Positions 1 through 60,923 of a DNA stretch of 60,923 nt are shown piece after piece (the stretch's first letter is position 1; each line of letters opens with the position of its first letter). The stretch is taken from assembly GCA_902573725.1 (NCBI GenBank), contig CACGLE010000005.1, positions 1-60,923 on the forward strand, in the 5' to 3' direction. Below the pieces are notes generated by a model, which saw only the letters and a program-made list of their open reading frames with translations, made no database searches and was not told where the DNA came from. The position numbers and the translations under genes are program-made. The DNA comes from an uncultured SAR116 cluster alpha proteobacterium. GTDB lineage: Bacteria; Pseudomonadota; Alphaproteobacteria; Puniceispirillales; Puniceispirillaceae.

Positions 1-85
1 GACACAGTATTGACACAGTGCATCAGTTAGGTATGCTATATTCATAAATAGGATCTGTTTAAAAACAAGTACTTACATAGGAAAA

Positions 86-150
86 TGGATAGAGCGCTGC
101 CCTCCGAAGGCAGAGGTCAGAGGTTCGAATCCTCTCGGGTGCGCCATTTT
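86..150 (+). repeat. Left attachment repeat: 3' fragment of tRNA-Arg(CCG)
   Basis: Positions 86-146 match a tRNA-Arg from the middle of the D arm through the anticodon arm (loop CTCCGAA, anticodon CCG), the T arm (GGTTCGAATCC) and the acceptor 3' strand ending in encoded CCA. The 5' acceptor strand and the first half of the D arm are absent, and the preceding bases do not resemble them, so this is not a working tRNA. Positions 93-150 are identical to 5058-5115. Confidence 0.85.
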
Positions 151-249
151 ATCACATATATTTCAATAGTTTAGACAACTCTTTATTCGGAGTTGTAATC
201 AGAGAATGCAGTTTTGATGCAGATTTGACACAAAGATGAGTTCAAATCG

Positions 250-1236
250 ATGAGTTGTGTGAGAAAAAGAGGTGCCAAATGGACTGCTCAAGTGCGAGTT
301 TCTGGTTGGCGTAGTTTTACCAAAACATTTGCTAAAAAGTCAGATGCAGTTCTCTGGTCTAATGAATTAGAAGCAAGACTTCGCGCTGCGCCTTTACCAA
401 CTAATCAAGTTAATCAGAAAATCTTGCTGGCAGATTTACTTCTGAAATATGCAGATGAAATATCTCCCAATCACAAAGGCGTTATTTCTGAAACATACAG
501 ATTAAAGTCAGTCGCCAGACGCTGGATAGGAAAATTAGATATTCGATATTTGAATAAGCATCAGTTTATCCAATATCGTGATGATAGATTAGAAGAAGTA
601 TCTGGCGACAGCGTTTGTGCTGAACTTAATTTGATTAAGCGTGTATTAGATACAGCAGATAAAATCTGGAACATTGGACTTCCTAGTAACCCTGTCAGAG
701 AAGTTGCTCTTTCAAAAAAGAACAAATCACGCGTAAGACGCCTGGCGACCGAAGAGAAAGTTGCTATCCTTGACGCTGCTCATAAACAACAAAATCCATA
801 CATCGCTCCTGCCATTGAATTTGCCATTGAAACAGCAATGCGGCGCTCAGAACTTCTGGCGATTAAATGGAATGATGTTTGTTTGGAAACTGGATTTGCA
901 AAATTACACGACACGAAGAATGGTGAGAGCAGAACCGTTCCTCTGACCGCCAGATCACGATGTATTTTGAGGGCGCTGTAGAAGAACACAGACTATGTAT
1001 TCCCAATTAGTGCTACCTGTCTGCATCAAGCATTCAAGCGCGTTACCAGAAAAACTGGCATTCAAGATTTACGCTTCCACGATTTGAGGCACGAGGCGGT
1101 ATCAAAATTTTTCGAAATAGGAATGTCAGTGCCAGAGGTAGCACTCATTAGCGGTCACAAAGATATGACCCAGTTGTTCAGGTATACGCACCTAAATCCT
1201 AATCAGGCATTTCAAAAGTATGATTTATTTAACTAG
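250..1236 (+). pseudogene. Tyrosine recombinase/integrase interrupted by an in-frame TAG
   Basis: The open frame from ATG 250 stops at TAG 979-981 after 243 codons. The same frame then continues without another stop to TAG 1234-1236, giving a 328-codon total typical of phage/island integrases. The N-terminal part has an Arm-binding-like region, a core-binding domain and the first catalytic arginine (TAMRRSELL). The beta-hairpin lysine lies in LHDTKNGE. The part after the stop holds the HxxR box (HDLRHE), the second histidine (SGHKDM) and the nucleophile tyrosine (FRYTH). All catalytic residues are thus present in one frame, split by a single amber codon at codon 244. The gene reads away from the tRNA fragment beside it, as usual for tRNA-site integrases. 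Recent inactivation is the simplest reading; a sequence error or suppression is possible. Confidence 0.85.
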
Positions 1237-1339
1237 GACTTTATTGCATTTATAGATTAGCAATTTACTCCAGTTCCTGCGCCTTTAATTCTCTGAGGAT
1301 GCGCATTCCTAGTGTATAAGTTCAGACTTTGCGCAAACT

Positions 1340-1534
1340 CTATTTTTTCTTCTCCAGTTTGCGCATCAGTTCGATATTTTGTTCTGACAAAAATACTATT
1401 TGCGCAGATAACTCACGGAACATCATTTTGAGTTTTTGACGGCAAATATTATCGTCTTTTGAACGAGCGTATTCATTGCTAATTGTAATTAATTTCCGAT
1501 TTGATGTCTTTATTTGTTGCACTATTTGTGTCAT
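1340..1534 (-). CDS. Small charged coiled-coil protein, unknown
   Basis: This 64-residue frame lies 43 bp downstream of the Mrr-type nuclease gene on the same strand. The protein has no Cys. It is rich in Lys, Arg, Glu and Gln, with a heptad-like pattern in the second half (LSAQIVFLSEQNIELMRKLEKKK region) suggesting a short coiled coil. A purine-rich AGAGGA lies about 15 bases before the ATG, a rather long spacing, and is part of a small palindrome at 1551-1567. I recognise no family. It could be a small regulator or partner of the nuclease, or a chance frame in the island. Confidence 0.4.
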   Translation of the reverse strand: MTQIVQQIKTSNRKLITISNEYARSKDDNICRQKLKMMFRELSAQIVFLSEQNIELMRKLEKKK

Positions 1535-1577
1535 TTAAGTTTCCAAATTCCTCTATTTTATAGAGGTATTTATCTGA

Positions 1578-2600
1578 TTAAATTTCACTTAAATCTGACA
1601 AATTCATCAATAACACTTCAGTTTTTTTACTCAGTTCTAGCGCTGACATTGTAAAACCTGATACCGAAACTACCGCAGCAATTGTTCCCCCAAAAAAAGT
1701 TTTTGCCGCCAGTGCCTGTTGTACGGCGTCATTACCAACAGGTTTATCATAATTTTTGCACTGAATTATCAACTTAATTAACCCCTTTTGCGCGATTAAG
1801 TCTGCACCTTGGTCATTTGACTTTGGAGTTGTTTGGACAGACCAACTATTGCTCTCCAAAATTTCTTTGCACTCCATCTCAAGATTGAGACCCTTTTCGT
1901 GTGTTGAGGTACTCGTGGGTCTAGTTGTTGGTTTATAATCAAAATACTTTTTTGCTAGACTTAAATATAAACTTTCAACGCTCTGGAATATCGATGCCAT
2001 ATATTCAAACTTTTTGTATTTTTCTCTCTTTGGTGACCAAGATGTGTTTTCCAAAAAGTGCTCTTTTATTTTTAAGAAATCCTTCCCATCCGTTACTAGC
2101 GAGAGGTCAAACAAATGTTCTACAAAAAAAGTTCCGAACTTTTTTTGCCATTTACTTAAGTCAGATTTTCCAAATTCATCAGTCGTTACATCATACTTCA
2201 AAATATTCACAAATGCGTCTTTATGAACATAAAATTTTAACAAAAAGTATAGTTGATAGTTGATAGAATTTATCTGGGAAGGTCCTCTAACTTCAGGAAA
2301 AGTTGCGTCATAGTTATATGAAATAGTGCCAGCGGTCGTCGTTGACATTTGTATGGAAGAAACAACTTTGTCTAAGTTGTCAAATCGACCAATTAAGGTG
2401 AATAATTCCCTGAAGTCATCATCATTAATGGATGCCAACCCATCGAGTTTAACGGTACTTGATAGAAGTTGTTTGGATTTTTCTTTTATCTCACCGGGAC
2501 CAGTGAATTTAAACATTGGGTGATTAAATTCGATTAAAATGTCTTCTATAGATTTGAGAGTGTGGTTGTTGTCTAAAAGGATAAAATTTGGTTTTTTCAT
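1578..2600 (-). CDS. Mrr-type restriction endonuclease-like protein
   Basis: The last third (about residues 235-340) is an Mrr_cat restriction-endonuclease domain. A conserved glutamate-containing helix (GLNLEMECKEIL) is followed by the catalytic signature with D in QGADLIAQ and QxK in IIQCKNY, then a typical strand-helix run ending in a valine-rich strand (TIAAVVSVSG). Such domains cut DNA, often modified DNA, and are common in type IV systems. The first 230 residues match no family I recognise and may be the target-sensing part. The gene is divergent from the AIPR gene across a 482-bp structured intergenic region inside the tRNA-bounded element. A role in defence against foreign DNA is inferred from the domain and location. 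Confidence 0.8.
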   Translation of the reverse strand: MKKPNFILLDNNHTLKSIEDILIEFNHPMFKFTGPGEIKEKSKQLLSSTVKLDGLASINDDDFRELFTLIGRFDNLDKVVSSIQMSTTTAGTISYNYDATFPEVRGPSQINSINYQLYFLLKFYVHKDAFVNILKYDVTTDEFGKSDLSKWQKKFGTFFVEHLFDLSLVTDGKDFLKIKEHFLENTSWSPKREKYKKFEYMASIFQSVESLYLSLAKKYFDYKPTTRPTSTSTHEKGLNLEMECKEILESNSWSVQTTPKSNDQGADLIAQKGLIKLIIQCKNYDKPVGNDAVQQALAAKTFFGGTIAAVVSVSGFTMSALELSKKTEVLLMNLSDLSEI

Positions 2601-2649
2601 TTATAAACACCAGACTGATTTAGTCTCAACTTAACATAAACATCTTAAG

Positions 2650-3005
2650 TTTTCCATTTGCGGATGTGTTCTGGGCACACCAACCCTTCTGCGGGTCAGT
2701 GTGCCTCAAAATGGAACCTGCGTTCGCGCCCATTGCCACATCCAGTCAGAGAAACCTAATCGAATAGGTAAGGCAGGTAATCCGATGTCCTTTTATACTC
2801 CACCTAACTACGGTAGCGATGCATAACCGACTGGATGATGCCTGCATCGCTTGAAGGTGATAATTCCTTCGTCTTGTTGGCAATCTTTAGACACCAATTC
2901 CAACTTTGGTGTGTCATCACATAAATCTGTTGCCTAACTAAGTTCTGAACCAGCGATGCTATTTCTCAATAGGTTTGCACACTCAAACTTTGGTTGGTCA
3001 CCACC
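2650..3005. ncRNA. Candidate structured RNA or cis element between two defence genes
   Basis: This gene-free stretch is richer in G+C than its surroundings and holds many exact inverted repeats: TTCCATTTG 2652-2660 with CAAAATGGAA 2707-2716 (one bulge); GGCACAC 2674-2680 with GTGTGCC 2699-2705; GGATGTG 2662-2668 with CACATCC 2737-2743; CATCCAGTC 2739-2747 with GACTGGATG 2829-2837; AGCGATGCA 2815-2823 with TGCATCGCT 2843-2851; GAAGG 2853-2857 with CCTTC 2866-2870; ACACCAA 2891-2897 with TTGGTGT 2906-2912. Some pairs cross, as pseudoknots do. CCTAACTA and AGCGATGC each occur twice (2803 and 2933; 2815 and 2952), suggesting an internal duplication. No open frame explains it. It matches no known RNA family that I can recognise, and the transcribed strand is not known. 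Confidence 0.4.
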
Positions 3006-3082
3006 ACACTTCCAAATATTTATCCAATTAATGCTGCACAAATTAAAAATTTTATGGTTTAAATTAGATATAGGAGATTGTC

Positions 3083-4957
3083 ATGGCAGAACTCAAAGCA
3101 AAGTTTAGAGACGGGTTAAAACGCTTTGTTGAGCAGTATTTTAATGAACAAGAAGGCAGTCTAAATGATAATCAACGTAGTGAGGGACTTGCATTATTTT
3201 ACCTGTCCAACGTCTTTGGCAGGTTAAATCCAGGAGCAATTTCAGAAGAACCAGAAGATATTTACCCTCTAATTGTTGATGGAAAAGATGACCAAGGTGT
3301 TGACGTAATTTTTAGTCATGACACGCACCACTACCTCATTCAATGCAAATATAGAGGGCAGAAAAAAACAGAAAGCGAAAATGAAGTAATCCATTTCAGG
3401 GACATATTTGGACGTATTCATCCAGACGTAGGAAGAGATTTTAACAAAAATCAAAAAGTCCTAGATGCGACCGCTGAGATTGATTGGAAACAAGATACAT
3501 TTGAACTCATATTTGTTTCATTAAGCAGAGCAACCGATGACATAAGAAATTACGAAAATCAGGATATCAACCCTATTGACCACCCAGATTTAAAAGACCT
3601 CGACGACCGCACATCGTTTAGATTTTTATCAGAGGATGACCTCAATATGGAGTATAGAGATGTCCTGTCTCGGAAAACGCTCGTCAATGTGAAACTATCG
3701 GCAATTTCTGATGCAAGCGGAAACCCATGGTACATATATGAGAACAAAAAACAACTACGCTCATTTATAACCACAATACCCGCATCCCAAATTCATACAA
3801 TGTATCAAAGTAAAAGGCAGTCTTTATTTAATTTAAACATTCGAAATTTTATTGGTGATACATCCACGAACAAAGGAATTTTAAAAACCGTTGCTGAAGA
3901 ACCTGATAATTTCTTTTTCTATAACAATGGCATTTCAGCAATTGCATCAAGAGTTGAGGAAGACGCTGGAACAGGACAACTAAATTGTGAAAATTTTTCA
4001 ATCATAAACGGCGCTCAAACATTTCGTTCCATTTCCAGAGCATACGCAAAATTAGACGGCAAATCTAAGGACGGTGTAAAAGATTTAGCAGTTATGATTA
4101 GATTAACTGAAACTCCAAACTTATTTAAAGAAACAGATTTCATTGAAAGAATAACACAATACAATAACACACAAAATGCTGTGAAAATTTCTGATTTTAG
4201 AAGCAATGACGGTGTCCAAACATCACTAGCATTTTATTTTGAAAAATTGAGTTTTAGCGGCAAGAAATACTATTACAAAAACAAGCGCACAAAAGACGCC
4301 CCGAGAAATTCAATCTCGATAAACTTAGACGATTTTTGTAAAGCAATTCATAGTTTTGACAAAGGTCCAGTAGATTTTTTTGGCGGAATTAAATATTTGT
4401 ATGAAATAAATACCTCTGGTGGATACTACTTTCTATTTGGAGACAAGGAGAGCAATCAGATTTTAAATTCTTTAAGTGAGGAAAGTTTTAAAATATTTGC
4501 ATCTAAATTTTTTATTTGTGAAACGACTAGAGTAAAATTTGATGATGTAAAAAAACAACGCATTGCGAATGAGGAGCGAACGAGAAGTGCGGATGATAAC
4601 ACTCCATTAATTTCAAAAAGAGCGCTAGAAGGTAGATATTTAATATTCTTCACCGTTGGAATTATTTTGAGAGAATTATCTCATTTAAATGAGAGCGAAT
4701 TTCATGAGTTCTTGTTAACAGAGGGTTTTGACAAACCAAGTTGGCGAACAGAAGATAAAAAAATAGAACTTATCGAAAATGCGGTGAAGTTATCTTGCGA
4801 TGTTTTGATTAATGACTATTCATATAGTATCAGAAATCGTGATTTCGTTCATAGAAACTGGTTTAGAGAACAAGATACACTTAAACGCTTAAAGCAGAAT
4901 ATTATTAATTCACACCACACTTCTCTTGAAACTTTTTATAAATCATTTAAGAACTAA
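3083..4957 (+). CDS. AIPR-family abortive infection/phage resistance protein
   Basis: This 624-residue protein has two parts. Residues about 20-110 carry a restriction-endonuclease-like signature, with D in DQGVDVIF and QxK in LIQCKYRG. Residues about 255-520 match the AIPR domain, with NLNIRNFIG, a hallmark FFYNNGISAIAS motif and FSIINGAQTFRS. AIPR proteins were first noted as abortive-infection proteins on plasmids and islands. The ATG at 3083 is preceded by a good Shine-Dalgarno site (TAGGAG, eight bases upstream). The gene is divergent from the Mrr-type nuclease and is the last gene before the right tRNA repeat. A small imperfect hairpin follows the stop. That it is a nuclease effector is inferred from the QxK motif. 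Confidence 0.85.
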   Translation: MAELKAKFRDGLKRFVEQYFNEQEGSLNDNQRSEGLALFYLSNVFGRLNPGAISEEPEDIYPLIVDGKDDQGVDVIFSHDTHHYLIQCKYRGQKKTESENEVIHFRDIFGRIHPDVGRDFNKNQKVLDATAEIDWKQDTFELIFVSLSRATDDIRNYENQDINPIDHPDLKDLDDRTSFRFLSEDDLNMEYRDVLSRKTLVNVKLSAISDASGNPWYIYENKKQLRSFITTIPASQIHTMYQSKRQSLFNLNIRNFIGDTSTNKGILKTVAEEPDNFFFYNNGISAIASRVEEDAGTGQLNCENFSIINGAQTFRSISRAYAKLDGKSKDGVKDLAVMIRLTETPNLFKETDFIERITQYNNTQNAVKISDFRSNDGVQTSLAFYFEKLSFSGKKYYYKNKRTKDAPRNSISINLDDFCKAIHSFDKGPVDFFGGIKYLYEINTSGGYYFLFGDKESNQILNSLSEESFKIFASKFFICETTRVKFDDVKKQRIANEERTRSADDNTPLISKRALEGRYLIFFTVGIILRELSHLNESEFHEFLLTEGFDKPSWRTEDKKIELIENAVKLSCDVLINDYSYSIRNRDFVHRNWFREQDTLKRLKQNIINSHHTSLETFYKSFKN

Positions 4958-4992
4958 ATACGGCGACCACAGCATTGCCACAGAGGAAAGTT

Positions 4993-5022
4993 CAGATACC
5001 ATAATATTGATATGGAAATCTG
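4993..5022 (+). terminator. Hairpin after the AIPR gene
   Basis: CAGAT (4993-4997) plus CCATA (4999-5003) can pair with TATGG (5011-5015) plus ATCTG (5018-5022) around a seven-base loop. It starts 36 bp after the AIPR stop. There is no T run after it on this strand, so a termination role is uncertain. The rest of 4958-5261 holds only the right tRNA fragment and AT-rich DNA. Confidence 0.3.
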
Positions 5023-5057
5023 TGAAAAATTAAGCGTTTTCAATAGTATATGTGAAT

Positions 5058-5115
5058 AGCGCTGCCCTCCGAAGGCAGAGGTCAGAGGTTCGAATCCTCT
5101 CGGGTGCGCCATTTT
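5058..5115 (+). repeat. Right attachment repeat: 3' fragment of tRNA-Arg(CCG)
   Basis: This is an exact second copy of the 58 bp at 93-150. It covers the anticodon stem-loop (CCG), variable region, T arm, acceptor 3' strand and CCA, plus four T residues. The similarity stops just 5' of the anticodon stem, a little shorter than the left copy. It marks the right end of the element. Ordinary chromosomal genes resume with the desaturase at 5262. Confidence 0.85.
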
Positions 5116-5261
5116 TTTCTAAAATAGAAATTGATTAGTGCCCTTAAATATAATTTGCTTTATATCAAAAAGGGCTAAGTGATTTGTATTGCAAAGTGAT
5201 GCAAGCAAAATTAAAGATTAAAGTACTCTTACTTTAGACTTTGCGATGAAATTTATAAAGC

Positions 5262-6224
5262 ATGAATAACATGACTAATAACAAGTTAACAAACAAGAAT
5301 ATGTTATCTGCTACCTATCGAGATGTTTTGCGATCACTATCAAGGGATGAAAAGCGCCGGCTAGTTAGGCTAACAAATTATCATGGTCTCCTCTGGCTCT
5401 TTGCACATTTTGCATTAATAGCATTTATGGCATGGGCTAGTTTTTATTTCACTGGCTTTTTTGGTTGGCTAGCGATTGTAGGCCAGGGCATAGGATTAAG
5501 TTTTCTTTTTTGTACAATGCATGAGTGTAGTCATGGAACTGCCTTCAGAACTACAATCCTCAATAAGCTAATTTCATCTTTTTTGGGATTGCTTTTGTTC
5601 ATAGGGCCCCGTTGGTTTCAGTATTTTCATGCTGCACATCACCGCCATACACAAGATCCAGCGCTTGATCCTGAACTTGCTATTTCAAAACCGAAAACTT
5701 GGGGACAATATCTTTTTCACCTTACAGGTATCATGATATGGACGTCAAACCTCAGAGCGTTGTTATTTAATGCAATAAGAACCCCAAAACATTCTTTTAT
5801 TCCTTCATCATCCCAATATCGCATTAAGACAGAAGCACGACTAATGCTCCTGACCTACACTTTTATATTTACTGGGGCAGTAATTTTGGCACCTCAATAT
5901 ATTTTACAGTTTTGGCTTCTACCGCTGTTATTAGGTCAGCCTTTCCTGAGGTTATTTTTGCTAGCAGAACATGCTGGATGTCCCCATGAACCAGACATGC
6001 TGAAGAACAGCCGAACCACCTTTACTAATCCCCTGGTATTATTCCTGTCATGGAACATGCCTTATCACACCGCGCATCACAGCTTTCCAGCCGTACCATT
6101 TCATCAACTACCAACATTTCATCAGCATATCGAAAAATACACAGCAGTTACAGCAAATGGATATTCTACTTTTCATCGCTTCTACGCGAAGCGCATTCTT
6201 AATGAAAAAATTCCGTCTTGTTAA
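5262..6224 (+). CDS. Membrane fatty acid desaturase-like di-iron enzyme
   Basis: This 320-residue integral membrane protein has the three histidine clusters of the membrane desaturase/hydroxylase superfamily: HECSH near residue 89, HAAHHRH near 126 and HTAHH near 268. A further AEHAGCPH segment lies near residue 235. About four to five hydrophobic spans surround them, for example LLWLFAHFALIAFMAW. These clusters bind the two irons that activate oxygen to introduce a double bond or hydroxyl group into a lipid chain. The exact substrate (acyl lipid or carotenoid) cannot be read from sequence. The gene stands alone, just outside the right boundary of the tRNA element. The ATG at 5262 gives MNNMTN; an in-frame ATG at 5271 is an alternative. 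Confidence 0.8.
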   Translation: MNNMTNNKLTNKNMLSATYRDVLRSLSRDEKRRLVRLTNYHGLLWLFAHFALIAFMAWASFYFTGFFGWLAIVGQGIGLSFLFCTMHECSHGTAFRTTILNKLISSFLGLLLFIGPRWFQYFHAAHHRHTQDPALDPELAISKPKTWGQYLFHLTGIMIWTSNLRALLFNAIRTPKHSFIPSSSQYRIKTEARLMLLTYTFIFTGAVILAPQYILQFWLLPLLLGQPFLRLFLLAEHAGCPHEPDMLKNSRTTFTNPLVLFLSWNMPYHTAHHSFPAVPFHQLPTFHQHIEKYTAVTANGYSTFHRFYAKRILNEKIPSC

Positions 6225-6672
6225 GATATTACCTATTAACGCTTCAATGCTTCATAAAAAAATTGGGGCAAAGGGGCGGGCCTACAAGAAGTAGCGGATT
6301 TGCTATGGTTAATATCACACGAAAATTTTGATCACAGGTTCCGCAACTAATAACTGATTATTTTTGCAATACACGACGAATCATAAAACTCACACCCAAC
6401 AATTTGTAATATCAAGATAAGTTTATCAAAACACACCTATATTATTGATAAATATATGTTATATTAAAAAAGTGAATAAAATCCATTTAATATATAAATA
6501 GTTATTAAATTTTCACAACTTTTATAATATTAAACAATAAATTCAATATGTTATATAATAATTTGTTGTTTATTTAAATTTTCCATAAAATTTAGGTTTT
6601 TTACTTATTTTAATTTGAGTGTATTAGTGTATTGTTTAAAACTTTTTTGATGCTGTAAGACGGAAATTCATT
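6225..6672. other. AT-rich intergenic region
   Basis: This 448-bp stretch between the desaturase and the methyltransferase has no open frame worth calling. From about 6410 it is made almost wholly of A and T. I see no strong hairpin or RNA gene. It presumably holds the promoter of the methyltransferase gene. Confidence 0.5.
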
Positions 6673-7305
6673 ATGGTTAGATGTAGTGTCTGTCATTCAA
6701 ATAATACCGAAATATTTATGGAACTGGATTCAAAAACATATTGGGGATGCCTTACCTGTTCTGCCAAATTTTTGGATAGTTCTCATTTCCTTTCGAAAGA
6801 CGAGGAATACGCTCATTATTGTACTCATCAAAACAAGATTTATGATCCGAATTACCGTCGATTTTTATCAAAACTTTCTACACCCCTGAAACGCTATTTA
6901 ATGGCGCACAGTGAAGGCCTTGATTATGGCTGCGGCCCAGGACCTGCCCTCTCGGTGATGCTTGAGGAAGATGGTTATAAAATGTGCAATTATGATCCAT
7001 TTTTTTTCCCAGACAAAAAGATATTTTTAACACAATTTGACTTCATTACCTGTAGCGAAACAGCTGAGCATTTTCATAATCCAAATTATGAGTTTATTAC
7101 ACTTGATAAGATGCTCAAACCATCGGGTGTCCTTGGCATCATGACTAGTTTCCTCACTAAAGACTTGGTGTTCGAAAATTGGTTTTATAATAAAGATCCT
7201 ACACATGTTGTTTTCTATTCACCCACTACATTTGAAATTATCGCGAAACAAAGAAGTTGGAGGGTTCAATTCATAGGTGCCAACATTGTAATCTTTAAAA
7301 AATAA
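6673..7305 (+). CDS. Class I SAM methyltransferase with N-terminal zinc ribbon
   Basis: The N-terminus has a CxxC...CxxC zinc-binding pair (CSVCHSNN at residues 4-7, CLTCSAKF at 26-29). Next comes a Rossmann methyltransferase core with motif I LDYGCGPGPAL near residue 84, an acidic/aromatic YDPFFFP region, FDFITCSETAEHF near 118 and the typical LKPSGVLGIMT strand near 150. The layout fits the Methyltransf_23-type family, members of which act on tRNA, small molecules or lipids. The substrate is unknown. It is monocistronic, with a long AT-rich leader and an intrinsic terminator about 230 bp after its stop. Confidence 0.75.
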   Translation: MVRCSVCHSNNTEIFMELDSKTYWGCLTCSAKFLDSSHFLSKDEEYAHYCTHQNKIYDPNYRRFLSKLSTPLKRYLMAHSEGLDYGCGPGPALSVMLEEDGYKMCNYDPFFFPDKKIFLTQFDFITCSETAEHFHNPNYEFITLDKMLKPSGVLGIMTSFLTKDLVFENWFYNKDPTHVVFYSPTTFEIIAKQRSWRVQFIGANIVIFKK

Positions 7306-7530
7306 GAATCGTGTAAAAAACATATTAACGTTTCAACACCCTTAAAAAATTTTGGTGGGTTCTATTTCACGGTGTTTAAAGATAAAATATAGGTTAATCC
7401 TACACCTGCTTTTCACCTGATGAAAATAATACATTCTGCCGCAGAATCAATTTGTATCTTTAAAAAAAACATGACTAGGATTTAAATGTATTTGAGTTTA
7501 CGAATTCAAATTCCAAGGGGGAAAAGTAGG

Positions 7531-7562
7531 AAAGGGGTGGTTTTCGAACTGCCCTTTTTTTT
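7531..7562 (+). terminator. Intrinsic terminator with TTCG tetraloop
   Basis: AAAGGGGTGGTT and AACTGCCCTTT form a stem (one bulged G, two wobble pairs) closed by a TTCG tetraloop and followed by a run of T residues. It probably ends transcription from the methyltransferase gene. The rest of 7306-7839 has no gene, apart from the palindrome at 7683-7714. Confidence 0.7.
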
Positions 7563-7682
7563 GGTGCACTAAATTTTGCATCACATGTAGCAATTCTTAG
7601 CACTATGCCAACATCAGATAAATTTATAATACGACAATGTCATTTTATTCCTCCCTAAATGACGACCCAAAAAAAGTAGTTT

Positions 7683-7714
7683 ATGAGGGGATAGTTAAAA
7701 AGCTATCCCCTCAT
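7683..7714. repeat. Perfect 12-bp inverted repeat
   Basis: ATGAGGGGATAG and CTATCCCCTCAT pair perfectly around an eight-base loop rich in A. There is no long T run on either side, so it is either a weak bidirectional terminator for the genes converging from 7305 and 7840, or a protein-binding palindrome. Confidence 0.6.
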
Positions 7715-7839
7715 GCTAATTATATTTATTTAGAGATTAGCCAGACTAATATAATAATCATCAGGGTTGGAAATCTCATTAAACTTTTGTTATAAACTTA
7801 CTTCATTATCAATAGAATTAAATTGATCGAATAAGAAGT

Positions 7840-8055
7840 TCATTTATCTAGTTTTGAGGCACAATTGGTGCAAAGCAACTCTCCAGTATCTAATATTTTT
7901 GTATAAAATGGAGGATTGTATTCCGCCTGCAGTTCATTTTCACAGCCATCACAACCATATTTATTATATTGATGGTATGTTCTGCCTTCATAAATAGAGG
8001 CCGTACCCATTATTATTTGTAGTTGCTTTTCCATAACTATTTTTTTTTGAGTCAC
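7840..8055 (-). CDS. Small zinc-ribbon-like protein
   Basis: This 71-residue protein has two cysteine pairs, CDGC (about residues 35-38) and CTNC (about 62-65), about 24 residues apart. The arrangement fits a single small zinc knuckle. The rest is aromatic and polar, without a membrane span. The longest frame starts with GTG at 8055; an in-frame ATG at 8034 (MEKQLQ) is equally plausible. It is divergent from the nucleoside importer operon. I do not recognise a named family; the paired cysteines argue that it is a real gene. Confidence 0.55.
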   Translation of the reverse strand: MTQKKIVMEKQLQIIMGTASIYEGRTYHQYNKYGCDGCENELQAEYNPPFYTKILDTGELLCTNCASKLDK

Positions 8056-8238
8056 CGAAGTATTTTATAAATAAAGGATAAACATATTTAAATTTAAAAA
8101 AAATAAATTTTTGTCCCTATTCGATGTATTAGATAAATTCTCTGTAACCTTAATACCGAATCCTTCACACCAAGCTTGCAAAATACATAAAAATAAAGTT
8201 TTATCCATTATGACCTAATATTGGAAATCTAGATATTC

Positions 8239-9774
8239 ATGACCACAAAGCCAGTACTATTAGAAAGTCGTGAGATAAGTAAATCATTTGGTTCTTTCTT
8301 GGCCAACGACAGTATCAACTTCGACATTCTTGAAGGTGAAATCCACGGATTGCTTGGCGAAAACGGGGCTGGGAAATCAACCTTTGTAAAAATGGTCTAT
8401 GGTTTATTAGAGCCAAGTAATGGAACTTTCTACTGGAATGGCAAAAAAATAATTATTGGCAGGCCGCAAGAAGCCAGAAATTTTGGCATTGGAATGGTGT
8501 TCCAACATTTTACATTATTCCCAACACTAACAGTAATCGAAAATATTCAACTTTCATTAAATGACAATTTCGCTACTCATGAATTAAGAGACACAATAAA
8601 CAAAAAATCAGCTGAGTTCGGAATAACAGTTGACCCTGATATTTATATTCGAGATCTATCCGTAGGAGAGCAACAGCGTGTAGAAATTTTGAGGTGTCTT
8701 CTACAAAACCCAAAATTGTTGATTATGGATGAACCAACTTCAGTCTTGACACCTCAGGAGAGCGAACAACTTTTTTCAGTACTAAAAAAACTATCGGAAA
8801 CTGGATGTTCTATTTTATTCATATCTCATAAGTTAAAAGAAATAAAAAAAATAACACAGCGGGCTACGATTCTTAGGAGGGGTTGCGTTGTAAGCACCGT
8901 TGAAACAGCAGACGTCTCAACTGAACAACTTGCTAAAATGATGGTTGGCAGCAACCCCCAAATTGTAAAACCAAAAACTGCAAAAAAAAGTAGTGCCATT
9001 TTGGTCAGAATATCTGGATTGAACAGACCTGCAGATAATCCATTTGCAACCGCTCTCGATAACATTAGTCTTAATGTGAAAGCTGGCGAAATTATAGGGA
9101 TAGCGGGGATAGCCGGAAATGGCCAGAGCGAACTTATGGAAGTTCTCTCAGGGGAATGGCGCTCAACTGAAACCATCGACATTTTTGATGTTCTCGGGAC
9201 TGATATTAGAAATTATAGCCCACATAAAAGACGTCTATTAGGTATCGGTTTCTTGCCGGAAGAGCGACATGGTCACTCTGCTGTTATAAACATGAAACTG
9301 ACTGAAAATACTTTGTTAACTAACCATAATAATCCCGTAATCCAAAAAAATAATATAGTCAAAAATGAAAACCTCGAAAAACTGACTACAAATATAATTG
9401 ATAAGTATGATGTTAGAACGCCTTTTCAAAACCCTCAGGCAAGCTCACTATCAGGTGGAAATTTGCAAAAATTTGTTGTTGGGAGAGAAATAATTAAAAA
9501 ACCTAGAGTACTTTTCGTTGCTCAGCCAACCTGGGGCGTAGATATTGGCGCCACAAAATTTATTCGAAATGCACTTATTGACCTTGCTAATGATGGTTGC
9601 GGTATCATAGTGATTTCACAAGATTTAGAGGAGTTATTCGAGCTTGCAGATAACATCTGTGTCCTATTCAGAGGCAAACTTTCCGAAAGTAAGCCACTCC
9701 AAGAGCTAAGCTCCCAAAAAATTGGTATGCTCATGGGTGGAGAAGATTTGCATTCTGAAAGTAAAGGTCATTAA
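8239..9774 (+). CDS. Nucleoside/purine ABC importer, tandem ATP-binding protein
   Basis: There are two ABC ATPase domains in one chain. The first has Walker A GENGAGKST near residue 41, signature LSVGEQQRVE near 146 and Walker B LLIMDEPTS near 166. The second has a degenerate Walker A (GIAGNGQSE near 292), signature LSGGNLQKF near 407 and a QPTWGVD form of Walker B. This tandem arrangement with a weak second site is typical of the sugar/BMP-type importer ATPases (RbsA-like, NupO/YufO-like). It is first in an operon with two permeases and a BMP-type binding protein. The purine catabolism genes that follow suggest that the cargo is a purine base or nucleoside. Confidence 0.9.
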   Translation: MTTKPVLLESREISKSFGSFLANDSINFDILEGEIHGLLGENGAGKSTFVKMVYGLLEPSNGTFYWNGKKIIIGRPQEARNFGIGMVFQHFTLFPTLTVIENIQLSLNDNFATHELRDTINKKSAEFGITVDPDIYIRDLSVGEQQRVEILRCLLQNPKLLIMDEPTSVLTPQESEQLFSVLKKLSETGCSILFISHKLKEIKKITQRATILRRGCVVSTVETADVSTEQLAKMMVGSNPQIVKPKTAKKSSAILVRISGLNRPADNPFATALDNISLNVKAGEIIGIAGIAGNGQSELMEVLSGEWRSTETIDIFDVLGTDIRNYSPHKRRLLGIGFLPEERHGHSAVINMKLTENTLLTNHNNPVIQKNNIVKNENLEKLTTNIIDKYDVRTPFQNPQASSLSGGNLQKFVVGREIIKKPRVLFVAQPTWGVDIGATKFIRNALIDLANDGCGIIVISQDLEELFELADNICVLFRGKLSESKPLQELSSQKIGMLMGGEDLHSESKGH

Positions 9775-9777
9775 GAC

Positions 9778-10872
9778 ATGTTTTATTTAACGCCCAGAAA
9801 AGAAATATCTCTTTTTTTTACAATATCTATTCCCGTTATTTCTATCTTACTCACGATTATTTTTGGATTCTTTATATTTAGTGTTTTGGGCTTTGAGCCC
9901 GGTAAAGCACTTTACCATTTTTTTATATCCCCTCTTTCGCGCTTAGACAAAATAGCTGATTTATTCGTAAAGGCCTGTCCCCTCATGATCATAGGTACAG
10001 GACTAGTATTTTGTTTCAGAGCAAACATTTGGAATATTGGCGCAGAAGGACAGTTGATTATGGGTGCAGTCTTTGCTGGTGGACTTGCATTATCATTTTC
10101 GGAAACTCAATCTGTCTGGTTATTACCTTCAATGGCCATTTTTTCATTTATCGGTGGTGCGTTATGGGCATTATTACCAGCGCTCCTTAAGATAAAACTC
10201 CGTACAAATGAAATTCTCGTAACATTGATGCTTACTTATGTAGCAAGTTTGTTCTTGGATTGGCTTGTGAGAGGACCATGGCGAAGTCCAACATCATTCG
10301 GTTTTCCTCTAACACAATACTATCCTGATGTGGGGTTAATTTCTAAAATTTATTTTCCAGGCATTGGCAATATTAGTCAACTACACTGGGGTGTTTTAAT
10401 AGCTATTTTAATTTGTCTTTTATGTTGGTTTGCTATGGAAAAGACAGTTTTTGGTTTTAAAATTAAACTAATTGGTGATAGCCCTCAAGCTCTTCGGTTT
10501 TCTGGCTTTAACGAATCTAAAACAACTATAACACTATTTATTATTTCTGGAGGACTAGCAGGTTTAGCAGGAATGATTGAAGTATCTGCAAATATTGGCC
10601 AATTACAGCCTAACATTTCTTTTGGTTATGGATTTACTGCTATAATTGTTGCCTTTCTTGCACGTTTAAATCCTGCAGCTGTAATAATATCAGGTCTATT
10701 AATTGCCCTCATCGAGGTGGGAGGAGATTCTGCTCAAATTGCTTTGGCTATTCCAAAGGTAGTTACTGGTGTGTTCAAGGGAATACTTTTATTTTTTCTT
10801 CTTGCCGGCGAAACATTAACAAAATTTGAAATTGGTTTTAATTACCACCAAAAGAGTAGTTTAAATGATTGA
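9778..10872 (+). CDS. Nucleoside/purine ABC importer permease 1
   Basis: This is a BPD_transp_2 family inner-membrane permease of 364 residues, with about eight to ten hydrophobic spans. The conserved segments FRANIWNIGAEGQ (near residue 80) and RTNEILVTLML (near 141) are characteristic of the larger permease in BMP-type nucleoside importers (YufP/NupP-like). It starts 4 bp after the ATPase stop and overlaps the second permease by 8 bp, so the two are translationally linked. Confidence 0.9.
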   Translation: MFYLTPRKEISLFFTISIPVISILLTIIFGFFIFSVLGFEPGKALYHFFISPLSRLDKIADLFVKACPLMIIGTGLVFCFRANIWNIGAEGQLIMGAVFAGGLALSFSETQSVWLLPSMAIFSFIGGALWALLPALLKIKLRTNEILVTLMLTYVASLFLDWLVRGPWRSPTSFGFPLTQYYPDVGLISKIYFPGIGNISQLHWGVLIAILICLLCWFAMEKTVFGFKIKLIGDSPQALRFSGFNESKTTITLFIISGGLAGLAGMIEVSANIGQLQPNISFGYGFTAIIVAFLARLNPAAVIISGLLIALIEVGGDSAQIALAIPKVVTGVFKGILLFFLLAGETLTKFEIGFNYHQKSSLND

Positions 10873-11773
10873 TGCGCTTGTTCTTACAATTTTAATGACA
10901 TCTGTACCCCTAATTCTAGCAGCGACAGGAGAACTTGTTGTTGAACGGAGTGGCGTTTTAAATCTTGGTCTAGAGGGTATGATGCTTATGGGGGCTGTAT
11001 CTGCTTTTGCTCTAACTTATGTATCTGGAAGTTTGCTGGTCGGATTGCTTGCTGGTATTATGTCTGGTTGTCTCACAGCGGCTATTTTTGGATTCTTCGT
11101 TTTAGGACTCGCTACAAACCAGGTTGCTACTGGTCTTGCTTTAACAATTTTTGGAACGGGTCTTTCTGGTTTAATTGGCTCTGATTTTGTAGGTAAAGCT
11201 ATTGAAGGTCTTCCAACAGTATTCCCAGAAACGTTAAGCAATATGCCCTTCATAGGAGTATTTTTTGCGTTAGACGCAATTGCATACTTATCCATTTTTA
11301 TTTCATTTCTTGTTTGGATATTTTTGTTTAAATCTAAATACGGACTGATACTCCGAGCTTGTGGCATTAGCCATAACAGTGCGCATTCACTTGGTTATAA
11401 AGTGTTAACTGTTAGATGGTGTTCTATACTATTTGGGGGTATGATGGCTGGTTTAGCAGGGGCTTATCTACCGTTAATGTTAACACCCCATTGGTCCGAA
11501 GGAATGACAAGTGGGCGCGGATGGATTGCTTTAGCTTTAGTCGTATTTGCATCCTGGATGCCCTCAAGAATTGTTTATGGCGCGATATTGTTTGGAGCCA
11601 TTACTATAATGCAGCTTGCAGGACAAGCACGTGGCTGGACAATTCCTCCCCAATTTTTATCATCTCTGCCTTATATTGCTACTATTTTTGTGCTTGTTTT
11701 AATATCTAGCAAAGGAACTGCAAAGTACCTAGCACCGTCTGACTTAACCAGACCGTTTATTTCATCAAAATAA
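10865..11773 (+). CDS. Nucleoside/purine ABC importer permease 2
   Basis: This 302-residue member of the BPD_transp_2 family is the shorter partner permease (YufQ/NupQ-like). The conserved GELVVERSGVLNLGLEGMML segment lies near residue 22, and LRACGISHNSAHSLGY and GRGWIALALVVFASW lie further on. About eight membrane spans are visible. It overlaps the upstream permease. A 133-bp gap separates it from the binding-protein gene, which probably has its own ribosome site (ACTTGAGG before the ATG). Confidence 0.9.
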   Translation: MIDALVLTILMTSVPLILAATGELVVERSGVLNLGLEGMMLMGAVSAFALTYVSGSLLVGLLAGIMSGCLTAAIFGFFVLGLATNQVATGLALTIFGTGLSGLIGSDFVGKAIEGLPTVFPETLSNMPFIGVFFALDAIAYLSIFISFLVWIFLFKSKYGLILRACGISHNSAHSLGYKVLTVRWCSILFGGMMAGLAGAYLPLMLTPHWSEGMTSGRGWIALALVVFASWMPSRIVYGAILFGAITIMQLAGQARGWTIPPQFLSSLPYIATIFVLVLISSKGTAKYLAPSDLTRPFISSK

Positions 11774-11906
11774 TTAAAAGCGACTGCATTAGCCTAATTT
11801 TTGAACAGAGTTATGATGCCTTACCTAAATTGATTTACCCACTAGTTTTTTTTTAATATTATAGAGTATGATTATAAAAAATTTTTAGAAACTTGAGGTT
11901 TGAAAA

Positions 11907-13028
11907 ATGAAAAATAATAGATTTATAATATTTGCGGGATTATTAGCAATTATTGCTGCCGTTTTCTATTTTACTACCAATGTAGACCAGGTAGAGGATA
12001 AAGAAACGAAAATGAAAGTTGCTTTTGTATATCTTACTAATCCAGGAGACCATGGCTGGACATATGCTCATGAGGTTGGCCGCCAACAAGTGCAAGAACA
12101 CTTTGGAGATAAAGTCGAAACATCTTATGTTGAGAATGTTCCCGAAGGACCAGACGCGACTCGTGTTATCCGTGAGCTTGCGCAAAATGGTAATGATATG
12201 ATTTTTACTACTTCATTTGGCTACATGGAACCGACCTTAAAAGTTGCTAAAGAATTTCCAAATATTAAATTCGACCATATCACTGGCTATATGCGCGCTG
12301 AAAATATGGCTACTGGTAATATTCGCTTTTACGAAGGGCGTTATGTTCAAGGAGTTGTGGCAGGGTTAACAACAAAATCAAACAAAATTGGTTATGTCGC
12401 AGCTTTCCCAATTCCAGAAGTTATTCAAGGTATAAATTCATTTGCACAAGGTTTAAAAAGTGTAAATAAAAATGCTACTATTTCAGTAGTTTGGGCAAAT
12501 ACATGGTATGACCCTGTAAAAGAGGGAGACGCAGCAAAGGTACTCATTGCAGAGGGAGCAGATGTACTAGCACAACATACAGATAGTCCAGCTATGTTAC
12601 AAACAGCTGAAAAAGCTGGTGTTTATGGATTTGGTCAATCATCCGATATGCATGAATTTGCTCCCAGTGCACAGCTTTTTGCATCTGTAAATAATTGGGG
12701 CCCTTATTATATTGCTCAAATTCAAAAAGCTATGGATGGTTCTTGGACTACTGGCGAAGGACCAGACCATAGGGCAGGAAATACCTGGAAAGGGCTTAGT
12801 GAAGACTTTCTAGTTTTAACTGACTTTAAAAACATGCCTTCTAATGTAGCTAAAGCCGCTCAAGAAGCTAGAGATGGAATTGCTAATGGAAGTATTAATA
12901 TATTTTCTGGCCCTATGATGGATAATGAAGGCAATCAAATTCTTGCAAGTGGAGAAGTTTTAGATGACGGAGGACTTTGGGCAATGAATTATTATGTCGA
13001 CGGTGTTATAGGCAAAATACCAAATTAA
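11907..13028 (+). CDS. BMP-family nucleoside/purine-binding protein
   Basis: This 373-residue periplasmic binding protein of the BMP/Med family begins with a hydrophobic leader (residues 6-24). There is no lipobox cysteine, so it is either secreted or anchored by an uncleaved leader. The family signatures are FVYLTNPGDHGWTYAH near residue 41, FTTSFGYMEP near 101, FYEGRYVQGVVAGL near 143 and AQHTDSPAML near 225. Such proteins bind nucleosides or bases and deliver them to the two permeases encoded just upstream. A 16-bp perfect hairpin directly after the stop may protect the 3' end of this message or damp downstream transcription. Confidence 0.9.
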   Translation: MKNNRFIIFAGLLAIIAAVFYFTTNVDQVEDKETKMKVAFVYLTNPGDHGWTYAHEVGRQQVQEHFGDKVETSYVENVPEGPDATRVIRELAQNGNDMIFTTSFGYMEPTLKVAKEFPNIKFDHITGYMRAENMATGNIRFYEGRYVQGVVAGLTTKSNKIGYVAAFPIPEVIQGINSFAQGLKSVNKNATISVVWANTWYDPVKEGDAAKVLIAEGADVLAQHTDSPAMLQTAEKAGVYGFGQSSDMHEFAPSAQLFASVNNWGPYYIAQIQKAMDGSWTTGEGPDHRAGNTWKGLSEDFLVLTDFKNMPSNVAKAAQEARDGIANGSINIFSGPMMDNEGNQILASGEVLDDGGLWAMNYYVDGVIGKIPN

Positions 13029-13035
13029 CTTAACA

Positions 13036-13076
13036 AATATCTATCGGAGGATAATTTGCTTCCTCCGATAGATATT
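13036..13076 (+). promoter_or_regulatory. 16-bp perfect hairpin spanning a Shine-Dalgarno site
   Basis: The arms 13036-13051 (ending CGGAGGA) and 13061-13076 (starting TCCTCCG) are perfectly complementary around a nine-base loop. The left arm contains GGAGG, spaced five bases from a TTG (13056) in the loop. That TTG is in frame with the deaminase ATG at 13092. The hairpin could act as an intercistronic processing/stability element, and it would hide this Shine-Dalgarno when folded. There is no T run, so a plain intrinsic terminator is less likely. Confidence 0.65.
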
Positions 13077-13091
13077 GGAATATTTTATTTC

Positions 13092-14447
13092 ATGGCAACG
13101 CTACTTTTAAAAAATGTTGCATTAATTGCAACGATGAACGATGCTAATGAAGAATTACATGACCAATCCATATTCTGTGAAAATGGTATAATTAGGCAAA
13201 TCGGGCCTCTAGATACCCTTCCAAATACAGCCGACAAAATGATTGATTTGTCAAAGTCTATTGTTATCCCTGGAATGGTTAATACTCACCATCACCTTTT
13301 CCAGAATTTAACTAGAGTGATTCCCAACGCCCAGAATGAGAGTCTTTTTGGCTGGCTTACAACACTTTACCCCATTTGGTGTGGAATAGGCCCTAGGCAT
13401 ATCTACATTTCCTCAGCGGTTGGATTAGCAGAGCTAGTGCTATCAGGTTGCACAACATCAACAGACCATCAATATTTATTCCCAGGAGGTTCAAGATTAG
13501 ATGATTCAATAGAGGCAGCAATCGATTTAGGAGTTAGATTCCATCCAACGCGTGGGTCCATGAGTATTGGTGAGTCACAAGGTGGATTACCACCCGACAA
13601 GCTAACTGAGAATGAGAAAGATATTTTAAAGGACTGTGAACGTGTAATATCTCAGTTTCATGATAATAGTCCAAATGCTATGATCAAGGTTAGCCTGGCT
13701 CCATGTTCCCCATTTTCAGTCAGTAATGATTTGATGATCCAAACAGCGGTTCTAGCAAGAGAAAATAATCTTAATTTGCATACACATCTGGCTGAAAATT
13801 CCGAAGATATAGAATATTCACTTGCTAAATTTAATATGAGACCTGGCGAATATGCCGAGAGCCTCGGCTGGCTCGGAGAAGACGTTTGGCACGCACATTG
13901 TGTTCAATTAAATACTGATGAAGTTAAACTATTGGGAAAAACAAATACTGGTATTGCCCATTGTCCATCTTCCAATATGCGGCTTGGCAGTGGCATTGCA
14001 CCTCTGTTAGAGATGTTTGAGCATAAGGTTAGAGTGGGTCTTGGTGTCGATGGTTCTTCCTCTAACGATAGTGGACATATGCTAAATGAAGCGCGTCAGG
14101 CAATGTTGCTCCAAAGAGTTAAACATGGTGCATCAGCTATAACTGCAAGAGATGTTCTAAGAACCGCAACTAGAGGAGGCGCAAAAGTATTAAGACAGAA
14201 CAATATAGGGCAAATAGCCCCAGGTCTCTCTGCTGACATGGCTATTTATGATATGCATTCAGTCGATTTGGCAGGCACTCACACTGACCCTCTTGCTGGT
14301 CTTGTTTTCTGTGGTCCTGTCAAAACTCAACATACAATTATCAATGGTAAGTTTGTAGTTGAAGATGGTCATCTCACAACCATGAATTTAAATTCTTTAT
14401 TAGAAGAGCACCGCAAATTATCAATCGAACTCTTAAACTCTGCTTAA
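13092..14447 (+). CDS. 8-oxoguanine deaminase-like amidohydrolase
   Basis: This amidohydrolase-superfamily enzyme has about 451 residues. Metal ligands are visible in NTHHHLFQN, HTHLAEN, WHAHCVQL and GLGVDGSSSND. The SSNMRLGSGI segment and this set of motifs match the family that includes hydroxydechloroatrazine ethylaminohydrolase and 8-oxoguanine deaminase, which hydrolyses 8-oxoguanine to urate and ammonia. The location between a purine importer and urate-forming and urate-degrading enzymes favours the 8-oxoguanine (or guanine) role. The ATG at 13092 gives the usual N-terminus MATLLLKNV. An in-frame TTG at 13056 has a far better Shine-Dalgarno but lies in a hairpin loop. It converges with xdhC, with 9 bp between stops. 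Confidence 0.8.
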   Translation: MATLLLKNVALIATMNDANEELHDQSIFCENGIIRQIGPLDTLPNTADKMIDLSKSIVIPGMVNTHHHLFQNLTRVIPNAQNESLFGWLTTLYPIWCGIGPRHIYISSAVGLAELVLSGCTTSTDHQYLFPGGSRLDDSIEAAIDLGVRFHPTRGSMSIGESQGGLPPDKLTENEKDILKDCERVISQFHDNSPNAMIKVSLAPCSPFSVSNDLMIQTAVLARENNLNLHTHLAENSEDIEYSLAKFNMRPGEYAESLGWLGEDVWHAHCVQLNTDEVKLLGKTNTGIAHCPSSNMRLGSGIAPLLEMFEHKVRVGLGVDGSSSNDSGHMLNEARQAMLLQRVKHGASAITARDVLRTATRGGAKVLRQNNIGQIAPGLSADMAIYDMHSVDLAGTHTDPLAGLVFCGPVKTQHTIINGKFVVEDGHLTTMNLNSLLEEHRKLSIELLNSA

Positions 14448-14456
14448 AGACTATCT

Positions 14457-15368
14457 TCAAAGGGTCCAATTTGATATCTGACCTGCAACAGAAAGAGCTA
14501 TCCTAAATGGTTCATCTCCTTGAATTTCTGGCAAGCCGATTGGACAGATTATTTTTTCAATATCAATTGAAGAAAACCCTGCCTTTGAGAGCTGATTTTT
14601 GAATCTTGTCTTTTTAGTTTTTGAACCGATTAAACCTAATTTATAAAACTTATTTTCTTTAAGTAGAGTTTGTATTATTGCTAAATCAAGTGCGTGTGAA
14701 TGCGTGAGAATGAGGTGCATGCCGCCATTTGGAAGTTTCTTGACCAAATTTTCAGGTTCATTTGCCCAAATGGCGTATACATCATCATCAATTGAAGCAG
14801 GAAACCTTTCCCTCGAAATATCAATCCAGTAACGATTTAAAGGTAAAGATTTTATAGAGGAAATTATTTCTCGCCCAGTATGACCAGCGCCCCAAACAAA
14901 TAAGTCTTTTCTTTCATCTATCATTAGTTCCTTAAAAAACCTTTTTTTGTCTAGGGATGAAGACTTGTTATCTTCATATGGAAAATTTTTGGTATCAAGC
15001 TCATGTATCAAGTTATTAGCCTTGTTTAATTTCTGAATTTCCTTCAAATCAGAATAATGAAAATATTCGATCAATATATTCACGCTTCCACCACAACATT
15101 GACCAAGAGAAGGACCAAGTGCGAATCGCCTAACTTCACGTCCAAATTTCTTCAATGAAGAAAGACGAGCACGACAAATTAAAGTAACTTGATATTCGAG
15201 CTGACCTCCACCAATACTCCCAAATATTTGACTTTCTGTAATAAGCATTTGCGAATATGCTTTTCTGGGCGCAGAGCCTTTTGTAGACATAATTATCACT
15301 CTTGCCACAGTGTTATAAGTCGAGAGTTTTTCAATAATCTGTTCAATTTTTGAGATTGGTTCAGTCAT
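14457..15368 (-). CDS. xdhC: Xanthine dehydrogenase accessory protein XdhC
   Basis: This 303-residue protein has the XdhC/CoxI N-terminal domain (STKGSAPRK, GSIGGGQLEY and the CCGG motif near residue 91) and a C-terminal Rossmann-like domain (VWGAGHTGRE near 160, THSHALDL near 217, GLIGSKTKK near 243). XdhC binds the molybdenum cofactor, helps to sulfurate it and inserts it into XdhB. It follows xdhB by 25 bp on the same strand, so xdhA-xdhB-xdhC form one operon. Confidence 0.92.
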   Translation of the reverse strand: MTEPISKIEQIIEKLSTYNTVARVIIMSTKGSAPRKAYSQMLITESQIFGSIGGGQLEYQVTLICRARLSSLKKFGREVRRFALGPSLGQCCGGSVNILIEYFHYSDLKEIQKLNKANNLIHELDTKNFPYEDNKSSSLDKKRFFKELMIDERKDLFVWGAGHTGREIISSIKSLPLNRYWIDISRERFPASIDDDVYAIWANEPENLVKKLPNGGMHLILTHSHALDLAIIQTLLKENKFYKLGLIGSKTKKTRFKNQLSKAGFSSIDIEKIICPIGLPEIQGDEPFRIALSVAGQISNWTL

Positions 15369-15393
15369 ATTTCATTGATATTCCTGCAACAAA

Positions 15394-17682
15394 TTAAAAC
15401 TGAGTATAATATAAACGCTCAGCAGTAGCCGGACTATCAAGGCTAGGATAGCTCTCTTTAAGAGATGTTAATGCATGCGAATAAGCAAAAAATACACTCA
15501 TTGCAAGCATAAATGGTGGTTCGCCTACTGCCTTTGAACGATTGATAGTTTCTTCAATATTTCCATCACCCTTATAAAACTCAACATTCCAATTAATTGG
15601 TGAGTCTGAAAAAGCAGGAATTTTGTAGGTTGCAGGGGAGTGTGTCATCAATGTACCGTCGTTCCCATAAACTAATTCTTCCATACTCAGCCAACCAAGG
15701 CCTTGAACAAACCCGCCTTCTATCTGTCCTTTATCTATTGATGGGTTAATAGAACGCCCAACGTCATGCAATATATCTACACTAACCACCCTGCTTTCAC
15801 CTGTTAATTTATCAATGACAATTTCGCTAACCGCTGCACCATATACAAAATAATAAAATGGCCTACCCTCTCCTTTTTCTGCATCCCAATATATATCTGG
15901 CGTCTTATAAAATCCCGTGGAGGATAGCGAGATACGCCCCATCCAACATTTTTCAGCTGCCTGAGAAAATGTCATTTTTTCTTCATCAAATATTATTATC
16001 TTTCCTCTAGAAAAAATGACTTCTGAACTCTCACATTGATATAAATGACCGAGATATGCTGCCATTCTTTCTCTAATTTGAAAAGCAGCCAAGTAGGCTG
16101 CCATTCCATTTAGGTCTGTTCCAGATGAAGCGGCTGTAGCAGAGGTATTGGGAACTTTATTAGTATCTGTGGCGCTAACTTTTACATTATTTGACGATAT
16201 ACCAAAAGTATCAGCTACAATTTTTCTTACCTTTGTAAATAAACCTTGCCCCATTTCCGTACCACCATGATTCAGATATACAGAACCATCAGAATATACA
16301 TTAACCAAGGCACCTGCTTGATTTAACATTAGTTTATTAAACGAAATGCCAAATTTTACGGGAGTTAGTGCAATCCCCTTTTTAATTTCATTCGATGTTT
16401 TGTTAAACCATTCTATTTCTTTTCGTCGGCTACGATAATTCGATGTGTATTCAAGCTTATTTACAAGGTCGTTAATAATACAGTCTTTAACAAACTGTCC
16501 GTAAGGCGTTTGTTGTTCGCTCTGCATTGGGTTTTTATTGTCCAAGTAAAAATTTCGCTTCCGAATAGTAAGCGGATCTAATTTTAAGAAATGAGCGACT
16601 TCGTCAATAACTCGTTCCATGGCTAACATACCTTGTGGGCCACCAAAACCTCTGAATGCTGTATTCGAAGGAGTGTTTGTTTTATACAAATTTGCTATGA
16701 ATTCAACATTCGGAATGTAGTAACTGTTTTCAGAGTGCATAAGCGCCCGTTCTGCTATTGCGGCAGATAAGTCCATCGACATACCGCATCGCATGTCATG
16801 TTGGATGCGCAATGCGTTTATAACACCATTTACATCAAAACCAACCTTGTATGCTGAAATAAAATCATGCCTTTTCCCTGTTATTCGCATATCATCATCA
16901 CGGTCATAAACTAGTTTACAGGGTTTACCAGTTTTTTGAGCTGCAATTGCTACAATGCATGCAGGCAAATTAGCCTGACTTTCCTTACCCCCAAATGCGC
17001 CGCCCATTCGCCTTACCTCAACAGAAACATTATGAAGCGACAGGCCCAAGACATCTGCGACTTTATGCTGAATTTCAGATGGATGTTGTGATGAAACAAA
17101 TATTTGAATATCCTTATTTTCCTTTGGAACTGCTAAAGCTGCCTGACCCTCTAGATAAAAATGTTCTTGTCCACCAATAACAATTTCACCTTCAATTATA
17201 TGGTCAGAATGATTAATGGAGGACGCAAAATCACCTCTTGAAACGATTTTAGGAGGACACAAAAGTGTTTCTTTATGTCTTGCTTGGGCTAATGTTATGA
17301 TAGGTGGTTTCTCTGAATATACAATTCTAGCTTGCTTAATTGCTATTTTTGCATGCTCCAGGGATTCAGCTATTACAGCAAAAATTACCTGCCCATTATA
17401 AATAATTTCACTTTCAGCAAAAATAGGATCATCTCCGAATATTGGGCTAGCATCATTTTTACCTGGAATATCTTTTGCAGTTATTACATCAATGATACCG
17501 GGCATTTTTTTTACGTCATTTAATTCCATCTCAATAATTTTACCATTTGAAATCCTGCTCATTCCGAGCAATATATGTAAACAGTTAGAAGGAACAGGTA
17601 TGTCATCTACATAAATAGCACGCCCTGTTACATGCAACTTAGCGCTATCGTGAAAATCTTCGTTGACGGTACTTTTAGACAT
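15394..17682 (-). CDS. xdhB: Xanthine dehydrogenase, molybdopterin-binding subunit
   Basis: This 762-residue protein is close to the usual XdhB length. It has the aldehyde oxidase/xanthine dehydrogenase a/b hammerhead at the start (GRAIYVDDIP) and the molybdopterin-binding domain after it. Conserved pieces include GGQEHFYLEGQAALA, RRMGGAFGGKE, TAFRGFGGPQG, NHGGTEMGQGL and, near the end, the active-site glutamate region KAVGEPPFML. It oxidises hypoxanthine and xanthine to urate, passing electrons to the iron-sulfur and FAD subunit. The start overlaps the end of xdhA by 8 bp. Confidence 0.95.
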   Translation of the reverse strand: MSKSTVNEDFHDSAKLHVTGRAIYVDDIPVPSNCLHILLGMSRISNGKIIEMELNDVKKMPGIIDVITAKDIPGKNDASPIFGDDPIFAESEIIYNGQVIFAVIAESLEHAKIAIKQARIVYSEKPPIITLAQARHKETLLCPPKIVSRGDFASSINHSDHIIEGEIVIGGQEHFYLEGQAALAVPKENKDIQIFVSSQHPSEIQHKVADVLGLSLHNVSVEVRRMGGAFGGKESQANLPACIVAIAAQKTGKPCKLVYDRDDDMRITGKRHDFISAYKVGFDVNGVINALRIQHDMRCGMSMDLSAAIAERALMHSENSYYIPNVEFIANLYKTNTPSNTAFRGFGGPQGMLAMERVIDEVAHFLKLDPLTIRKRNFYLDNKNPMQSEQQTPYGQFVKDCIINDLVNKLEYTSNYRSRRKEIEWFNKTSNEIKKGIALTPVKFGISFNKLMLNQAGALVNVYSDGSVYLNHGGTEMGQGLFTKVRKIVADTFGISSNNVKVSATDTNKVPNTSATAASSGTDLNGMAAYLAAFQIRERMAAYLGHLYQCESSEVIFSRGKIIIFDEEKMTFSQAAEKCWMGRISLSSTGFYKTPDIYWDAEKGEGRPFYYFVYGAAVSEIVIDKLTGESRVVSVDILHDVGRSINPSIDKGQIEGGFVQGLGWLSMEELVYGNDGTLMTHSPATYKIPAFSDSPINWNVEFYKGDGNIEETINRSKAVGEPPFMLAMSVFFAYSHALTSLKESYPSLDSPATAERLYYTQF

Positions 17683-19189
17683 TTTGCTGACTTTTAATTA
17701 AAGAGGTTCCGTCTACATTTTCAAACACAGCACCTGGCAAATAACTGAATGGTTTTCCGGCAATCTTGTTGCACGCTTTTAAAAACAAATTAAAGGCAAT
17801 ATCATTCCTATACTCCTGACTGGCTCTGACATCTGTAATTGGCTGAAAATCCTCTTTGAGAGCTTTTTTGCAATCATCTAAAGGCAGGTTTCCTAACTCC
17901 CTACCAAGTACGAGTTGACTTAAATTAGAGGCTTTTTTTGGAATAGCTGCCATACCACCATAAGCTATTTGAGCTTTTTCAATGAACCCATCCTCACTTA
18001 TTGAAAACAGAAACGCACCCATCACAGCAGATATATCTTGGTCAAATCTCCTTGAAATTTTAAAGCATTCAAATCTTTGATTTTTCTCTAATTTTGGTAC
18101 ATAAACAGATTTAATAAATTCACCTTTCTTTAAATCCTGTTTGCCATAGGAAATAAAAAAAGACTGAATAGGTATAACCCTTTTATTTTCTAAATGACTA
18201 ATTGTTAATGACGCTCCAAGGGCAATGAATGCGGGTGAAATGTCGGCTATAGGAGAACCATTAGCGATATTTCCGACCACAGTTCCACTTGCCCTCACCT
18301 GCTCAGAGCCGAACCGCCTCCATAATTCCGATAGTGCTTCAAAATGTGACCCAAGCTTTTGCATAGCAACTTCATGAGATACAGAAGCGCCTATTTCAAA
18401 TCCTTTCTGATTTTCGTTCAGGAAATTTAGTTCTTTTACGTCTCCGAGGTATAAGAAATGGCCTATTTCCATATGCTTTTTTGTGACCCAAAGTCCTATA
18501 TCAGTAGCACCTGATAAAATTAAAGGCTCCTTTTCTTGAAGAATTGGACCAACCATTTTAATATTTTTAGGTGCATCAAATCTAAACTGGCGTTTTTCAT
18601 TTTTCACATTAATTGACAATGGTTCATTTTTTAAATTCTGGATTACAAATTTTTCCTCTATATCGAGATAGCTAGTATCTCTCTCTTCTTCGGGTATCGC
18701 TCCAATCTGCAAAGCAGCCTTTTTAATTGGGAGATAACCAGTGCACCGGCACAAATTACCGGCAAATAAATTGTCAATATCCGAGGCTTCCGGCTTTTGT
18801 TTTTTACACCACGCTGCATATAGAGACATAACAAAACCTGGTGTACAAAATCCACATTGTGAGGCATGTTTTTCTATGAAAGCAGTTTGTACTGGGTGTA
18901 ACTCTTCTTCGCTGTAGGCTAGACCCTCTACTGTTCGGATTGAGCACCCATCTAGCATTGGTAAAAACAATATACAGCTATTTACCGCGCTCCATGTCAC
19001 TCCACCTAAACTATGATTATATTTTCCAATCACTACCGTGCAGGCGCCACAATCTCCCTCTGCACATCCTTCTTTTGTGCCAGTGAGATTTTTATTATTC
19101 CTCAACCAATTCATGAGCGTGACAGCCGAATTAATAGGAGGTATCTGTTCTATATTGCCATTTAACATTAAAGTAATATTTTCACGCAT
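17675..19189 (-). CDS. xdhA: Xanthine dehydrogenase, iron-sulfur and FAD subunit
   Basis: This is a 504-residue small subunit. The plant-type 2Fe-2S cluster cysteines are in CAEGDCGAC (near residue 38), the second cluster is in CGFCTPGF (near 112) and NLCRCTGY (near 145), and a CO-dehydrogenase type FAD-binding domain follows (GATDIGLWVTKK near 227, GTVVGNIANGSPIAD near 305). It carries electrons from the molybdenum centre to NAD. It is first in the xdhABC operon and divergent from the 5-hydroxyisourate hydrolase gene, which points to shared control of urate formation and breakdown. Confidence 0.95.
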   Translation of the reverse strand: MRENITLMLNGNIEQIPPINSAVTLMNWLRNNKNLTGTKEGCAEGDCGACTVVIGKYNHSLGGVTWSAVNSCILFLPMLDGCSIRTVEGLAYSEEELHPVQTAFIEKHASQCGFCTPGFVMSLYAAWCKKQKPEASDIDNLFAGNLCRCTGYLPIKKAALQIGAIPEEERDTSYLDIEEKFVIQNLKNEPLSINVKNEKRQFRFDAPKNIKMVGPILQEKEPLILSGATDIGLWVTKKHMEIGHFLYLGDVKELNFLNENQKGFEIGASVSHEVAMQKLGSHFEALSELWRRFGSEQVRASGTVVGNIANGSPIADISPAFIALGASLTISHLENKRVIPIQSFFISYGKQDLKKGEFIKSVYVPKLEKNQRFECFKISRRFDQDISAVMGAFLFSISEDGFIEKAQIAYGGMAAIPKKASNLSQLVLGRELGNLPLDDCKKALKEDFQPITDVRASQEYRNDIAFNLFLKACNKIAGKPFSYLPGAVFENVDGTSLIKSQQNV

Positions 19190-19383
19190 TAATAAGACAC
19201 CTTGTTTATCTCAGGCTGGGAAAGACTAATTATAAAGACTTATAAAATTACATTAAAATTTAACTTTTTAAAATTAAAATAAAGACTTTCTCATATTACG
19301 GTTATAATACCCATAATCATTTGAATTTTCCAAATTAACGTTTTACTGTGAACTTGAGCAAATTTTTGGGATAATTTATAGTT
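19190..19383. promoter_or_regulatory. Divergent promoter region between xdhA and the urate genes
   Basis: This 194-bp AT-rich gap separates the divergent xdhABC operon and the 5-hydroxyisourate hydrolase/puuD genes. A TATAAT at 19303-19308 is a good -10 candidate for the rightward genes; no matching -35 is obvious. Both promoters must lie here. I see no clear palindromic operator. Confidence 0.45.
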
Positions 19384-19731
19384 ATGAGTGATGGATTTCT
19401 TACCACACATGTTTTAGATATTGGAGTAGGCAAGCCAGCTGCTGCTATCCCCATTAAACTTTTAAATAAGGACGGTCAAATCATTCAAGAAACTATAACG
19501 AATGCAGATGGGAGAACAGATTCGCCCGTATTGTCTGGAATAGCCTTTGAAGCCGGAAAATATTCACTTATCTTCAACGTAAAAAAATATCTCAAAGACA
19601 AGCACGAGCTTGTTGATGAACCATTTTATGACCAAATCAAGATTGAATTTATAATTAGCAATAACAGTGACCATTACCATGTTCCATTGTTACTATCACC
19701 CTACGGGTATAGCACTTATAGAGGAAGTTGA
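19384..19731 (+). CDS. uraH: 5-hydroxyisourate hydrolase (transthyretin-like)
   Basis: This 115-residue protein is the normal length for the family. It shows the diagnostic N-terminal LTTHVLDIGVGKPA, the arginine of NADGRTD, the HYHVPLLLSP strand and the C-terminal YRGS tetrapeptide that separates 5-hydroxyisourate hydrolases from transthyretins. It opens the ring of 5-hydroxyisourate, the unstable product of urate oxidation, to give OHCU. The gene is followed directly by puuD, its substrate supplier, with 10 bp between stop and start. Confidence 0.93.
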   Translation: MSDGFLTTHVLDIGVGKPAAAIPIKLLNKDGQIIQETITNADGRTDSPVLSGIAFEAGKYSLIFNVKKYLKDKHELVDEPFYDQIKIEFIISNNSDHYHVPLLLSPYGYSTYRGS

Positions 19732-19741
19732 AGACAGTATT

Positions 19742-20998
19742 ATGGATATTGATATTTTAATGCCTATTTTGTGGGAATGGCTAGAGTTTGCTGTCAGATG
19801 GCTACATGTTATTACTGCCATCTCATGGATAGGTACGTCTTTCTATTTTATTGCACTCGACCTAGGATTGCGAAGAAGCAAAAATGACGAGGAAGGCATT
19901 GCTGGAGAAGAATGGCAAGTACATGGTGGTGGGTTTTATAACATCAAGAAATATATAGTAGCACCCTCCCATCTGCCTGAACATTTAACCTGGTTTAAAT
20001 GGGAAGCTTATGCCACATGGATTTCGGGTTTTGCCCTTATGGCAATTGTTTATTATTTGGGCGCAGATTTATTCTTAATAGATTATAGTAAAATGCCAAT
20101 GCCAACTTATCTCGGTATTATCATCTCCATAGCTTCACTTGGCATCACTTGGCTTATTTATGATTATCTTTGCAAAACTGGCATTGGCAAAAACAGCAAT
20201 TTACTAATGATACTTTTATTTGGGTATCTCGTCCTTATTGCATGGGGTTTCGATCAAATTTTTACAGGAAGAGCAGCATTTATTCATTTAGGAGCCGTCA
20301 CTGCTACAATAATGGCATTTAACGTATTTATGGTTATTATCCCAAAACAGAAAATTGTGATTGCAGACTTAAAGGCCGGAAAAACACCAGAAGCACACTA
20401 TGGATTTGTTGCTAAACAGCGCTCAACGCACAATAACTATCTTACACTTCCTGTTCTTTTTTTGATGTTATCAAATCATTATCCATTATCATTTTCGACG
20501 GAATATAACTGGATAATTGCTTCAGTCGTTTTTTTGATGGGTGTTTCCATACGACATTATTTTAATACAATACATGCTAGAAAAGGAAACCCAATATGGA
20601 CATGGTTTGTAACGTTAGGTCTGTTTATAATTATTATTATTCTTTCTATTTATCCTGCACTTAAGGGAACAATAAATGAGCGAGAAGCGGTATCTTTGTC
20701 AGAAGTAAATTTAACTTCCCGACAAATAGAACTCCTGAATTCAAAGGATTTTGAAGAGGTCGTAGAAATTGTCTATACAAGATGTAACATGTGTCACGCA
20801 GCGGAGCCTTATTACGATGGAATAATTGTTGCTCCAAAAAATGTTATACTAGAGACAGAAATAGATATACTAAAGCATGCAAGGCAGATTTACATCAATT
20901 CTGCTATTTCCCATGCAATGCCACCTGCAAATTTAGCATCTATGGAGACGAATGAACGTCTTTTGATCGCCCAATGGTATCAGAAGAATATTCGCTAA
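19742..20998 (+). CDS. puuD: Membrane urate oxidase with C-terminal cytochrome c (PuuD)
   Basis: From the ATG at 19742 the protein has about 418 residues. There is a first membrane helix (WLHVITAISWIGTSFYF), a large soluble/membrane urate hydroxylase region with roughly eight spans, and a C-terminal cytochrome c domain with heme motif CNMCH and a likely axial methionine in HAMPPAN. PuuD oxidises urate to 5-hydroxyisourate and passes electrons through its heme to the respiratory chain instead of making hydrogen peroxide. The frame is open upstream to 19667, but that extension lies inside the hydrolase gene and the usual N-terminus starts at 19742. An intrinsic terminator follows. Confidence 0.92.
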   Translation: MDIDILMPILWEWLEFAVRWLHVITAISWIGTSFYFIALDLGLRRSKNDEEGIAGEEWQVHGGGFYNIKKYIVAPSHLPEHLTWFKWEAYATWISGFALMAIVYYLGADLFLIDYSKMPMPTYLGIIISIASLGITWLIYDYLCKTGIGKNSNLLMILLFGYLVLIAWGFDQIFTGRAAFIHLGAVTATIMAFNVFMVIIPKQKIVIADLKAGKTPEAHYGFVAKQRSTHNNYLTLPVLFLMLSNHYPLSFSTEYNWIIASVVFLMGVSIRHYFNTIHARKGNPIWTWFVTLGLFIIIIILSIYPALKGTINEREAVSLSEVNLTSRQIELLNSKDFEEVVEIVYTRCNMCHAAEPYYDGIIVAPKNVILETEIDILKHARQIYINSAISHAMPPANLASMETNERLLIAQWYQKNIR

Positions 20999-21014
20999 TC
21001 ATTTAGTTCTTCTA

Positions 21015-21425
21015 TTAAACTAGCAAGCTTTTTCTTGCTTTTACCAACGGCTTAGCATTGGAAATTTCATTTTTATTTGAAATATCTTTTCCAACGACGA
21101 TCAATCCTATCATACCAGTACCTTTATGAGGTGTGCACCAATAGTAATAAATACCAGGAATATCTACCACCATATCAAATTGTTTGTTCATTTTACTTCT
21201 TTTAGGAAGTGAAAATCCTGCTGGTCCGCCAATAAACTCTAGGTTATACCCTTTTGATTTAGGCCATATAATTTTGTCACCTACCTATGAATAGAGTATT
21301 TCAGGTGAATACGACATTTCAAGCATCTCAACTTGTAATTCCTCAGAAATTCCTGTCTTTAATAATAATATAGTTGAAGCAAATATCGGAATTAGAAACA
21401 TCAATTTTAATTTAATGTAATTCAT
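21015..21425 (-). pseudogene. Pseudoazurin-like blue copper protein with an in-frame TAG
   Basis: On the minus strand, a frame from ATG 21425 (or in-frame ATG 21437) to TAA 21017-21015 encodes about 136 codons with a single TAG at 21287-21285. It has a hydrophobic signal-like start (KLMFLIPIFASTILLL) and a cupredoxin fold. The copper site is intact after the stop: GYNLEFI holds Asn where the first His ligand is usual, and YYYWCTPHKGTGMIG holds the Cys, His and Met ligands in the pseudoazurin spacing. It lies tail to tail with puuD and could have carried electrons from its heme. It is either a recent pseudogene or a sequence error. The Asn at the expected His position also suggests decay or an unusual site. 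Confidence 0.7.
21022..21042 (+). terminator. Intrinsic terminator after puuD
   Basis: AGCAAG and CTTGCT pair around a T-rich six-base loop, followed by TTTT. It lies 24 bp after the puuD stop and inside the end of the opposing pseudoazurin frame. Confidence 0.55.
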
Positions 21426-21731
21426 TTTATTACCCATAGATTTTCTGTTTACCGCAAAAAATAAATAGTATCATTATACTATTAAAAGTGTAATTTCATA
21501 AAGTTTAAATTTCTCGACTAAAATAGTATACTTTCTTATTGACAAGAATCCTTTATACCATCATTGAAAAATTTTTGTTTAGTACCCCTAGCATAAATAA
21601 TTAGCATAAGGCTGCATCTTTTTAAATTCGCAGAGCCAATAGTTTTACTGATTGCTGAAATATTAAAATACAATATAATATTGAGTAAAACTTAAATATT
21701 TTTAAAAAATATATGATTTTTTGGAAACAAG

Positions 21732-22250
21732 ATGATGCCCATTAAACCAATTCCTTCAGAACTATCTCAAACTGAATTTCTCAACCTATTTGGCAGTGTT
21801 TTTGAAAAATCAGATTGGATTGCAAAGGATTTATATTTATCAGGAATTAAAAATGAATATAATAATGCTGATGGCCTTCATAATGCAATGGTCAGAATAT
21901 TCAGGTCATCAAGTCATGATAAAAAGTTCAATGTTCTTTTAGCACATCCTGATCTTGCAGGAAAATTAGCACAGCGTGGAGAACTTACCATAGAATCAAC
22001 AAATGAGCAAAAATCCGCTGGTCTAGATCAACTTACTCCAGACGAATTTGCAGAATTTAAGTATTTAAATACAACTTATATGAATAAATATGGGTTCCCG
22101 TTTATCATTGCAGTGAAGGGACTAACAAAAATAAAAATTTTGTCTCAATTTAAAAAAAGGGCGGATAATTCAAAAACTGCGGAATTTAATGAGGCATGCT
22201 TGCAGGTTGAAAAGATCGCATACATTCGTATTAAAGACATAATAGATTAG
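21732..22250 (+). CDS. uraD: OHCU decarboxylase
   Basis: This 172-residue protein is typical of 2-oxo-4-hydroxy-4-carboxy-5-ureidoimidazoline decarboxylases. It shows AHPDLAGKLA near residue 75, which carries the catalytic histidine, the helix LTPDEFAEFKYLNTTYMNKYG and YGFPFIIAVKG near 128. The enzyme removes CO2 from the hydrolase product to give (S)-allantoin. It completes the three-step urate-to-allantoin route with PuuD and UraH. It is separated from puuD by about 730 bp holding the damaged pseudoazurin gene, so it probably has its own promoter. Confidence 0.9.
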   Translation: MMPIKPIPSELSQTEFLNLFGSVFEKSDWIAKDLYLSGIKNEYNNADGLHNAMVRIFRSSSHDKKFNVLLAHPDLAGKLAQRGELTIESTNEQKSAGLDQLTPDEFAEFKYLNTTYMNKYGFPFIIAVKGLTKIKILSQFKKRADNSKTAEFNEACLQVEKIAYIRIKDIID

Positions 22251-22275
22251 TCTATACTAATAAATTACTTTTATA

Positions 22276-22971
22276 TTAGAGGTGCTTCTTAGAAGGTACA
22301 AAATGGTTTAGAAAAAAACAACCAACAGAAATAGACGGACCAACTAAAAATGCAAATAGTAATGTACCTATCCCAACTGTGCCTCCCAGAAACCAGCCAG
22401 AAATGACAACTAATATTTCTATCGTGCTTCGCACAATTGAAAAAGGTAAATTGGTCACTCTTGTCAGCCCTGTCATAAGCCCATCTCTGGCTCCAGGCCC
22501 AAGGTTGGCGCTAAGATATAGGGCAGCGCCAAAGCCTACAATCAGAACACCAATAAATGATTGTAATATCTGAAACAAATACAAATCTGGTTTAGGAAGG
22601 TAGGGTAAAGAAAGGTCCAACATGGAGGCAACTATAAATGCGTTTGCAATTGTTCCTATGCCTGGTATCTGGCGAAGGGGTATCCATGCGAGCAGCACAA
22701 CAAAACTAATTATAAATGTTGCAAAACCAACAGTCCAATCAGTAATTAAACTTATACCTTCAGCAAGAGTTGTCCAAGGACTTACACCGGCGCCCGCGGC
22801 GATTAGCAGTGCTTCCCCTAAACCAAATAAAACCAATCCCAATATTAATACTAATATACTAAAAGTTGGGGGGCGAATGGTTAATGCTTTTGGGGACCTC
22901 CAAAACAAGTGAGGCACATGTTTTATGGTTAAAAACTGAAATACTTTTATAAAATTCATCCTAAAACTCAA
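22276..22971 (-). CDS. YczE/YyaS/YitT-type membrane protein
   Basis: This 231-residue protein has five to six hydrophobic spans. The signature regions are GLGEALLIAAGAGVSPWTTL near residue 50 and NLGPGARDGLMTGL near 157, as in the YczE family of integral membrane proteins. Its function is not established; members are often found with regulators and transporters. It converges on uraD, with 25 bp between stops. Confidence 0.75.
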   Translation of the reverse strand: MSFRMNFIKVFQFLTIKHVPHLFWRSPKALTIRPPTFSILVLILGLVLFGLGEALLIAAGAGVSPWTTLAEGISLITDWTVGFATFIISFVVLLAWIPLRQIPGIGTIANAFIVASMLDLSLPYLPKPDLYLFQILQSFIGVLIVGFGAALYLSANLGPGARDGLMTGLTRVTNLPFSIVRSTIEILVVISGWFLGGTVGIGTLLFAFLVGPSISVGCFFLNHFVPSKKHL

Positions 22972-23270
22972 AATAGTAAATTTTCAGAGAATCTTAGCTT
23001 GAATCAGATAATCAGTCATTATTTTAAAATAAAAATATTCGTCAAGCTATCAGAAGATAAAGCCCAAACCATGGAAGCCAACTCAAAAAAGGGACTGTAT
23101 TTTTTCAGAGAAGTTATAAATGTAACTGGACATTTAGGATAATAAAATTTCAATGGGCATGGTCATCTGGCTTTGTTGCTAGACAAGATATCTGAAGTTT
23201 TCATAAGGATCATATATTGAAAGTCAATCCCCCTCTATGTTTTTTTATATTTTAAACTACAGTGATGTCT

Positions 23271-24590
23271 CTAAGAAGCTAATGCTTTCTCAATAGGTTC
23301 TAAAGCCTGTTCAATGTCGGCAATGATATCATCAATATGCTCTATTCCAACTGAAAACCTTACATATCCTGGCGTCACCCCTGTTTCAAGTTGTTCCGTT
23401 TCACTTAGTTGAGAATGTGTAGTAGATGCCGGATGTATTGCAAGCGTGCGCGCATCTCCTATATTGGCAACATGATAGATCATCTTGAGATTGTCAATTA
23501 ACTGTCTCCCCGCTTTTTCACCTCCTTTAAGTTCAATGCCAAGTAGCGGACCATATCCTGTTCGCATATATTTATCAGCTCTTTCTTTATCAGCACCAGA
23601 AAAATAACTTGGATAAATTACATTGAATACCTGATTATGATTACTAAAATAGTCAGCCAGTTTTTGAGCATTAGTCTGCTGTTCTCTATAGCGCAACGGC
23701 AATGTTTCGAGTCCTTGGATGATTTGAAAGGCGTTAGTTGGAGAGATAGCTGGTCCTAAATCCCGGAGTAAAACTACACGGGCCCTTAAAGCAAAAGCGA
23801 TAGGTGCGCCAAGAGCTTCAGGGACAAGTTCACCCCAAACTGCGCCATGATAACTGTTGTCAGGAGTGTTCATCAATGGCTGTTGTTCTGGTTTTTCTAT
23901 CCAACTAAAATTGCCACTATCAATTATCACTCCACCAATGGATGTCCCATGGCCTCCTATAAATTTTGTCAAGGAATGAACAACAATAGAAGCTCCATCC
24001 TCTATCGGCTTACAAGTAATGGGCGAGGCTGTGTTATCGACAATAAGAGGAATACCAAGTTTTTTACCAATTTTGGCAACTTCGCTTGTCGGAAACAACT
24101 TTAATTTTGGATTTGGAAGAGTTTCGCCAAAATAAGCACGTGTTTTTTTATCACTTAATTCAGCAAAACTTTCTGGTCTTTCTGGATCTGCAATACGAAC
24201 CTCTATTCCGAATTGTTTTAGCGTATTATTAAATAAGTTCCACGTACCACCATACAAATGTGGAGATGAAACAATATTATCTCCCGCAGATGCTAAGTTT
24301 TGAATAGATAACGCAATAGCTGCTGAGCCAGAAGAAACACAAAGAGCAGCAAGCCCTCCCTCTAATGCAGCCAACCGCTCCTCGAGTACAGCTGTTGTTG
24401 GGTTCATGATCCGAGTGTAAATATTACCTAGCTCCTTAAGTGCAAATAAATTGCCTGCATGTTCAGTATTATCGAATTGATAACTTGTAGTCTGATAAAT
24501 AGGTACCGCTACAGACTTTGTTGATTCATCAGAGCGGTAACTTCCAGCATGTAAAACCAGTGTCTCTGGATTTTTTGAATTATTAGTCAT
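23271..24590 (-). CDS. metY: O-acetylhomoserine aminocarboxypropyltransferase (MetY-like)
   Basis: This is a PLP enzyme of the Cys/Met metabolism family, about 439 residues, the usual length for MetY (direct sulfhydrylation of O-acetylhomoserine to homocysteine). Conserved parts are IYQTTSYQFDN, YTRIMNPTTAVLEERLA, SSGSAAIALSI, the PLP lysine in SLTKFIGGHGTS near residue 205 and RFSVGIEHIDDIIADI at the end. The frame extends to an ATG at 24602, but GGAGG lies between this and the ATG at 24590 at ideal spacing, so the latter is the start. It is divergent from an Lrp/AsnC regulator that is a likely controller. Confidence 0.9.
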   Translation of the reverse strand: MTNNSKNPETLVLHAGSYRSDESTKSVAVPIYQTTSYQFDNTEHAGNLFALKELGNIYTRIMNPTTAVLEERLAALEGGLAALCVSSGSAAIALSIQNLASAGDNIVSSPHLYGGTWNLFNNTLKQFGIEVRIADPERPESFAELSDKKTRAYFGETLPNPKLKLFPTSEVAKIGKKLGIPLIVDNTASPITCKPIEDGASIVVHSLTKFIGGHGTSIGGVIIDSGNFSWIEKPEQQPLMNTPDNSYHGAVWGELVPEALGAPIAFALRARVVLLRDLGPAISPTNAFQIIQGLETLPLRYREQQTNAQKLADYFSNHNQVFNVIYPSYFSGADKERADKYMRTGYGPLLGIELKGGEKAGRQLIDNLKMIYHVANIGDARTLAIHPASTTHSQLSETEQLETGVTPGYVRFSVGIEHIDDIIADIEQALEPIEKALAS

Positions 24591-24731
24591 CCTGACCTCC
24601 ATTAAAATAATAAATATTCGTTTAAAGTATTTTGTCCCTAATTTAAATGAAAAATATTTACTTTTTTCTTTTTTTTCTCTAAATTATATATAAAAAAGGG
24701 AAAATTTTCTGAAATATGAGGTTTTTATAGT

Positions 24732-25193
24732 ATGGATGTAATAGATAATAATATACTCAAAATTTTACAGGACAACTCAAACATATCTTTGAGTAATCTA
24801 TCTAAGCGAATAGGAATTTCCAAAACACCGTGCTGGAATAGAATAAGACGTTTGGAGGAAGAGGGGATTATATCCAAACAGGTTGCTTTATTAAACAGAA
24901 ATGCAATAGGATTACCCATCGTGGTTTTCTTATCTATTTCAGTTGGAAGACATAGTACTGAATGGTCAGAAAAATTTAATGAACTTGTGTATTTGTATAA
25001 GGAAATTGTTGAAGTTCATCGCCTAACTGGGTCTGGAGCTGACTACCTTTTGAAGATTGTAAGCCCAACTATTGAGGCCTATGACAAGTTCCAGCAAATA
25101 CTTATTACAAAAATTGATTTTACTTCGATGTCATCAAGCGTTTCTCTACACGAAATAAAATATCAAACTAGCTTTCCACTTAATTTGAATTAA
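24732..25193 (+). CDS. Lrp/AsnC-family transcriptional regulator
   Basis: This 153-residue protein has the AsnC-type helix-turn-helix (DNNILKILQDNSNISLSNLSKR, then SKTPCWNRIRRLEEEGII) followed by a RAM ligand-binding domain (VEVHRLTGSGADYLLKI near residue 100). It lies head to head with metY across 141 bp of very AT-rich DNA, and probably controls metY and itself in response to an amino acid. The effector cannot be read from the sequence. Confidence 0.88.
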   Translation: MDVIDNNILKILQDNSNISLSNLSKRIGISKTPCWNRIRRLEEEGIISKQVALLNRNAIGLPIVVFLSISVGRHSTEWSEKFNELVYLYKEIVEVHRLTGSGADYLLKIVSPTIEAYDKFQQILITKIDFTSMSSSVSLHEIKYQTSFPLNLN

Positions 25194-25221
25194 ACCAAAT
25201 TAAATTAGAGGTTTAAGGAAA

Positions 25222-25812
25222 TTAAAATTGAGATGGTTCCTTTAAAAAGACTTTATCAAAAGCAGGTCTGCTAAAAATTTCTCTGAGCATTGGCTCGAAA
25301 TAACTTAGCGACTTTGTATCGTAATCTGGATCAAACGACATTTGATCCCAATCACGGCAAAATTGCTCACATTTATCAAACCATGGATGCCCCCTCCATC
25401 GCTCTCTTTCATCTGGATTAAGTCCAACCTTATCTGCATAATATTTATATTGAAAAATCCCGTGCATTTCTAAAATCCAAGCCACTTCAGCTCTTACGTA
25501 CGGTCGTATGATACACGCTGCCATTTGAGAATGATTCTCTGGAGCTAATTCATCCCCTATATCATGAATGAGAGCGGCTACAACCAACTCTATATCTGCC
25601 CCATCTGCCTCCGCTCTTGTTGCAGCCTGAAGAGAGTGTTCAAGACGTGTAACTTGATAGCCTGCTAACGTGTCATCTAATCGCAAAAGAGCTTTTAAAA
25701 TTCTATCTGGAAGTCCTTTGATATATTTAGTTTCATGTGAATGCAAAAGCTTGTAATCTTCAATGCTTCCGTGATCCATTCTTTTGAAAGAAACCTTATT
25801 TTCGTTACTCAT
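25222..25812 (-). CDS. HD-domain protein resembling PhnZ-type di-iron oxygenases
   Basis: This 196-residue protein has HD-domain metal ligands in RLEHSLQAA, the HD pair in AALIHDIGDE near residue 85, and further histidines in ENHSQMA and EMHGIF. The LEHSLQ and LIHDIGD motifs and the length resemble PhnZ, a mixed-valence di-iron oxygenase that cleaves a hydroxy-phosphonate, and related small HD oxygenases, more than HD phosphohydrolases. The substrate is unknown. It starts 29 bp after the sirtuin gene on the same strand, so the two are probably cotranscribed. Confidence 0.65.
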   Translation of the reverse strand: MSNENKVSFKRMDHGSIEDYKLLHSHETKYIKGLPDRILKALLRLDDTLAGYQVTRLEHSLQAATRAEADGADIELVVAALIHDIGDELAPENHSQMAACIIRPYVRAEVAWILEMHGIFQYKYYADKVGLNPDERERWRGHPWFDKCEQFCRDWDQMSFDPDYDTKSLSYFEPMLREIFSRPAFDKVFLKEPSQF

Positions 25813-25840
25813 TTTTATTTCCTACAGTATGACTACTTAT

Positions 25841-26593
25841 TTACCCATCTAGTCGTGAAATATAATCCTCTGCTGTAAAACTATGATAAGTAATTGAAGG
25901 AATGCCTAAGTCAATAGGTTCAGGGTCAACAATTTCTATATCAGTGTTGTTTTGTAGAGCAATTCTAAGTGCAATTGAAGTGATATTTACACTGAAAGAA
26001 GTGCCTATAAAAACTACTTTATCTGCCTCTTGCATCCATCTCTCTGCCTCTGTCATTCTATATAAATCCGTATAATATTCATCAAACAACAGAATAAAGG
26101 GTTTCAACGAAACTCCCTTTTCAGGCTTTTTTGTTAAGAGTGATATTTTAAAACTTTCTAGTAACGCATATTTCAAACGAATATGGTCTTCAGCCTCTAT
26201 TTTTAAATGCTCTACATCTTCCCAAGGGGCTTCAAGCAATTCTTGAGGTTGTTCCTGACTACTATAAACAGTTACCCTATCTAACCTACCATGAATGGGA
26301 ATATATGTTTTGTTTCCCGCCTTGCCATCAAGTCCATCTATATTCTGAGTAATAAGTCTTTTATCTGAGAGCCATTGATGCGCTCTGTTTGGAGAGACAT
26401 CCTTATAGGTCACAAAACGTTTATAATACCATAATAAAAATTCATCCGGCTGAGTACGGTACATCTGACGTGTAGCCATTTCCTGAGGAGTGTAGTTCGA
26501 ACTCCCAATTGTCCAGAAGCCATCCTCACCCCTAAAAGTTGGGATTCCACTTTGTTTGCTAACTCCTGCTCCAGTAATGTACAAAGTTATCAT
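25841..26593 (-). CDS. Sir2-family NAD-dependent protein deacylase, no zinc cysteines
   Basis: This 250-residue protein has the sirtuin NAD-binding motifs TGAGVSKQSGIPTFR at residues 7-21, TQNIDGLDG near 83 and the catalytic histidine in IPIHGRLD near 99. The C-terminal GTSFSVNITS and IVDPEP match the rest of the Rossmann fold. The four cysteines that normally bind structural zinc after the catalytic histidine are missing; that region is rich in Glu and Lys instead. It may be a non-canonical deacylase or an ADP-ribosyl-type enzyme. It is upstream of the HD-domain gene in the same operon. Confidence 0.75.
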   Translation of the reverse strand: MITLYITGAGVSKQSGIPTFRGEDGFWTIGSSNYTPQEMATRQMYRTQPDEFLLWYYKRFVTYKDVSPNRAHQWLSDKRLITQNIDGLDGKAGNKTYIPIHGRLDRVTVYSSQEQPQELLEAPWEDVEHLKIEAEDHIRLKYALLESFKISLLTKKPEKGVSLKPFILLFDEYYTDLYRMTEAERWMQEADKVVFIGTSFSVNITSIALRIALQNNTDIEIVDPEPIDLGIPSITYHSFTAEDYISRLDG

Positions 26594-26736
26594 AATGTGT
26601 GATTTCCAAATAAAATAATTTAATCATATCGATTTACCTTTTGTTTTAAAAGTATTCAAATTTATATAGATTTATCGTAAATTGAAGAAATCTGAATTTC
26701 ATATGTTCAAACCTAATTACAAAATAAGAATCTGTG

Positions 26737-29700
26737 ATGAGTAAATGGCATTTCTGGATAGATAGAGGCGGAACTTTTACTGACATTGTTGCGCAATCAC
26801 CTAAAGGAAAATTGATAACAGATAAATTATTATCAGAAAATCCAGACAAGTATAAAGATGCGGCCATCCATTCCATTCGGAATTTAATGCAATTGGAGAA
26901 GAGCTCAAAAATACCTGTTAGTCTTATTGGATCGATAAAAATGGGGACGACAGTAGCAACAAATGCCTTATTAGAAAAAAAAGGGGAACCTGTTGGACTT
27001 ATAACAAATAATGGCTATGCAGATTCGCTCGAAATTGGATTTCAAGCAAGGCCCTCGTTATTTGCTCGTGAAATAAAAAAACCTGACCTTTTGTATGAGA
27101 GGGTGGTTGAACTTGATGTAAGGGTTGACTCAAAAGGGAACGAACTAAGCTATTTGAATAAATTAGAAACAAGAGAAAAATTACAGCAATTGTTTGATGC
27201 TGGCATTCGTTCTATTGCTGTTGTGTTTATGCATAGTTATAAATTTCCCAAGCATGAAAAACAAGTCGGCAGAATAGCAAAAAAAATTGGTTTTAAACAA
27301 ATATCACTTAGTCATGAGGTATCACCGCTAGTTAAATTTATAAGCAGAGGTGATACTACAGTAACAGACGCGTATTTGTCCCCATTGCTATATAGATATG
27401 TAGAGCAAATTAGAAGCGTTTTTGATGACAATCTAAATCAGCTAAATCTATTATTTATGACCTCATCCGGAGGCCTTACGTCTGCTAATTTGTTCAGAGG
27501 AAAAGATGCCATTCTATCTGGACCAGCCGGGGGTATTATTGGCGCAATTAGAACAAGTGAATACTCTGGAGCCAAAAAAATAATAACGTTTGATATGGGG
27601 GGCACTTCAACAGATGTTGCTCACTATTCAGGAATAATTGAAAAGGAATTTGAGACTGAAATTGCCGGCATCAGAATGCGCGTTCCTATGTTGAAGATAA
27701 ATACTGTAGCCGCTGGTGGTGGCTCCATTCTTCGTTTTGATGGCGAACGATTTCAAGTAGGCCCTCTTTCTGCTGGGGCAAATCCAGGGCCCGCCTGTTA
27801 TGATATGGGCGGTCCACTTACAGTAACCGATGCCAACTTAATTCTTGGAAGATTGCAGCCTAAATATTTTCCTAAGCTTTTTGGACCAAATGGACAAAAT
27901 GCACTTAATACTTCCATAGCTTTTTCAAAAATGAATGAAATAGCGAAAGATACTAAGAAATCTGCACTGAATGTTGCTGAAGGTTTTATTAAGATTGCAA
28001 ATGAAAATATGGCGAATGCAATAAAAAAAATATCGGTTCAAAAAGGTTATGATATTTCTGACTATGCCTTATCTTGCTTTGGAGGCGCAGGTGGCCAACA
28101 TGCATGTGCTGTTGCTGACTTGCTTGGAATTAAAAAAATCATAATCCATCCATTTGCCGGAGTTTTGTCTGCTTTTGGAATGGGGCTTGCAGAAGTCACA
28201 TCTAATCATCAACATCAAATTGAGCAGCCTGTAGATGAGAGTATAACTCCACTTCTTCAGAATGTAATTTCCTCTTTGAGTGCTGATGTAAAAACAAAAC
28301 TGATAAAACAAAATATTTCAGAAAAAGATATAAAAATTAGCTGCAAAGGTCACTTAAAATATAAAAATAGCGACAATACAATAGAGACTCCAATTTCTGA
28401 TTTTAAAGTTATGAAAGCGAATTTTGAAAAAGCTCATAAAGAACAATTTGGCTTTGTAATGCAAAAAACAGATATCATTTTAGACTTTTTAGAAGTAGAG
28501 GCTAGCGGCGGCGCAACTCAAACACAAAAATTTAATCCAAGCCCAAAAAAAAATTGCCCTGAACCTATGGATATTTGTGACTTATACTTTGGAGGTGGAT
28601 GGCACAAAACTGCTATGTATCATCGTTCCCAAATAAACGAAGAACTAAAGATATCTGGGCCAGCTGTCATAATAGAAAAAATAGGAACGATTTTTGTGCA
28701 ACCCTCATGGGAGGCAATAATAGATAAAAATGGCTGTGTTATTTTGTCTAGCGTCCAAAGAAAAAACGATAAATTTATAAAACCAAAACATGCAGACCCA
28801 GTTTTGTTAGAAGTTTTTAATAATTTATTCATGTCCATTGCAGAACAGATGGGCGTTAAATTGCAACAAACAGCCCGCTCGGTAAATATCAAAGAGAGGT
28901 TGGATTTTTCTTGTGCTATATTTGATAGTAATGGAGACCTCATTGCAAATGCTCCGCATACGCCCGTTCATCTTGGTTCAATGGATAGGTCCGTTGCATC
29001 TGTTATTCAAGCACATCCAATAATGCGTAAAGGAGACGTTTTTGCAACAAATGCGCCGTATAATGGAGGCACTCACTTACCAGATATAACAGTAATTACT
29101 CCTGTCTTTAATGAAAAACAAACAAAGCCAATTTTTTTCGTCGCGTCACGTGGGCATCATGCCGATATTGGTGGTACAGCACCGGGCTCGATGACCCCTC
29201 GTGCAACTCATATTGAAGACGAGGGCGTGATTTTAAATAATATTAAATTAGTGAGTGAATATAGATTTCTTCATGAGGAGATTTCCCGTATACTCACTGA
29301 AAACAAATATCCATGTCGTAATCCAGAACAAAATATAGCAGATTTAAAAGCCCAAATTGCTGCAAATGAGAAAGGTGTTCTCGAACTAAACTCAATGGTC
29401 TCACAATTCAGCCTTGAAGCGGTTGAAGCCTATAAAGGGTATATTCAGGATTATGCAGAGAATTGCATAAGGCGCATGATCAGTAAAATAAATGATGGTA
29501 AAGCAGAAATTTATTTTGACCAAGGCTGTAAAATTTCAGTTTCTATTACAGTTGATAAAACTAAAAAAACAGCAATTTTTGACTTCACGGGCACGAGTTC
29601 CCAACAGCCTGATAACTTTAATGCACCAGAGCCCATCACGAGGGCAGTAATCCTATATTGTATTAGGTGCATGATTGATGAAACCATTCCAATTAATGCA

Positions 29701-30327
29701 GGATGTTTGCGACCGATTTCCATCATTCTTCCACAGAATTCAATGTTAACCCCAAGCTATCCGGCTGCAGTGGTTGCTGGAAATGTAGAAGTTAGTCAAG
29801 CAATCGCTGATTGTGTTTATTTAGCATTAAATGTCATGGCAAATGCTCAAGGGACAATGAATAACCTAAATTTTGGCAATGAAACGTTACAATATTATGA
29901 GACAATTTGCGGAGGTTCTGGAGCTGGTAATGGATTTCATGGCGCGAGTGCTGTGCAAACTCATATGACTAATACACGTCTTACCGACCCAGAAATTTTA
30001 GAAATGAGGTATCCTGTTTTACTAAAACTTTCCAAGATAATGCGAGGAAGTGGAGGAGATGGAAAATGGCGAGGGGGCGATGGGATAGAACGCCATATTA
30101 CTTGTTTTGAAGAAATGGATGTATGTATTTTGTCTGGTAGGCGCATCATAGCACCGATGGGTTTAATGGGAGGCGAAAATGGAATTACTGGCAGGAATAC
30201 TGTTTTACGCAAAAATGGAAGTTTTGAAGAATTGGCAAGCAGAGTGCAATTTAAAGTTTATCCATTTGAAACAATAATTATTCAAACGCCCTCTGGAGGT
30301 GGTTACGGAGAACCCAATAATGGATAG
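26737..30327 (+). CDS. 5-oxoprolinase / ATP-dependent hydantoinase, A-B fusion
   Basis: This protein of about 1196 residues is the usual size of 5-oxoprolinase. The N-terminal half is HyuA-like: a hydantoinase N domain (DRGGTFTDIV), then the ATP-binding actin-like domain with FDMGGTSTDVAHYSG near residue 285. The C-terminal half is HyuB-like from about residue 690 (ERLDFSCAIFD, HLGSMDRSV, GGTHLPDITV, SRGHHADIGG, then GGSGAGNGFHG). It opens 5-oxoproline to glutamate, or a related hydantoin ring, using ATP. The start is ATG 26737; the GTG codon before it could also serve. It is a single gene, divergent from the sirtuin. Confidence 0.85.
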   Translation: MSKWHFWIDRGGTFTDIVAQSPKGKLITDKLLSENPDKYKDAAIHSIRNLMQLEKSSKIPVSLIGSIKMGTTVATNALLEKKGEPVGLITNNGYADSLEIGFQARPSLFAREIKKPDLLYERVVELDVRVDSKGNELSYLNKLETREKLQQLFDAGIRSIAVVFMHSYKFPKHEKQVGRIAKKIGFKQISLSHEVSPLVKFISRGDTTVTDAYLSPLLYRYVEQIRSVFDDNLNQLNLLFMTSSGGLTSANLFRGKDAILSGPAGGIIGAIRTSEYSGAKKIITFDMGGTSTDVAHYSGIIEKEFETEIAGIRMRVPMLKINTVAAGGGSILRFDGERFQVGPLSAGANPGPACYDMGGPLTVTDANLILGRLQPKYFPKLFGPNGQNALNTSIAFSKMNEIAKDTKKSALNVAEGFIKIANENMANAIKKISVQKGYDISDYALSCFGGAGGQHACAVADLLGIKKIIIHPFAGVLSAFGMGLAEVTSNHQHQIEQPVDESITPLLQNVISSLSADVKTKLIKQNISEKDIKISCKGHLKYKNSDNTIETPISDFKVMKANFEKAHKEQFGFVMQKTDIILDFLEVEASGGATQTQKFNPSPKKNCPEPMDICDLYFGGGWHKTAMYHRSQINEELKISGPAVIIEKIGTIFVQPSWEAIIDKNGCVILSSVQRKNDKFIKPKHADPVLLEVFNNLFMSIAEQMGVKLQQTARSVNIKERLDFSCAIFDSNGDLIANAPHTPVHLGSMDRSVASVIQAHPIMRKGDVFATNAPYNGGTHLPDITVITPVFNEKQTKPIFFVASRGHHADIGGTAPGSMTPRATHIEDEGVILNNIKLVSEYRFLHEEISRILTENKYPCRNPEQNIADLKAQIAANEKGVLELNSMVSQFSLEAVEAYKGYIQDYAENCIRRMISKINDGKAEIYFDQGCKISVSITVDKTKKTAIFDFTGTSSQQPDNFNAPEPITRAVILYCIRCMIDETIPINAGCLRPISIILPQNSMLTPSYPAAVVAGNVEVSQAIADCVYLALNVMANAQGTMNNLNFGNETLQYYETICGGSGAGNGFHGASAVQTHMTNTRLTDPEILEMRYPVLLKLSKIMRGSGGDGKWRGGDGIERHITCFEEMDVCILSGRRIIAPMGLMGGENGITGRNTVLRKNGSFEELASRVQFKVYPFETIIIQTPSGGGYGEPNNG

Positions 30328-30379
30328 CAAATAAGCTTTTTAGCTAAAAAATTTTTGAAAATCCTGTATGTCCTTTTTT

Positions 30380-31162
30380 TTAAAATATAAGTTTACCCTG
30401 AACAAAGGCCTGTGCGAATTTACTTTCTGGATTATTAAAAAATTCCCTTGCAGATTGATATGCTTCTAGCTTGCCCTTATGGATGAAAATTATATCTTCA
30501 GCTAATCGTCGAGCCTGATTTAAATCATGTGTAATAAATATTATTTTTGTATTCTGATTACGCAATTTAATTAGAAGTGTTTCTATCATCTGCACCGAAT
30601 AAGGGTCTAGGCTAGCTGTAGGCTCATCTAACAATAATATTTCTGGTCTTGATACCAATGCACGAGCTAGTGATAGTCTCTGTTTTTCTCCACCCGATAA
30701 ACGTCTTGCTGGTAGATTTTTTTTCTCATAAAGGCCAACCTCTTGAAGTAATTTGTTTAGATTGGATGTCTGTTTTGGTCTTTGGAGACTTACTACAAAA
30801 GAAAGATTTTCTATTGCTGTTCTTCTAAGCAAAACTGCATTTTGAAATACCATCGCTTGTTTGAGTCTTATAGTGTTATTTAAATTGATACCATTAAATA
30901 ACACTTCACCTGAGCTTGGTTTCTCAAGCCCATGTAGTAGTCTCATCAAAATACTTTTTCCTGCACCATTCGGGCCCAAAATAATTGTTATACCTTTTGA
31001 ATTAATAGAAAGTGATATATCATCTATTAGATTGTTACCCAATTTTTGAAATGATACTGAGCGTAACTTTATGGGTATCAATTCAAATTTGAATGGTGCT
31101 TCTGAGTAACTTGTTTCAAACATCTCACTTGTCCATTGCCCAATTTTTAACTTTGACTGCAA
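30380..31162 (-). CDS. Tungstate/molybdate-type ABC transporter ATP-binding protein
   Basis: This 260-residue ABC ATPase has Walker A GPNGAGKSI near residue 59, signature RRLSGGEKQRLSLARAL near 155, Walker B ILLLDEPTASLD near 177 and switch histidine ITHDLNQARRL. It overlaps the permease gene by 38 bp. The permease resembles TupB/WtpB, so this should be the TupC-like partner. The import of tungstate or molybdate would suit the molybdenum-dependent xanthine dehydrogenase encoded 11 kb away, but this link is an inference. Confidence 0.8.
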   Translation of the reverse strand: MQSKLKIGQWTSEMFETSYSEAPFKFELIPIKLRSVSFQKLGNNLIDDISLSINSKGITIILGPNGAGKSILMRLLHGLEKPSSGEVLFNGINLNNTIRLKQAMVFQNAVLLRRTAIENLSFVVSLQRPKQTSNLNKLLQEVGLYEKKNLPARRLSGGEKQRLSLARALVSRPEILLLDEPTASLDPYSVQMIETLLIKLRNQNTKIIFITHDLNQARRLAEDIIFIHKGKLEAYQSAREFFNNPESKFAQAFVQGKLIF

Positions 31163-31823
31163 ATATATTCACACCAAGTGCAATCGCCAATAAAATAAAG
31201 CCTAGCGCGAGTGCTAATGAAAGATTACCCCTCGAGGTCTCTAGGGCAATTGCGGTGGTCATTACACGAGTAAGATGATCAATATTACCACCTACAATAG
31301 AAACAGCACCCACTTCTGAAATTGCCCTCCCAAAGCCTGCCAAAATTACAGTCAAAAGTGACATCCTTGCGTCTATAATATATGCCATAATAGCCTTGAA
31401 TGTTGATACGTTCAGAGAGCGAAATAAGTCACGATATTCAATGTGCAAGTCCTCAATTATTTGTGTAGATAAAGCAGCAATTATAGGAATAACTAGTAAC
31501 ATTTGAGCTATAATCATTGCAGTTGGAGTATAAAGTAAGCTCAAAAAGCCAAGTGGCCCAGAACGCGAAAGGTATAAATAAACTATTAATCCAACAACAA
31601 CTGGGGGCATTCCCATTAATGCATTAAGTATAGACAGGATAATTGAGCGTAACCTAAACCGATGGATGGCTAAGAACGCTCCTAGAGGCAAACCTATTAC
31701 AATGCTTCCTAACAATGAGGTTAGACTTACTTTTATTGAAAGCATAATAATTTCAAACAAATCAGAATTGCCTGAGACAATCAGATAAAAAGCAGTTTGA
31801 AGGGATTCAGAAAATAGCTGCAT
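31125..31823 (-). CDS. Tungstate/molybdate-type ABC transporter permease
   Basis: This 232-residue inner-membrane permease has about five spans. The MetI-type loop is RSLNVSTFKAIMAYIIDARMS, and the family-specific segments are GMPPVVVGLIVYLYLSRSGPLG near residue 88 and GRAISEVGAVSIVGGN near 163. These match TupB/WtpB permeases of tungstate importers. No gene for a TupA-type oxyanion-binding protein lies nearby; upstream on the same strand is an unrelated Lys-rich protein. The binding protein is either elsewhere or lost. Confidence 0.8.
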   Translation of the reverse strand: MQLFSESLQTAFYLIVSGNSDLFEIIMLSIKVSLTSLLGSIVIGLPLGAFLAIHRFRLRSIILSILNALMGMPPVVVGLIVYLYLSRSGPLGFLSLLYTPTAMIIAQMLLVIPIIAALSTQIIEDLHIEYRDLFRSLNVSTFKAIMAYIIDARMSLLTVILAGFGRAISEVGAVSIVGGNIDHLTRVMTTAIALETSRGNLSLALALGFILLAIALGVNIFAVKVKNWAMDK

Positions 31824-31913
31824 GAAAAGTAAAGCATCAATAAAAATAAAATAGAAGGCAGTAATCTAATTTTTCTGGGGAATGTAGCAGAAATTTTATT
31901 AAATATTTAATAT

Positions 31914-32654
31914 CTATAACAGCAAATATATCAAAATTCCCCATATTACTCCTGTCAAGACCAAAAATGTTCCTGTTATTACAAATAAGCGTTTTATAAT
32001 TTTTAACCAAATTATTTTTTTAGCTTCAGATTTTTGATAAATAGGTTTGTTTACTGAGACTATTGGAGTTTGTTCTTGCGGTTTTACATGTTCTAAAGCT
32101 TCAATCCTGTCTAAAACATCTACAATCTCTTTTACCATCGCTCTGGTCTGTTTTTCTTGCTGTTCAAGCCCCGAGAGACGAGAACGCACCTCAAATTCTA
32201 CCCACTTATCAGTCAAATTAATAACATCATCAGTTTGTTGATCATTTTCAGCCTGAGTATTTTTAACTAAAATAGTTTGTTCTGTGGATTTTTCTTCAAT
32301 TTGATTTTCTTGCCTTACTGAAAATTCTTTTATTTGAGTTTCATCATTTGCCGTTTCTGGCTCATTCACCTGAACTTGCTGGGAATTATTTTTTGACAAT
32401 TTGCTTAAATTTTTATTGGGAACCTTCTTTTTACCTTTACTATTTCTTTTCTTTACTAACTTATTTTTTTTCCCAGTATTTCCTTCTTCAATATTATTCT
32501 TTGGCCTCTTAATATAACTTGCATTAGGCATAGCTTTTTCGATTTCTGCATCTTGGTGTGGTTCGCCATTTTGAACTGTAACATCCTCCAGAGGTTCAGC
32601 CAGAACACGTAATCGCATTTCCTTTATACGTTCTTTTATATTAGCTTGAGCCAT
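31914..32654 (-). CDS. Lys-rich, tail-anchored membrane protein, unknown
   Basis: This 246-residue protein is of low complexity. Residues 50-95 are strongly basic (repeated KK and KN), 95-145 are rich in Gln, Glu and Asp, 150-190 look like a short coiled coil (EVRSRLSGLEQQEKQTRAM), and residues 220-245 form one strong C-terminal membrane span. The layout is that of a cytoplasmic tail with a single anchor. I recognise no family. It could tether nucleic acid or a partner to the inner membrane, but nothing in the sequence proves it. It lies upstream of the oxyanion permease, with 90 bp between. Confidence 0.6.
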   Translation of the reverse strand: MAQANIKERIKEMRLRVLAEPLEDVTVQNGEPHQDAEIEKAMPNASYIKRPKNNIEEGNTGKKNKLVKKRNSKGKKKVPNKNLSKLSKNNSQQVQVNEPETANDETQIKEFSVRQENQIEEKSTEQTILVKNTQAENDQQTDDVINLTDKWVEFEVRSRLSGLEQQEKQTRAMVKEIVDVLDRIEALEHVKPQEQTPIVSVNKPIYQKSEAKKIIWLKIIKRLFVITGTFLVLTGVIWGILIYLLL

Positions 32655-32885
32655 ATCATTTTACTTTGCACAGTAAACAACCACTTCTTTAAATAGTGCG
32701 CATATAGCATTAATATTTGACGGTGACGCACAATTCTAGCGTGATATAAAGTTAAACATTAATCAACAATTTATTGGGAACGACTGAATAATTACCATGT
32801 TTAATTTTCTTTAGGCCACTAAAATACTCTTAAACAAATTATCATTTATCCCTTAGCTTAACTAAAAAGAACTTTTTTTAGCTCG

Positions 32886-33647
32886 TTAGTTACGCAGTCT
32901 ATAGCCAGTTTTGAAAATCCAACCAATAATTGCGATACAAATGAGAGTAAATATTCCTATTGCAAAAAGACTATAATGAATACTAACGTCTGCCGTGCCG
33001 AAAAACGACCAGCGAAGTCCAGAAATTAAATATACGACAGGATTAAATAGAGTAATTTGCTGCCAGAAAGGGGGCAACATATTGATAGAATAAAAGCTAC
33101 CACCTAAAAAAACTAAAGGCGTTAAAATAAGCATAGGAACGAGGTTCAGTTGCTCAAAATTCTTTGCCCATATGCCTAGAATAAATCCAAATAGACTGAA
33201 TGAAACGCAAGTAAGAGCAAGTAGCAAAAGCATCATTGTAGGATGTTTAATTTGGACATCCACAAAAAGCGTCGCAGTCATAAGTATAATTATACCTATT
33301 ATGAACGATTTGGTCGCAGCAGCACCAACATACCCAACTATAATTTCCACATAAGAAATAGGCGCAGAAAGTACCTCGTAAATTGTACCTAAAAACTTTG
33401 GGAAATAAATAGCAAAAGACGCATTTGATACACTTTGCATTAATACTGTTAACATAATTAAACCCGGAACAATAAAAGATCCATATTCTATATTTTCAAT
33501 TTGTTCCATTCGTGAACCAATAGCAGATCCAAAAACAACAAAATATAAAGCTGTCGAAATTACTGGAGATATTATTGATTGGAGAAGAGTTCGAAATGTT
33601 CGAGCCATCTCAAACTTATAAATTGCAATTATTGCGAAAAAATTCAT
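32886..33647 (-). CDS. ABC-2 type exporter permease
   Basis: This 253-residue protein with six hydrophobic spans is of the ABC-2 membrane family (YadH/NodJ-like). Characteristic segments are [21 protein letters not shown] near residue 27 and [21 protein letters not shown] near 176, followed by [14 protein letters not shown]. It starts 3 bp after the stop of its ATPase partner. Such pairs export drugs, lipids or glycans; the cargo is unknown here. Confidence 0.88.
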
Positions 33648-33650
33648 GGA

Positions 33651-34571
33651 TTATTCCTTAACGAGATTTACAAAAATTTCTTCAAGTGAACTCTGCGATG
33701 TTTGAAGGTCACGCAGTTTGAAAGAAGCTTTTTTCAGTTCCGAGAGTAAGTCCACAATTCCCGTTTTCTGTGCCCTAACATCATAAATATAGTTAAGCTG
33801 CATACCATCATTACTTAATGTTAAGTTAAAGCGGGAAAGTGAGGTAGGAATTTTTTTAGCTGGTTCCTGTAATTCGATTGAAAGATTTTTAGACCCCATT
33901 CGCTGAATTAGTTCATTTTTCCCCTCAACAAGCAGCAATTCTCCTTTATTTATCACACCTATTCTATCAGCGATTTCTTCTGCCTCCTCTATGTAATGAG
34001 TTGTTAAAATAACCGTCACCCCAGACTCTCTCAATCTGGCAATGACATCCCACATGTCTTTTCGCAATTCCACATCGACCCCTGCAGTGGGCTCATCTAA
34101 AAATAGAATTTTAGGTTCATGACTCAGTGCTTTCGCTATCATCACACGACGTTTCATACCACCAGATAACGTCATATTTTTTTGATTACGTTTATCATAA
34201 AGAGATAAATCTGTTAAAAGTTGTTCTATGTAAGCTGAATTTTTGGGCTTTCCAAATAATCCTCTTGAGAAACTTACTGCATTCATTACCGTTTCAAATG
34301 GTTCGATCGTAATCTCTTGAGGCACTAACCCTATTAGTGACCGGCTTTTTCGATAATCCACGGAAACATCAAAACCTGCGATAGTTATTGTATTTTTCGG
34401 CACCGATAACAGACCGCAAACGGACGAAATTAGTGTAGTTTTTCCTGCTCCATTTGGTCCAAGTAAAGCCAGAATTTCACCTTCTTCTATCTCAAGTGAC
34501 AATTTAAGGAGTGCGTGGAAACCATTACTATATGTTTTTGTAAGATTTTTTATAGATATGATTGAAGTCAT
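33651..34571 (-). CDS. ABC-2 type exporter ATP-binding protein
   Basis: This 306-residue ABC ATPase of the YadG/NodI type has Walker [10 protein letters not shown] near residue 39, signature [16 protein letters not shown] near 137, Walker [13 protein letters not shown] and switch histidine [11 protein letters not shown]. The extra C-terminal 80 residues are typical of drug- or glycan-exporting members. It is first in a two-gene operon. The 291-bp gap upstream (34572-34862) is AT-rich and shows no other feature. Confidence 0.88.
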
Positions 34572-34862
34572 GGTTCGGCTTTCTTATTGAAGAAGTAAAA
34601 TCAAAGATTTTACAAATACCTTTTTAAAGTGTTATATTCCTGTTTGTTTCATTAAAATGATATTACTAGTATCTGATTTTTTTTATTTGAAAGAGCTCTT
34701 GTTAATTTTTTAAAAAAAGCTTTTGTCTATTACTCGTATGTTCTTTATTACTCACTTTTAAAGATTGGCTAGTCTAGCTTAAGAGAATAGGTTTATAACA
34801 CTTGTTAATAAATCATCAATACATATATCCCAAAAAAGTCTAAATAAAAATTTTAATACAAC

Positions 34863-35654
34863 ATGAGAAAAATAGTGTCATCTAAAACACAGAAGATTCA
34901 TCAGTTTGAAACAATTTGGATATCAGATATTCACCTCGGAAGCAAAGGTGCAAAGGCATTAGAATTATTAAATTTTCTATCAAGTACCAATTCCAAAAAG
35001 TTATATCTGGTAGGCGATATTATTGATTGCTGGAGACTGAGAAAAAGGTGGTATTGGCCACAGGAACATAATGATGTTATGGCCAAAATTTTGGAAAAAT
35101 CGCGGGCAGGAACTGAAGTAATTTATATCCCTGGCAATCACGACGATCTTATTCGTCAATTCATTGAACACAAATTTGGTGAAATACAAATAAAGATGGA
35201 TGATGTCCATATTACTAAAAATGGAAAGAAGATATGGGTGATGCACGGTGATTTATTTGATAGTATAATCCAGCATTTTAGATGGTTAGCCTTTATTGGA
35301 GATGGGTTATATACTATCCTGCTTGGTTTTAACGGAATATTAAATGCCGTGAGACGACTATTTCGACTCGAATATTGGTCACTATCGAAGTTTTTAAAAC
35401 AAAAAGTAAAACAGGCTGTTTCTTTTTTATCTGCATTCGAAACCGGCATAATGAACGAAACACGAAAAAGAGAATGTGATGGTGTGGTTTGCGGTCACAT
35501 ACACAAAGCTGAGATAAAAATAATAGATGGACTGATTTATGCTAATGATGGAGACTGGGTTGAATCAAAAACGGCGCTCATAGAAGATAAAAATGGATAC
35601 ATTTCTTTAATCTCATATGACGATTTTACGATTGGCGATTTACCCAGTAAGTAA
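34863..35654 (+). CDS. LpxH-like UDP-2,3-diacylglucosamine diphosphatase family protein
   Basis: This 263-residue calcineurin-like metallophosphoesterase has DIHLGS near residue 22, GDIID near 52, the GNHDD box near 95, MHGDLFD near 125 and the final GHIHKAEI near 207. Together they make a complete two-metal site. The EYWSLSKFLKQKVKQA insert and overall plan match the COG2908 LpxH/LpxI-alternative family that acts in lipid A synthesis. Many alphaproteobacterial members are poorly characterised, so the precise substrate is open. A galM-like gene follows 47 bp later. Confidence 0.75.
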   Translation: MRKIVSSKTQKIHQFETIWISDIHLGSKGAKALELLNFLSSTNSKKLYLVGDIIDCWRLRKRWYWPQEHNDVMAKILEKSRAGTEVIYIPGNHDDLIRQFIEHKFGEIQIKMDDVHITKNGKKIWVMHGDLFDSIIQHFRWLAFIGDGLYTILLGFNGILNAVRRLFRLEYWSLSKFLKQKVKQAVSFLSAFETGIMNETRKRECDGVVCGHIHKAEIKIIDGLIYANDGDWVESKTALIEDKNGYISLISYDDFTIGDLPSK

Positions 35655-35701
35655 GCAGACTAAGCTTAGATATTTATCTGATGATAAAAGGGTAAACCGG
35701 C

Positions 35702-36670
35702 ATGCAACTTGTAAAAATTGGGAATGAAAATCTCACAGTTAAATTAATCCCATATGGTGCAAGGTTGGTGGATATACGTCTAGCATCATTTAATTTTCCA
35801 CTAATATTAGGGTATCCAAATATAACAGATTATCACAAAGATATCGCATATTTAGGAGCCATCATTGGAAGGGTTGCTAACCGAATTCATGGCGCTGAAG
35901 CAAAAATTGGTGGTGTTATGTATACCTTTGACAAAAATGAATGCTCAAAACAAACCCTTCATGGTGGATCAAAAGGCTGTGCTTTCCAAAACTGGAAAAT
36001 AAAAAATATAAGTAATACATCTGTTACCTTTATTCTCGATGAGCCTGATGGTCATATGGGTTTTCCAGGTAATATACATTTTGAAGTCTGTTATGAAATT
36101 AATGATTGCTCGTGCTTACAAATAACAATAGAAGCGGTTGCTGATAAAGACGGGATTTGCAATCTCACCTCTCATCCTTATTTTTGCCTTGATAATAGTG
36201 GTGACATATCTGCCCACGAATTAAAAATTAATGCTTCGAATTATCTACCCGTGAATAAATTAAATATTCCCACAGGTAAGATTAATTCAGTATCAAATAG
36301 TCAATTTGATTTTTTTAACCCACGAAGTCTAGCAGGAATTGTAAAAGGCACAAATCAATCGATAGACCACAATTTTTGCTTAAATGACAAACGATCCACT
36401 CTTCGTGAAGTAGCTGTCCTTACTAGCAAGTTATCAAAAATAAAATTGAGAGTTTTATCCACCGAAGCAGGTTTGCAGTTTTATACTGGGCATCATTTGT
36501 TGGATACTCCTCCTGGACATAGCAATCTTCCATACACACCTTTCAGTGGCTTATGTCTAGAACCTCAAGGTTGGCCAGATGCTCCAAACAAAGAAAATTT
36601 TCCTTCAGTTTTTTTACCAGCTAATACGCTGTACCAGAACATCATCTGCTTTGAATTTATAACAAGCTGA
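35702..36670 (+). CDS. galM: Aldose 1-epimerase-like protein
   Basis: This 322-residue GalM-family protein has GRVANRIHGA near residue 58, TLHGGSKG near 88 with the first catalytic histidine, NLTSHPYFCL near 156 with the second, and the C-terminal glutamate in SGLCLEPQGWPDA near 286. It interconverts alpha and beta anomers of hexoses. No sugar operon surrounds it, so the physiological sugar is unknown. The 205 bp after the stop hold no further gene. Confidence 0.88.
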   Translation: MQLVKIGNENLTVKLIPYGARLVDIRLASFNFPLILGYPNITDYHKDIAYLGAIIGRVANRIHGAEAKIGGVMYTFDKNECSKQTLHGGSKGCAFQNWKIKNISNTSVTFILDEPDGHMGFPGNIHFEVCYEINDCSCLQITIEAVADKDGICNLTSHPYFCLDNSGDISAHELKINASNYLPVNKLNIPTGKINSVSNSQFDFFNPRSLAGIVKGTNQSIDHNFCLNDKRSTLREVAVLTSKLSKIKLRVLSTEAGLQFYTGHHLLDTPPGHSNLPYTPFSGLCLEPQGWPDAPNKENFPSVFLPANTLYQNIICFEFITS

Positions 36671-36875
36671 CAACATTTATTCGGAATTCTAAATAATAGT
36701 AAACTGAGATAGAAAGGTCAAAATTAATTTTGTAAATTTTATAAAGTGAATACAAGAGCCAAAGAGTGCCAGACAGTTCAGAAAATTAGACAATCCATAT
36801 TTACAGACAAAAGATAACGTCTTTTAGCAAGCTTTAATTTAATAACACTAGCTTAATAACAGCAATTTACTTTGC

Positions 36876-38124
36876 TTAACCAAGGGTTGGCATTTTAAAT
36901 TCTGGGTTTAGGCGAGGTCCTGTCGGCCATCGTGTGGTTGTTGTTTTTTATTCTCGTATAAAAACGAACTCCTTCCATTCCATGCATAGCGTGATCACCA
37001 AAAATTGATGACTTCCATCCACCAAAACTATGGAAAGCCATTGGAACTGGGATTGGAACATTCACTCCTACCATGCCAACCTCAACATCTTGCATGAAAT
37101 TCCTTGCTATATCCCCATCACGAGTGAATATTGCTGTACCGTTTGCATATTCATGACCATGAATTAGGTCCAATGCTTCTTGATAGGAGTTCTTCCGAAC
37201 AACAGATAAAACCGGGCCAAAAATTTCTTCCCGATAACAGCTCATGTTTTCTTTTACATTATCTAGTAAAGTTCCACCAATGAAAAAACCATTTTCATAT
37301 CCTTGTTTATCTTGTTTAAAATTTCTTCCATCCACAACTACATCTGCACCCTCACTCTCTCCTGCATCGATATAACCAGCAACTTTCTGTAAATGCTGAG
37401 CTGTAACTAATGGACCCATTTCTGAGGATGTATCCGTTGCTGGCCCAATTTTAAGCTCTTTAATTTTTGGCACTAATCTTTGCACAAGTGCGTCAGCCAC
37501 CGCTTCAGTTACTGGCACAGCAACAGAAACTGCCATACATCGCTCACCCGCAGAACCATACGCAGCACCCATTAAAGCATTTGTTGCCATTTCTAAATCT
37601 GCATCAGGCATAATAACCATATGGTTTTTAGCTCCTCCTAATGCTTGAACTCGTTTTCCCTTTGCTGTGCCCGTCGTATAGATATAATTTGCTATGGGTG
37701 TAGACCCTACAAAACTTATTGCCTTAATATCTTGATGACTAATGAGCCTATCAACGGCTATTTTATCTCCTTGTATCACATTGAAGACACCATCTGGAAG
37801 TCCTGCCTCTTTAAGCCATTCTGCAATAAGTATTGAAGCAGAGGGGTCACGCTCCGATGGTTTGAGGACAAAACAATTTCCAGTGACAATAGCAACAGGA
37901 AACATCCACATTGGGACCATGGCTGGAAAATTGAATGGTGTGATACCAACGCAAACACCTAAAGATTGTCGTATCATATGACTATCAACATCACTACCAA
38001 CATTTTCAGAAAACTCACCTTTCATTAAAGTTGGTGCCGCAGTTGCGGGGTTAAAAACATCCTGACGCCTACTAGAATTACCGTTTACTATTTGGCCGTT
38101 AATGAAATGAGCAATCTCTGACAT
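36876..38124 (-). pseudogene. mmsA: Methylmalonate-semialdehyde dehydrogenase with deletion and frameshift
   Basis: The protein matches CoA-acylating methylmalonate-semialdehyde dehydrogenase: ITPFNFPAMVPMWMFP, KPSERDPS, FVGSTPIA, the catalytic cysteine in GERCMAVS and EEIFGPVL. The family is about 500 residues, but the frame has only 409. Residue 29 (DVFNPATA) jumps straight to the segment LMKGEFSENVG that normally lies about 85-90 residues later, so part of the cofactor-binding domain is missing in frame. Near the end, a T6 run (36944-36949, A6 on the coding strand) shifts the frame. Skipping one base restores the usual tail TTTTRWPTG and an end at 36878-36876. It is likely non-functional if the sequence is correct. 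Confidence 0.8.
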
Positions 38125-38306
38125 AATTATTATAGAACCCTTCTATCCGAAACATAGTTATTTTAATTCTTATGCATTACTCCGATACAAATTTAAAGTA
38201 ATTTTCCTCTTCATCGTCCACTATTTGATTGTGTTTAATTCTGTGTAAAAGTATTAAATAGAGATAAGTTAGAAAAATTATTTTTTAAACTTTAGGGTAC
38301 TTTAAA

Positions 38307-39141
38307 GTGGAACTTACAGAAAATAAGCTCATTTTTTGGGGCACCCGTGGAGGGCTGCCGTCTGGCGAAATCACATCCGCTAAATACGGACTTGCAACCT
38401 CATGTGTCGAATTGTCATTCTCAGACCGACACATTATTATAGACGCAGGGAGTGGCATTTCTCTGTTTGGAAAGCAAATTGACCTTAATGATACAAAACC
38501 CATAGATATTTTAATTGGACATTATCATTATGACCATTTAATTGGTTTGCCATTTTTTCTACCCTTATTTAGTGGAAATCATACTGTTCGAATATTTCTT
38601 CCAGAACTTGAAGGAAAAAAATGGTATTGAAGCCATCGATAAACTTATATCGCCCCCTCTTTTTCCTATAACAAGAGACATGTTTTCTAATAATGTAAGC
38701 TTTCATAGCTTTGTGCCAGGTGAAACACTTACATTAGGCTTACATTATACCATAGAGACTTCGCTATTTCCCCATCCCGGACAAAATTGTGGATATCGAT
38801 TGAACAGACGAGACAGAAATATTCTATGTTACATATCTGATATTGAAAACAATTCAGATTCTACTTTAGATGATGTCATAAAATTTACAAAAAACTGTGA
38901 CCATCTCATAATAGATAGCTCTTACACAAAAGAGGAGAGTAAATCTAGAAAGGGATGGGGACATCTAAATCTTGAAGATATCGAAAAAATTGCTTCCCGT
39001 TTGCCTAGTGTGCAAATATATTTGTACCACCACGATATATTTAAAACTGACCTCCAAATAGAAATGGACTCACGCAAACTGTCAGATAAATATAATAACG
39101 TTAAACTCGCAAAACAACTTGATGTGATAGAGTTATCTTAA
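38307..39141 (+). pseudogene. MBL-fold metallohydrolase split by an A7 frameshift
   Basis: Two overlapping frames together encode one metallo-beta-lactamase-fold protein of about 277 residues. The first (GTG 38307 to 38630) has GTRGGLPSGE, the DAGSG motif and the metal box HYHYDH. The second (entered near 38615-38621) supplies PHPGQNCGYRL, ISDIE, IDSSYTKEE, GWGHLN and a final HHD. The join is an A7 run; dropping one A gives a smooth ELEGKNGIEAI junction. The family (COG1235-like) includes phosphodiesterases. Its 3' end overlaps that of a cyclic-nucleotide-binding gene on the other strand. A sequencing slip, a true mutation or transcriptional slippage are all possible. Confidence 0.75.
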
Positions 39142-39465
39142 AAATTGAAAAAGAGATGTAACACCAAGCTGAAAAAGCTGGTCAGAGGAATCAAATTTTC
39201 CGCGGATAAAACTTTTTGGAATATGTGTTAACGTAACCGCAACCAGTGCTTGTGCACTTGCAGAACGCGGGAGGTCAGAGAACAATGCCATCTCACCAAA
39301 CACCTCGTTGTCTGACAATGTAGCAAGCGTTACTTCGGTACCATTGATCTCTTTTACGATTTGAACCATGCCTGATTTTATTAAATAGAGACTTTCTCCG
39401 GGATCACCCTCTTTAAAAATCCATTCAGCACGCTCGAGAACTAAAGTCGATGGTTTATCACTCAT
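39133..39465 (-). CDS. Stand-alone cyclic-nucleotide-binding domain protein
   Basis: The 110 residues consist almost entirely of one cNMP-binding beta-roll. They show IFKEGDPGESLYLIKSGMV near residue 14 and an intact phosphate-binding cassette FGEMALFSDLPRSASAQA near 50 with its conserved Glu and Arg. There is no DNA-binding or enzymatic domain. The start overlaps the stop of the upstream gene (ATGA), so the two are translated together. It may sense cAMP or cGMP and work through its partner; the target is unknown. Confidence 0.8.
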   Translation of the reverse strand: MSDKPSTLVLERAEWIFKEGDPGESLYLIKSGMVQIVKEINGTEVTLATLSDNEVFGEMALFSDLPRSASAQALVAVTLTHIPKSFIRGKFDSSDQLFQLGVTSLFQFLR

Positions 39466-39863
39466 TTAGCGCCTCTAAATCCTAAATTTTCCTTTGCTTT
39501 TTCAATTCTCTGAAGAGTATAATCCGTAACTGCTGTTAGAAATCTATCCTCTGCCTTAAATCGACTGGTAAATATATTTGCTTCAAAAATATATATTTTA
39601 CATTTTTGAGCTGCCACCGCCCAACATCCCAATGGGACTTTAAGAATTAAATTGGGAGCGTTGAGGATAACCGGCCCTGTTAATACACAAGCAGCATTTT
39701 TTTTTGATGCTTTCGAAATTAATGCTTCTTTATCAATCAGGTAAACTACGCCGTGCTCTAAGAAATAACCATTATCATCATCATGATCAGGTTTATAAAT
39801 AACTTCTCCTTCCTCCACTTGCCTTTGAAATTGCATAATATGTTGATAATCTATTTTTGACAC
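39462..39863 (-). CDS. Degenerate cNMP-binding-like beta-roll protein
   Basis: This 133-residue protein is encoded just upstream of, and overlapping, the cyclic-nucleotide-binding gene. The pattern EEGEVIYKPDHDDDNGYFLEHGVVYLID resembles the front half of a cNMP-binding beta-roll. The second half (LTGPVILNAPNLI, CWAVAAQKCKIYIFE) keeps the strand order but lacks the phosphate-binding cassette, followed by a C-terminal helix. It may be a non-binding partner that pairs with the downstream protein. The family assignment is tentative. Confidence 0.55.
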   Translation of the reverse strand: MSKIDYQHIMQFQRQVEEGEVIYKPDHDDDNGYFLEHGVVYLIDKEALISKASKKNAACVLTGPVILNAPNLILKVPLGCWAVAAQKCKIYIFEANIFTSRFKAEDRFLTAVTDYTLQRIEKAKENLGFRGAK

Positions 39864-40070
39864 GGTTATCTCCTAAGTATTTACAACTGTATCAGAAATA
39901 TTTAATAAAAAAAGTGGGTGTTTGATTAAAATCTCACTTCTTTTGGAAATGCAACTTAAATAGAAGAAACAAAAAACGATAATCGTTAATTCATCATTGA
40001 GGATAATAGTTAGATCATCTACCTCAATAGTAAGGGAACCTTTCTAAATGGTAAATATAACAGGTAAAAG

Positions 40071-40412
40071 ATGTTAAAAAGTTACCTATTATTGACATTA
40101 GCCATAATTTTTGAGGTGGTTGGAACATTACTTTTGCCATTATCAAACAATTTTACAAAATTAATTCCTACTATTGGATTGACTATTTTTTACATCAGTT
40201 CTTTTTATTTCCTGACATTTGCTTTAAAGCTAATCCCTATTTCAATTGTTTACGCTACCTGGAGCGGAATGGGCATTTTTCTCATAACAACGTTCGGTTA
40301 CTTCATTTATCATCAAACTGTAAAATGGCAAGTTGTGATTGGCTTGCTACTCATAATAGCCGGTGTAGTTTTAGTCAATTTTTACAGCATTTCTAATTAT
40401 AAAAATTCTTAG
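40071..40412 (+). CDS. SMR-family small multidrug efflux protein
   Basis: This 113-residue protein has four membrane spans, the standard EmrE/QacE plan. The essential membrane-embedded glutamate is at about residue 14 (AIIFEVVGT), and YATWSGMGIF near residue 63 is the conserved family loop-helix. It probably exchanges protons for cationic or guanidinium-type compounds as a dimer. No second SMR gene is adjacent, so it should be a homodimer. Confidence 0.88.
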   Translation: MLKSYLLLTLAIIFEVVGTLLLPLSNNFTKLIPTIGLTIFYISSFYFLTFALKLIPISIVYATWSGMGIFLITTFGYFIYHQTVKWQVVIGLLLIIAGVVLVNFYSISNYKNS

Positions 40413-40573
40413 CAAAGGCCAGTCAATGAATCATCTTTTAGCACCCTATGATTATTTTTAAACTCAAATAATTTTCTTTTTGCAGCAGAACAACTAAAAA
40501 GTTGATGTTTTCTTGTTGTTTGAGTACCTTTTAAGTTAAAGATTTAATTTTAGGTTAAAATTGATGGTGCGAG

Positions 40574-41254
40574 ATGGACTACGAATTCGAATTAGAAAAA
40601 TTCAATTTTAAATCAAAAATTGAGCTATCTAGCTTTAGTGATGCCTGTGAGTCTAGACTGAGAGACCGTTTTTATAGTCTGTTCTTTGATTTAAGAACAA
40701 CGGGTTCAAGTGAAGAAAACTTAAATGTTCTTCAATCTGCAAAGATTATGATTGAAAATAAGCCAAGACGAGCATTAGATTTAGTTTCGATTTCAGTAGA
40801 ACCTGAACAGATAATTATCTCCTCGACTAATGGAAAGGCGTTAGAAGGGGTTAAAGATTATATGAAGACTGAAAAGGGTTTTAAAAAAATCCTTGAAGAT
40901 CCTAAATTAGGCAGGATTATTGTAAAATTACCGAAACTTACCTTCGAAAACAAAATGGAACTCTCTGACAGTATTGACGGTAAATATGGGACTTTCCAAA
41001 AGAATATAACTGGTGTTAAAGCTCAAACAGGAACTCAGATAAGAGCAGGCCTAACCAATGAATTTATAGATGGAAGAGAGGCAACAAAAGCTGGCAAAGA
41101 AATAGATTTAATTTTAACACACTATAAAAAATGGGGGCGAACGTTTGCACTTTGCAAACAAAAACTAATACTTGGTAGAGATTTCAAAGCAACAAAAGAT
41201 GAAGACATCTCACTGGAAAAAAATATCAAAAATGTAATATACTTGTTTCAATAA
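40574..41254 (+). CDS. Divergent ribosome-recycling-factor-like protein
   Basis: I do not recognise this 226-residue protein with certainty, but residues about 20-125 follow the pattern of ribosome recycling factor. There is an opening helix with LFFDLRTTGSS where RRF has its RTGRAS region, then LDLVSISVEPEQIIISSTNGKAL matching the domain II strands, a KKILEDPKLGRIIVKLP strand pair, and LTFENKMEL where RRF has its LTEERRKEL helix. The C-terminal 100 residues are helical and basic. It stands alone, not next to tsf, pyrH or frr-type neighbours, so it is not the housekeeping RRF. It could be a paralogue with a special ribosomal role. Confidence 0.4.
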   Translation: MDYEFELEKFNFKSKIELSSFSDACESRLRDRFYSLFFDLRTTGSSEENLNVLQSAKIMIENKPRRALDLVSISVEPEQIIISSTNGKALEGVKDYMKTEKGFKKILEDPKLGRIIVKLPKLTFENKMELSDSIDGKYGTFQKNITGVKAQTGTQIRAGLTNEFIDGREATKAGKEIDLILTHYKKWGRTFALCKQKLILGRDFKATKDEDISLEKNIKNVIYLFQ

Positions 41255-41398
41255 TAAAAGTTAAATAATTTTTACACTATTTATATTTTGTCTTCTCTCG
41301 AGAATTTATTTTTAAAAAGAAGCTTAATTTAAACACCAAATTTATTTTTAATCCTTCTTCCTAAACTTCTTTTAAATTATATTTCGACATACAATAAT

Positions 41399-42628
41399 AT
41401 GAACGGTCCTTCAAAAGTAAATGATATTTTTTTTTCTTGGTTTATTGTGTGTTGTGGCATTGTCGGAGCTATAAATCTTGCGAAACTAGCTCCTTCCATG
41501 GGCAGGTTAATAGATCACTTTAATATTTCCTTGTCTCTATCTGGCTTCTTGGGAGCAATTTTTTCTATATTAATGATTTTCACCGGCCTCTTGAGTGGAA
41601 TTATCATATCTAAATATGGCCCACGTTTAGCTATGACTGCAGGTTTATTTATAAGTTTCTTAGGAAGCATTCTACCTTTATTAAATCCTACTTTAACTAA
41701 CATAATGATAGGACGTGCATGTGAAGGCTATGGATTTTTATTAATAAACTTATCTGCCCCTGCCTTATTGACTCTGCATACAAAAATTCAGAATCGGGGC
41801 AGAGTCATGGGCATTTGGGGTAGCTTCATGCCTGCTGGAAACGCGCTAATTTTATTAATTGCTCCAATCGTTTATATAATTTCAGATTTTTGGCTTCTGT
41901 GGGAAATTTCAGCGTTTTTCACTATCATTATATTCTTTCTTGCATATTTTATAATTCCCATGGACCCAGATCAGTTTAAAGACAGTTTTCCTGAAAAGCT
42001 TAAGTTGATAATTTTCCAAATAATTAAGAAAAAAAACGTTGTGATTATAGGATTAACATTTGCCTGTCATTCTTTAATTTTTCTGGGCAACATGCAATTT
42101 TTACCTTATTTTTTTGAGAGAATAAATGGATATTCCGCAACCTTCTCATATCTTGCCACAGCGTCATATTGTTTAATAAGTTTTTTAGGACATCTTTTTT
42201 GTGGTTTCCTTTTAAATAGGGGGTATAAGCCCCAGAAACTCTTCATAATTGCCTTCACTATTGCTGGTTTTTTTGTAGCTTTCTTTTTTGGCACTTTTGA
42301 TAACTTTTTTCCTTTTTACATGAACCCATTAATTAAACTTTTCTCAATTCTTATGGTTTCATTTTTTATGGGTCTTACTCCTCCAACAATATTTTATTTA
42401 ATATCTTACGTTAATCCACCATCTAGAATGACACCTATCAATTATGGATATATGGTCCAAATACAGGCTTTAGGAATCTTTGCTGGTTCCTTCCTTTTTG
42501 GATTACTCGTAGATTTGACGGGAAATTGGGTTGTGATAGGCTATCTATGTATTTTAATTTCAATTTGTGGAATTTTTGGGGGAGTCCTAAGTTCGCATTC
42601 AGTAATTATTAATTCAAAAGAAACATAA
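41399..42628 (+). CDS. Major facilitator superfamily transporter
   Basis: This 409-residue protein has twelve hydrophobic spans in two six-helix halves. The conserved cytoplasmic loop after helix 2 reads IISKYGPRLAM, and a second-half counterpart FLLNRGYKPQKL is present. It is the general plan of a proton-linked transporter. The substrate cannot be deduced, and no enzyme of an obvious pathway lies beside it. Confidence 0.85.
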   Translation: MNGPSKVNDIFFSWFIVCCGIVGAINLAKLAPSMGRLIDHFNISLSLSGFLGAIFSILMIFTGLLSGIIISKYGPRLAMTAGLFISFLGSILPLLNPTLTNIMIGRACEGYGFLLINLSAPALLTLHTKIQNRGRVMGIWGSFMPAGNALILLIAPIVYIISDFWLLWEISAFFTIIIFFLAYFIIPMDPDQFKDSFPEKLKLIIFQIIKKKNVVIIGLTFACHSLIFLGNMQFLPYFFERINGYSATFSYLATASYCLISFLGHLFCGFLLNRGYKPQKLFIIAFTIAGFFVAFFFGTFDNFFPFYMNPLIKLFSILMVSFFMGLTPPTIFYLISYVNPPSRMTPINYGYMVQIQALGIFAGSFLFGLLVDLTGNWVVIGYLCILISICGIFGGVLSSHSVIINSKET

Positions 42629-42668
42629 ATAACAAAAAAGTAAAAGGTAAATTAACAGAGGGAAACTA

Positions 42669-43052
42669 ATGTTCGATGAAATAGATGTGAATGGTATTTG
42701 TCATTGTGGTAAAATTGAAATAAATGCAAGAGTTAAAAAAAATGAAATACGTGCTTGCCACTGCACTGATTGCCAAAAGTTTAGTGGGGCCCCTTTAAGA
42801 GCCATTGCAATTGCACCTGCCGACAAAATCAAAGTTAGAGGAATTCCCAAGGAATATATGAAAGTTGCTGACAGTGGCAACAAACGAATACAAGCCTTTT
42901 GCCCCGACTGTGGTACTCAGCTTTTTGCAACTGATATAAAGAGAAAAACGTTTAACCTAAGAACTGGCTTTCTAAAACAAAAAAATAAGTTAGAACCCAA
43001 AACGCATGTTTTCACCCAATCAGCTATGCCATGGATTTTCAAAATAAAATAA
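42669..43052 (+). CDS. GFA-family (CENP-V type) zinc protein
   Basis: This 127-residue protein has the GFA fold signatures. Zinc ligands lie in ICHCGKIE near residue 10 and ACHCTDCQKFSGAP near 30, with a second site in FCPDCGTQLFA near 78. These proteins are annotated as glutathione-dependent formaldehyde-activating enzyme-like, but most members have unknown substrates. It is 40 bp after the MFS gene and 25 bp before the ABC flippase gene, so it may be cotranscribed with either. Confidence 0.85.
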   Translation: MFDEIDVNGICHCGKIEINARVKKNEIRACHCTDCQKFSGAPLRAIAIAPADKIKVRGIPKEYMKVADSGNKRIQAFCPDCGTQLFATDIKRKTFNLRTGFLKQKNKLEPKTHVFTQSAMPWIFKIK

Positions 43053-43077
43053 ACCTATTAGAAGAAAACTTTGATTA

Positions 43078-44811
43078 ATGAACACATATTTTCAAAATTC
43101 CCTTTATTTACTTGGTGAAACTCGCCAGAAGCTACCACGAATCTTCTTTCTATTTATTCTTATTTCAATACTCGATTTGATTGGCATTGGCATTATTGGA
43201 CCATTCCTAGGAGTAGTGTTTGGCGGAGCTGAAAACCTACCAAAACAAGTTGGCTCTATCCTATCAATAAATGAATATAGCCATACCGAACTCGTAGTAA
43301 TATTAGCTAGTTTACTAATATTAATTTATGTCATTAAGAGCTTTTTTGGTGCTTTAATCATGAAAACCGTTATTAAATTTAGCCAAGAACAGCAAGTGCA
43401 ATTGCGCAGTAAACTTATCACATCTTACCAAAATATGATATATAGCAAGATTATCCAGCGCAATAGCTCCAATTATGTAAACGCCATTCAGCTAATGGTA
43501 CCTAATTATGCGAATTTAGTAATGTTCTGTCTTCAAGCTGCGGGCGACAGCGTCGTTGCGATTATAATTATTATATTTCTAGCCTGGACAAATCCTTATG
43601 CGTTGGTATTTTTAATGGGCATTGCTGGAATTTCCCTGGTAGGATTTGACCTTTTGGTCCAAAAGCGAATGACAAGAATTGGCCAAAACGCAAATTTATC
43701 AGCCGCAGCCATAGTCAAGCACACCAATGAGAGTATTAGGGGGTTTAAAGAAATCCGTGTACTTAAACAAGAGGGTTATTTCAAAGATAACTTGATAAAA
43801 GATGCAAAAGTTTTTGCTTTTACTCAAACCACTATAAATTTTTTTTCAATGCTACCAAAGTATATATTCGAAATGATTATCATAATTTTTGTGGTCGGGG
43901 TCTCTATTTCAGCTACCTATGTGACGGAAGATCCAGCAACCTTAATTCCAACACTAGGCGTATTCGGAATGGCCTCGATCCGGATTATGCCGTTGGCAAG
44001 GAACTTTTCATTTACCCTAAATCGTATTCGTTACACTAAAGACAGTGTAGAAAAATTAGCTAGAGATTTAAGAGACACAGAAATTGAAATCATAAACTCA
44101 AACACCGTGAGATCGCCAGCGCCTAAGTTTGATAATGTCGATAATATTTTCCTCAAAAATATTTCTTACACCTATCCAAATAATGTCTCTCCTGCGCTTA
44201 ACAAAATCTCGATTAAGATTAATGAAGGTGAGCATATAGGTATTGTTGGTAATTCTGGGGCTGGTAAAACAACATTAGTAGATACTTTATTAGGGTTATT
44301 GCCACCTTCAGCCGGTAAAATCATCATTAATAATCATGATATTACAAATCATCCTGAAGCCTTATGGGAACATGTTGCTTATCTGCCACAAGAAATTTTT
44401 ATTATAGATGGAACAGTTCGCCAAAACATTGCACTAGGTGTTCCTGAAATTGATATTAATGATGTTAAGATCAACTTAGCTATAGAAAAAGCTCAGATGG
44501 AGATGGTTGTTTCCAGTCTTCCCGAAGGTATACAGACTAACCTTGGGGAAAATGGTGTGCGTCTTTCTGGTGGCCAGAGGCAACGTATCGCGCTTGCCCG
44601 GGCCTTTTATTTTGATCGACGAATTTTGATATTAGATGAAGCAACAAGTTCATTAGATAATAATACTGAAGCGCAGATTATTGATTATCTGAAAAGCTTG
44701 AAAAATAAAATTACAGTTATCTCCATAACTCACCGCGCAAAATCTTTAGAACATTGTGATCGTGTGCTTAATATCGAACATGGTGAACTTCAACCAACGA
44801 AATCCTTGTAA
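43078..44811 (+). CDS. ABC exporter/flippase, fused membrane and ATPase domains
   Basis: This 577-residue half-transporter has about six membrane spans in the first 320 residues, then an ATPase domain with Walker A GNSGAGKTT near residue 396, signature RLSGGQRQRIALARAF near 497 and Walker B ILILDEATSSLD near 520. The plan is that of MsbA or PglK, which flip lipid-linked glycans or lipids. It is the first gene of the run that leads into the nonulosonic acid genes, so it may flip a glycolipid carrying that sugar. Confidence 0.85.
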   Translation: MNTYFQNSLYLLGETRQKLPRIFFLFILISILDLIGIGIIGPFLGVVFGGAENLPKQVGSILSINEYSHTELVVILASLLILIYVIKSFFGALIMKTVIKFSQEQQVQLRSKLITSYQNMIYSKIIQRNSSNYVNAIQLMVPNYANLVMFCLQAAGDSVVAIIIIIFLAWTNPYALVFLMGIAGISLVGFDLLVQKRMTRIGQNANLSAAAIVKHTNESIRGFKEIRVLKQEGYFKDNLIKDAKVFAFTQTTINFFSMLPKYIFEMIIIIFVVGVSISATYVTEDPATLIPTLGVFGMASIRIMPLARNFSFTLNRIRYTKDSVEKLARDLRDTEIEIINSNTVRSPAPKFDNVDNIFLKNISYTYPNNVSPALNKISIKINEGEHIGIVGNSGAGKTTLVDTLLGLLPPSAGKIIINNHDITNHPEALWEHVAYLPQEIFIIDGTVRQNIALGVPEIDINDVKINLAIEKAQMEMVVSSLPEGIQTNLGENGVRLSGGQRQRIALARAFYFDRRILILDEATSSLDNNTEAQIIDYLKSLKNKITVISITHRAKSLEHCDRVLNIEHGELQPTKSL

Positions 44812-44866
44812 AGCAATGATACTTAAAGTTAAAAACTATTTTTTCAAATTAGAGAGATAAAATAAT

Positions 44867-45865
44867 ATGCTTACTAAAAAATCTATTCTCATTACTGGTG
44901 GCACAGGATCATTTGGTAACACATTTGTGCCGATGACACTAAAAAAATATAAACCTAAAGAAATCATAATCTATTCTCGTGATGAAATGAAACAATGGGA
45001 AATGGCGATGAAATACGCAGATAATCCACAGGTTCGTTTCATAATTGGTGATGTTCGGGACAAGGACCAACTAGTTCAGGCGTTGAAAGGCGTTGACCAT
45101 GTTGTGCATGCTGCAGCAACCAAAATTGTTCCAACAGCCGAATACAATCCATCTGAATGCATTAAAACTAACATTAATGGCGCTATGAATGTTATTGATG
45201 CCTGCAACGAAGTAGGTGTCAAGACTGCAGTAGCATTATCAACAGACAAGGCATCAAACCCCATTAATCTTTATGGTGCGACAAAGCTCGCATCTGATAA
45301 ACTCTTCTCGGCAAGTAACCCCGTTAACGATAATCAAGGAACACGGTTTTCAGTCGTACGGTATGGAAACGTAATGGGATCACGTGGATCAGTAATCCCC
45401 TTTTTCATTAGCCAAAAAGATAAAGGTGAGTTACCAATCACGGATGTCGAAATGACTCGTTTTATGATTTCATTAGAGGATGGCGTAAACCTAGTGTGGC
45501 ATGCATTTGACGATATGTATGGTGGTGAAATTTACGTAAAAAAAATTCCATCAATGCGAGTTGTAGATATCGCTAAAGCTGTAGCTCCAAATGCATCCCA
45601 AAAAATTATAGGCATTCGCCCCGGTGAGAAATTGCACGAACAAATGATTGGTATCGAAGATGCCGCCCACACATTTGAATATGATGAATACTTCAAAATA
45701 TTGCCTGCCATTAACAAATGGTCTGAAGACCCAGCAAGAATTGGTAGTGGCAAAAAAGTTCCCAACCAGTTTTCTTACTCCTCTAATAATAACACCGAAT
45801 GGATGGAGCAGTCCGAGCTGGCTGCATGGATTAATGATAATAAAAATAAAATAGGGAAAATTTAG
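44867..45865 (+). CDS. pseB: UDP-GlcNAc 4,6-dehydratase (inverting), PseB
   Basis: This 332-residue extended SDR enzyme has an N-terminal nucleotide motif ITGGTGSFGNTF, the PseB-typical IYSRDEMKQWEM near residue 37, GDVRDKDQL and HAAATKIVPTAEYNP near 84. LSTDKASNPINLYGATKLASDKL near 126 contains the catalytic Tyr and Lys. It carries out the first step of pseudaminic acid synthesis, dehydration of UDP-GlcNAc with inversion at C5. The next gene, 3 bp on, encodes the following step. Confidence 0.92.
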   Translation: MLTKKSILITGGTGSFGNTFVPMTLKKYKPKEIIIYSRDEMKQWEMAMKYADNPQVRFIIGDVRDKDQLVQALKGVDHVVHAAATKIVPTAEYNPSECIKTNINGAMNVIDACNEVGVKTAVALSTDKASNPINLYGATKLASDKLFSASNPVNDNQGTRFSVVRYGNVMGSRGSVIPFFISQKDKGELPITDVEMTRFMISLEDGVNLVWHAFDDMYGGEIYVKKIPSMRVVDIAKAVAPNASQKIIGIRPGEKLHEQMIGIEDAAHTFEYDEYFKILPAINKWSEDPARIGSGKKVPNQFSYSSNNNTEWMEQSELAAWINDNKNKIGKI

Positions 45866-45868
45866 CCT

Positions 45869-47950
45869 ATGTCTAGAATAGTCATTACAGGTGGAGCTGG
45901 CTTACTTGGTCTAAACTGGGCCATTCGAAAGGCGTCAACCTATGATATTCACCTTTGGCTACACAAAAAAAATATAAATTTAGATGGCATAAGTTCGCAT
46001 TTTATTGAGCTAGGTGATGTTGATGCGATCGCAAAAGCACTTGATTTTATAAAACCTGACGTAGTAATCAATGCTGCAGGTTTCACCAGCGTTTACGGAT
46101 GTGAACATAACCCTAAACATTCTGAACTTTCAAATTTTATTATAGCTAAAAATATCGCAATCGCTACTAGCAAACGAAGTATAAAACTTGTCCAAGTTTC
46201 GACTGACCATTTATTTGCTGGAACTACTTCCTTAAACAATGAGCAATCTCCCATTAAGTGTTTAAATACCTACGCTAAACATAAATCTATGGCTGAAAAT
46301 GAAGTTTTGGCTAAACATCCAGATGCACTTGTCTTGCGCACAACCTTTTTCGGATGGGGACCATCTTATCGGAGATCTTTTTCAGATTTGATCCTTGACG
46401 ATATGGCTGTTGGCCGACAAGTAAGAATGTTTGATGATGTCTTTTTTACTCCGCTTGATACCATGCATCTGATAGATATTACTCATGAATTACTAAATTT
46501 AAATCAGCGCGGTATAATCAATATTTGCGGAGGTGAACGAATTTCAAAATATGAATTTAGCGTCAAATTAGCTGCAAAATTTGGCTATGACTCCGATTTA
46601 ATTCAGCCTATTCAAGCCTCACGCCTACAAACTAACGTTAAACGTCCTCTAGATCTCAGTTTAGCTGATGATAAACTACGTGGCATTATAGGGGGAAAAT
46701 CTGTCCTAGTAGATGACGCTATTGAGTCTTTAAAACAGCATGAAAATTTAAGAAAGCAGATTGGAGGAATTGGTCAAATCATTCCGTATGGAAGGCATTA
46801 CATTGACGATGCAGATATAGAGGCGGTAACTAACACTCTGAAGAGCGGATTTTTAACTCAAGGGCCCGCTATACCTAAATTTGAAGATGGCATTTGTGAA
46901 TATACAGGTGCAAAATATGCGGTTGCTGTTTCTTCGGCAACAGCTGGCCTGCATCTAGCTTACATGGCTCTTGAGGCAGAAAAGGGTCGATCTGTATTAA
47001 CGTCACCTATAACGTTTGTATCTACAGCAAACGCTGCGCATTTCTGCGGAAGTAAAGCACGTTTCGCAGATATTAACCCTTGTACGGCAAACATTGGTCT
47101 TAGTTCTGTTGTTTCTGCTTTGGACGAGTACGACGATATTCATATAGTAGCGCCTGTTTTATTTAGTGGCTCCGCTGATGGCATTCCAGAAGTTTCAAAA
47201 TTAGCAAAATCCAAAGGTAAGTTTGTAGTTGAAGATGCTGCCCATGGACTTGGTGGGTCATACCTTTGTGGGGCAAAGATAGGTTCATGCAAGTATTCAG
47301 ATTGTACTGTATTTTCTCTTCATCCTGTTAAATCGATTGCAGCTGGTGAAGGAGGGATTATTACAACTAATGATGAAAAAATTTACAGAGCTCTTCTTCG
47401 CCTTCGCTCTCATGGAATAAATAAAAATGATAGCCCGTATGTTAATATCAAGGATGCTTTTACAAATGGTGAAAACAATCTCTGGTATTATGAAATGACA
47501 ACACTTGGGTTTCACTATCGTATAACTGATATTCAGGCATCACTGGCAGCGTCACAACTCACAAAGCTTGATCTTTTTGCTACTCGTCGCCGCGAATTAG
47601 CCCATCGATATAGTAATTGGATTGATCAGCACGAGTATTTTTCCAGAGCACAACAAGTGAGTATTGACCATTCAGCTAATCATCTTTTCACCATTGCAAT
47701 AGATTTTGAGACCATAGGAAAAACACGCAATGATATAATGAAAGAATTACTCTCACATAATATAATCACTCAGGTTCATTACATTCCTGTAGTCAACCAA
47801 CCGTATTATGCAACAAACGGTATTAGTCCTTATGACTATCCCCACAGCCAAGCATATTATCAGTCAACACTATCTATTCCACTTTACTACAGTCTAAGTG
47901 ATGATGAGTTTAACTTTGTTTTAGAAGTATTAGAAAAGGTTATTCAATAG
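45869..47950 (+). CDS. RmlD-like reductase fused to PseC-type aminotransferase
   Basis: This 693-residue protein has two enzymes in one chain. Residues 1-300 are an RmlD-like NAD(P)-dependent sugar-nucleotide reductase (GGAGLLGLNWA, VINAAGFTSVYGCE, VSTDHLFAG, catalytic YAKHK near 136). Residues about 305-693 are a DegT/DnrJ/EryC1/StrS aminotransferase close to PseC, with YGRHYIDDADIEAV, GFLTQGPAIPKFE, SSATAGLHLA and the PLP lysine in LHPVKSIAAGEGG near 490. PseC aminates the PseB product at C4. The reductase half could change another sugar in the pathway. PseC is normally a single-domain protein, so the fusion is unusual. Confidence 0.85.
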   Translation: MSRIVITGGAGLLGLNWAIRKASTYDIHLWLHKKNINLDGISSHFIELGDVDAIAKALDFIKPDVVINAAGFTSVYGCEHNPKHSELSNFIIAKNIAIATSKRSIKLVQVSTDHLFAGTTSLNNEQSPIKCLNTYAKHKSMAENEVLAKHPDALVLRTTFFGWGPSYRRSFSDLILDDMAVGRQVRMFDDVFFTPLDTMHLIDITHELLNLNQRGIINICGGERISKYEFSVKLAAKFGYDSDLIQPIQASRLQTNVKRPLDLSLADDKLRGIIGGKSVLVDDAIESLKQHENLRKQIGGIGQIIPYGRHYIDDADIEAVTNTLKSGFLTQGPAIPKFEDGICEYTGAKYAVAVSSATAGLHLAYMALEAEKGRSVLTSPITFVSTANAAHFCGSKARFADINPCTANIGLSSVVSALDEYDDIHIVAPVLFSGSADGIPEVSKLAKSKGKFVVEDAAHGLGGSYLCGAKIGSCKYSDCTVFSLHPVKSIAAGEGGIITTNDEKIYRALLRLRSHGINKNDSPYVNIKDAFTNGENNLWYYEMTTLGFHYRITDIQASLAASQLTKLDLFATRRRELAHRYSNWIDQHEYFSRAQQVSIDHSANHLFTIAIDFETIGKTRNDIMKELLSHNIITQVHYIPVVNQPYYATNGISPYDYPHSQAYYQSTLSIPLYYSLSDDEFNFVLEVLEKVIQ

Positions 47951-47958
47951 GTCGTGCA

Positions 47959-48912
47959 ATGAATACCCTCAGATTAACCAAATTAGATCAGCTGAACCAT
48001 CAAGAACTTGAGGCTTTAAACCGCTCGGATCTGGCGAAACGCATTAACATGCATTTTTTGTTCAACCCTATTAGTCAGCGCTATTATCAAGAATTTAGTG
48101 GCCATCATATAACAGCAAGAAGCCTTATAATCTTCGATGTAGAACAGCCCATATTGATGATGCCAATGTTGAGTGACAATACCTCCTATAATTTTGCTGG
48201 CAGCCCATCGGAAATATTTTGCAGTATTAATCAAGATAGACAACATGAAGTTATTACATTTTTTGCCCAGAAATTAAAAAAAATGGAAATCGGTAAAGTT
48301 TTAACCTTTAAAAATTGTTCAACATTATTTGGCGCCCTTTTTTCCCGGTCCCACACGATTAAATTGAATTACCAAGGACTTGTAGATCTTACTCTTTCTG
48401 AGGATTTAATATTTAGAAACATTCGTAAATCTTATCGTCCTTTAGTTAATTGGGGGCGTAAAGAATTGCTACTCAATATAATTGATAAAAATAATGTTGA
48501 TGAGACAACATTCAATAATTTTAAAAATCTTCACATTGTGGCGAGCGGACGTCAAACACGCAATAACGCAACTTGGCAGGCTCAACTAGAGATGATTAAG
48601 GAAGGCTTTGGTTTTTTAATTGCCACTAGCATAGGTAATGAATTAGTCAGTGGATGTTTTATTATGCACGATAAAGATACAGCTCTTTACGCAGTTGCCG
48701 CAAGTGATCGTTATCGAATGGAGGCAAATCTACCACTTAACCATTTTACACTTTATTCTGCAATAATTGAGGCCAAAAGAAAGGGCTGCCGTTCCTTTAA
48801 GATTGGTGATGTTGAAAATACAAATGACACTAAAATAGCAAATATTGCAAGTTTCAAGCGCGGATTTATAACAAATATTATAATTGAAGAAATTATCACC
48901 GTTCAACTGTAA
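47959..48912 (+). CDS. FemAB/GNAT-type acyltransferase-like protein
   Basis: This 317-residue protein appears to have the FemAB-like double GNAT plan. The second half shows IRKSYRPLVNWGRKE near residue 155, SGRQTRNNATWQAQLEMI near 198, GFLIATSIGNELVSGCFI near 219 and YAVAASDRYRMEANLPLNH near 245, which is the arrangement of GNAT_acetyltransferase_6-like proteins found in glycan clusters. It is likely to add an acyl or aminoacyl group to an amino sugar. It follows the PseC fusion by 8 bp within the operon. Confidence 0.65.
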   Translation: MNTLRLTKLDQLNHQELEALNRSDLAKRINMHFLFNPISQRYYQEFSGHHITARSLIIFDVEQPILMMPMLSDNTSYNFAGSPSEIFCSINQDRQHEVITFFAQKLKKMEIGKVLTFKNCSTLFGALFSRSHTIKLNYQGLVDLTLSEDLIFRNIRKSYRPLVNWGRKELLLNIIDKNNVDETTFNNFKNLHIVASGRQTRNNATWQAQLEMIKEGFGFLIATSIGNELVSGCFIMHDKDTALYAVAASDRYRMEANLPLNHFTLYSAIIEAKRKGCRSFKIGDVENTNDTKIANIASFKRGFITNIIIEEIITVQL

Positions 48913-48924
48913 GTTTTATACTCC

Positions 48925-49881
48925 ATGATAACAAACATTAAGAAATATCAACTTTGGCCAGAACCTCAATTTTCGCTAACCGATCTAATGAGGGGTTCAG
49001 TGCCATCTACAACCGAAATTGAGAAATTTTTTGAAGACATATACCCTAATACTTATGCTGTGCTAATGCCAAGTGGACGCTCATGTATAAGCCTGATACT
49101 GCAATATTTAGAAATCAAAAGACCTGATCTTGTTTATATCCCGCCTTATAGCAGTCATTGTGTCATCAATGCCGTTGGGTACGTTGGCACTCCATCTCCT
49201 GAACTGAAAGACACAATGAAAGCCGCAATTTGTTTTCATCAATGGGGATATACTCATAAACTCAAAACCCTATCCCCCATAATCGAAGATTCTGTTGATA
49301 GCTTGATAACATCGGCTGAAGCATTGTTCCCTAATGATGGAAGGTTTGAGCTTTTATCGTTATCAAAAATTTATAGCTCGATTTCCGGCGGTTTAATCCT
49401 ATGCCAAAATCAGAAAGATGCGCAGAAACTGCGTAAATTTCGTAACGAACGACAAACCTACAAATTTACGCATTTTTTTATTCGTATTATGGGTCAAAAT
49501 TTCTCTAATGCTTATGAATATTGGAACACCGTAGAGCCACTAAACGGATATATACCCTACGCGTTACGAGCCAATATTTGGAAAAGATTAGCAATGATGG
49601 ACCAAATTATTAAGGACAGACGCTCGAAAATAAGATTTCTTGAACAAGCTTCCGTGCCCAAGGTTCTCCAACTCTCGGAAAATCGACTTCCAATTTGCTG
49701 GGCTGTTGCTGAGAGAAATTTACCAAAATCATTTGCGATTCCAAATAATAGTTTCCGTCAATTAAGGGAAAAAACTGATACAACTAAATTAATAAGTGTT
49801 TATCCACTTCCTCTGCATGAAGGCGTATCGCAGGAGGAGATCAAAAAATGGGTTTCATACTATAAAGAGTCCTCAAATTGA
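48925..49881 (+). CDS. Fold-type I PLP-dependent enzyme-like protein
   Basis: This 318-residue protein is related in plan to the DegT/PLP fold I enzymes. Visible are MPSGRSCISLIL (cofactor-phosphate turn) near residue 48, PPYSSHCVINA near 74, a buried aspartate in IIEDSVDSL near 119 and a candidate Schiff-base lysine in LSLSKIYSSISGG near 145. The protein is shorter than normal transaminases. It overlaps the next gene by 4 bp. The substrate is unknown, but the context suggests an amino-sugar or sugar-acid. Confidence 0.6.
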   Translation: MITNIKKYQLWPEPQFSLTDLMRGSVPSTTEIEKFFEDIYPNTYAVLMPSGRSCISLILQYLEIKRPDLVYIPPYSSHCVINAVGYVGTPSPELKDTMKAAICFHQWGYTHKLKTLSPIIEDSVDSLITSAEALFPNDGRFELLSLSKIYSSISGGLILCQNQKDAQKLRKFRNERQTYKFTHFFIRIMGQNFSNAYEYWNTVEPLNGYIPYALRANIWKRLAMMDQIIKDRRSKIRFLEQASVPKVLQLSENRLPICWAVAERNLPKSFAIPNNSFRQLREKTDTTKLISVYPLPLHEGVSQEEIKKWVSYYKESSN

Positions 49882-50846
49882 TTAATTTTCGTCTTGCAAA
49901 CAACCTCCAAGAATGTGCTTCAGCTTTTCGCTTAGCAAGACATGTTTTTTCAAAAAATACTACCGATCCAGAATATAAGAAATTATTATGGGACATGAAT
50001 GGTAGCATTCATCCAGAGCAGTTAATGCTCGCATGTGACAAGACAGATATAATTGGGCTTGTTCGAATGATACCAAGCAAAATGGCTTGGCGCGAACATT
50101 CATATAGCTTGATGGGGTTATCGAGTATTTGTGTTGAGCCCAGCTATCAAGGTAAAAATGTGGGACGGAGCTTGCTACAAAAAACACTCGAATATTGTGA
50201 TTCAATGGGTATAGACGCCTCATACCTAGTGGCTCGTCATGCAGTTGATCACTTTTACACAAAATTTGGGTTTTTCGGTGCATCCTCATACCCACAACTG
50301 ATTATTAAACAGCTAGAGTTCGCTGACCCGACTGATATAATCTTAAAACCACACGATTCTAATCATCATTCAAACTATTTGAACTTCCATCATCATGCCT
50401 ATTTGGAAAACTTAAAAGTGGCAAGATATGAAGCTGATTATTGGCAGAAGTCATTTGAGCGACTCTCCTATCTCGGTCTTTCATTTGAAGAAATTTGGGA
50501 TCAAAATAAATTGATAGGCTATGTACTTTTAAGCAACGATTACATTGATGAGATAGCATTTGCTGATGGCACAAAAGACAAAAGCATCCTTGCATCCTTA
50601 AATAAAATACAGAATAAATTTATTGAAAATTTAACTTTGCGTGTGCCACATCAGCACCAAGTTGTAAAAAGTTTAACAAAATGTGATGTTTTATTTATAT
50701 CGCGTCAATGTCTTTATGGAGGGCATATGTTAAGATGGAATAAACTTAATCCAGATAGAACTTTACCTGTAAATATTGGATCACCCCAAGCATCGGAAGA
50801 AAAAAATTATCCTATCTTTGCATTATCAAAATTAGATGAGATTTAA
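49878..50846 (+). CDS. GNAT N-acetyltransferase, possible PseH-role enzyme
   Basis: Residues 1-150 of this 322-residue protein form a GNAT domain with the acetyl-CoA loop VEPSYQGKNVGRSLLQ near residue 87 and a C-terminal strand FYTKFGFFGAS. A second region of about 170 residues is Eis-like in position. The gene begins with TTG overlapping the previous stop codon. In pseudaminic acid pathways a GNAT enzyme (PseH) acetylates the 4-amino group. This is the best candidate for that step, although PseH is usually only about 180 residues. Confidence 0.65.
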   Translation: MINFRLANNLQECASAFRLARHVFSKNTTDPEYKKLLWDMNGSIHPEQLMLACDKTDIIGLVRMIPSKMAWREHSYSLMGLSSICVEPSYQGKNVGRSLLQKTLEYCDSMGIDASYLVARHAVDHFYTKFGFFGASSYPQLIIKQLEFADPTDIILKPHDSNHHSNYLNFHHHAYLENLKVARYEADYWQKSFERLSYLGLSFEEIWDQNKLIGYVLLSNDYIDEIAFADGTKDKSILASLNKIQNKFIENLTLRVPHQHQVVKSLTKCDVLFISRQCLYGGHMLRWNKLNPDRTLPVNIGSPQASEEKNYPIFALSKLDEI

Positions 50847-51113
50847 CGTGTTGAACCTGTTGTTTGGTTTTTTTCATATAGAATTAAAAACTTTAAGAAT
50901 AAACTTTATTGGTTTTTGCACATTTAAATTATCATACAAATTGAGTAAAGTTTTCAATTATCCAAGGGTAATAAAGGAAAAAAATGGGTATCTAAACACC
51001 AGATTCTGGAATTTGATAAAACCTTGAAAAAGTTCTATTATGCTAACATATCTATTCCAAAAAAGAGATTTGACTCGACAATATTTCACCAACTTTATTT
51101 TTTTTGAAAAACG

Positions 51114-52442
51114 ATGACAGACCAAATGCACAGAAACAGCGGTGCCATCCTCTGGGACAAAGCAAAAAAATTAATTCCTGGCGGTAATCAGCTACTATCA
51201 AAAAGAGCAGAACAATTTTTACCTGAATTCTGGCCCGCATATTACCAAAAAGCCTTAGGATGCAAAATACAAGACCTTGATGGAAATTGGTTTCATGATT
51301 TTTCTATTATGGGCATTGGCACTTGTTCTTTAGGCTACGCAAACCCTGAGATTAATGAGGCTGTAATTCAGGCTATTAAGGATGGAAGCATGTCTAGTTT
51401 GAACTGCTATGAAGAAGTCGAACTAGCTGAAAAGCTGATATCGCTCCACCCATGGGCTGATGGAGTTAGATTCACAAGAGGTGGCGGTGAGTCATGTTCA
51501 TTAGCAATTCGTATTGCACGCGCTTATTCTGGCAAAGATGTCGTTTTATTTAGTGGCTACCACGGATGGCACGATTGGTATTTAGCAACAAATATTAACA
51601 ACACCAATAATCTTAACAATCAACTATTGCCAGGTCTTGAGCCAGCCGGCGTTCCTTTGTCTTTAAGCGGCAGTGTTTTTCCATTTCACGAAGGAAACAT
51701 CGAAGAATTTGAGCAAAAACTCACAGAGAATCAAGGTAAAGTTGGTGTTGTTATTATGGAAATATGGCGTTATGCAGAACCTGATTTAGATTTTATTTCC
51801 CATATACGCAAACGCTGTTACGAAGAAAATATCGTTTTAGTATTAGACGAAATCTCCTCTGGTTTTAGGCTAAATACTGGCGGTTCCCACTCCATCTGGG
51901 GAATTCAACCTGATATTTGTGTTTTAGGAAAGGCTTTGGGGAATGGACACCCTATTGGCGCAGTTATAGGACGAGAGGAGATTATGGATGCCGCCCAATC
52001 ATCTTTTATCAGCAGTTCTTACTGGACAGAACGGGTGGGATTTGTCGCTAGCCTGAAAACCTTGGAAATTTTCCAACGAGATAATGTAGCCAAAAAATTA
52101 TTGGCAACTGGAAAAAATATAAAAACTAAATTGAAGGATGCGGTCATCCAAACCGGTATAGACATCGACATTATTGGCATTGATAGTGTTCCTATTTTGA
52201 TATTTAATGGGGGAAAAGGCCAGGAAATGAAAACCCTATTTACCCAAGAGATGTTAAAACGTGGCTTTCTGGCCGGCAACGTCATTTATGTCAGCATAGC
52301 TCATAAAAGTGAAGATGTTGTTGCATATATAAAAGCTGCAACTGAGGTATTTAATGTTATTGCAACAGCGTTAAAGGGCAACATTTATGAATACTTAAAC
52401 GGACCTGTTAGCCATAAAGGTTTCCAGCGTTTAACAAAATAA
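51114..52442 (+). CDS. Class III PLP aminotransferase, glutamate-1-semialdehyde aminomutase-like
   Basis: This 442-residue protein has KAKKLIPGGNQLLSKR near residue 14, FTRGGGESCSLAIRIARA near 121, FSGYHGWHDWYLA near 142, DEISSGFRLNTGG near 245 and the PLP lysine in CVLGKALGNGHPIG near 270. It resembles HemL but lies in a surface-sugar operon. Members in such clusters act as aminomutases or transaminases on sugar-linked groups. It is preceded by a 267-bp AT-rich gap (50847-51113) without other features, so a promoter may lie there. It overlaps the next gene by one base. Confidence 0.82.
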   Translation: MTDQMHRNSGAILWDKAKKLIPGGNQLLSKRAEQFLPEFWPAYYQKALGCKIQDLDGNWFHDFSIMGIGTCSLGYANPEINEAVIQAIKDGSMSSLNCYEEVELAEKLISLHPWADGVRFTRGGGESCSLAIRIARAYSGKDVVLFSGYHGWHDWYLATNINNTNNLNNQLLPGLEPAGVPLSLSGSVFPFHEGNIEEFEQKLTENQGKVGVVIMEIWRYAEPDLDFISHIRKRCYEENIVLVLDEISSGFRLNTGGSHSIWGIQPDICVLGKALGNGHPIGAVIGREEIMDAAQSSFISSSYWTERVGFVASLKTLEIFQRDNVAKKLLATGKNIKTKLKDAVIQTGIDIDIIGIDSVPILIFNGGKGQEMKTLFTQEMLKRGFLAGNVIYVSIAHKSEDVVAYIKAATEVFNVIATALKGNIYEYLNGPVSHKGFQRLTK

Positions 52443-53191
52443 TGATCAGACCGTTAATCATTATTCAAGCACGAATGGGCTCATCTCGTCTTCCAAATAA
52501 GGTTATGACGCCAATTAACGGAATCCCAGCAATAGAATTGATGGTTCAAAGATTGCGCCGCTTTGAAGCAACGAATAATATCGTTATTGCAACCTCAGTT
52601 AAACCAGAAAACAACACCCTCTGCCAACATCTTGAGAATATAAATGTACCATACTACCGTGGAAGCGAAGAGGACGTTTTGAGCCGATTTTTGGATTGTT
52701 CAACACAGTTCTCAAATGACATTCTTGTTCGTGCTACAGCAGATTGCCCCTTTATTGAGCCTGAATTGATTATAAAACTAGTTAATGGCCATATCCTTAA
52801 CGCCGCAGATTACAGTTTTTTAAGCCCAAATTTTGCAGAGGGTCTTGATTCAGAAGTGATGAGCAAATCAGCTCTGATTATTGCCTCTAAAAACGCAAAA
52901 AAAACTAGCGAACGCGAACATGTAACATTATATTTCAGCAATAATGCTGACCAATTTAGTATATTTGAATATCAACAAGAGGTTGATGAAAGCCAATATC
53001 GTTTTACGTTAGATACTGGTGAGGATTTAGAGGTAATAAAGGAAATTTCATCACATTTCGCGGATAAGCTACTTGAGGTTTCTGCGAAAGAAATTATTCA
53101 ATATCTAACTGACCACCCTGATATATTTAGTATAAATAGTAATATAATCAGAAATGAAGGGTTAATTCTTTCTCTTGAAAAGGAAAAATAA
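52442..53191 (+). CDS. SpsF/NeuA-type cytidylyltransferase (PseF role)
   Basis: This 249-residue protein begins IIIQARMGSSRLPNKVM, the nucleotide-binding signature of SpsF/NeuA-like CMP-sugar synthetases. Further on are VPYYRGSEEDVLSRF near residue 61, RATADCPFIEP near 95 and RFTLDTGEDLEVI near 184. It probably activates the finished nonulosonic acid as CMP-sugar. The gene sits directly before pseI. Confidence 0.82.
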   Translation: MIRPLIIIQARMGSSRLPNKVMTPINGIPAIELMVQRLRRFEATNNIVIATSVKPENNTLCQHLENINVPYYRGSEEDVLSRFLDCSTQFSNDILVRATADCPFIEPELIIKLVNGHILNAADYSFLSPNFAEGLDSEVMSKSALIIASKNAKKTSEREHVTLYFSNNADQFSIFEYQQEVDESQYRFTLDTGEDLEVIKEISSHFADKLLEVSAKEIIQYLTDHPDIFSINSNIIRNEGLILSLEKEK

Positions 53192-53207
53192 ATGGCTGGA
53201 AAAAATC

Positions 53208-54296
53208 ATGACATATAACTTCGAAATTGATGGTGTTCAGGTTGGCAGTAACTCTCCATGTTATGTGATCGCCGAGATGTCTGCTAATCATGGTGGTAGT
53301 ATTGATGAAGCCCTCAGGATGATACATGCGGCAAAGGAGATGCGCGCAGATGCTGTAAAGCTGCAAACTTATCGCGCTGATACTATCACCTTGAATTGTA
53401 ATAATGCTGACTTTCAGTTGCCAACTAAAAACCCTTGGGAAAAATTCCAAACCCTTTATTCACTATATGACAGAGCACATACTCCTTGGGAATGGCATGA
53501 AGAGCTTTTTAAAGAAGCACGCAGAATTGGTATAACAATTTTCTCGTCTCCCTTCGATCATACGTCAGTTGAGTTATTAGAAAGCTTAAATACACCCGCC
53601 TATAAAATTGCTTCCCCAGAAATTACCGATATTCCCCTAATTGCAAAGGTAGCTAAAACAGGTAAGCCGGTTATTGTTTCAACTGGACTTGCTGAGCTTG
53701 AAGATATAGCGCTGGCGGTAGAAACATTACGCAAAAACGGATGTCAGGATCTAGCTGTTTTACGATGCACTACCGCTTACCCTGCACAACCTTCCGACAG
53801 TAATCTTGCGCTCTTGCCAGATATGGCTGAACGGTTTAAATGTGTAGTTGGTTTATCAGACCATACATTGGGACAAGCGGTGCCGCTGGCATCCATTCAT
53901 TATGGAGCAAAGATTATTGAAAAACATTTTGTCCTTAATCATACTGATAGTGTAGATGGATTCTTCTCACTAGATACTAAAGGCTTTCATGATTTGGTAA
54001 CAAATATTCATATGTCTGAAGAAGCTATCGGAATAGTTGATTATGCTATTCCAGACTCGGCCAAGGCTAATTTTTTCGCCCGCAGGTCACTTTACATTTC
54101 TGCAAATGTGAGAAAAGGTGACACAATTACGACTAATAACGTTAAATGCGTGCGCCCAGGATATGGTCTGCATCCAAAATATTTTGATATCATTCTTGGT
54201 AAAAAATTTGCTCAAGATGGTAAGCTCGGTGATCGCTTAACATTAAGTGCAATTGATGGGGTTAATGACAGCAACGATACAAAGACATCATCATGA
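53208..54296 (+). CDS. pseI: Pseudaminic acid synthase-like enzyme PseI
   Basis: From the ATG at 53208 the protein has about 362 residues. It has a NeuB-type aldolase barrel (VIAEMSANHGGSIDEAL, AVKLQTYRADT, SSPFDHTSVELLE, KIASPEITD, STGLAELEDI, LSDHTLGQAVPLASI, IEKHFVL) and a C-terminal SAF (antifreeze-like) domain starting near FARRSLYIS. It condenses a 2,4-diacetamido sugar with phosphoenolpyruvate to form the nine-carbon acid. An earlier in-frame TTG (53175) exists inside the upstream gene, but the usual N-terminus begins at the ATG. Confidence 0.9.
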   Translation: MTYNFEIDGVQVGSNSPCYVIAEMSANHGGSIDEALRMIHAAKEMRADAVKLQTYRADTITLNCNNADFQLPTKNPWEKFQTLYSLYDRAHTPWEWHEELFKEARRIGITIFSSPFDHTSVELLESLNTPAYKIASPEITDIPLIAKVAKTGKPVIVSTGLAELEDIALAVETLRKNGCQDLAVLRCTTAYPAQPSDSNLALLPDMAERFKCVVGLSDHTLGQAVPLASIHYGAKIIEKHFVLNHTDSVDGFFSLDTKGFHDLVTNIHMSEEAIGIVDYAIPDSAKANFFARRSLYISANVRKGDTITTNNVKCVRPGYGLHPKYFDIILGKKFAQDGKLGDRLTLSAIDGVNDSNDTKTSS

Positions 54297-55666
54297 ATAA
54301 CGCTGTTGTGGTCGGGGGTGGAATTGCTGGTTTAGTTGCAAGTCTGTTGTTAAAAAAAACCTATAGCAATGTCACCATCATTGAAGCAAGTAATAACTTA
54401 GGAGGGCTACTGTGCTCCATTCAAGATAACTATGGAATGTGGTATGATCAAGGAACACATATTCCTGATTTAACCAACATTAATGCGGTTGATGAAATAC
54501 TTTTTGGCACCCATGTGAATTATAGAAATGACTGGCATCATTTCAGTTATCTTCCTAACGGAAACTATTATCAAGGGGAGTGGAATCTCGAAACACAGAC
54601 GGTCTCTACATTAAGTTTTGATGATACAATCCGCTCCAAAATTGAACATGACATTTTATCTGCAGAAGAAATTCACCCAATAGTGAATTTGGCTGATCAC
54701 TTAACAAATAGGTTTGGCGAGTTTACGTCAAATTTAGTCTTTTCACCAATTTACAAAAAACTATATGGACAAGACCTTCAACTCTCTGATTTAGCATCAA
54801 ACATAGGAGGTGGTAAATTCTTCATGTTCGGCCATGAAAGGCTAATCGCATTTGATAAAATGCGCACACGTGAATTAAAGAAAAACCCAAGGTTTGATCA
54901 AAAGTTAGCTTTTCATACCGAGCAGGAGTTCCGGGATTATATGAAAAAATTAACGCCTAAAACAAATAGTTATCTTTACCCAAAGGGTAATAAGGGCATC
55001 GGTACAATGATAGAAAGAATTATTGAACAAGTTAAACGCGCAGGAATTAATTTAATCACATCAGAAACCGTAGCAAAAATCTCATCGTCTCGGGAACAAA
55101 TTACTTCGGTACAATTAAAAAAAAGCTCATCTTCTATTGATTGTGACTATCTGTTTTGGTGTGCGCCGCCAGCCTTAGGATTAATTTCAACCGGTCAAAA
55201 AATTACAGCTGGAAAAATTACAGCCCGAAAATCGAATATTTTTCACTTTAACCTTGACCGCCCATTACTTAATAAAACTTCCCATTTTTTATGGAGCTGG
55301 GACAAAGATGACCCTATATTCAGAATAACTCTTTATAATAATTTTCGGTCAAACGGTGAAAATTTAATTACGGCCGAGTGCCTGACAAATAATGATGAAG
55401 AATTATTAAGCGCACAGCAAGTTTTTGCCGAGCTGATAAAAATGAAAATCATTGATCCCGCTGCATCGATTGTTAGTAGAGCAGAACAAAGACTTACTAA
55501 TACATTTCCTGTGCCCAACCTTGAGTTTAAAAAATACTCGGAAGAAAACTATATGCGTTTCATTTCAAGCTTTAAGAACTTAGGAATCAGCGGTAGATAT
55601 AGTGGTAAAGTATGGGGACAAACTCAAGTGCTTCAGGATATTTATGAACAAATCAGCAAAATTTAA
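54293..55666 (+). CDS. FAD-dependent oxidoreductase, amine-oxidase/mutase-like
   Basis: This 457-residue protein has an FAD-binding Rossmann motif VVGGGIAGLVASLLL near residue 6 and a second box IEASNNLGGLL near 35. The body resembles the protoporphyrinogen-oxidase, UDP-galactopyranose-mutase and amine-oxidase group (YPKGNKGIGTMIERI near 230, GISGRYSGKVWGQTQV near the end). It overlaps pseI by 4 bp. It is not a standard pseudaminic acid gene and could oxidise or rearrange a sugar intermediate. Confidence 0.75.
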   Translation: MNNAVVVGGGIAGLVASLLLKKTYSNVTIIEASNNLGGLLCSIQDNYGMWYDQGTHIPDLTNINAVDEILFGTHVNYRNDWHHFSYLPNGNYYQGEWNLETQTVSTLSFDDTIRSKIEHDILSAEEIHPIVNLADHLTNRFGEFTSNLVFSPIYKKLYGQDLQLSDLASNIGGGKFFMFGHERLIAFDKMRTRELKKNPRFDQKLAFHTEQEFRDYMKKLTPKTNSYLYPKGNKGIGTMIERIIEQVKRAGINLITSETVAKISSSREQITSVQLKKSSSSIDCDYLFWCAPPALGLISTGQKITAGKITARKSNIFHFNLDRPLLNKTSHFLWSWDKDDPIFRITLYNNFRSNGENLITAECLTNNDEELLSAQQVFAELIKMKIIDPAASIVSRAEQRLTNTFPVPNLEFKKYSEENYMRFISSFKNLGISGRYSGKVWGQTQVLQDIYEQISKI

Positions 55667-55682
55667 TTCCAATGGCTAAATA

Positions 55683-56675
55683 ATGAAACCGTCATTTACT
55701 TTTTTTTGTGATGCTAATAGCAGCATGGGCATGGGGCATTATTCACGATGTAAACGGGTTGCAAAAGCCATTTCACATCATTGTAAAAAGCTTTGCAATA
55801 TCAGTTTTCAAGGTGACCTGAAACCACGTCTTAGGGAGGAAATAGTTTCATTAGATTGGAAATATTTAAACAAAAATGCCGCCATTGATCGAATGCCAAA
55901 TCATATTGCTATTTTTGACAGTTATACAATTACTCAATCAGATCTTGACTACATTACATCACAACATCATGCCGCCGTATTTATAGATGATTTTAATCGT
56001 CACGATTTCTCCAATATTGATTTAGTGGTGAATTTTCGGTTTGGGTATAATTTCGATGATTATGACGTTAAGCGAGGATGTTTTGGACTGGAATATTTTC
56101 CTGCAGATTTAGATATGGTAAAAGTGCGCAAAGATGAACTTGAAAAACCTGCCTTTATTGAAAAACCAATCAGGTCTGTTCTTTTATACCCCGGTGGACT
56201 GTCAAACTTAAGCATACAGGCAATTATAAGTGCTATCGATTACCATTTATCTGGAACAACCATTCTTGTTTTATCTGGGCTAAGTAATCAGTTTAGAGGA
56301 CTTTTTTCTAAGTTTAATTTAATTCAAATCATTAATATATCAGACTCAATTAATATGGTTGTAAATCAAGCCGATGTAGTAATTTGTAGCGGTGGATTAA
56401 TAAAATATGAAGCTGGTTTCTGCCTTACTCCAAATGCTTGCATTAATCAAACGATTGACCAATGTGATGATACTCAAATTTTAGCTAATGCCAATCTTAC
56501 ATATAATTTTGGACTTGAGGAAGAATTGCATAAAGAACCAAAAAATTTTATTACAAATATGGGTGAATTCTTCTCTATTAAAACACGCGAGGAACAAAAA
56601 AAATCGATGAAAATTTCTTATAAAACCGAATCAATCAATAATATCACAACAGCAATTATTGGGTTGTTAGCATGA
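55683..56675 (+). CDS. pseG: PseG-like UDP-sugar hydrolase
   Basis: This 330-residue GT-B-like protein has the N-terminal GMGHYSRCKRVAKAI, which carries the PseG catalytic histidine, and VFIDDFNRHDF in the middle. The UDP-binding half shows LLYPGGLSNLS near residue 165 and VVICSGGLIKYEAGF near 235. PseG removes UDP from the 2,4-diacetamido-trideoxy-altropyranose before PseI acts. It overlaps the next gene by 4 bp. Confidence 0.78.
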   Translation: MKPSFTFFCDANSSMGMGHYSRCKRVAKAISHHCKKLCNISFQGDLKPRLREEIVSLDWKYLNKNAAIDRMPNHIAIFDSYTITQSDLDYITSQHHAAVFIDDFNRHDFSNIDLVVNFRFGYNFDDYDVKRGCFGLEYFPADLDMVKVRKDELEKPAFIEKPIRSVLLYPGGLSNLSIQAIISAIDYHLSGTTILVLSGLSNQFRGLFSKFNLIQIINISDSINMVVNQADVVICSGGLIKYEAGFCLTPNACINQTIDQCDDTQILANANLTYNFGLEEELHKEPKNFITNMGEFFSIKTREEQKKSMKISYKTESINNITTAIIGLLA

Positions 56676-57343
56676 TAAACTCAGACTTAAAACAAACTGA
56701 ATGGAACGCCATTGCGGACTTAGAAGAAGATTATGGCAAACAAGTTTTGCGGCCTATTGGTGACCAAGACTGGGCTGAACTGGCCGAAGATATTAGCAAA
56801 AAATTGCGCTTAAATGTTCCTACCCATAGCTTGCTTGATATAGGCTGCGGTAATGCGTTTTTACTTACATACTTCCAAAGTGAGATTGGTTCAATTACTG
56901 GAATTGATTATGCTCCAGCAATGATTGAAGCGGCGCAGAAAAATATTCCTGGTGGCATTTTTTCGGTAGGTAATGCGAGCTCATTAAATTTTTCTGCTGA
57001 TTATTTTGATCGAACACTATGCTACTCCATTTTTCATTATTTTCAGTCAGATGATATGGTTTTTAATGCCCTCGACGAAATCTGCAGAGTAACCAAACCT
57101 GGCGGCATCGCCCTGATTGGTGACTTGCTTGATAAAGACAAAGAACAGCAAATAAAATCTAACAGTGACTTGTTAATTGAGGCTAAACTGTCACTTATAA
57201 AGCGTTACTCTGAATGGAGATTTATCGACCTTCCAAGAGTGTTAGAATATTTAGAGACGAAAGCAAAAAAAGTTGAAGTATTGGAACAACCTAAGAATTT
57301 TAAATGTAGCTATTACAGGAAAGATTTACGAATTTGGTTTTAA
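56672..57343 (+). CDS. Class I SAM methyltransferase
   Basis: This 223-residue protein has a Rossmann methyltransferase core with LLDIGCGNAFLL near residue 52, GIDYAPAMIEAA near 72, NASSLNFSADYFD near 96 and the post-motif KPGGIALIGDLLD near 136. It may O- or N-methylate the sugar or its lipid carrier. It overlaps both neighbours and is part of the operon. Confidence 0.8.
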   Translation: MINSDLKQTEWNAIADLEEDYGKQVLRPIGDQDWAELAEDISKKLRLNVPTHSLLDIGCGNAFLLTYFQSEIGSITGIDYAPAMIEAAQKNIPGGIFSVGNASSLNFSADYFDRTLCYSIFHYFQSDDMVFNALDEICRVTKPGGIALIGDLLDKDKEQQIKSNSDLLIEAKLSLIKRYSEWRFIDLPRVLEYLETKAKKVEVLEQPKNFKCSYYRKDLRIWF

Positions 57344-58263
57344 AAACTACAAATAAACTAGCATCTGTATTCGCTCGTGACCACGTTAACTTAACAGCAA
57401 ATGGTAGTATAGCGATCTATATAGCGCTGAAGGCTTTAGACCTGATGCCACAATCTTCTATCATGATGCCTTCAATATGCTGTCCTTCTGTTTTAAGTGC
57501 CATTCATTTAGCAGGTCATAAACCTATAATTGCCGACATTGATCCAGTAACTTTTGCAACAGAACGTAAACAGGCGGAATTAGCTTATACACCTGATTGC
57601 AAAGTGATAATCGCTGTCCATGCTTATGGAAGGCCTTGTGATATTTTGGATCTATGCCAATTCTGTAAAGAAAAAGGCGTCGTGCTGATTGAAGACGCAT
57701 GCCTAGGATATGGAAATTATATTGGTCACCAACCTATCGGGTCATTTGGAGATATATCAATCCTTAGCTTTGGGTATGACAAACCACTATCTTGCGATGG
57801 TGGCGGTAGTTTAATGACAAATGATAACAAGCTCGCTACAAGATTTACTCAACTTTTAGCACAAAACCCAATTCTTTCTATGCTTCCAAAAACTCAAGAG
57901 TTATTGGTTGAGAAACTTCCTCTTTTGCCTGAATATGTTCGAGCCAGAATTGCAAATAGTAAACGGTATTATTCAGAAATTGTTGCCAAAAATATTAGTT
58001 GCCCAGAACCAGATTGGGGCTATTGGAGGCTACCTGTTTTAGCAAAAATAAATCGGGATAAAATTGTAAAAACTGCAGCTATGAATGATTTAATAATCAC
58101 TACCCATTATCGTTCCCTAAGTGGATTAGCAACTTTCTCGAACTCGCCTATTGCAGATGAAATTGACCAACAAATAATGAATCTTTTTGTTCGAGCAGAA
58201 ACAAGCTCTAATGAAATTGAACGGACAATTACTTTTTTGAATGAGCATGCAGATGACAAATAA
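57334..58263 (+). CDS. DegT/DnrJ/EryC1/StrS-family aminotransferase
   Basis: This 309-residue protein has LTANGSIAIYIALKAL near residue 20, HKPIIADIDPVTF near 63, VLIEDACLGYGNY near 118, which holds the cofactor aspartate, and the candidate PLP lysine in LSFGYDKPLSCDGGG near 148. It is shorter than most family members at the C-terminus. A TTG start overlaps the upstream stop by 10 bp. Another amine-adding step on a sugar is likely. Confidence 0.78.
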   Translation: MVLKTTNKLASVFARDHVNLTANGSIAIYIALKALDLMPQSSIMMPSICCPSVLSAIHLAGHKPIIADIDPVTFATERKQAELAYTPDCKVIIAVHAYGRPCDILDLCQFCKEKGVVLIEDACLGYGNYIGHQPIGSFGDISILSFGYDKPLSCDGGGSLMTNDNKLATRFTQLLAQNPILSMLPKTQELLVEKLPLLPEYVRARIANSKRYYSEIVAKNISCPEPDWGYWRLPVLAKINRDKIVKTAAMNDLIITTHYRSLSGLATFSNSPIADEIDQQIMNLFVRAETSSNEIERTITFLNEHADDK

Positions 58264-58873
58264 AATTAAAAATTATTATGCTGAACTGTTTAAAAAACAT
58301 GGTAACTCGCCTGCAGCAGTCCAGCATATATCTACTGAAGACCAATACAAACGATTTGATGTGCTCTGTTCAGATATCTCTAAAAACACAAGCATTATTG
58401 ATGTTGGTTGTGGCTTAGGAGATATGTTGTCATATTTGCGTGCAAAGGGCTTTCAAGGTAAATATTTAGGTTTAGATTTTGTAAATGAATTTATACAACA
58501 TAATAAAAAATTTTATAATGCTGACTTGAAAGCCAATTTCATGATTTTTGACATTTTAAAGGACGAATTTCCCAAAGGTTATGAGCAAATCATCCTCAGT
58601 GGTGTGTTTAACAATATTACAGACAACAATGAGTATTTCGCCAAAACTACCCTTCAGAAAATGTTCAATGCCTCAACTAAACAAATTAGTTTTAACATGA
58701 TGTCTACTTATGTTGATTACACGAATGATAATCTTTTTTATTACAACCCCTTAGATATATTTGACTTCTGTAAAAGAAATCTTTCAAAGCACCTATTGCT
58801 TAAGCACGATTATGGGTTAGGCCAAAATCAATACCCGTACGAATTTTCCATATTTGTGAGGAAAGAGGGTTAA
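58241..58873 (+). CDS. Class I SAM methyltransferase
   Basis: This 210-residue protein has motif I SIIDVGCGLGDML near residue 48, YLGLDFVNEFI near 73 and the core strand IILSGVFNNIT near 108. There are three candidate ATG starts within the first five codons, all inside the end of the previous gene. It is the second methyltransferase in this operon, which suggests two methylation events or two different products. Confidence 0.78.
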   Translation: MSMQMTNKIKNYYAELFKKHGNSPAAVQHISTEDQYKRFDVLCSDISKNTSIIDVGCGLGDMLSYLRAKGFQGKYLGLDFVNEFIQHNKKFYNADLKANFMIFDILKDEFPKGYEQIILSGVFNNITDNNEYFAKTTLQKMFNASTKQISFNMMSTYVDYTNDNLFYYNPLDIFDFCKRNLSKHLLLKHDYGLGQNQYPYEFSIFVRKEG

Positions 58874-59599
58874 ATGCGCTGTGCAATAATGCAACCAACC
58901 TATCTTCCATGGATAGGGTTTTTTGACCTAATTGATGCGGTTGATATATTTGTGTTGCTAGATAACGTAAAAGTTGAAAAAAGTAGCTGGCAAACACGAA
59001 ATCGCCTTCGCTCATCATCTGGTGAAGTATTATTAACCGTTCCTATTTCCACGCCTAAAGGGAGCCTATACACTTTAATAAATGAAGCCACTATTGATTA
59101 CAAAAAGCCTTGGATAAAAAAACATTTGCGGACTATCGAACAAAATTATAGCAAATCAATATTCTTCCCCTACTTTTACCCTGATGTAGAACGTATCTTA
59201 AATGAAAAATATGTCTATTTATCAGACTTGAACGCTGAACTTATTTCAACGATGTGTAGTTATATAGGAATAAAAACAAAAATTCTAAAAGCTTCAGCAT
59301 TACCAAATTTTAAAGAAGTTAAACAAGAACGACTTTTATCAATATGCCAGCATCTAAAAGTTAACGAATATTATTCCCCAAAAGGATCGGCTGTTTATTT
59401 GGACGAAGGAAATCACGGCGGCATACTTAGCGATCATAACATAAAAGTGATCTACCAAGATTTTGTGACACTTGAATATAAGCAAAGGTTTTCACCGTTC
59501 ATCGCTTACTTAAGTGCAATTGACGTTATTTTTAATCTTGGCGCCAAAAAAACCAAACAACTTATAGAAAATGGCCGAAATAGTATTTTTCAAGACTAA
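58874..59599 (+). CDS. WbqC-family protein
   Basis: This 241-residue protein opens with MQPTYLPWIGFFDLI, the WbqC hallmark, followed by VLLDNVKVEKSSWQTRN near residue 32 and YYSPKGSAVYLDE near 172. WbqC-like proteins occur in O-antigen and surface glycan clusters; their chemistry is not well defined. It starts right after the preceding stop codon. Confidence 0.88.
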   Translation: MRCAIMQPTYLPWIGFFDLIDAVDIFVLLDNVKVEKSSWQTRNRLRSSSGEVLLTVPISTPKGSLYTLINEATIDYKKPWIKKHLRTIEQNYSKSIFFPYFYPDVERILNEKYVYLSDLNAELISTMCSYIGIKTKILKASALPNFKEVKQERLLSICQHLKVNEYYSPKGSAVYLDEGNHGGILSDHNIKVIYQDFVTLEYKQRFSPFIAYLSAIDVIFNLGAKKTKQLIENGRNSIFQD

Positions 59600-59620
59600 C
59601 AAATACCAAGTAATAGAGAG

Positions 59621-60487
59621 TTACCACATGCGTGGGTCGATAACGGCAGGATTATCCTCGGATAAAGTACTATAGTCATTTGGTGCAATGTCAATATCTG
59701 ATACCGTGATCGCTTCTTGCAATTGGCTCACGCTTGCAGCACCAATGATAATATGATCCACATCATTAAGCGATTGAATAAAATTTAGTCCGAGCTGTAA
59801 TGGTGTTAGCTTCAGATCATTTGCAAATTTATGAAATCGAAGCAATGCCTGATACGCGTCTGGTTTTTTCACCTCCACTTGATCTAATGGCATCAAAAGT
59901 AAGCCCTGTAAAAAAGCAGAACGAACGTGAATTTCGATTCCATTTGCCTTTAATTCAGCTAATCCACCCGTCCTCAAAAATCGTTGATCAAATATATTTA
60001 ATGGCAGTTGAACCAGATCAATACCGCCTTGTTGAATAATACGGCAAACATCTTCCACCTCATAAATAGAAACACCAATTTTTTTACATATGTTTTGTTC
60101 TTTTAAATATTCCAGCGCAACGCGTGTTTTTGCTCCAATTTCAGTAACCATTGTTTTTGGGTCGTGGCAAATAACACCATAAAAACGTTCAACGCAAAGA
60201 TTAGTAAGTGAGTGCCTAATAAGTTGAACCGCACGGTGCTTCATGGATGTTTCATCTTTAGCGTCAATATTATCAATTTTACTTACAATATTGAATTTTG
60301 AGATTAAGCTACTCTTACCAAGCCTACGTTCTGCATTTCCATAACTCGCTGCTGTATCAATAATTTTTAACTGATGGGAATGAGCAAGCTTTAAAATATT
60401 ATTCAATTCATTATCTGTGCATATATCCCCAGAATTTGATATACCATATGGCATTCCAAATTGCACAGTCCCAAGACCTAGTTTCAT
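59621..60487 (-). CDS. Aldo/keto reductase family protein
   Basis: This 288-residue TIM-barrel oxidoreductase has GLGTVQFGMPYGISN near residue 4, IIDTAASYGNAERRLG near 41 with the catalytic Asp and Tyr, IGVSIYEVEDV near 136, VQLPLNIFDQRF near 157 and a C-terminal NADPH-binding region HIIIGAASVSQLQ near 250. It is found in many nonulosonic acid and O-antigen clusters. It is on the opposite strand to the operon and converges with wbqC, so it is expressed separately. Confidence 0.85.
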   Translation of the reverse strand: MKLGLGTVQFGMPYGISNSGDICTDNELNNILKLAHSHQLKIIDTAASYGNAERRLGKSSLISKFNIVSKIDNIDAKDETSMKHRAVQLIRHSLTNLCVERFYGVICHDPKTMVTEIGAKTRVALEYLKEQNICKKIGVSIYEVEDVCRIIQQGGIDLVQLPLNIFDQRFLRTGGLAELKANGIEIHVRSAFLQGLLLMPLDQVEVKKPDAYQALLRFHKFANDLKLTPLQLGLNFIQSLNDVDHIIIGAASVSQLQEAITVSDIDIAPNDYSTLSEDNPAVIDPRMW

Positions 60488-60678
60488 GAGAAGTTTACCA
60501 AATTATTGTTTTATTAGTTAATCCATTATGCAGTTGTTTTAAGATAAAATATAGTTATGATTTCCATAATCAAGTTTTTGTAAAATAATGAAAAAGGTAT
60601 ATTGTCATCTATATACACCAAAATCATAATTTATATAAGAGCAACCATAATCGGTTCTTGATCAATGCACCACAGGGG

Positions 60679-60897
60679 ATGAGAATACTGAACCAGTTTA
60701 TTCGAAGATTAAATTTCATAGAGTTTACCCACTCTGATATTATTGCTAAGATTCTAAGAAGTCTAAATAAATATTATGACCTCATAAGAGATTTTATGAT
60801 TAAATATGAGTTCACTAACTTTGTTGATGTTCTGCAATCAAAAAAATTCCACACTAATTTTTTAAAAAATTATAATCTGCCTACCTCCGAGGGTTAA
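60679..60897 (+). CDS. Short hypothetical protein
   Basis: This open frame of about 72 codons starts at ATG 60679, preceded by GGGG; a TTG at 60658 would add seven codons. It is basic and helical (NQFIRRLNF, IIAKILRSLNKYYDLI). It lies just before the start of a gene that runs out of the window. I recognise no family and it may be a chance frame or a fragment. Confidence 0.3.
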   Translation: MRILNQFIRRLNFIEFTHSDIIAKILRSLNKYYDLIRDFMIKYEFTNFVDVLQSKKFHTNFLKNYNLPTSEG

Positions 60898-60901
60898 AAA
60901 A

Positions 60902-60923
60902 ATGCCTACTAAAATTATTTCCA
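60902..60923 (+). CDS. Start of a gene cut by the window end
   Basis: An ATG at 60902 follows GAGGG (60889-60893) at good spacing and opens a frame reading MPTKIIS before the sequence ends. Only seven codons are visible, so nothing can be said of its product. Confidence 0.4.

Follow-up and report, generated by a model that had tools for sequence, protein, structure and literature searches.

The region between the divergent genes for an Mrr-type restriction endonuclease and an AIPR protein (positions 2650-3005) is rich in complementary segments. Which molecule does it encode, and does that molecule belong to the two flanking genes? The region lies in a window of 60,923 nucleotides (the whole stretch of DNA analysed, contig CACGLE010000005.1) from an uncultured SAR116-cluster alphaproteobacterium. 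The original prediction described a structured, possibly pseudoknotted RNA that fitted no known family. Its raw material is sound: five segment pairs (four of those predicted and the 2674-2686/2693-2705 hairpin) and both duplicated octamers were located again at their stated coordinates. The region holds five maximal perfect inverted pairs of at least 8 nt, compared with 0.74 in dinucleotide shuffles (0/500), and two of 9 nt, compared with 0.19 (5/500).

Family and extent of the RNA

By sequence comparison, we identify the feature as a full-form copy of the Methylobacterium-1 RNA (RF01712) on the minus strand, with several hairpins and two pseudoknot-type interactions. An Rfam scan of the whole window returned three matches, two tRNA fragments and RF01712, so the core does have a known family, contrary to the original prediction.

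2660-2985, minus strand: full-length conserved RNA (profile match 201 bits; 5' end at about 2985 and 3' end at about 2660, both approximate)
2806-2907, minus strand: core, RF01712 Methylobacterium-1 RNA (model positions 1-103 of 103)

The 103-nt core resembles RF01712 in sequence and structure, scoring 96.3 bits against a gathering score of 40 (cmscan; E 4e-16 over the window). In the alignment to the model, the three Rfam-consensus hairpins are present and seven base-pair positions are non-standard. The copy is the sole one in its assembly, which is 64% complete.

Conservation in the window extends beyond the Rfam model by 78 nt upstream and 146 nt downstream. The full form is thus about 326 nt here and about 320-400 nt in the homologues, compared with 103 in the model; the added parts are a pseudoknot arm on the 5' side, an interaction between a loop and a strand, and a domain on the 3' side. 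The full-length match was obtained with nhmmer and a profile of 30 loci, of which the window is one row, and it nearly coincides with the interval of the original prediction. This profile matches all 34 compared loci (the window, L029-L055, L060, L063, and L084-L087); as it was made from most of them, the matches show the extent of the RNA and are not an independent discovery. In five loci (L031, L041, L054, L055, and L087) the 5' arm is too divergent for the profile to cover, and L031 and L054 are truncated by contig ends. The 30-row alignment (A1) leaves out L031 and L054 (contig-end cut, 3' side), L051 (5' side), and L043, which we judged to be a near-duplicate; these four are included in the 34-locus counts of profile extent, downstream open reading frames (ORFs), and the second pseudoknot. 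L062 was dropped because inspection placed its pattern match within a protein gene of a Crocosphaera metagenome-assembled genome. L064-L083 are contigs of loci already included and L061 is a contig of L085, so that nothing is counted twice.

RF01712 is present in 27 of 136 genomes of the order of the window (the SAR116 clade). A class sample of 385 genomes gave 6 carriers, four of which belong to other orders, and a phylum sample of 398 gave one, namely the genome of the window; these searches used stricter filters, by which weak matches are lost. A genome pattern scan gave 23 stretches, including one chance match (L062). Among the carriers, G015 has its 2,753,527 bases in a single contig.

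Methylobacterium-1 was listed in 2010 with no function given (Weinberg et al. 2010, PMC2864571), and Table 1 of that paper scores it as "certainly" an RNA, "probably not" cis-regulatory, and "probably not" a riboswitch. A word search of the main text finds the name once and finds neither the full length, nor the two pseudoknots, nor a tie to integrative elements; the supplements or other papers may say more. The family is thus already in Rfam, and what is new relative to that main text is the redefined extent, the pseudoknots, and the integrative-element home. An orphan RNA family gains a full extent and a pseudoknotted architecture, as well as a home, the small integrative elements that marine bacteria carry in tRNA-Arg genes, and the question of its function becomes testable.

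Helices and pseudoknots

The minus strand of 2660-2985 folds at -110.3 kcal/mol (z -4.1) and the plus strand at -97.0 kcal/mol (z -3.3). RNAalifold applied to the 30-row alignment gives 34 pairs, with double changes in 22. A structure of 44 pairs in eight helices, named with the help of RNAalifold from the same alignment, pairs in 93.8% of cells across the 30 loci, compared with 31-48% when slid by 1-3 columns, and 29 of its pairs are changed on both sides. Its covariation score is 0.367, compared with 0.157 in shuffled alignments (0/500) and 0.046-0.086 in slid ones. Many rows are close relatives, and the shuffle control therefore overstates the signal; sliding preserves this relatedness, although it in turn tends to favour any structure that was derived from the alignment itself. 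The strong covariation across homologues bears out the predicted structured, pseudoknotted RNA, and it argues against a chance fold or a gene remnant. A degraded gene had been named as an alternative; no ORF of at least 60 aa covers 2650-3005.

2891-2912, minus strand: PK1, 2908-2912 with 2891-2895 (ACACC/GGTGT); covariation, with L052 as exception
2866-2870/2853-2857, minus strand: second hairpin; 100% of cells paired, double changes in 3/5 pairs
2843-2851/2815-2823, minus strand: third hairpin, a pair of the original prediction; 89.6% of cells paired, double changes in 9/9 pairs, tip misaligned in some rows
2829-2837 with 2739-2747, minus strand: PK2, loop of the third hairpin with a downstream strand (CATCCAGTC/GACTGGATG); own-locus versus other-locus complementarity
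2789-2792/2770-2773, minus strand: helix around a conserved ATCGGA; 100% of cells paired, double changes in 3/4 pairs
2766-2768/2755-2757, minus strand: helix; 100% of cells paired, double changes in 2/3 pairs
2674-2686/2693-2705, minus strand: strong 3' hairpin; equivalent hairpin in the 16 diverse loci folded, six pairs counted in the 44-pair structure (84.4% paired)

In PK1, a CACC on the 5' side pairs with a GGTG in the partner strand 2891-2895, which belongs to the loop that the first RF01712 hairpin (2900-2904/2876-2880) encloses; the Rfam structure lacks this interaction. The two strands covary, reading ACGCACC/GGTGCGT in L030, TCACC/GGTGA in L031, CTACC/GGTAG in L054, and CTGCC/GGCAG in L055.

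PK2 is re-matched lineage by lineage. The mean score of each loop with its own partner is 19.6, compared with 13.8 with the partners of other loci (0/20000 permutations, 28 distinct loci), a test that is inflated by relatedness among the loci. The own partner ranks first in 13 loci, second in 13, fifth in L063, and fifteenth in L049. The contact could form within or between molecules, as the covariation is compatible with either. PK1 and a PK2-type helix are also present in L031 and L054, which lie outside the alignment, the best-scoring PK2-type helix of L054 being wobble-rich. In L049 (1766-2130), PK2 is mismatched, the 5' part is like one subtype, and the 3' part is like another; this RNA has the look of a chimaera such as recombination between two RNAs would produce.

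The original prediction contained two crossings. That of 2739-2747/2829-2837 with the third hairpin is PK2 and is conserved by covariation. That of 2652-2660/2707-2716 with 2662-2668/2737-2743 is at best local, since, by eye and without a count, the first pair has no clear counterpart in relatives and the second only a partial one; 2652-2660/2707-2716 looks private to the window. Alignment columns 157-160 could also pair over a long range with 451-454. Because only one of these four pairs varies, and because the 3' hairpin is a competitor in some loci, we do not rely on this pairing, yet all four pairs are among the 44.

Around the 5' end, a 22-nt direct repeat (2899-2920 and 2983-3004) is 82% identical, and the sequence immediately upstream of the RNA resembles the segment of PK1 and the first hairpin, with a similar stretch in L029. 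A repeat of the 5' end elsewhere in the elements was considered and discarded, the occurrences being scattered.

Integrative elements that carry the RNA

The RNA is almost certainly carried by integrative elements. In the window, the element spans about 86-5111 and comprises a tyrosine integrase, a 64-aa ORF, Mrr, the RNA, and AIPR between two partial tRNA genes.

86-146, plus strand: 3' part of tRNA-Arg(CCG), left element end (Rfam match)
250-1227, plus strand: tyrosine integrase (Pfam PF00589), broken by one in-frame TAG at 979-981
1340-1534, minus strand: 64-aa ORF, a relative of which precedes a 64-aa repressor-like ORF in L090
1578-2600, minus strand: Mrr-type restriction endonuclease, cargo (Pfam PF04471); start codon about 59 nt after the RNA end
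3083-4957, plus strand: AIPR protein, cargo (Pfam PF10592, E 8e-40)
5059-5111, plus strand: 3' part of tRNA-Arg(CCG), right element end (Rfam match)

ARAGORN finds no whole tRNA in the window. A third copy of the tRNA-Arg part lies on another contig of the same genome, beside an integrase that has no internal stop, and a tandem array is therefore possible. A single internal stop is also seen in several relatives of the window integrase within the order (for example in G075, G064, G059, G117, G122, G009, and G033).

Scanning of 33 homologous loci finds a whole tRNA gene in the stretch for 23, of which 21 are tRNA-Arg (several isoacceptors), one is Met, and one is Pro. A duplicated partial tRNA end of 45-66 nt marks the other end of the element in 12 of these 23. 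The RNA lies between the two tRNA ends in 11 of the 12; the exception is L050, where it lies outside the repeat pair found. These 11 elements and that of the window span 2.6-10.2 kb, and in G015 the tRNA-Arg end recurs 28 kb away. L084 is a minimal element of 2.6 kb with an integrase, the RNA, a small ORF, and one acetyltransferase-like cargo gene. The carriers are small integrative mobile DNA, mostly in tRNA-Arg genes of the SAR116 clade and some other Alphaproteobacteria. A typical element would run from the tRNA end through recombinase, RNA, small ORFs, and variable cargo to the repeated tRNA end.

The recombinases are of several kinds. One tyrosine recombinase family is found in 19 of the 28 loci clustered and another in L029 and L055; L052 has a 439-aa ORF matching integrase families and a resolvase, and L060 has serine recombinases. 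Among 35 relatives of the common integrase (at least 50% identity over at least 257 residues), 19 have the RNA on the same contig stretch and 16 do not. The RNA accompanies 17 of 19 relatives at 72% identity or more (in G068 beyond a repeat) and 2 of 16 at 50-60%. Sixteen RNA-less integrase loci that were fetched (one with a more distant integrase, and some on short contigs) give no match to the full-length profile. The 16 relatives without RNA indicate that the RNA is not needed for integration by that family, and the idea that it is part of the integrase system alone was rejected on this ground.

The cargo is varied as well. The families listed for 57 chosen proteins from 12 elements, common integrases and near-duplicates left out, include a methylase, MORN repeats, a flavodoxin, a transporter, an acetyltransferase, an AbiU-like protein, AIPR, and Mrr. 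With unrelated recombinases and changing cargo, the RNA is tied neither to one recombinase nor to one cargo gene. Terminase-profile hits aside, no phage structural, packaging, or replication family is among those listed. These hits concern L046 (5274-6395), where a LAGLIDADG-type homing endonuclease-like protein has similarity to PHROG terminase profiles; we read it as a homing endonuclease of a type that resides within terminase genes, the similarity probably arising through inteins. In L041 and L032, glmS lies close to the RNA, together with a small recombinase-domain-like protein that recurs beside the RNA in L060.

Tycheposons, VEIMEs, and PICMIs (PMC10872708, PMC10803314, and PMC11389934) offer the closest comparison for the elements, tycheposons sharing integration into tRNA genes, a tyrosine recombinase, and variable cargo. 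The tycheposon hallmark, tRNA integration with a duplicated tRNA end, is found in the 12 tRNA-bearing loci above and in the window. To our knowledge, no conserved RNA has been described for any of the three groups. PICMIs are similarly small with few genes and, as described in PMC10803314, are marked by an integrase, an AlpA regulator, and a primase together and are inserted next to fis. The elements here are instead inserted in tRNA genes and have the integrase only, neither AlpA nor primase being among the families listed for the 57 cargo proteins; by gene content, they are thus not PICMIs. The SAR116 strain IMCC1322 is cultured, and its phage HMO-2011 is in culture (PMC9038755).

Proposed role of the RNA in the elements

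The explanation that we favour as a whole, with fair confidence, is a full-form RF01712 RNA of integrative elements that would act in trans in the life cycle of the element. The trans role taken by itself is plausible and put forward tentatively. Otherwise different elements keep the RNA, often near their end and with small ORFs, whatever the recombinase or cargo, and we favour a trans-acting life-cycle RNA. The RNA would be expressed from a promoter immediately upstream, and the folded molecule would work within the life cycle of its own element, by controlling activation or excision or by exploiting a helper phage. Size, tRNA integration, and gene content suggest that the elements are satellite- or tycheposon-like. 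Against a satellite, five pattern scans of viral contigs gave only one true contig with the RNA (L060), besides a chance match inside a phage gene (L104), which was dropped. Six proteins of L060 were scanned, and none has a Pfam hit to a phage structural family. An RNA of phages or plasmids proper was rejected, since blastn against 50,697 phage records and 72,556 plasmid records gave no match.

The main rival is a cis-acting leader, in which the RNA would form the 5' portion of a message and, within that transcript, control the next small ORF or first gene (here Mrr). We consider it unlikely, though less so than any of the readings that follow. In its favour and against a trans role, a co-directional ORF of at least 40 aa starts at most 80 nt past the RNA end in 23 of the 32 loci with enough flank, with a Shine-Dalgarno-like site in 16 (figures without a chance control), and no T-run terminator is seen by eye after the RNA in the locus sequences. 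However, the ORFs that follow belong to several unrelated families, and nine of the 32 loci have no close ORF. In seven of these nine (L037, L038, L040, L042, L043, L046, and L053), opposite-facing cargo adjoins the RNA and a relative of a 63-65 aa ORF lies further on. No Shine-Dalgarno-like site was found for the Mrr gene of the window, and the "probably not" cis-regulatory score in Table 1 of PMC2864571 also speaks against a leader.

One family of these ORFs, of 63-64 aa, is present in 14 of 34 RNA loci compared with 1 of 16 fetched RNA-less loci. The family has no Pfam hit; from its sequence, we think it is ribbon-helix-helix-like. Among the small ORFs scanned, only that of L060 matches a PHROG repressor (E 1.4e-4). 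Four integrase loci without the RNA (L089, L091, L092, and L099) carry a relative of the 82-aa ORF that follows the RNA in L041.

A promoter-like box is positioned upstream of the RNA.

3017-3024, minus strand: promoter-like box GATAAATA, 117 nt upstream of the RF01712 core

A TATAAATA-like box (at most one mismatch) occurs 90-150 nt upstream of the RNA in 11 of 18 loci, compared with 3.3 expected, and the exact box in 4 loci, compared with 0.2 expected; the motif was picked after viewing the same sequences, and some of the upstream regions are related. We take the box to resemble T4-type late promoters. In L084, an inverted repeat with 8-nt arms flanks a TATA-like box about 100 nt upstream of the RNA, and L037 likewise has one with 7-nt arms around a TATA-like box; by their position, these repeats are placed as an operator would be.

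The conserved structure might instead act in single-stranded DNA, as a site of transfer, replication, or recombination. The location near the element end, often beside a recombinase, suits such a site, and covariation alone is compatible with either RNA or single-stranded DNA. The base pairs themselves argue otherwise: in the helices counted, G.U outnumbers A.C by 42 to 14 (32 to 4 in the best-aligned helices), which favours wobble pairing and an RNA on the minus strand. The promoter-like box upstream in many loci points the same way, and we regard a DNA site as improbable.

Antisense RNAs of the c4/CI type are known from phages and satellites, phage P1 and satellite P4 among them. An antisense regulator of the element's own messages has this precedent, to which the non-coding transcript of the PLE phage satellites, reported to be complementary to leaders (PMC7567579), can be added. 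However, in each of 12 elements the RNA was compared, for perfect complementarity, with the same-direction sequence of that element; the longest match is 9-13 nt and never surpasses the best of 30 shuffles. Rfam gives no c4 match. Such a regulator is therefore highly improbable.

For a trans-acting life-cycle RNA, the nearest analogies are the PLE transcript and the GOLLD and ROOL RNAs. The PLE RNA is the most abundant transcript of these satellites and, like the RNA here, is a non-coding RNA in a small satellite-type island, but inverted repeats flank it and its sequence is antisense to PLE leaders by homology (PMC7567579), whereas the elements here show no excess of perfect antisense matches. 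GOLLD and ROOL are large pseudoknotted RNAs of mobile genomes, often near tRNA genes and with no function assigned, and they form homo-oligomers (PMC12286853). The RNA of the window is about half their size and resides in integrative elements, not phages; it matches neither Rfam family, in the whole window at the gathering threshold or in 1-5300 at E up to 1. By analogy, PK2 could serve self-recognition in a life-cycle RNA of unrelated marine elements, leading to an element-specific, RNA-only assembly on helper-phage infection under a T4-late-like promoter; we consider this elaborate form a long shot.

Least probable of all is the role first proposed, a guide, antitoxin, or sensor part of an AIPR/Mrr defence system, for which the position between the two genes in the window speaks and which the lack of co-occurrence outside the window in 136 genomes of the order contradicts. 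Relatives of AIPR (E at most 1e-20) are found in two genomes, that of the window and G043 (68% identity), and relatives of Mrr (E at most 1e-10) also in two, that of the window and G004 (37%). Neither G043 nor G004 has an RF01712 hit, and the loci fetched from them (L106 and L108) give no full-length profile match. At those thresholds, neither gene was detected in the 26 remaining RNA-bearing genomes of the order, many of which are incomplete. Of the 57 cargo proteins from 12 elements, one matches AIPR and one Mrr_cat, and both belong to the window itself. The link is thus shared residence in one mobile element, and the RNA is independent of AIPR and Mrr.
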